From a virus, in IMG/VR virus record IMGVR_UViG_3300021599_001867, positions 6,180 to 27,340 of that record: a stretch of DNA of 21,161 bases. One strand, 5' to 3'. Both the position numbers and the translations under genes were made by a program. Below are positions 1 to 21,161 of the stretch, in pieces. Every line of letters starts with the position of its first letter. The stretch's first letter is position 1. The notes below the pieces were generated by a model, which worked only from the letters and a program-made list of their open reading frames with translations, was not told where the DNA came from and did not search any database.

Positions 1-11
1 GAAAACTAGAA

Positions 12-893
12 ATGGCGTTTAGAGGAATCTATCCAGCACCAGATTTGGTTCACGCACCTTGCGGACTTCTAAGTGTCGCTCGGGTTATGACACATACAGC
101 AGCAAACTACGACGAGCGTTGGGTTCGTGGTTTTAGCTATGAGTTTGATTCACAACCAGAGGTAGAACTTTTCACAGTTAATGATGCAGCTGTGACAGGT
201 GGAACTGTTGGAACTTCTACACTTCCACAGTTTAAAGAGTACGATCCGTTCTTTATTCAAGTAACAGATACTCGTTCATATTTTGGCATCAATGGGGAAG
301 ACCGTTTTGCTGTTGCTAAGAAGCAATTAGAAGCAGCTACACAAAAGGCAGTAGAGCTAGAGCTTTGGGAAGGCGTAGCAGCAACTGCAGAAACAAACGG
401 AAATGACTTTTTAAGGGAAACAGGAGCAGCAACTGTAGTAAATACAGGAGCACTTGCTCCAGCAACAGCACTTATGCTGTTGGAACAAGCGATTTCTTCA
501 TCACCAGCAGGTATCAATGGAGTCATTCACATGACCCGCGATGTTGCGTCAATCCTCGGATCACGCATCATTTACTTGCCAGCAGATGGAGGAAAAACAG
601 GTAAGGCAATGACTCGTTTAGGAACTGAAGTCGTAATTGGCTCTGGTTACACAGGTGCTGGTCGTCTAACAGACGCTAACACCACTGCATCTGCTTCAAA
701 TAAGTGGATGTTTGCAACAGGACCAGTCGATGTACACCTAAGCAAGATCGAAATTGTCAACGAAAATCTTGGACAAGGTGCAACTGTAAGCACAAACACC
801 AATGACTTAACAGTCAAAGCAGTTCGTGCAGCAGCGGTATACTTTGATCCAAGTATCTTTTACACAATTCGTTTAGCACTACCTACAACCTAG
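12..893 (+). CDS. Major capsid protein
   Basis: The 293-residue product is the probable HK97-fold major capsid protein that builds the icosahedral shell. Support comes from overall resemblance to actinophage capsid proteins: an N-terminal segment with APCGLLSVA near residues 16 to 24, a charged helix around residues 95 to 120 (EDRFAVAKKQLEAAT), and a C-terminal beta-rich part ending DPSIFYTIRL, which is typical of these proteins. Length fits a capsid protein without a fused scaffold domain. The gene is followed at once by the major tail protein gene. The ATG at 12 is the likely start, but the frame stays open to the left window edge and no good ribosome-binding site is visible in the 11 bases before it, so a start upstream of the window cannot be excluded. 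Assignment is by recognition and not by alignment. Confidence 0.8.
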   Translation: MAFRGIYPAPDLVHAPCGLLSVARVMTHTAANYDERWVRGFSYEFDSQPEVELFTVNDAAVTGGTVGTSTLPQFKEYDPFFIQVTDTRSYFGINGEDRFAVAKKQLEAATQKAVELELWEGVAATAETNGNDFLRETGAATVVNTGALAPATALMLLEQAISSSPAGINGVIHMTRDVASILGSRIIYLPADGGKTGKAMTRLGTEVVIGSGYTGAGRLTDANTTASASNKWMFATGPVDVHLSKIEIVNENLGQGATVSTNTNDLTVKAVRAAAVYFDPSIFYTIRLALPTT

Positions 894-920
894 TAACAAA
901 AAACAAAGGAGAACACTGGA

Positions 921-1940
921 ATGGCCACTCAGGACTTTGCGGCTAGCGTCCAAGGTGTGGCGATCCGAGTCACCAGACTGGACGCCGCTGGAAATCTGCT
1001 CAATGGGGCAGGAGACAGCTACACAACCTCGGCGTTCCTCCGCGCTTCCTTCACCCCTGAATATGAAGAGGGTGACGAAATTGTAGAGAAGTCAGCAGAC
1101 GGCACTGTATGTGTATCATACAAGGCGCCTGACACTCTAAAGCGAATCACAATGGAACTCGCAATTTGCGAACCAGACACAGAACTTTCACAACTAATCT
1201 CTGGTGGTTTGCTGCTCCGTAAGAACTACGGATCATTTGCATCACCAGATAACAAGTCAATCGGTTGGGCCGCACCATCCGTTGGCGATGACCCAACAGG
1301 TAATGGCATAGCACTAGAAGTATGGTCATTTGCTGTAGCAGATGGTCGTCGTGCAGCAACCAACCCTTACTTCCACTGGGTATTCCCATATGTCAAGCTT
1401 CGCCAAAGCGGAGACCGTGTAATTGAAAATGGAATGCTTGCAACAACATTTGAAGGTTATGGCCTAGGCAATGTTGCCTTCGCTGCTGGCCTAGATGGCC
1501 GCTGGGAGTTCCCTGTAGCAACTGAGCGTTCATACTCATACGCTCGTGCAACATGGGCACCATCAGGTCTAAAGGGCTTCTATCGCTGGTTTGACGAGTC
1601 TACAAAGACCGTAACCAACAAAGCTCTAACATCAAATGTTGCAACGCTAACAACAGGTTCAGCACATGGATATGAAGTAGGTCAAAGCGTGACAGTAAGT
1701 GGCGTAGATGCAACATTCAACGGAACTTACACAATTACAGCTACACCTACAGCAACAACATTCCGTTATGCAAAGCCAGACACTGGAGATGTAACATCTG
1801 CAGCTGTTAGCCCAGCAGGATCAGTATTGCGTAACCGTGGATACCTTGCAGTGACAGACAATGTTCCAGGTAACGAGGAGTACAACGCAGATCTTCCAGT
1901 CGACTTTATTATTGCGTCAACTGAGGATCCAACCGCTTAA
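921..1940 (+). CDS. Major tail protein with C-terminal decoration domain
   Basis: The 339-residue product is the probable tail-tube subunit. The first 230 residues resemble actinophage major tail proteins: a start with VQGVAIRVTRLDAAGN, then TPEYEEGDEIVEKS and LKRITMELAICEPD, then a WEFPVATERS segment. Residues about 233 to 300 form one copy of a beta repeat (SNVATLTT, AHGYEVGQSVTVSGV, FNGTYTIT, TTFRYA) that recurs in the distal tail and hub proteins downstream, so the tube is probably decorated on its surface. A purine-rich AAAGGAG sits about 9 bases before the ATG. The gene lies directly behind the capsid gene and is closed by a strong terminator, consistent with both being expressed to high level. 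It could instead be another tube-like structural protein. The position ahead of the neck genes is unusual. Confidence 0.75.
   Translation: MATQDFAASVQGVAIRVTRLDAAGNLLNGAGDSYTTSAFLRASFTPEYEEGDEIVEKSADGTVCVSYKAPDTLKRITMELAICEPDTELSQLISGGLLLRKNYGSFASPDNKSIGWAAPSVGDDPTGNGIALEVWSFAVADGRRAATNPYFHWVFPYVKLRQSGDRVIENGMLATTFEGYGLGNVAFAAGLDGRWEFPVATERSYSYARATWAPSGLKGFYRWFDESTKTVTNKALTSNVATLTTGSAHGYEVGQSVTVSGVDATFNGTYTITATPTATTFRYAKPDTGDVTSAAVSPAGSVLRNRGYLAVTDNVPGNEEYNADLPVDFIIASTEDPTA
1620..1815 (+). repeat. Single beta repeat in the major tail protein
   Basis: This segment encodes one copy of a roughly 60 to 70 residue unit with the order SNVATLTT, a histidine-glycine turn, GxxVTVSGV, FNGTYTIT, then TTFRYA. 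The same order of motifs occurs seven times in the distal tail protein and three times in the hub-like protein. In general annotation such units are often matched to the ubiquitin-activating enzyme E1 FCCH fold; that label is from memory and untested here. Confidence 0.75.
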
Positions 1941-1946
1941 TTCCAT

Positions 1947-2005
1947 AAGAAGGGCGGGCATGAGCCGATGTTTACATTACGGTCTTGTGCCCGCCTTTTC
2001 TTCTT
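1947..2005 (+). terminator. Rho-independent terminator after the major tail gene
   Basis: A perfect 8-base stem, GGCGGGCA at 1953-1960 against TGCCCGCC at 1988-1995, is followed by TTTTCTTCTT. The A-rich left flank can pair with part of the T-tract, and an inner stem (CCG at 1965-1967 with CGG-side bases at 1980-1982, then ATG/CAT) lengthens the hairpin. It lies in the 82-base gap between the major tail gene and the adaptor gene. It would stop or reduce transcripts from the capsid and major tail genes before the neck genes. Confidence 0.85.
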
Positions 2006-2022
2006 AGAGACGAGGTGATTTC

Positions 2023-3159
2023 ATGAGCAACCTATGGGTAACACCAGAAGAGTTAGACACCCCTTCGTCCGATTATGCTTATGAAGCTTGTAAGACAGCT
2101 TCTTATCTTCTTTGGGCCATGTCTGGCCGTAAATATAGTGGGATTACAACTGTTACAGAGCGTTATGTATCTTCATACGATCCATACCTTCGCTCAGGTG
2201 GATCAAGCCTTACCTATACACCAGTTTTAGTAGACGGAAACATTGTAAATATTGCATCTGGCGGTTTTAACCGTTATGCAGATGATGATTTCCAAGGGGA
2301 TGGAACATCAGCAAACTCCCGTGTTCGACTTCGTGGTCGTAAAGTAGTTAAGATTCACACTCTTCGTGATCTTGACGGAAATATTATTGACCCAAGTAAG
2401 TATTATTTATCAGATCATTCAACTATTCTAGGTGTACCTGGCGCTGGATGGTCCCCTTCTCAAGTAGAAGTCACTTACACATATGGGACTCAACCTCCAA
2501 CTGCTGGTCGTGCTGCAGCAAGACTTCTCGCCTCAGAGCTAGTAAAACTTTATGAAGGTGATGACACTTGTGCCCTTCCACAAAGAGTTACAGCTGTTTC
2601 TCGTCAAGGCGTTTCTTATACAATACTTGATAATCAAGATTTTATTGATGAGCTAAAAACTGGTTTATATGCAGTAGATCTTTTTCTAAAAACTGCTAAT
2701 CCAGATAAAGCTCGTGCTCGTGCTCGTGTCTTTAGCCCAGACCAGCCTCGTGCTCGCCGTATTACAGGTGCATCTCCACTTTACCCACTTAGCGCATTTG
2801 ATATTTATGTTACTGCTGATGGAGCGTCTAATCTTTATTATTTCTCTGAAATAAATGGAGATTTTATAGACTCGGACAACAACTGGACCATTCAAATTGA
2901 TTTTTCAGATATAAACAATAATAAAACAGTAGAAATACCTAATGCAGCTTCTATAGATAGAACTGAAAACACCGTTAGATTTAGTTGCACTTACAAGCAA
3001 GTATTAGATGTAATAGGACCTCGTGATCCAGGCATTTTAGACATGTATGCTGTAAGACCAAGTCTTGCAAACCCAGCGGTAGACGAAGTTGTACATTTGT
3101 TATCTAGCAACATCATCACTCACCTCGGTGAGAGAACTATTCCAATATATACTGTGTAA
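2023..3159 (+). CDS. Head-to-tail adaptor with extra C-terminal domain
   Basis: Residues 1 to about 246 resemble the adaptor that docks on the portal in siphovirus necks: an N-terminal helical part (LWVTPEELDTPSSDYAYEAC), a beta insert, a central helix (AGRAAARLLASELVKLYEG) and a tail segment (RARARVFSPDQPRARR) that in related actinophage adaptors tends to lie close to the C-terminus. Here the protein continues for about 130 residues with a beta-rich, asparagine- and aspartate-rich domain (WTIQIDFSD, NTVRFSCTY, HLGERTIPIYTV) that I do not recognise. Arginine codons are 17 CGN to 2 AGA up to residue 246, then 1 CGT to 4 AGA, which fits a later fusion. GAGGTGA precedes the ATG by about 4 to 5 bases. 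Adaptor identity is fairly secure; the role of the added domain is unknown, with capsid or neck decoration as one possibility. Confidence 0.7.
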   Translation: MSNLWVTPEELDTPSSDYAYEACKTASYLLWAMSGRKYSGITTVTERYVSSYDPYLRSGGSSLTYTPVLVDGNIVNIASGGFNRYADDDFQGDGTSANSRVRLRGRKVVKIHTLRDLDGNIIDPSKYYLSDHSTILGVPGAGWSPSQVEVTYTYGTQPPTAGRAAARLLASELVKLYEGDDTCALPQRVTAVSRQGVSYTILDNQDFIDELKTGLYAVDLFLKTANPDKARARARVFSPDQPRARRITGASPLYPLSAFDIYVTADGASNLYYFSEINGDFIDSDNNWTIQIDFSDINNNKTVEIPNAASIDRTENTVRFSCTYKQVLDVIGPRDPGILDMYAVRPSLANPAVDEVVHLLSSNIITHLGERTIPIYTV

Positions 3160-3186
3160 TTGTAGAACCAAGAGACAAGAGGACAA

Positions 3187-3693
3187 ATGGGCTTAGATAT
3201 AAATCCAGCAACAGTATCTCCTGATGCTAAAAATTTAGCTAATTTAATGCAGAATGTATTAAATGCGGTTATAGCAACATACACTTCTTACACGATGCCG
3301 TTACCTGGAAGAAGATATTGGACTTTAGGAGCTCCTGCAGTAGATTGTGAGCAGGTTGTAGTAACAATGCTACAGATGTATATAGGATCTCCAGGAGATG
3401 AAGCAACAACTCCACGCCGTTGCAATGATCCTAGATCTGCAACTCTTTTAGTTCAAATTTCTCGTGAGGTACCTACAGTTGGGCAAAACGGTAGAGCACC
3501 TTCAGCTGATGCAATTCAAGACTCTTCTGAGATATCAGCATATGACGCATGGATTCTGTTGGATAGTGCAAGACAGTTGGACCAATGGGATCCAGCAAAT
3601 TTTGGTCTTGGCGTTATTGCAACAGTAGAAACCAACTCTCCAGAGGGCGGGTTTCAAACCGTAACTATGACTATAACTATGGCGGTCCCATAA
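3187..3693 (+). CDS. Probable tail terminator protein
   Basis: The 168-residue product resembles actinophage proteins annotated as tail terminators, which cap the tail tube and join it to the neck. Visible features are an N-terminal helix (LANLMQNVLNAVIATYTSY), a cysteine-containing central section (VDCEQVVVTML, PRRCNDPRSATLLVQISREVPTVG), a helix with AYDAWILLDSARQLDQW, and a final strand pair ending GGFQTVTMTITMAVP. It lies between the adaptor and the gp10-like gene, as expected for a neck component, and its stop codon overlaps the next start by one base (TAATG). AGAGG precedes the ATG. A head-closure (stopper) role is an alternative, because no separate stopper gene is evident. Confidence 0.6.
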   Translation: MGLDINPATVSPDAKNLANLMQNVLNAVIATYTSYTMPLPGRRYWTLGAPAVDCEQVVVTMLQMYIGSPGDEATTPRRCNDPRSATLLVQISREVPTVGQNGRAPSADAIQDSSEISAYDAWILLDSARQLDQWDPANFGLGVIATVETNSPEGGFQTVTMTITMAVP

Positions 3694-4076
3694 TGGTTAA
3701 AGTTAAATTTTACGATGCAGTTTTAGATAATTTTCTTAACAACCCTAACGGGGAAGTTGGAAGATTTCTAAAAGATAAAGGTACAGAAATTCTTACTGTA
3801 GCTAGAGCACTAGTTGGAGTAAGAACTGGAAGGCTTAGAAATTCTCTTCATATGAGACATATGAGAGACCTAAGAGCACAATATATCTGGGTAGGTTCTA
3901 CTTTAGATTATGCATTAGCGCATCACGAAGGCACACCGCGTAGGACTATCGTTCCAAAAAGTGGAAAGATGCTTAGGTTTGCTTCTCGTGGACGGATTGT
4001 TTATACCCATGCGGTTCAACATCCAGGCACTGAAGCAAATAAATATCTAAGTAATGCTTTAAAAGCCAAGATATAA
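3693..4076 (+). CDS. HK97 gp10-like neck / tail completion protein
   Basis: The 127-residue product has the signature order of the HK97 gp10 family: VGVRTGRLRNSLHMRH, then YALAHHEGTPRRTIVPKSGKM, then VQHPGTEANKYLSNAL at the C-terminus. These proteins are small connector or tail completion proteins at the head-tail junction. The start chosen is the ATG at 3693, which overlaps the previous stop codon in TAATG. An earlier in-frame start at 3585 would lie wholly inside the upstream gene and add 36 residues that do not look like this family. The position between the probable tail terminator and the chaperones fits a neck role. Confidence 0.75.
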   Translation: MVKVKFYDAVLDNFLNNPNGEVGRFLKDKGTEILTVARALVGVRTGRLRNSLHMRHMRDLRAQYIWVGSTLDYALAHHEGTPRRTIVPKSGKMLRFASRGRIVYTHAVQHPGTEANKYLSNALKAKI

Positions 4077-4104
4077 TTAAACCAACGACAGATAAGGAAA
4101 ACCG

Positions 4105-4455
4105 ATGACAACACGATTCAAAGATTTTGGTTCAGGAGAGAACCTAAACTCTGAACCAATTTCATTCAAACTTCATGGAGAAGATTTTGAGTGTGTAAAA
4201 AACCTTCAAGGAAGTGTAATTCTCGATATTGCAGCTAAAGCTGGAAGTGGAGATAGCACAGACGCAGCTGAAACTGTAAGAGATATTTTCTCTAAAGCTC
4301 TAACAAAAGAGAGCTATGCAAGATTCAACGCATTAATTGAAGACTCAGAAAAGATTGTAACTGTGGAAACACTTGGAGCAATCACTGCTTGGCTAGTAGA
4401 ACAGTATTCAGGCCGCCCTACGCAGGGGCCAGAGCACTCGCTGAGTGGGCAGTAG
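4105..4455 (+). CDS. Tail assembly chaperone (gpG-like, short product)
   Basis: The 116-residue product is the probable short tail assembly chaperone, which with its frameshifted longer form keeps the tape measure protein soluble and guides tube assembly. Evidence is position directly before the tape measure gene, small acidic helical character, and an overlapping second frame encoding a longer extension. The end of the protein, LVEQYSGRPTQG followed by eight residues, is the region where actinophage chaperones shift frame. AAGGA lies about 8 bases before the ATG. No catalytic motif is expected. Confidence 0.7.
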   Translation: MTTRFKDFGSGENLNSEPISFKLHGEDFECVKNLQGSVILDIAAKAGSGDSTDAAETVRDIFSKALTKESYARFNALIEDSEKIVTVETLGAITAWLVEQYSGRPTQGPEHSLSGQ

Positions 4456-4820
4456 AACTCTGGCCGTACATAAATGGAAAAGCTCTGGTGAACGGATTGA
4501 AATTAACTGAGATGAATATGTCAGACATGCTTGATGTCTTGCATTATTACATGGAAGAAGATTTTAAAGTCGACTCTGCAGAACATGCAGAAGCTCGTGA
4601 TAAGTCTAGAGCTATTCTATATAAACTCATTTACGAAAAAGAGTTTAAGTTTGGACAAAGTACTGGATATAAAAACCCTACCGCTTCTGGGTTTGAAGAT
4701 CCTATTGTCCCTGTAGATCCTTTAAAGGAACCTACAAAGTCCTATTTCCCACCGACGGACTTCAACCCAGATCTAGTCAAACCATTCGGGGATAATTTAG
4801 ACGCCCCTCTAGAGCGTTAG
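4105..4820 (+). CDS. Tail assembly chaperone, -1 frameshift product (gpGT-like)
   Basis: The frame from 4341 to 4820 is open with no credible start or ribosome-binding site of its own; its earliest usable codon is a TTG inside the upstream gene. It is in the -1 frame relative to the upstream chaperone, the arrangement of lambda G and GT. If ribosomes slip at the GGGG run (4425-4428), the product is 108 residues of the short chaperone plus 130 residues starting ARALAEWAVELW, 238 in all. The extension has helices (MNMSDMLDVLHYYMEEDF, ARDKSRAILYKLIYEKEF) and a proline-rich tail ending PLER. The stop at 4818-4820 is joined to the AGGAGG of the tape measure gene. Frame relation and position are seen; the exact slip site is inferred. 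Confidence 0.7.
4423..4465 (+). promoter_or_regulatory. Frameshift signal: GGGG slip site with stem-loop
   Basis: CAG GGG in the upstream frame (4423-4428) allows the glycine tRNA to re-pair one base back on GGG at 4425-4427, after which the second frame reads GCC. Six bases after the run, CACTC (4435-4439) and GAGTG (4443-4447) form a 5-base stem with a 3-base loop. A larger perfect 8-base pair, GGCCAGAG (4427-4434) with CTCTGGCC (4458-4465), encloses it. No canonical XXXYYYZ heptamer is present in the permitted interval 4341-4455. The structures are visible; their function in frameshifting is inference. Confidence 0.5.
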
Positions 4821-4831
4821 GAGGTGATGGC

Positions 4832-7800
4832 ATGGCAGTTGTAGGAGAGGCATCGATAATTGTTCGTGCCATCACTACTGGCGTAAAAAACGACATACAA
4901 AGATCGTTTGATGGTACTGAAAGAATAGGCGAGCGTGCTGGTGCAGACGCTGGTGCTGGGTTTAGTAGAGGATTTAGAAGAAGCAGTGGGGATGTAGCTT
5001 CTTTATTTGGAAGATCTTTATCCCAAGCTGATGTAGATAGATTTACTGTAGCTCGAGAAAAATTCTTATCTTTAGCTAGAGTTGGTTATACGCTTGCTGC
5101 TAGTTTAACTGCTCTTGGTGGAGTTATTGGCGGTGTAGTAGGAGGTTTAGGGTCTTTAGTTGCTATAGCAGGTGGAGCAACTCCAGCTTTATTAGGTTTA
5201 TCTGGCGCATTTTTAGCAGTAGCGGCGGCGGCAGGAGTTCTTAGAGCTGCATTCGGTGGAGTAACAGAAGCTATACAAGCTGGGGCAAAAGTTGGACAAA
5301 ATGCTGCAGCTCAAGCTGCACAAATTAAAGCAGCTACAGACAGAGCAAATGATGCTTTATATAATTACAACGAAACTTTAAGAAATAATGCTAAAAGAAA
5401 AGCAGAAGCTGTAGAAGCAGAATCTGATGCTTCTCAGGCGGTGGCTGACGCTGCTATTTCTGTAGAAAGAGCTGAAAGAAGTTATAGAGATGCAATTAGA
5501 GGAACTGAAAAAGCTCTAGAAGATGTAACTAAGGCTCGTGAAGATGCTAAAGAAGCTATACAGCAACTTCGTTTTGAACTTGAGGGTGGAGTTATCTCTG
5601 AAAAGAAGGCACGACTTGAGTTTGAAAAAGCTCGTGACTCTCTACAGCGTGTTCAAGATCTTCCACCTAACTCCCGTGCACGCCGTGAAGCTGAACTTGC
5701 ATTTGCTGAAGCAGATCTAAATCTTCGCAGAGCAATTGACAAAAATAACGATCTTCGCAAAGCAAATACAAAAGCAAATCGTGAAGGCGTCGATGGAAAC
5801 GAAAGAGTTATAGCTGCTCAAGAGCGTCTTGTACAGGCTCAACAGAATGAAGCAGACTCTTTAATAGATGCTGAGAGATCAGTAATTTCTTATAGAGAAG
5901 CTGTAGAAGAATTAACTGCCGCCAGAGAAAGATTGAAAAAAGGCGGAGAGATAGATAGGGAAAATGCTAGAGCATTAGAGCTAGCAGCTAGAGAGCTTAA
6001 AGATGCTACAGCTGCATTAGAGGAAGCACAAAAACCTACAGGGATTGATGATTTTGCAGCTGCTTTAGATAAACTTTCTCCAGCTGCCCAAGATTTTGTT
6101 AAATATATTCTTAGTCTAAAAGAAGCTTTTGAAGAGCTTCGCAAAAAACTTCAAGAAGCATTTTTTCCTAAGTTCACAGAGGCAGTAAAACTTCTTGTAG
6201 AAACTTATCTACCTCTTCTAGAAGAAGATCTTATAAACATTGCAGCAAAACTTGGAGAACTTTCTTTACTGTTTGCAGAAGCATTTACTACTCCTAAAAA
6301 AGTAGAAGAAATTAAAACTTTATTTGAATCATTTACTCCTATTATTGATGCTTTAGGAAAAGCATTAATCGCTCTATCTTCTGCATATATAACTCTTCAA
6401 GCAGAGTTTACGCCGTACACTATCGAGTTTGCTGAATTTCTTAAGAAAAAAGCAGAAGCATTTCAAAGAACAGTAGAGCTAAAAGAATCTACTGGAGAAC
6501 TTGCTCAAATTTATAAAGATGCTACAGATATTGTAAGGGGTCTTGGAGAAGCATTTGGAAATGCATTTAGCGCCCTCGGGACAATAATTGCTGCTTCCGT
6601 AGGACCGGGAAGCTCTGGAGAATATTTTGTTACTTGGCTTAAAGATATTACTGCTGGATGGGAAACAACAACTAAAGCTTTAAGTGAAAGTGGAGAATTA
6701 CAAACATTCCTTCTAACACTAACTGAGAACTTTACAAAAATACTAGAAATAGTAGGACTTATCGGTCTAGGAATGATACAAATTGCTGCTACCCCTGGGT
6801 TTGCGGAATTTTTAGCTTCTCTAGAAGAGGCAGTACTGATATTTAATGAAATAGGATTAAATCTTTCACAGGAAGGTGGAGCTTTAAGCGCTCTTGGTAA
6901 TTTAATAGTTGCTATTGCAAAATTAACAGCAGTTATTACTAGCTCTGATGCAATAGTTATATTCTTTAACACATTAGCTACAATTATAGAAGGATTAGTA
7001 TTTATACTAGATAATCCATTTGGACGAGCTTTACTTACTGTCACAGGTGGTTTATTGGCTATTAGCGCTGCTGGTGGGTTAGCAATTAGCGCTTTTAGGT
7101 TTTACGGTGAAGCTGTTGGTGGAGCTCTTCTAAATGTAACTAAGTTTATTGATATTGGTTTAAGAGGGCTTGGTAACTATTCTGGACCAGCTACTGGAGC
7201 AGTATTAAAACTAAGACAAGAATTAGTATTTTTAACATATGGCATTGATTTTGTAGGTAAAGCATTTTTAAGAAGTCTTGGAATTGTAGGACTTGTTATA
7301 GGAATACTTGTTCTTCTTTATCAGAACAGTGAAAGTTTAAGAAATGCTTTGCAGTCTTTGATAGATGGAGTATTAAATGTATTTAACGAAGCTTGGAAAG
7401 ATATAACAGACACTTTTAAAAAGGTATTCGATGAAGGAGAAGGACTAAGAGGTCTAATTGGCGGCATCGGGGATGTTATTTCTATAGTTATCCCTATCAT
7501 TGGAGCCATTGCTGGTGCATTTATTGGTTTTGCCTCTGGTGCAATACAAACAGTCATAAGAGCCCTAGGCGCAGTTGGAGATGTGTTTAAATTTGTATTT
7601 AGTTTTATGCAAACTATTGTTGGCGTATTTATTGGCATATTTACTGGCAAATGGGACACTGCTTTAAAAGGTTTAAAGGGAGGACTAGAGGCTTTTAGAA
7701 GCTTCTTTGGAAACATAATAAGCGGACTCCTTGCTCCATTTAGAGGTTTAATAAACGGAATTATTGATGCTTGGAATGGTATGTCTAGAAACTTTAAAGT

Positions 7801-8125
7801 TGATATACCTGACTGGGTACCACTTATCGGTGGAAAAGAATTTAAATTGCCTCAGATTCCTAGAATTCCAAATTTTGCTAAGGGTGGAATTGTTTACCCA
7901 AGCATGGGTGGAACTTTGGCTAGAATTGCAGAAGCTGGAAGACCAGAGCGTATAGAACCTCTTGACCCAGACGGATTATCAAAGCGTGATAAGGCAATTA
8001 TTGATCGTCTTTCTGGCGGAGGAATTCAGATAACAGTTAACCCATCTCCAGGCATGGATGAGAGAGAACTTGCTGCAATGGTTTCTCGTCAACTTGCTTT
8101 CCAACTTCGTAAAGGTGCTGCATAA
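4832..8125 (+). CDS. Tape measure protein
   Basis: The 1097-residue product sets tail length and passes to the host membrane at infection. It is the largest gene in the window, follows the chaperones, and has the expected layout: a charged N-terminus, a glycine/alanine-rich hydrophobic stretch at about 85 to 140, long alanine-, glutamate- and arginine-rich coiled coil at about 155 to 410, more helices, hydrophobic segments in the last third (GIVGLVIGILVLLY, ISIVIPIIGAIAGAFIGF, MQTIVGVFIGIF), and a typical C-terminus with FAKGGIVYPSMGG and AEAGRPERIEPLD. The usual 1.5 angstrom per residue rule would give a tail of about 165 nm. No lysozyme or peptidase motif is evident. AGGAGG lies 6 bases before the ATG; another ATG at 4827 is out of frame. 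The stop overlaps the next start in TAATG. A patch with different arginine codons lies at about 5540 to 5840. Confidence 0.92.
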   Translation: MAVVGEASIIVRAITTGVKNDIQRSFDGTERIGERAGADAGAGFSRGFRRSSGDVASLFGRSLSQADVDRFTVAREKFLSLARVGYTLAASLTALGGVIGGVVGGLGSLVAIAGGATPALLGLSGAFLAVAAAAGVLRAAFGGVTEAIQAGAKVGQNAAAQAAQIKAATDRANDALYNYNETLRNNAKRKAEAVEAESDASQAVADAAISVERAERSYRDAIRGTEKALEDVTKAREDAKEAIQQLRFELEGGVISEKKARLEFEKARDSLQRVQDLPPNSRARREAELAFAEADLNLRRAIDKNNDLRKANTKANREGVDGNERVIAAQERLVQAQQNEADSLIDAERSVISYREAVEELTAARERLKKGGEIDRENARALELAARELKDATAALEEAQKPTGIDDFAAALDKLSPAAQDFVKYILSLKEAFEELRKKLQEAFFPKFTEAVKLLVETYLPLLEEDLINIAAKLGELSLLFAEAFTTPKKVEEIKTLFESFTPIIDALGKALIALSSAYITLQAEFTPYTIEFAEFLKKKAEAFQRTVELKESTGELAQIYKDATDIVRGLGEAFGNAFSALGTIIAASVGPGSSGEYFVTWLKDITAGWETTTKALSESGELQTFLLTLTENFTKILEIVGLIGLGMIQIAATPGFAEFLASLEEAVLIFNEIGLNLSQEGGALSALGNLIVAIAKLTAVITSSDAIVIFFNTLATIIEGLVFILDNPFGRALLTVTGGLLAISAAGGLAISAFRFYGEAVGGALLNVTKFIDIGLRGLGNYSGPATGAVLKLRQELVFLTYGIDFVGKAFLRSLGIVGLVIGILVLLYQNSESLRNALQSLIDGVLNVFNEAWKDITDTFKKVFDEGEGLRGLIGGIGDVISIVIPIIGAIAGAFIGFASGAIQTVIRALGAVGDVFKFVFSFMQTIVGVFIGIFTGKWDTALKGLKGGLEAFRSFFGNIISGLLAPFRGLINGIIDAWNGMSRNFKVDIPDWVPLIGGKEFKLPQIPRIPNFAKGGIVYPSMGGTLARIAEAGRPERIEPLDPDGLSKRDKAIIDRLSGGGIQITVNPSPGMDERELAAMVSRQLAFQLRKGAA

Positions 8126-10707
8126 TGTCTGAAGTATTTAATAGAGCTCAAGAGAAAAATGCTGTAGATCGCTCGCTTATACCTCTTCAAGAGCCTCATC
8201 TAACTGGAATGAAGTTAAAGGGAGACATATCCCTTGGAGATTTTCTTTTTAACACGATAGACGAATATGGTGTTGTATGGGTTATTACAGATTTAGAAGG
8301 TTGGTGGCAACACCCAGAACCTGATATGCCAGATATTCCTCGTGGTTTTGGCGATGGTTCGTATGACATTAAAGGTCGCTACCAAGCAAGAATTCTTACC
8401 CTTACCGGGTCGTTTATGACTCCAGATCCTTCTTTAGTAGAAGCAGCCCGTGACAGACTTATAGGAGCTACAGATTTAGTTTATAAAGGAGCTTGGCTAA
8501 AAACAGGTTTGCAAGAAGGAAACAAAAGATCATCTTTTGTAAGACTAAGCGGTGCGCCTCAAATTCAAACCGTAACACCTAGAGGTAGAACAGAATTTTC
8601 TATAGGACTAAAAGCAGCAGATCCGATTAAATACAACTGGAACGATTCTGATCCAGATGGATATGAAATTATAGAAATTTTAGGAAAAAATAGAGAAACT
8701 GGTGACACAGGTGTTAGAACCATTACAAACATAGGGAACACACCAGTTCCACTTGAATTTGAAATTCAAGGCCCTATATCTGGTCCAGCTAGAATTTATA
8801 ACAGAACTTCTGACAAACTTTTATACATAGTTTCTAACCTAAGAGGTAGATTAACTTCTAGGGTTATAAACAAACAGCTTGTTTTTAATACTGAAACTTT
8901 AGAAGACGAAGCTACTCTAACTACAACAACACCACATGGTTTGTTAGTGGGAGATTTAGTAACTATAAGTGGAACAGGTGATCCATTTGATGGAGACTTT
9001 GTAGTAACTTCAGTTCCTACAGAAACTACTTTTAAATACACTACAGATCCTCAAGCAACAGTTTCTGCAATAACAACAAAGAAACTACAAAACAGTGTGG
9101 CAACTGTAACAACTCAAACTCCACATGGATTTACGAATGGAAACTCTGTAATAATTCAGGGAGTAGATGCTGTCTTTGACGGTACTCATGTAATTACTTC
9201 TGCTACAGCAACTAGTTTTACCTTTTCAAAAAACAGAGTACCACCTAGATCTGTTTCTGGAGCCCTCCTTGTTTCTAACATTGCAACATTAACTACTACA
9301 GAACCTCATCAGTTTATACTTGGAGAAAATGTCACTGTCTCCAACATAAGTGCAAACTATAATGGAACATATGAAATAACAGATATTCCGTCTGCTACAA
9401 CTTTTAGCTATGCTTTGTCTAGAACCAGTACAAGATCTATAACTTCACGATCTATGACCAACGATGTTGTTACAATAACCATGTCAGCTGCTCATGGATT
9501 TATTCAAAATGAAAATGTTGCTGTATCAAATATTAATGATACTTTTAATGGTGTTTATACAATAGTTTCTATTCCTACAGATACTACTTTTACATATAAC
9601 ATATCTAGGGTTACTGAAAGATCTGTATCAGTAAGAGCAAGATTTTCTAATGTTGCAACACTTACTATGTCAGAGCCTCACGGGCTATTTCTTGGAGAAG
9701 AAATATTAGTTAAAAATCTTGGAACTGGGTACGATGGAAGCTCTAGACTTATTACTCAGGTTCCTAGCAATAGTACTCTTGCTTTTTCTAATTCAGGTTC
9801 AAATGAAACAGCATTAGCGGTAACAAATGGAAGCATAGTTCCAACTAAAAGATTTATATCTGCTAGACAGGTAATTGGTGGAGTTGCAACTATGTTTACA
9901 GCTGGTAATCATGGCTTCCTAGAAGGTGAATCTGTAACTATTACTAATCAGGGAGCACCATTTAACGGAACATTTACTATTCTATCTGTCCCGAGTACAA
10001 ACTCTTTTAGTTACGCTGTAACTTCATCTAATATAAATTACACTTTTGGCATAGGAATAATAAATAGAAATAGAGTTGGAACTTTAACAACTATAACTAC
10101 GGATGTCCCTCACAACTTATCTAACAACCAATATGTGATTATTTCTGGAATGGACTCTGCTGGAGCTTTGCTAAACGGAAATTATCAAATTACAGTGACA
10201 AGTTCTACTACATTTACATATAATACACTTACTAGTGGAGATATAGAAGCTGCTGTAGTTAGTGCAAACAATGTAAAAGTTATTGGTGGTTTTGCCGCTA
10301 TACCAAGAACAATACTTTCTGCTTCTGTAAGTGGATCAGCTACTGTCGGGGGAAGTCTTCCTTTCTCTGCAGTTAGCGGTTTTGCTCAGGTTCCTCCAGA
10401 TATTTTGAGTCCATCTAATGGGGCAATTGACAGCGGCGGTATAGCTATAAAAACAGCTGACATAGCTTTTACTCCAGGTTTATCTGGGGCATTTTCCGAT
10501 TTTGGTCCAGATATATTAGAGGTAAACACTCTTACTAGAGATGTTGCTCTTAATGGGTCTTTTGATGGAGCTAGAGGTAAACTAGATGTTCTAACAGACT
10601 TTTTCTTTTTAGAACCAGGAGACAATCAACTTGAGTTTTTAGATGAAAATAATACTGTTAGTACGGCTTTGTTAAAAGTGTTTTATAGATCTGGCTGGCT
10701 TGGCTAA
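8125..10707 (+). CDS. Distal tail protein with seven inserted beta repeats
   Basis: The 860-residue product resembles the distal tail (Dit) protein that forms the ring at the tail tip. Residues 1 to about 245 match the ordinary Dit start: an N-terminal fold with DGSYDIKGRYQARILTLTGSF, then the beginning of the C-terminal beta-sandwich (TITNIGNTPVPLEFEIQG). Residues about 795 to 860 carry the normal Dit ending: LEVNTLTRDVALNGS, FFLEPGDNQLEF and a final tryptophan segment, SGWLG. Between these lie seven repeats (about 248 to 720) and a low-complexity linker (about 728 to 795). The protein is therefore two to three times the usual Dit length through insertion in the C-terminal domain, as in other evolved Dit proteins that carry binding modules. 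A role of the array in host surface contact is plausible but not shown. Confidence 0.75.
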   Translation: MSEVFNRAQEKNAVDRSLIPLQEPHLTGMKLKGDISLGDFLFNTIDEYGVVWVITDLEGWWQHPEPDMPDIPRGFGDGSYDIKGRYQARILTLTGSFMTPDPSLVEAARDRLIGATDLVYKGAWLKTGLQEGNKRSSFVRLSGAPQIQTVTPRGRTEFSIGLKAADPIKYNWNDSDPDGYEIIEILGKNRETGDTGVRTITNIGNTPVPLEFEIQGPISGPARIYNRTSDKLLYIVSNLRGRLTSRVINKQLVFNTETLEDEATLTTTTPHGLLVGDLVTISGTGDPFDGDFVVTSVPTETTFKYTTDPQATVSAITTKKLQNSVATVTTQTPHGFTNGNSVIIQGVDAVFDGTHVITSATATSFTFSKNRVPPRSVSGALLVSNIATLTTTEPHQFILGENVTVSNISANYNGTYEITDIPSATTFSYALSRTSTRSITSRSMTNDVVTITMSAAHGFIQNENVAVSNINDTFNGVYTIVSIPTDTTFTYNISRVTERSVSVRARFSNVATLTMSEPHGLFLGEEILVKNLGTGYDGSSRLITQVPSNSTLAFSNSGSNETALAVTNGSIVPTKRFISARQVIGGVATMFTAGNHGFLEGESVTITNQGAPFNGTFTILSVPSTNSFSYAVTSSNINYTFGIGIINRNRVGTLTTITTDVPHNLSNNQYVIISGMDSAGALLNGNYQITVTSSTTFTYNTLTSGDIEAAVVSANNVKVIGGFAAIPRTILSASVSGSATVGGSLPFSAVSGFAQVPPDILSPSNGAIDSGGIAIKTADIAFTPGLSGAFSDFGPDILEVNTLTRDVALNGSFDGARGKLDVLTDFFFLEPGDNQLEFLDENNTVSTALLKVFYRSGWLG
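8858..10280 (+). repeat. Seven tandem beta repeats in the distal tail protein
   Basis: Seven units of about 60 to 77 residues each follow the order SNVATLTT, PHGF, GENVTVSN, FNGTYTITSVP, TTFTY. The histidine-containing turn codons fall near 8932, 9121, 9304, 9490, 9676, 9907 and 10109, so most units are 183 to 189 bases long and the fifth and sixth are longer. The copies are diverged in DNA, so this is an old or fast-evolving protein-level array and not a recent duplication. Confidence 0.85.
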
Positions 10708-10729
10708 TTTTAAATAGAGGAAACTACAT

Positions 10730-12760
10730 ATGACATCAGGACTGACTTTAACAGATGTAACTTATAGGTATTTTTTAACAGACCTTGTAAGTAACTCTGT
10801 GATTGCTGAAATACCTTTTGACGGTGTTTCATATGAAAGAGTGTTAAGACGCGCTGGATCTTTTAGCGGAAGCATCCCTTTAATAGCTGCTACAGAAAAA
10901 CTAGATTTATATAAATCAACAATGCCGGGCAGAACTGGTCTCTATGTAATGAGAAACGACCAATGCGTGTGGGGAGGAATAATTTGGTCTAGAACATACA
11001 ATGAAAGCAGTAAAACTATTTCCATCGATGCTTCTGAATTTACAAGTTATTTGTATCACAGAAATATTTGGCAAACCATAATTTATGGATCAGAATTTAT
11101 AGGAATTTCTTCTTTCTCTGTTACTAGCAATGTAGCGACAATTATTACTGAAGAGCCTCACGGTTTTAGAGTTGGAGATTTTGTAAAAATAACTTTTACT
11201 AATCCAGTAGTAGACGGTACTCGTCAAGTAACTGCGGTCTTGTCAGCAACTCAGTTTAGAGTTTCTGTAAACTTTTCTAATATATCATCTACCGCTATTA
11301 CTGCTGGTGCTGCAAGAAAATTAGTAGATACATATGATTTTGTTAGAGACCTTATCTTTAGAATCTCTAATGATTTAGGTGGTATTAATTTTGCAAACGA
11401 AGTTATAAAGCCAGCTCAAACTTTTGAACTTTCTGTTGTAAGAAAAAAGAGACAAAACGGATTAGTAACAATAACTACTAAAGAAGATCATTCTATAGTT
11501 CCAGGACAAGAAGTAGAAATACTAGAAGTAGATAGTGAATTAGATGGTTTTCACACCGTGACTAGTTCAGTAGATTCTAAGACTTTTACTTTTGAGCTAA
11601 GCGGGTCTAATATACAAGAACAAACTCTTGGTGGCATAAGAACTCTATATGTTACATCTAGATCTTTACAGAGTAATGTAGTTACCATAAACACTCATAT
11701 AGCCCATAACGCTACTGTAGGACAAAAAGTTAATTTATCTGGTATAGATTCATTCTTTGCTGATAGGTTAGAAATTATTTTTGATGGAGAGCATGTAATA
11801 ACTTCTGTACCTACAGCAACAAGTTTTACTTATGATAAAGAAAGTGTTCTTAATTATGCTGATACTGCAGTTTCTGGAGCTACTGCAAGTTTTGGGAATA
11901 GGGTTGTATACGGTACCTATGGATCATATACAGCTAATTCAGATATAGGTTTAGAAGTAGGAACAAACAAGACTAGCGGTCTATATCAAAATACTTTGGT
12001 TTTAAGAGGACACGAGCTTAGAACATACGGTGAAATTTTAGAAGAGTACTCTAACAATTTAAATGGTTTTGAGTATCGAATAGATTGCGATTATGACTTT
12101 ACTACAGCTTCTTTTACTAGAACATTTACCCTTCTTAACATAGAAAATCCAAATGAATTACAAGATGATTTTGTTTTTTCAGATGAAGAACGGTTGGGAT
12201 ATAACGAAGTTGTTTTTGAATATCCAGGTTCTATAACTACTTTTACAGTGGAAGAATCTGCTGAAGATGCTGCTACTAGATTTTTTGTTAGCGGAAATAT
12301 AAGTGATCTTAACGATGCAGCTAGTCAGCCTTACGCAGCTGCAGTAGATAGTGATCTTTTGAATAATCAGAGCGGTCCTAGCTGGCCTCTTCTAGACCAA
12401 GTAGAGTCCGTGGAGACAACAGGTGACGAGGATTCTTTATATCTGTATGCTCAAGAATTTCTCTATGAATCTAAGCCACCAATAGGTGATATAAAAATCT
12501 CTGTAAACGGTTCTTTAACTCCTGTAGTTGGATCATATTTACCAGGCGATTGGTGCTCTTTAATTATTGATGACCCATTTATGCTTGCAAGACTAGCCGA
12601 TGATCAAGAACCAAGAGACGATATCTTGGTTAGAAAAATAAATTCATTTAAAGTTACTGTCCCAAATAATCCTGCATTTCCAGAAAAAGTAGAAATAGAT
12701 CTTATAACCGACTGGAAAGTAGATAGCACAGGTAAGATAGTTCCAAAGGAGAATGTCTAA
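10730..12760 (+). CDS. Baseplate hub-like minor tail protein with three beta repeats
   Basis: The 676-residue product resembles the actinophage minor tail protein following Dit, the counterpart of hub or tail-associated (Tal/gp27-like) proteins. The N-terminal 125 residues show the usual hub start: VSYERVLRRAGSFSGSIPL, then LYVMRNDQCVWGGIIWSRT. The hub fold is broken twice: one beta repeat at about 126 to 200, then hub sequence with YDFVRDLIFRISNDLGG, then two more repeats at about 237 to 390, then hub sequence again (GHELRTYGEILEEYSNNLNG and EVVFEYPG). The C-terminus ends in a strand-rich section with LPGDWCSLIIDDP. No peptidoglycan hydrolase motif is visible. GAGGA precedes the ATG, and the stop overlaps the next start by one base. 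Confidence 0.7.
   Translation: MTSGLTLTDVTYRYFLTDLVSNSVIAEIPFDGVSYERVLRRAGSFSGSIPLIAATEKLDLYKSTMPGRTGLYVMRNDQCVWGGIIWSRTYNESSKTISIDASEFTSYLYHRNIWQTIIYGSEFIGISSFSVTSNVATIITEEPHGFRVGDFVKITFTNPVVDGTRQVTAVLSATQFRVSVNFSNISSTAITAGAARKLVDTYDFVRDLIFRISNDLGGINFANEVIKPAQTFELSVVRKKRQNGLVTITTKEDHSIVPGQEVEILEVDSELDGFHTVTSSVDSKTFTFELSGSNIQEQTLGGIRTLYVTSRSLQSNVVTINTHIAHNATVGQKVNLSGIDSFFADRLEIIFDGEHVITSVPTATSFTYDKESVLNYADTAVSGATASFGNRVVYGTYGSYTANSDIGLEVGTNKTSGLYQNTLVLRGHELRTYGEILEEYSNNLNGFEYRIDCDYDFTTASFTRTFTLLNIENPNELQDDFVFSDEERLGYNEVVFEYPGSITTFTVEESAEDAATRFFVSGNISDLNDAASQPYAAAVDSDLLNNQSGPSWPLLDQVESVETTGDEDSLYLYAQEFLYESKPPIGDIKISVNGSLTPVVGSYLPGDWCSLIIDDPFMLARLADDQEPRDDILVRKINSFKVTVPNNPAFPEKVEIDLITDWKVDSTGKIVPKENV
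11105..11325 (+). repeat. Beta repeat 1 of the hub-like protein
   Basis: One copy of the shared unit: SNVATIITEEPHGFRVGDFV, then a VDGTRQVTAV segment and a QFRVSV strand. It separates two parts of the hub fold. Confidence 0.7.
11435..11880 (+). repeat. Beta repeats 2 and 3 of the hub-like protein
   Basis: Two adjacent, more diverged copies: NGLVTITTKEDHSIVPGQEV with LDGFHTVTS and KTFTFEL, then SNVVTINTHIAHNATVGQKV with FDGEHVITSVPTATSFTY. The second has an eight- to ten-residue insertion before FDGEH. Confidence 0.7.
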
Positions 12761-14376
12761 TGGCAACGCGTCGTAGAGCTAGAAGAAAAAGTATTCTAGG
12801 AAATTTAACTGATGTAGAGAGAAGACTTCGCTACTTAGAAAAAAGACCAGCTCCTTCTAGACTATCTAATAAAGTAGTTGGAGTAGATAACATAAAGCCC
12901 TTTGCTGTGGCTACAGATGCTATCCAACCTCAAGCTATTGTTACTGAGAAAATAGCAAGTCTTGCTGTAGAAACAGAACAGATAGACAACCAAGCCGTAA
13001 CTAATGCAAAACTTGCAGAAAATGCTGTTCAATCATTACAAATTGCGCCTAATGCTGTTGGAACCTCAGAAATTGCAAATGGAGCTGTCACTACAGATAA
13101 GATAGAAGGCGGAGCTGTAACTAATGCTAAGTTAGCTTCTCTTTCTGTTGCAGAAGGAAACTTACAGCAAAACTCTGTATCTACTGACAAAATTGTAAAC
13201 GGAGATGTTACAGATATAAAAATAGATACGGTTTCTGCAACAAAAGTTACAGGTCAAATTGTAGACTCTCAAATAGCTTCTGGAGTAGATGGATCTAAAA
13301 TTACAAATAATACTATCTCTAACGATAAGCTTGTCAATGACACCATTACTGGAGCAAAAATTGCTACTGGAGCTATAGGAAATCAAGAGCTAGGTATTGA
13401 TGCTGTATTAGAAACCAGAATTATAGACGGAGCAGTTACTACAAATAAAATTAGAGCTTCTTCTGTTACAGAAACAAAAATGGCAGCAAATTCTGTACGA
13501 GGAAATCTTCATATTATTGCTGGAACAGTTTTAGCTGCTCAACTAGGTACAGGCTCAGTTACTAATGAAAAGATAGGTGCTTTATCTATTACATCTGGAA
13601 AAATTGCTGATCTTGCTGTTACAAATGCAAAAATAAATAATTTAGCTGTTACAACTGGAAAAATTGCTGATCTTGCTGTTACAGGTGAAAAAATAGGAAA
13701 TGCTGAAGTTACATTTCCTAAAATAGCATCTACTGCTTACGGTCAACTTGTAAACGCAGGACTGTTACCACAAACTCCATTAAGTAAAACAGTTATCAGT
13801 GGAAGTCAGCCAGCAGCTGGTCTTGTACGACTTAATATTGCTGTAGGGCTAGGTGCTAATGAAGTAGCAGCTGGAAACCATACTCATAGTGGCGGTGGAA
13901 CAGTTGGGGCTCACACTCACCCTGCAACTATTAATCTTGGAAGCATATTTGTTACATCTACTGGTCAACAGATAAACCAACAAACTCCTATAAGCGTAAC
14001 TAACCACCAACACCCATACACTCGTGTTATAGGTGTAACAGTTAATCAAAACACTTCTACTATAAGATTTAAAAAAGAAATAGAAGACTATAAAGTAGAA
14101 AATATAAACAAACTTCTTAACTTAAAACTCAAGAAGTTTAAGTACAAAAGAGAGCTTAAGCACCTTCATCCAAATAGAGAATGGATGTATGGTTATATGG
14201 CAGAAGATCTAATAGAAAACGGTGTTGAAGAAGTAATAGGTTATGATTCTAAAGGTCTTCCAGAATCTGTAAATTACGGTCTTCTATCTGTTTTTGTGTT
14301 AGAACTAGTCAAAAAGCAGCAAAATGAGATAGACTCTCTCAAAGAAGAGATTCAGAGACTGAAGGAAAAGATATGA
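12760..14376 (+). CDS. Tail fibre with decapeptide repeats and self-cleaving S74 domain
   Basis: The 538-residue product is a probable trimeric tail fibre. A basic N-terminus and short coiled coil (LGNLTDVERRLRYLEK) probably attach it. Residues about 39 to 325 are roughly 25 decapeptide repeats of the type AVTNAKIADG. Then come three HxH motifs (GNHTHSGGG, GAHTHPA, NHQHPY), which in other fibres bind metal ions along the trimer axis. Residues about 430 to 538 match the intramolecular chaperone (Peptidase_S74) domain: STIRFKKEI, FKYKRELKH, MYGYMAEDL, LPESVNYGLLSVFVLELVKK and a final coiled coil. Ser433 and Lys438 have the same spacing of five as the Ser911/Lys916 dyad of K1F endosialidase, so autocleavage before Ser433 is expected. 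AAAGGAG lies 9 bases before the ATG. No enzymatic receptor domain is visible. Confidence 0.85.
   Translation: MATRRRARRKSILGNLTDVERRLRYLEKRPAPSRLSNKVVGVDNIKPFAVATDAIQPQAIVTEKIASLAVETEQIDNQAVTNAKLAENAVQSLQIAPNAVGTSEIANGAVTTDKIEGGAVTNAKLASLSVAEGNLQQNSVSTDKIVNGDVTDIKIDTVSATKVTGQIVDSQIASGVDGSKITNNTISNDKLVNDTITGAKIATGAIGNQELGIDAVLETRIIDGAVTTNKIRASSVTETKMAANSVRGNLHIIAGTVLAAQLGTGSVTNEKIGALSITSGKIADLAVTNAKINNLAVTTGKIADLAVTGEKIGNAEVTFPKIASTAYGQLVNAGLLPQTPLSKTVISGSQPAAGLVRLNIAVGLGANEVAAGNHTHSGGGTVGAHTHPATINLGSIFVTSTGQQINQQTPISVTNHQHPYTRVIGVTVNQNTSTIRFKKEIEDYKVENINKLLNLKLKKFKYKRELKHLHPNREWMYGYMAEDLIENGVEEVIGYDSKGLPESVNYGLLSVFVLELVKKQQNEIDSLKEEIQRLKEKI
12874..13734 (+). repeat. Decapeptide repeat region of the tail fibre
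   Basis: About 25 units of ten residues, consensus [AS]VTxxKIxxx, with valine at position 2 and isoleucine or leucine at position 7, suggest a triple beta-helix or spiral shaft. Two places depart from the period, near SATKVTGQIVDSQI and near NLHIIAGTVLAAQL. Within it, 29 bases at 13595-13623 recur exactly at 13655-13683, 60 bases (two units) apart, showing recent duplication. Confidence 0.85.
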
Positions 14377-14864
14377 TATCGTACCACCCAAATTATGAGC
14401 CTGTAAACAAACCGTACATTTGTAAGCTTTTTAAAGCTTCTAACGGAGAAGAAGTCCATACTGCTATAAACATAAGTAATGAAGCTGAAAAATTAGAGCT
14501 AACTGTAGAACTAATTTACGAGCATCTTGAAAATGTTCTTAAGTACATACAAGACAGATCAGAGACTCTTTCAGTTATTAAATACGATGAGGAAGTTAAT
14601 GGTGAGCCTTGGCCTGTAAAAGGTTGGCCAGATATGGAATGGGCAATTAATGAAATCGGTTTATGGTGGAGTTATATTTACTATAAAGAAAGAAACGCTC
14701 ATACACACATTTATACAGCATCAAATGGACAGCAGATATCTCTAGACGGCCTTACCGAGGAGCAAATAGCAGAAATAATTGCAGCTGATACACCTCACAC
14801 TCATGATGGTTCTGAAGATCATACCCATGACCCAGAAACGGGGGAGCCAGTACCAAATGCATGA
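14373..14864 (+). CDS. Small histidine-rich protein behind the fibre gene
   Basis: I do not recognise this 163-residue protein. The N-terminal two thirds look globular and helical (AEKLELTVELIYEHLENVLKY) with a tryptophan-rich section (EPWPVKGWPDMEWAINEIGLWW). The last third carries NAHTHIYTASNGQQISLDG, then a short helix (LTEEQIAEIIA) and a histidine/aspartate-rich tail, TPHTHDGSEDHTHDPETG. HxH followed by a GQQI segment also occurs in the preceding fibre. The start overlaps the fibre stop (ATGA), with AAGGA about 7 bases before it, so the two are probably co-translated. A virion-associated or fibre-accessory role is possible; metal binding through HTH motifs is inferred. Confidence 0.7.
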   Translation: MISYHPNYEPVNKPYICKLFKASNGEEVHTAINISNEAEKLELTVELIYEHLENVLKYIQDRSETLSVIKYDEEVNGEPWPVKGWPDMEWAINEIGLWWSYIYYKERNAHTHIYTASNGQQISLDGLTEEQIAEIIAADTPHTHDGSEDHTHDPETGEPVPNA

Positions 14865-15327
14865 AGTAAAAGACGGCTCTAGAACTCTTCAGTTCAACGG
14901 ACGCCTTCTTGGAGAATCTTCTTCATGGCGCCGTGGATCTACTCGTTGGATTGAATTTAAACTTTTTAGAACAGAGAATGGTTCTTATATACTTTCTAGA
15001 GTAGGTGTTTCTATAGTTTTCCACACTCCAACATGCCCGCTTGTAAAGCGGTATGGTCTTAAAGAAGGTTCGTCAGAAGAGCTATCAACTGATTCCATAC
15101 CTTGTGAAGAATGCAATCCATCATATAACTTACCTATTATTTTTCCTGAAACTGATCGCAACTGGGCTCAGGTAAGCGAAGACCCTGACGCGGTGCTGGA
15201 TGCGCTTTACAAATATGATGCTGGTGGTGCAAGATATCTTACTAATGTAGCTCAAAGGCTGCTTGAAAGAGCATCTTTGAACGACCCTAAGATTGAAGCT
15301 ATATATCAGGTGGAGATAATCCCCTAA
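14857..15327 (+). CDS. Conserved-looking protein of unknown function
   Basis: The 156-residue product starts at the ATG at 14857, overlapping the previous gene by 8 bases, with GGGGAG about 10 bases upstream. A longer in-frame reading from 14779 would lie inside the previous gene. The N-terminal half is beta-rich (TLQFNGRLLGESSSWRRGST, WIEFKLFRTENGSYILSRVG), followed by cysteines in a TPTCPLVKRYG and IPCEEC pattern that could bind a metal ion, then a helical C-terminal half (DRNWAQVSEDPDAVLDALY, GARYLTNVAQRLLERA). The pattern reminds me of hypothetical proteins common in actinobacteria and their phages, but no function is known to me. It stands between the tail genes and the polymerase gene, so it may belong to either block. 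Confidence 0.75.
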   Translation: MHEVKDGSRTLQFNGRLLGESSSWRRGSTRWIEFKLFRTENGSYILSRVGVSIVFHTPTCPLVKRYGLKEGSSEELSTDSIPCEECNPSYNLPIIFPETDRNWAQVSEDPDAVLDALYKYDAGGARYLTNVAQRLLERASLNDPKIEAIYQVEIIP

Positions 15328-15352
15328 CAACTAGAAGAAAGAGTGACGAATA

Positions 15353-17176
15353 GTGACAAATGGACTTGGTGATGTACAACTACACCTTGTTGACTCCGTA
15401 GAAAAAGCAAGAGATTTTATTGCTTGGCTTGGAGAACGCAGACCTTATAACGCTATTGCAATTGATACTGAAACTGGTGAATTGCCTGGCGGTAAAAGAG
15501 AAGATGCTCTGTCTCCTTGGCATGGAAAATTACGGCTTGTTCAAGTTGGAGATGGGATGCAAGGCTGGTCAATTCCTTGGGATGAATGGTCTGGTGTTTT
15601 CTACGAAGCAATGGATAAATTTGATGGACCTATTGTTTGTCACAACATTGCCTTCGAAGCTCGTTGGTTTGAAATTCAATCTCGTTGGCGCATTCCATGG
15701 GAGCGTGCACACGACACAATGATTATGGCTCATATCATTGACCCGCTGGGATCTGGTGCTCTTAAACCATTATCTGCTCTTTATGTTGATTCAAAAGCTG
15801 TGGCAATGCAAGAAGGGTTAGATATTGCTCTTATTGAAAACGGTTGGACTTGGGGAACAGTTCCTACATCTTTTGAGCCGTTTTGGCTTTACGGTGCTCT
15901 TGATCCTGTATTGACGATGCGCCTTTGGGAAATCTTCTACAAAAAGTGTGGTCCTGAAGGTCCATACAACCGTGCTTACGAACTTGAAATGGCAACACGA
16001 AAAATTGTTACCCGTATGGAAATCAATGGCGCTCGAGTTGATCTTGACTACTCAAAAAAGAAATTTGACGAGCTTATAAATTATTCAGAGTCTGTTAAAT
16101 CTTGGGCAAAAGACACTTATGGTGGAGTTAGCATAACTAGCAATATTCAGCTTGTTCGTTTGTTTGAAGGTCTAGGTGCAGATATCACGGAGACAACTCC
16201 ATCTGGAGCAAAGTCTGCGTCCAAAGATCAACTTAAGCTGTTAATGATCAATGGCAATGATGAAGTGAAAAATCTTGCCGATATTGTTCTAAAACAACGA
16301 AAAGCAGATAAACTTGCAAATACTTACTTCTCAAACTTTATGAGCAAGTCGATTAATGGAATAGTTCATCCATCTGTAAAGACCCTTGGCGCTCGTACAT
16401 CTCGTATGTCTATTACAGATCCAGCTCTACAAACTCTTCCAAAGGGAGATGACACAGTTCGGACAGCGTTTATACCAAGAGAAGACGATCATGTAATCAT
16501 CACTTCAGACTTGGATCAGGTCGAGTTTCGTATGTTTGCATCTTTGTCTGAAGATGAGAATCTCATCAAACTATTCCATCACGCAGATGCAACAGGGTCA
16601 GACCCATTTACTGAGATTGGTCGTCAGGTTTATCAGGAACCAGATATGCAGAAGTCTGACAAGCGCCGTAACTTGATCAAGGGTGTTGTTTATGGACGAC
16701 TATACGGAGCAGGGGTTGCAAAGCAAGCTCTAACTGCTGGAGTTCCAGAAGCGCAGATGCGTTCTGTATCCGACTCTTTTGATGCTAACTATCCAGGAAT
16801 GTCTATATTCCAAAAGCAAGTTGATCATATTGGTCAAACAAGACTTCGTAATGAAGGTCAAGGCTATGTCCACACTTGGACTGGTCGTCGTATCCCTTGT
16901 GATGAAAACCGCACTTATACATTGGTCAATTATTTAATTCAAGGTGGAGCTGCTGAAGTATTTAAATCAAATCTTGTAAAGCTTGACCAAGCAGACTTGA
17001 CCGACTACCTTATTGTTCCAGTGCATGACGAAATTGTTCTTGAAGCTCCACGCAAGGACGCTGAAGAAATTAAGCGTTTAGTTCGTCAATGTATGACAAC
17101 TACAGAAGGTTGGTCAGTTCCATTAACAGCAGATGTTGATGGTCCTTTAGAGAACTGGGGTCAAAAGTATAAATGA
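15353..17176 (+). CDS. polA: DNA polymerase I (family A) with 3'-5' exonuclease domain
   Basis: The 607-residue product is a replicative family A polymerase. The N-terminal exonuclease domain shows IDTET (Asp38, Glu40), CHNIAFEARW for the second motif and YGALDPVLTM for the third. The polymerase domain shows motif A (SDLDQVEFR, Asp386), motif B (Arg439, Lys443, Tyr447, Tyr451-Gly452) and motif C (PVHDEIV, His558-Asp559). No 5'-3' exonuclease domain is present, as is usual in phage forms. Tyr447 falls at the position of E. coli Phe762. The start is the GTG at 15353: an in-frame TGA lies at 15344 and the next methionine is at residue 69, inside the exonuclease domain. The ribosome-binding site is weak. 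The stop overlaps the RuvC-like start in ATGA. Confidence 0.95.
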   Translation: MTNGLGDVQLHLVDSVEKARDFIAWLGERRPYNAIAIDTETGELPGGKREDALSPWHGKLRLVQVGDGMQGWSIPWDEWSGVFYEAMDKFDGPIVCHNIAFEARWFEIQSRWRIPWERAHDTMIMAHIIDPLGSGALKPLSALYVDSKAVAMQEGLDIALIENGWTWGTVPTSFEPFWLYGALDPVLTMRLWEIFYKKCGPEGPYNRAYELEMATRKIVTRMEINGARVDLDYSKKKFDELINYSESVKSWAKDTYGGVSITSNIQLVRLFEGLGADITETTPSGAKSASKDQLKLLMINGNDEVKNLADIVLKQRKADKLANTYFSNFMSKSINGIVHPSVKTLGARTSRMSITDPALQTLPKGDDTVRTAFIPREDDHVIITSDLDQVEFRMFASLSEDENLIKLFHHADATGSDPFTEIGRQVYQEPDMQKSDKRRNLIKGVVYGRLYGAGVAKQALTAGVPEAQMRSVSDSFDANYPGMSIFQKQVDHIGQTRLRNEGQGYVHTWTGRRIPCDENRTYTLVNYLIQGGAAEVFKSNLVKLDQADLTDYLIVPVHDEIVLEAPRKDAEEIKRLVRQCMTTTEGWSVPLTADVDGPLENWGQKYK

Positions 17177-17631
17177 GATATGTTTTATCAGTAGATCCCG
17201 GTAAAGCTAGCGGAGTTGTTTTTATTTCTTATGATGAAGAGACTCCAAAGCGAGTTGCATCTGCAGAAGTTCAACCACACGAGTTTGCAAACTACATAGA
17301 AAATTTTTTACAAGGTTGGAAAAAATATGAAAACTTTGTAGTTGTATGCGAGCGCTTTACCATTAATGCTCAGACAGTCCGTAACTCTCAAGCGCCCTAT
17401 AGCCTTGAGCAAATAGGGGTTCTAAAACATCTATGCCGTTCTAACGGATATGACCCAGAAAGTATTATATTTCAATCTCCTGCAGATGCTAAAGCCATGT
17501 TTCCCAACGAAGCTTTAAAAAAGGTAGGGACATGGCATGTAGGCGGAGATGGGCACGCAAATGACGCTATGCGACACGCCCTATTAAGACTGGTTAAAAC
17601 TGGCTGGAAGCCAAGAGTTCTGCTAGACTAA
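17173..17631 (+). CDS. RuvC-like Holliday junction resolvase
   Basis: The 152-residue product has an RNase H-fold resolvase pattern: LSVDPGKASG at the N-terminus with Asp8, VVVCERF with Glu60, and GDGHANDAMRHAL near the C-terminus with Asp126 and Asp131. These match the DPG, E and HxxD acidic positions of RuvC-type nucleases, which cut branched DNA before packaging or during recombination. Length is close to the family norm of about 150 to 170. It overlaps the polymerase gene by 4 bases and stands before the SNF2-like helicase, so a role in processing replication or recombination intermediates is likely. Some phage proteins with this fold are structural or regulatory, but all acidic residues are kept here. 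Confidence 0.85.
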   Translation: MRYVLSVDPGKASGVVFISYDEETPKRVASAEVQPHEFANYIENFLQGWKKYENFVVVCERFTINAQTVRNSQAPYSLEQIGVLKHLCRSNGYDPESIIFQSPADAKAMFPNEALKKVGTWHVGGDGHANDAMRHALLRLVKTGWKPRVLLD

Positions 17632-17691
17632 TATGCGGTAAGATAAACTTCTTCAAAAAAGTTTTACAACCGCATATGACATAATGACATA
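17631..17691 (+). promoter_or_regulatory. Compound inverted repeat and tandem octamer before the helicase gene
   Basis: In the 74-base gap, ATATGCGGT (17631-17639) and ACCGCATAT (17669-17677) form a perfect 9-base inverted repeat that includes the last base of the upstream stop codon. An inner pair, AAACTT (17645-17650) and AAGTTT (17659-17664), is nested inside. A tandem octamer, ATGACATA twice (17676-17691), overlaps the right arm. No T-run follows, so it is not a standard terminator. An operator, an RNA processing site or a control hairpin are all possible; function is unknown. Confidence 0.5.
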
Positions 17692-17705
17692 GAAAAGAGG
17701 GTAAG

Positions 17706-19505
17706 TTGTCCGTAATAGCCGAAGTAGATGCTGATAAAAAGCACATCTTACTAACTACTGATTGGCGCTACAAAGAGCTCTGTAAAAGCCTTCCAGGGGC
17801 TTCTTGGAGCCCTAAAGATCAGGTTTGGAGAGCTCCCCTTAGCTGGACAACCTGTTTAGCTCTAAGATCAACATTTAGAGACGGATTAACTATAGGTCCT
17901 AACCTTTCCGAATGGGCAACTAATGAATTAAACACCCGTATTACCCCTTCAAACGCCCTCAGAGAGCTTGAGAGCGCAGATGGAGATGAAGACCTGTTTC
18001 CTCATCAAAGAGCTGGCGTACAGTTCCTTAAAACGGCTCGTAAGGCTTTATTGGCAGACGAGCCCGGCTTAGGTAAGACTGCCCAAGCTATCCGTGCTTT
18101 AAAGGCTATACAAGACTCTGGGGAGCAGGTATTCCCAGCCCTTATCGTCTGTCCTAATACCTTGAAGAAAAACTGGGCTAGAGAATTTCAGAAGTGGTGG
18201 CCTGGCGTTACTACCCAAGTAATAAAGGGAACTGCAGCCCAGCGCAAGAAGCAGTTTGACACCCCAGCAGATGTCTACATCATTAATTGGGAGTCTCTAC
18301 GCTCTCACTCAAGACTGTCTGGTTACGGGTCTATAGCCTTAGTCCACTGCAAAGCTTGTGGTGGCGAGAATGAAGGTGTTTCAGAGACCCGCTGTGAAGT
18401 GCACCCTCGTGAATTAAACAATATAGATTTTAAAGCTGTAATAGCAGACGAAATTCATCGTTCTAAAGACCCTAAATCTAAGCAGAGCCGTGCTCTTTGG
18501 TCTGCTACTGGAGACGCTGAGATTCGTTTTGCACTAACAGGAACTCCAATTGCTAACAATGTAGTTGACCTTTGGGCAATTCTTCACTGGCTATCTCCAA
18601 AAGACTGGCCTAGCAAAACCAAATGGATTGATCGAATGATCGATGTAATGCTTAACGCTTTTGGTGGAATGATGGTTATTGGTGTTAAGCCAATGATGCA
18701 AGATGAGTTTTATAAGTCTGTAAACCCTGTTATGCGACGAATGCTAAAGAAAGTGGTGCTTCCACATCTACCTCCAGTTTTGACTGAGCGTAGAGATGTT
18801 GAGATGTCTACCAAACAAAAGAAAGCTTATGAGCAAATGCGAGATACGATGATTGCAGAGTTAGAGTCTGGTGATGCTCTTACCGCTCCAAGCATCCTTA
18901 CCCAAACCACTCGTTTACTTCAGTTTGCTAGTTCTTATGCTGATATGACAGTTGATGAATCAACGGGGGAGATGAAAGCAATTCTTGCTGAACCTTCTTG
19001 CAAAGTAGATGCTCTTATGGATGATATTGCCAATGGTGATTTTGGAGATGACTCAGTTGCCGTATGTGCTGTTTCTCGTCAGTTAATCGATCTTTTAAGT
19101 GCTGCTATGACTAAAGCAAAAATCCCTCACGGACTTATCACTGGGGCTCAAAATGAAGACGAGCGTCAAAAAGCAGTAGATGATTTTCAAGAGGGTCGTA
19201 TAAAGTGGATTCTTTTCACGGCTCAGGCTGGTGGTGTAGGTATTACCTTGACTGCAGCACGCCGTTTGGTTATGCTTCAAAGACCGTGGTCATTAGTTGA
19301 CCACAAGCAAGCCTTGGATCGAGTACATCGTATTGGAAGCGAAATACACGACTCCATTTTGATTATGGACTATGTAACTGAGGGAACTATTGAAGAGAGA
19401 GTTATTCAAGTTCTTGAAACAAAGTCTGACAACTTCGAACAGATTGTTCGGGATAGGGATCAATTAATGAAACTACTCAAGGATGACAAGGCAGGTTTGC
19501 TATGA
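17706..19505 (+). CDS. SNF2-family helicase/translocase
   Basis: The 599-residue product is a superfamily 2 SNF2-type ATPase that tracks on double-stranded DNA. Motifs in order: LFPHQRAGVQFL (Q-like, about 97 to 108), Walker A DEPGLGKT (118-125), DEIH (248-251), LTGTP (277-281), FTAQAGGVGITLTAA, and motif VI QALDRVHRIG (535-544). An N-terminal 60-residue part (HILLTTDWRYKELCKSLPG, SWSPKDQVWRAP) resembles the HARP-type region of SMARCAL1-like enzymes that rewind DNA. Between the Walker A and DEIH motifs, Cys215, Cys218, Cys230 and His233 form a possible zinc site. The start is the TTG at 17706, about 5 bases behind GAGGG; no ATG or GTG is nearby. It probably acts in fork remodelling or recombination together with the flanking nucleases. 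Confidence 0.9.
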   Translation: MSVIAEVDADKKHILLTTDWRYKELCKSLPGASWSPKDQVWRAPLSWTTCLALRSTFRDGLTIGPNLSEWATNELNTRITPSNALRELESADGDEDLFPHQRAGVQFLKTARKALLADEPGLGKTAQAIRALKAIQDSGEQVFPALIVCPNTLKKNWAREFQKWWPGVTTQVIKGTAAQRKKQFDTPADVYIINWESLRSHSRLSGYGSIALVHCKACGGENEGVSETRCEVHPRELNNIDFKAVIADEIHRSKDPKSKQSRALWSATGDAEIRFALTGTPIANNVVDLWAILHWLSPKDWPSKTKWIDRMIDVMLNAFGGMMVIGVKPMMQDEFYKSVNPVMRRMLKKVVLPHLPPVLTERRDVEMSTKQKKAYEQMRDTMIAELESGDALTAPSILTQTTRLLQFASSYADMTVDESTGEMKAILAEPSCKVDALMDDIANGDFGDDSVAVCAVSRQLIDLLSAAMTKAKIPHGLITGAQNEDERQKAVDDFQEGRIKWILFTAQAGGVGITLTAARRLVMLQRPWSLVDHKQALDRVHRIGSEIHDSILIMDYVTEGTIEERVIQVLETKSDNFEQIVRDRDQLMKLLKDDKAGLL

Positions 19506-20431
19506 GTGATGTTGTAAGACTTTCAAATTCAGAAATCCAAACATTTAAAGATTGTCGTCGCAAGTGGTGGCTTACTTACTATCGTCGCCTACAACCTAAA
19601 TACAAAGATACAACTGGTGCTCTTGCATTTGGTAGCCGTATCCACGCAGCTTTAGATGCTCACTATGCTCAAAATATTCCATTAATTAAAGCTCACTCTG
19701 ATCTTGTAGATGTAGATCGTCAAGCTTTGCTTGCAGATTTTCAAGACACATTTCAACTGGAGCAAGAAGCTGAGATGGGTCGCATCATGCTTGAAGGTTA
19801 TGAGCAGTGGGTTGAAGAAAACGGAATTGATGCTGAGCTAGAAGTTATTTCTACAGAAGAAACCATCATTGCTCCTTTGTTTAATGGAGAAGTTGAACTA
19901 CAAGGAAAGCTTGACATGCGTGTTCGTCGCAAGGCAGACGGTGTTCGTATGTTCCGTGACTTTAAAACTGTCGGTGGCTCTCTTAGCGACTTTGCTAACT
20001 TGGCAAATATGAATGAGCAAGTTCTCACCTACATGCTTTTAGAATCAACCAAACGCGATGAGTCTGATCGTGCTGAAGGTGGCATTTTTACGATGCTAAA
20101 AAAGGTAAAGCGCACAGCTGCAGCTCGTCCTCCTTTTTATGATCAGATTGAAGTTAGACATAATATTTTTACAATGAGATCTTTTTGGAATCGCATTCAC
20201 GGAACTATTTCAGATTTGATGAGAGTCCGAAAAGGATTAGATGAAGGTGGGGAACCAGCCTATCTTGCATACCCACGACCAACTCGTGACTGCAAGTGGA
20301 AGTGCCAATTTTTCGCTATATGCCCAATGTTTGACGACGGAAGCGCCGCTGAACAAGCACTTAGCGATTCATATGAGGTCGCAGACCCATATGCGTACTA
20401 CGAAACAAACGAGAAAAAAGGAAGTGAGTGA
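19502..20431 (+). CDS. Cas4/RecB-like PD-(D/E)XK exonuclease with iron-sulfur site
   Basis: The 309-residue product has the RecB-family nuclease order: LSNSEIQTFKDCRRKWW with Cys18, FGSRIHAAL with His49, GKLDMRV with Asp138, FRDFKTVG with Asp153 and Lys155, and NEQVLTYML with Gln173 and Tyr177. A C-terminal cysteine group, Cys264, Cys268 and Cys274, would join Cys18 to hold a 4Fe-4S cluster as in Cas4 and AddB. The enzyme would resect DNA ends. It overlaps the SNF2 gene by 4 bases and precedes an Sak4-like ATPase, which suggests a phage recombination set. CRISPR adaptation is unlikely, as there are no other cas genes or arrays here. Confidence 0.88.
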   Translation: MSDVVRLSNSEIQTFKDCRRKWWLTYYRRLQPKYKDTTGALAFGSRIHAALDAHYAQNIPLIKAHSDLVDVDRQALLADFQDTFQLEQEAEMGRIMLEGYEQWVEENGIDAELEVISTEETIIAPLFNGEVELQGKLDMRVRRKADGVRMFRDFKTVGGSLSDFANLANMNEQVLTYMLLESTKRDESDRAEGGIFTMLKKVKRTAAARPPFYDQIEVRHNIFTMRSFWNRIHGTISDLMRVRKGLDEGGEPAYLAYPRPTRDCKWKCQFFAICPMFDDGSAAEQALSDSYEVADPYAYYETNEKKGSE

Positions 20432-20433
20432 CG

Positions 20434-21161
20434 ATGAGCGAAATTCAACGCTCTCTTACTGTAATGGTGTACGGAGAGAGCAAGGTTGGTAAATCAAGTC
20501 TTGCTGTCACTGCACCTTACCCACGGCTCATGCTTGATGTTGAAGGCGGTCACAGGTTTTTGCCTATCATTGTCAAGTATTGGGATCCATTGCGAGAGGA
20601 ACCACCTGTCGCAGATGGTACTTGGGACACCGTTGTAGTTACTGTTCGTGACTATGACACGGTTCTCAAAACATATCAGTGGTTGCAACTTGGAAAGCAC
20701 CACTTTAAGAGTCTGATTATTGACTCAGTATCTGAACTTCAAGTTAAATGCTTGGAGAACATTGCTGGTGTTAATCAGATGACTCAGCAACAGTGGGGTG
20801 AATTGTTGCGTCATATGGGCGGTCTTTTACGAGACCTCCGCGACTTAACTATGCACCCAACTAATCCACTAGAAGCTGTGGTCCTTACTGCAATGGCTAG
20901 AACTGACAAGGATGGTCGCTATCGTCCATACTTACAAGGACAGCTAGCAATTCAGGCTCCATACTTCTACGACATTCTGGGGGCAATCACCGTTGAAGAA
21001 CGGATGAACCCAGATCCAACTCAACCTCCATACAAAGTTCGTCGTATGTATGTTGAGAGAACAAATCAATACGAAGCTGGCGAGCGTGTTCAAGGACGCC
21101 TCGGCAAAGTCGTAGAACAACAAGACATGTCAATTGAGCGAATGCTCGACATTGTTTTTGG
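20434..21161 (+). CDS. Sak4-like RecA-fold ATPase (3' end outside the window)
   Basis: The reading frame from the ATG at 20434 runs open to the window end, giving 242 residues of an incomplete protein. AAGGAAGTGA precedes the start, two bases after the previous stop. It shows a Walker A motif GESKVGKSS (14-22), a conserved LDVEGG at 34 to 39, a Walker B strand SLIIDSVSEL (Asp97), a helical NQMTQQQWGELLRHM segment and a later strand VVLTAMA. This is the pattern of phage AAA_24 / Sak4-type RecA-fold ATPases, which act in single-strand annealing and strand exchange, often beside Cas4-like nucleases and single-strand binding proteins. The nearness of a Cas4-like nuclease supports a recombinase role. 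The missing C-terminus leaves the subfamily uncertain. Confidence 0.8.
   Translation, partial: MSEIQRSLTVMVYGESKVGKSSLAVTAPYPRLMLDVEGGHRFLPIIVKYWDPLREEPPVADGTWDTVVVTVRDYDTVLKTYQWLQLGKHHFKSLIIDSVSELQVKCLENIAGVNQMTQQQWGELLRHMGGLLRDLRDLTMHPTNPLEAVVLTAMARTDKDGRYRPYLQGQLAIQAPYFYDILGAITVEERMNPDPTQPPYKVRRMYVERTNQYEAGERVQGRLGKVVEQQDMSIERMLDIVF

Follow-up and report, generated by a model that had tools for sequence, protein, structure and literature searches.

The 860-residue protein whose reading frame is open at positions 8125-10707 (+) of the window, the whole 21,161-nucleotide stretch of viral DNA analyzed here, is an SPP1-type distal tail protein (Dit) whose C-terminal domain is split by an insertion of seven repeats. 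The best explanation of the data as a whole, to which we assign a probability of roughly two in three, is that it is an evolved Dit in which repeat units 1-4 are nested and whose arms likely serve as glycan adhesins. The N-terminal ring domain and the first half of the C-terminal galectin-like domain are encoded at 8125..8859 (+, residues 1-245), as judged from a match to phrog_5577 (minor tail protein), identity to an array-free relative (L028) and a structural match to SPP1 Dit; the second half of the C-terminal domain is encoded at 10504..10704 (+, residues 794-860), as judged from L028 and the Pfam profile PF22768. Pairwise alignment shows that residues 7-259 and 794-859 are 52% and 41% identical to L028, respectively. 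PF22768 (SPP1_Dit, C-terminal domain) scores 29.8 bits against a cut-off of 25, but matches only residues 796-858, using profile positions 42-97 of 97. SPP1 Dit (gp19.1, PDB 2x8k) aligns with the predicted model over 237 of its 243 residues (Z 17.3, 3.7 Å, model range 31..859), a match that takes in the whole Dit fold from the ring domain to the galectin domain, and the Dit of mycobacteriophage Douge (8zdo) matches with a Z of 17.1. The complete core fold is common to all three proteins, and the core match covers nearly all of the SPP1 and Douge chains, which have 243 and 290 residues as compared to 860 in the window protein. An earlier note on this DNA had proposed a Dit with a seven-repeat array in its C-terminal domain, a claim that holds up: the PF22768 match is cut short, seven units could be located, and the two ends (residues 1-245 and ~795-860) form a single Dit in the model, whereas failure to do so would have spoken against the claim.

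The genomic neighborhood is that expected of a Dit gene, which lies between those for the tape measure and the Tal/baseplate hub. In the window it is preceded by a 1097-residue ORF and followed by a minor tail protein gene, and in the relative DSL-LC01 the annotated order at this locus is tape measure, minor tail, minor tail. A tail-fibre-like gene is located further downstream (12760-14376). The source is an environmental contig, and the protein might in principle reflect no biological feature but a misassembled, chimeric contig or unrelated genes fused together; this is exceedingly improbable, as other contigs refute it: the arrangement is common to 37 complete distinct Dits, among which those with six and seven units fall in supported clades of a tree built from the N-terminal domain.

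The point of interruption was located by comparison with relatives, of which 80 were kept from 253 found; the insertion site could be read in 67 complete proteins, including the window protein. PF22768 is unbroken in all three array-free relatives scanned (L028, residues 208-313, profile positions 2-97; L101, positions 4-97; L056, positions 16-97), whereas in the unit-bearing Dits scanned the match starts at position 40 (L032), 41 (L025) or 42 (L062), with the exception of the one-unit protein L107, where it starts at position 9. Because the start shifts in unit-bearing as compared to array-free Dits, the split maps to around profile position 41, within the C-terminal domain, and this break, together with the empty-site relatives, agrees with the earlier suggestion that the array projects from the C-terminal beta-sandwich. 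The window protein is thus an 'evolved' Dit by virtue of a module inserted in a loop of its galectin-like domain, a loop that is empty in L028, L056 and L101 and holds a single unit in DSL-LC01. Among the 67 complete relatives the site holds 0, 1, 2, 6, 7 or 8 units, so that repeat number does vary, as had been anticipated, and the 37 distinct complete Dits with six to eight units (the window protein and 36 others) are referred to below as array Dits.

The seven units are encoded at 8881..9048 (unit 1, residues 253-308), 9070..9237 (unit 2, 316-371), 9253..9426 (unit 3, 377-434), 9439..9612 (unit 4, 439-496), 9625..9855 (unit 5, 501-560, with its closing strand in the long junction 561-577), 9856..10032 (unit 6, 578-636, closing strand 637-641) and 10057..10230 (unit 7, 645-702, closing strand 707-711), all on the (+) strand. 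Each scores 37-75 bits against a profile built from the other six, as compared to maxima of 7-18 bits in 2000 shuffles of that unit, so the repeats are not due to chance. A conserved histidine marks the units (residues 271, 334, 395, 457, 519, 596 and 663); its spacings of 63, 61, 62, 62, 77 and 67 residues correspond to 189, 183, 186, 186, 231 and 201 bases, and four of the six fall within the 183 to 189 bases that the earlier note gave for most units. A tandem repeat search found no tandem DNA repeat in the array, and repetition at the DNA level is weak, being limited to two long pairs (56-60 bases at 73%), which indicates that the array is old. The units of the window protein best match the unit at the same position in relatives (7 of 7 against L003; 6 of 7 against L005, L014 and L021; 5 of 7 against L024; 4 of 7 against the six-unit L025), which argues for an old and ordered array whose positional signal fades with distance. 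Recent tandem duplication or slippage was rejected on both counts.

To examine the fold of the units, two AlphaFold2 models of the single chain were built from overlapping alignments of 19 and 78 rows (pTM 0.51 and 0.53), and contacts within them were read solely from alignment ranges and DSSP. The repeats are predicted to adopt the barrel fold seen in the E1 'FCCH' domain and in the K1F endosialidase barrel that binds polysialic acid. In the second, better model, the FCCH domains of UBA6 and UBA1 align with units 5 and 7 (Z 9.0-10.3, 1.9-2.7 Å, 72-80 residues), and the K1F/phi92 endosialidase barrel aligns at 497..575 in unit 5 (Z 9.1-10.3, 2.0-2.1 Å over 77 residues). The FCCH alignment is contiguous in unit 5 (495..576 in the first model, 495..575 in the better one) and in unit 7 (642..721). 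At the sequence level, PF16190 (E1_FCCH) scores 36.8 bits against a cut-off of 29.5 for the whole protein, with a single stretch that corresponds to unit 7 and no separate stretch for the other six, while a DNA-level search for this family gave 21.9 bits, below the cut-off. Pfam reported no E1 catalytic domain in the 860-residue protein, which is therefore not a ubiquitin-activating E1 enzyme. The structural matches listed for the units comprised FCCH, endosialidase and other small barrels, with no BppA-type carbohydrate-binding module (CBM) among them. A PDB sequence search with the single protein gave no match at E values up to 1; the 78-row profile matched a tail-tube chain (9n71_B, E 0.00019) at profile positions 253-416, approximately units 1-3. 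The top Foldseek match was a Bxb1 tail-tip chain, with an rmsd of 24-36 Å over the whole length, and in the VIA alignment this chain matched over 272 residues (Z 14.4). Foldseek matches to viral predicted structures were mostly long, at large rmsd, and included many tail proteins; several of 841-1042 residues are named Distal tail protein, and one match has an FCCH domain in its name. Similar arrays may be present in further Dits among these structures.

The models suggest that units 1-4 are nested, each inside the preceding one, with units 5-7 at the tip. In both models a strand after strand E is present only in units 5, 6 and 7, and none lies between strand E and the next strand A in units 1-4. 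The chain beyond unit 7 forms a return segment (10237..10503, +, residues 705-793), delineated by DSSP on both models, first-model alignment ranges, a closing-strand profile and conservation in six-, seven- and eight-unit Dits; it contains the unit 7 closing strand (707-711), two short strands (718-725) and four main strands (729-741, 745-755, 773-776 and 780-793). In the better model this region is confidently predicted (10-residue pLDDT means of 76-94 over residues 701-800, with 8 of 10 blocks at 90 or above), and in the first model confidence is low at the last return strand (means of 69 and 43 for residues 781-800). In the first model, E1 FCCH domains align on the discontinuous ranges 310..777 (unit 2, 72 residues), 370..758 (unit 3, 76 residues) and 433..741 (unit 4, 68 residues), which tie three of the four return strands to units 2-4. 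Unit 1 and its proposed return strand are not spanned by any of the 50 VIA matches listed for each model. The barrels of EF-Tu, aIF2-gamma and lumazine protein share the same discontinuous ranges in the first model (Z 6.5-7.5), and since these barrels are unrelated, the ranges report the barrels of the model rather than ancestry. Nesting is thus proposed because closing strands are absent from units 1-4, the return segment has four main strands and three of these are tied to units 2-4; the models, the first-model ranges and the junction lengths would fit the A1-B1-C-B2-A2 order of a recursive nested insertion, in which residues downstream of each inserted domain close its host domain.

An unlikely alternative is that seven self-contained barrels are strung one after the other, the conserved beta segment behind them being a separate element packed on the Dit or on the arm; the strand pairing would then be a modelling artefact. 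AlphaFold2 may pack repeats wrongly, the pTM is only 0.53, the units are in tandem and mostly conserved in position among relatives, and in the better model none of the VIA alignments listed places a return strand in a barrel, the FCCH matches among them falling on units 5 and 7 only. However, a string of independent barrels does not account for units 1-4 lacking a strand between E and the next A, for junctions too short to hold one, unlike those of units 5-7, or for the need of return-segment residues in the first-model alignments of FCCH to units 2-4. In all 37 complete array Dits junctions 2-4 are 15 residues long, junction 1 is 15-18, junction 5 is 29-33, and junctions 6 and 7 are 20-22. 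Moreover, the return in one-unit Dits is 11-21 residues (n = 25, median 12), or about one strand. The return segment of the single eight-unit Dit (90 residues) is no longer than those of seven-unit Dits (85-92), whereas that of six-unit Dits (75-79) is ~10 residues shorter, a difference that nesting leaves unexplained. When the closing strands of stand-alone units were made into a profile, it found better matches in 36 distinct return segments than in shuffles (mean best score 5.2 versus 0.36 bits; 1.58 versus 0.18 matches above 2 bits), a weak signal that in eight examples came mainly from the strand closing the last unit and from strands one and two of the main four. The dN/dS ratio is highest in the return segment (0.18), which is odd for a tight lace. 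The earlier note had read this region as a low-complexity linker, a description we reject, as residues 705-793 are conserved and predicted to form beta structure, including the four main strands. Its 'long flexible arm' likewise finds no support: both models, along with the near-invariant junctions, favor a continuous shaft laced by return strands over a floppy chain, although the overall orientation of the shaft is uncertain at a pTM of 0.53.

In the nested reading, the Dit core would form the tail-tip ring, and an arm of seven FCCH-like barrels would emerge from one loop of the peripheral galectin-like domain. Units 1-4 would each contribute five strands on the outward pass and be closed by a strand of the returning chain, with the last loops of units 1, 2 and 3 accommodating units 2, 3 and 4, respectively, and the self-contained units 5-7 forming the tip inside unit 4. 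Strands 729-741, 745-755, 773-776 and 780-793 would close units 4, 3, 2 and 1, respectively, such that one return segment would lace the four barrels of the shaft shut starting with the innermost, and units at the tip could be gained or lost. Seven-unit Dits are least alike near the proposed tip (identity of 52% in unit 5, 48% in its junction, 51% in unit 6 and 48% in residues 705-724), which speaks for an adhesive arm. The arm may have been built by a module inserting into its own copies, as suggested by Microbacterium phages, which also lend support to nesting: in Big4 and Cece, a unit left intact in Zooman and Pumpernickel holds another complete unit. Zooman and Big4 are recorded with M. 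foliorum NRRL B-24224 as their laboratory host. We favor, with moderate confidence, the full form of this proposal, a stiff, return-laced glycan-binding rod derived from a self-inserting module and nested recursively (galectin domain > unit 1 > 2 > 3 > 4 > units 5-7).

The arms are most likely low-affinity, high-number adhesins for glycans on the surface of the host, which is probably actinobacterial. Dit hexamers are known for homologues, and we infer six arms per tip, a number that the earlier note also gave; its suggestion of host binding is likewise compatible with the data. In K1F the corresponding barrel (aligned at 425-510) houses a polysialic-acid site and a host-discrimination hotspot, according to a preprint (PMC12632334); the same work describes this barrel as largely permissive to mutation, which counts against an adhesive role. 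Evolved Dits have been described to aid adsorption, with improvement on EPS-bearing hosts (PMC10688798). The module also occurs elsewhere in the tail: one unit is inserted in the major tail protein gene (1590..1859, +, residues 224-313), where flanking residues 1-223 and 314-339 are 75% and 77% identical to DSL-LC01, which has 22 residues between them, and three units are present in the downstream Tal-like minor tail protein (11105..11842, +, residues ~126-178, 236-294 and 308-371). The Tal-like protein also has a sub-threshold Pfam match to T4 gp18 domain I (E 0.017). Together, the arm and these copies may keep the tail tip attached to the envelope until binding becomes irreversible.

A somewhat unlikely alternative is that the arm is structural, positioning other parts of the tail tip such as fibres or Tal, much as the galectin domain of p2 Dit bears an arm that anchors receptor-binding proteins, as outlined in PMC7291167. 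The tail-fibre-like gene that follows at 12760-14376 and the purifying selection seen in all regions are compatible with such a role. In contrast, relatives that retain the same neighboring tail genes have no array (L028) or one unit (DSL-LC01), so there is no general need for it in assembly; the major tail protein contains the same module as an insertion; and the Dit core varies less than the insert. Positive selection on the arm was considered and not seen, which counts against adhesion: dN/dS lies far under 1 in all regions, with no sign of diversifying selection, although dS near saturation makes this a weak test.

Evolved Dits with CBMs, as described in PMC7291167, are found mostly in phages of lactic acid bacteria (the lactococcal 936/skunaviruses, Lactobacillus J-1) and in streptococcal phages, and like the window protein they carry their modules in loops of the peripheral galectin domain. 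The number of CBMs described there is one or two, and their fold is often that of BppA, whereas the 37 complete window-type Dits have six to eight FCCH-like barrels, four of them apparently nested, and a dedicated return segment. Large extra parts are also present in other actinobacteriophage Dits, including the Bxb1 tail-tip chain (9d93_Mc, 671 residues), other long Dits and the mycobacteriophage Corndog DTP, for which a preprint describes one Rossmann-like alpha/beta insert and no repeat array (PMC13252515). The K1F/phi92 barrel has the same fold as the window units, but is a single barrel in a tailspike enzyme, and the E1 FCCH domain shares with them the sequence family (unit 7) and the fold, a small barrel that implies no ubiquitin chemistry. 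The closest architectural parallel that we note is SI3 of cyanobacterial RNA polymerase, in which small beta domains form a six-level nested insertion (PMC13114784) that is not a simple tandem, as its chain folds over itself (PMC10802570, preprint). SI3 differs in domain family, protein and function, and is an analogy rather than a relative. Ig-like domains on phage tails, such as those of the Douge MCP and TTP, belong to a different fold family from the window units, but like the window module they are surface modules on the tail tube and other proteins. As far as PMC13033339 describes them, the Douge domains bind host glycans and are single, on the capsid and tail tube, with no Dit array. 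In the open-licence literature searched, FCCH-like arrays were not found described for any Dit, and the titles listed on the FCCH domain (PF16190) dealt with ubiquitin systems or plants.

These findings extend the evolved-Dit principle to an environmental, probably actinobacterial phage lineage, in which one Dit holds six to eight barrels instead of one or two modules. A window-type tip would bear 42 barrels, provided that the Dit forms a hexamer as it does elsewhere. If the nesting is true, a long arm has grown from one loop and is kept stiff by passing out and back in one shaft, with variation left to the tip, and on the virion surface the rod would parallel the SI3 arm of cyanobacterial RNA polymerase, which is itself nested. 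The existence of 0-, 1-, 2-, 6-, 7- and 8-unit Dits, together with the unit-in-unit difference in cultured Microbacterium phages, makes growth of the arm directly testable.

The distal tail protein (Dit) is an 860-residue protein encoded at 8125-10707 of the window, in a virus record of 27,340 bases, and is flanked by a 1097-residue ORF in the tape-measure position upstream and a Tal-like minor tail protein downstream. The earlier note held that a repeat array interrupts its C-terminal domain, and both points were borne out: the array is real, with seven units scoring far above shuffled sequences, and the Dit C-terminal profile PF22768, which is continuous in three array-free relatives, picks up again at profile position 42 at residue 796. 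One array-free Dit (L028) aligns to residues 7-259 at 52% identity and to residues 794-859 at 41%; because the first alignment reaches into the insert by ~14 residues and, on the L028 side, shares positions with the second, the exact break point is uncertain by that amount. In L028, two units sit instead in a tail-fibre-like protein (1147-residue ORF). The Dit of Actinomycetia phage DSL-LC01 is the same protein with a single unit. A first structure model, made from 19 alignment rows, had a poor N-domain and a whole-model mean pLDDT of 72.6. For a second model (78 rows; mean pLDDT 89.1, pTM 0.53), relatives having few units, or none, contributed their N- and C-domains as separate rows, all of which were placed at the expected ends of the window Dit. 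In structure comparison, this model (range 31..859) covers 237 of the 243 residues of SPP1 Dit (Z 17.3, 3.7 Å); further matches are Douge (Z 17.1), monocin (17.0), 80alpha (15.2) and p2 (14.7). The two ends thus model as one Dit domain, and the outcome that the earlier note named as refuting did not arise.

The units (residues 253-308, 316-371, 377-434, 439-496, 501-560, 578-636 and 645-702) are 25-42% identical to one another and are predicted by modeling to adopt FCCH-like barrels. The E1 FCCH profile PF16190 scores above cut-off in this Dit, unit 7 being the sole matched stretch. In fold searches, Z below 8 may reflect a common arrangement only; the FCCH domains of UBA6 and UBA1 (Z 9.0-10.3) exceed this value, as do two endosialidase barrels, those of phi92 (Z 10.3) and EndoNF/K1F (Z 9.1-9.4), both aligned at 2.0-2.1 Å over 77 residues. 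EndoNF and the K1F endosialidase are one and the same protein. The K1F stretch aligned to the units, 425-510, contains residues 460, 468 and 504 if numbering is equal. A preprint (PMC12632334) places these residues in a β-barrel polysialic-acid site that is a host-discrimination hotspot, and describes the barrel as mostly tolerant of mutation. Roughly the stretch of units 1-3 in the 78-row profile matches a solved tail-tube chain (PDB 9n71_B, E 0.00019).

The earlier interpretation was correct that the ends form one Dit and failed for residues 705-793, which it took for a low-complexity linker; instead, this return segment is present in 37 complete array Dits and bears strands in both models. 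The last unit lies 75-92 residues from the C-domain match in these 37 proteins, as compared to 11-21 in 25 Dits carrying a single in-site unit. In both models the segment contains the strand that closes unit 7 (707-711), then two short strands (718-725) and, after these, four main return strands: 729-741 (ending at 742 in the first model), 745-755, 773-776 and 780-793, the last broken into 780-784 and 790-792 in the first model. The second model predicts these return strands with high confidence; the blocks that cover the last one have mean pLDDT values of 69 and 43 in the first model. In both models, no strand follows the fifth one in units 1-4 before the next unit begins, and units 5, 6 and 7 have an extra strand of their own (561-565, 637-641 and 707-711, that of unit 5 being the start of a single strand 561-584 in the first model). 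The tally is therefore four barrels without a closing strand and four returning main strands. The models thus predict a nested closure, in which units 1-4 would be threaded one inside another and closed by the return strands, with units 5-7 as the tip.

On the first model, E1 FCCH aligns over ranges 310..777 (72 residues), 370..758/759 (75-77) and 433..741 (68), each a unit plus a return piece, and over an unbroken range on unit 5 (495..576, 75-76 residues). Unrelated small barrels share these ranges at lower Z, so the alignments speak for closed barrels in the model and not for ancestry. On the second model, the FCCH rows among the matches listed lie on units 5 and 7, which is neutral toward nesting. 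Counted from and to fixed profile positions, junctions 2-4 each span 15 residues in 37/37 Dits, junction 1 is 15 (six-unit Dits) or 16-18, junction 5 is 29-33, and junctions 6 and 7 are 20-22. The eight-unit Dit L062 has one extra long-junction unit and a return segment that is not lengthened, so unit additions are located in the tip; its last two units are both closest to unit 7 of L024 (61% and 52%). The return segment of six-unit Dits is ~10 residues shorter than that of seven-unit Dits, which counts against a perfect nesting fit. A profile built from 244 stand-alone unit ends found closing strands above shuffles in 36 distinct return segments, at few bits and mostly in the early part of each.

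Across the 18 seven-unit Dits, identity averages 81% in the N-domain, 70, 63, 71 and 62% in units 1-4, 52% in unit 5, 48% in junction 5-6, 51% in unit 6, 63% in unit 7, 48% and 60% in residues 705-724 and 725-789, and 80% in the C-domain; the dip fits a tip. In a set of 49 close pairs, of which each region could use 45-49, dN/dS is 0.06 in the N-domain, 0.10 in units 1-4, 0.13 in units 5-7, 0.18 in the return segment and 0.04 in the C-domain, and the top value in the return segment counts somewhat against a tight structural lace. In Microbacterium phages Cece (L033), Pumpernickel (L034), Big4 (L036) and Zooman (L037), the C-terminal arrays comprise mainly half-units (profile positions ~1-30), followed by one full unit and by one or two second halves, and two of these phages show a unit inside a unit. 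In Big4 and Cece, a whole unit lies between the halves of a unit left intact in Zooman and Pumpernickel, a difference that may reflect insertion or loss. Because the split falls at profile positions of about 30 to 32, and the site proposed for the window follows the fifth strand, this case shows a habit of the module rather than the same event.

Repeat number, which the earlier note proposed comparing among relatives, does vary. The window and 111 loci (L003-L113) yielded 76 distinct Dit ORFs, 9 of them truncated where contigs end; the 67 complete Dits carry 0 (4), 1 (25), 2 (1), 6 (18), 7 (18, including the window) or 8 (1) units at the insertion site. As the best 80 of 253 relatives were retained, Dits with intermediate numbers may exist. 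In an N-domain tree (73 rows, quick method, contig-end-cut rows included), seven- and eight-unit Dits group together as a single clade (22 rows, support 100), with the six-unit Dits (20 rows, support 97; jointly 42 rows, support 93) as its sister, and Dits with none, one or two in-site units fall outside; the deeper order is unsure, with several long branches. Judged from this tree, the large expansion looks like a single event, after which unit number stayed near-constant. The Microbacterium phages, with one weak in-loop unit and eight to ten more matches (E < 0.001) in the C-terminal part, reached their arrays by a different route. In L088, L097, L098 and L099, the N-domain begins near residue 338, with two extra units in an N-terminal extension and one in-loop. 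The 1698-residue Dit-like ORF of L053 (also L054, L055) has one in-loop unit and a C-domain match ending at residue 386, and a Dit-like ending reappears at its extreme end, which points to another insertion, a very large one.

The module recurs in other tail proteins. The major tail protein (921-1940) carries one FCCH-like unit in an insertion (within residues 224-313), where the DSL-LC01 homologue has an empty site; this unit is 80-92% identical to those of L003, L005, L014, L021 and L024, and is better conserved than most Dit units. The Tal-like protein (10730-12760) has three units, and that of DSL-LC01 has two, the counterpart of the window's first (residues ~126-178) being unrecognised as a unit. 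Nearby, a 378-residue head-tail adaptor (2023-3159) has ~130 C-terminal residues beyond the adaptor profile, which stops near residue 246; overlapping ORFs in different frames at the tail-chaperone position (4105-4455 and 4389-4820; region 4105-4820) could be a programmed frameshift pair; and a tail-fibre-like protein (12760-14376) contains tandem repeats of 30/60 bases (13558-13713) and a C-terminal chaperone-of-endosialidase (S74) domain above cut-off. DSL-LC01 is the closest annotated relative at Dit (49%); its authors (PMC10611076) describe a metagenome-assembled lake phage whose predicted host is actinobacterial, and assign it to a family that they propose as 'Nanparkviridae'. As the remaining 20 annotated records matched at Dit are Microbacterium and Arthrobacter phages, an actinobacterial host is likely.

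The array's position in Dit, at the galectin-loop site, and its strict length pattern are direct observations. The arm units would bind glycans weakly and multivalently; earlier work offers precedents, in evolved Dits (PMC7291167, PMC6669499, PMC10688798) and in Douge Ig-like domains that attach to mycobacterial glycans (PMC13033339). Alternatively, the arm may be a structural holder instead of an adhesin. The window protein is a new variant of evolved Dit. If true, the nested arm would be the surprising part of this finding; among the parallels found, its architecture comes nearest to that of SI3, an arm of RNA polymerase in cyanobacteria (PMC13114784, PMC10802570).
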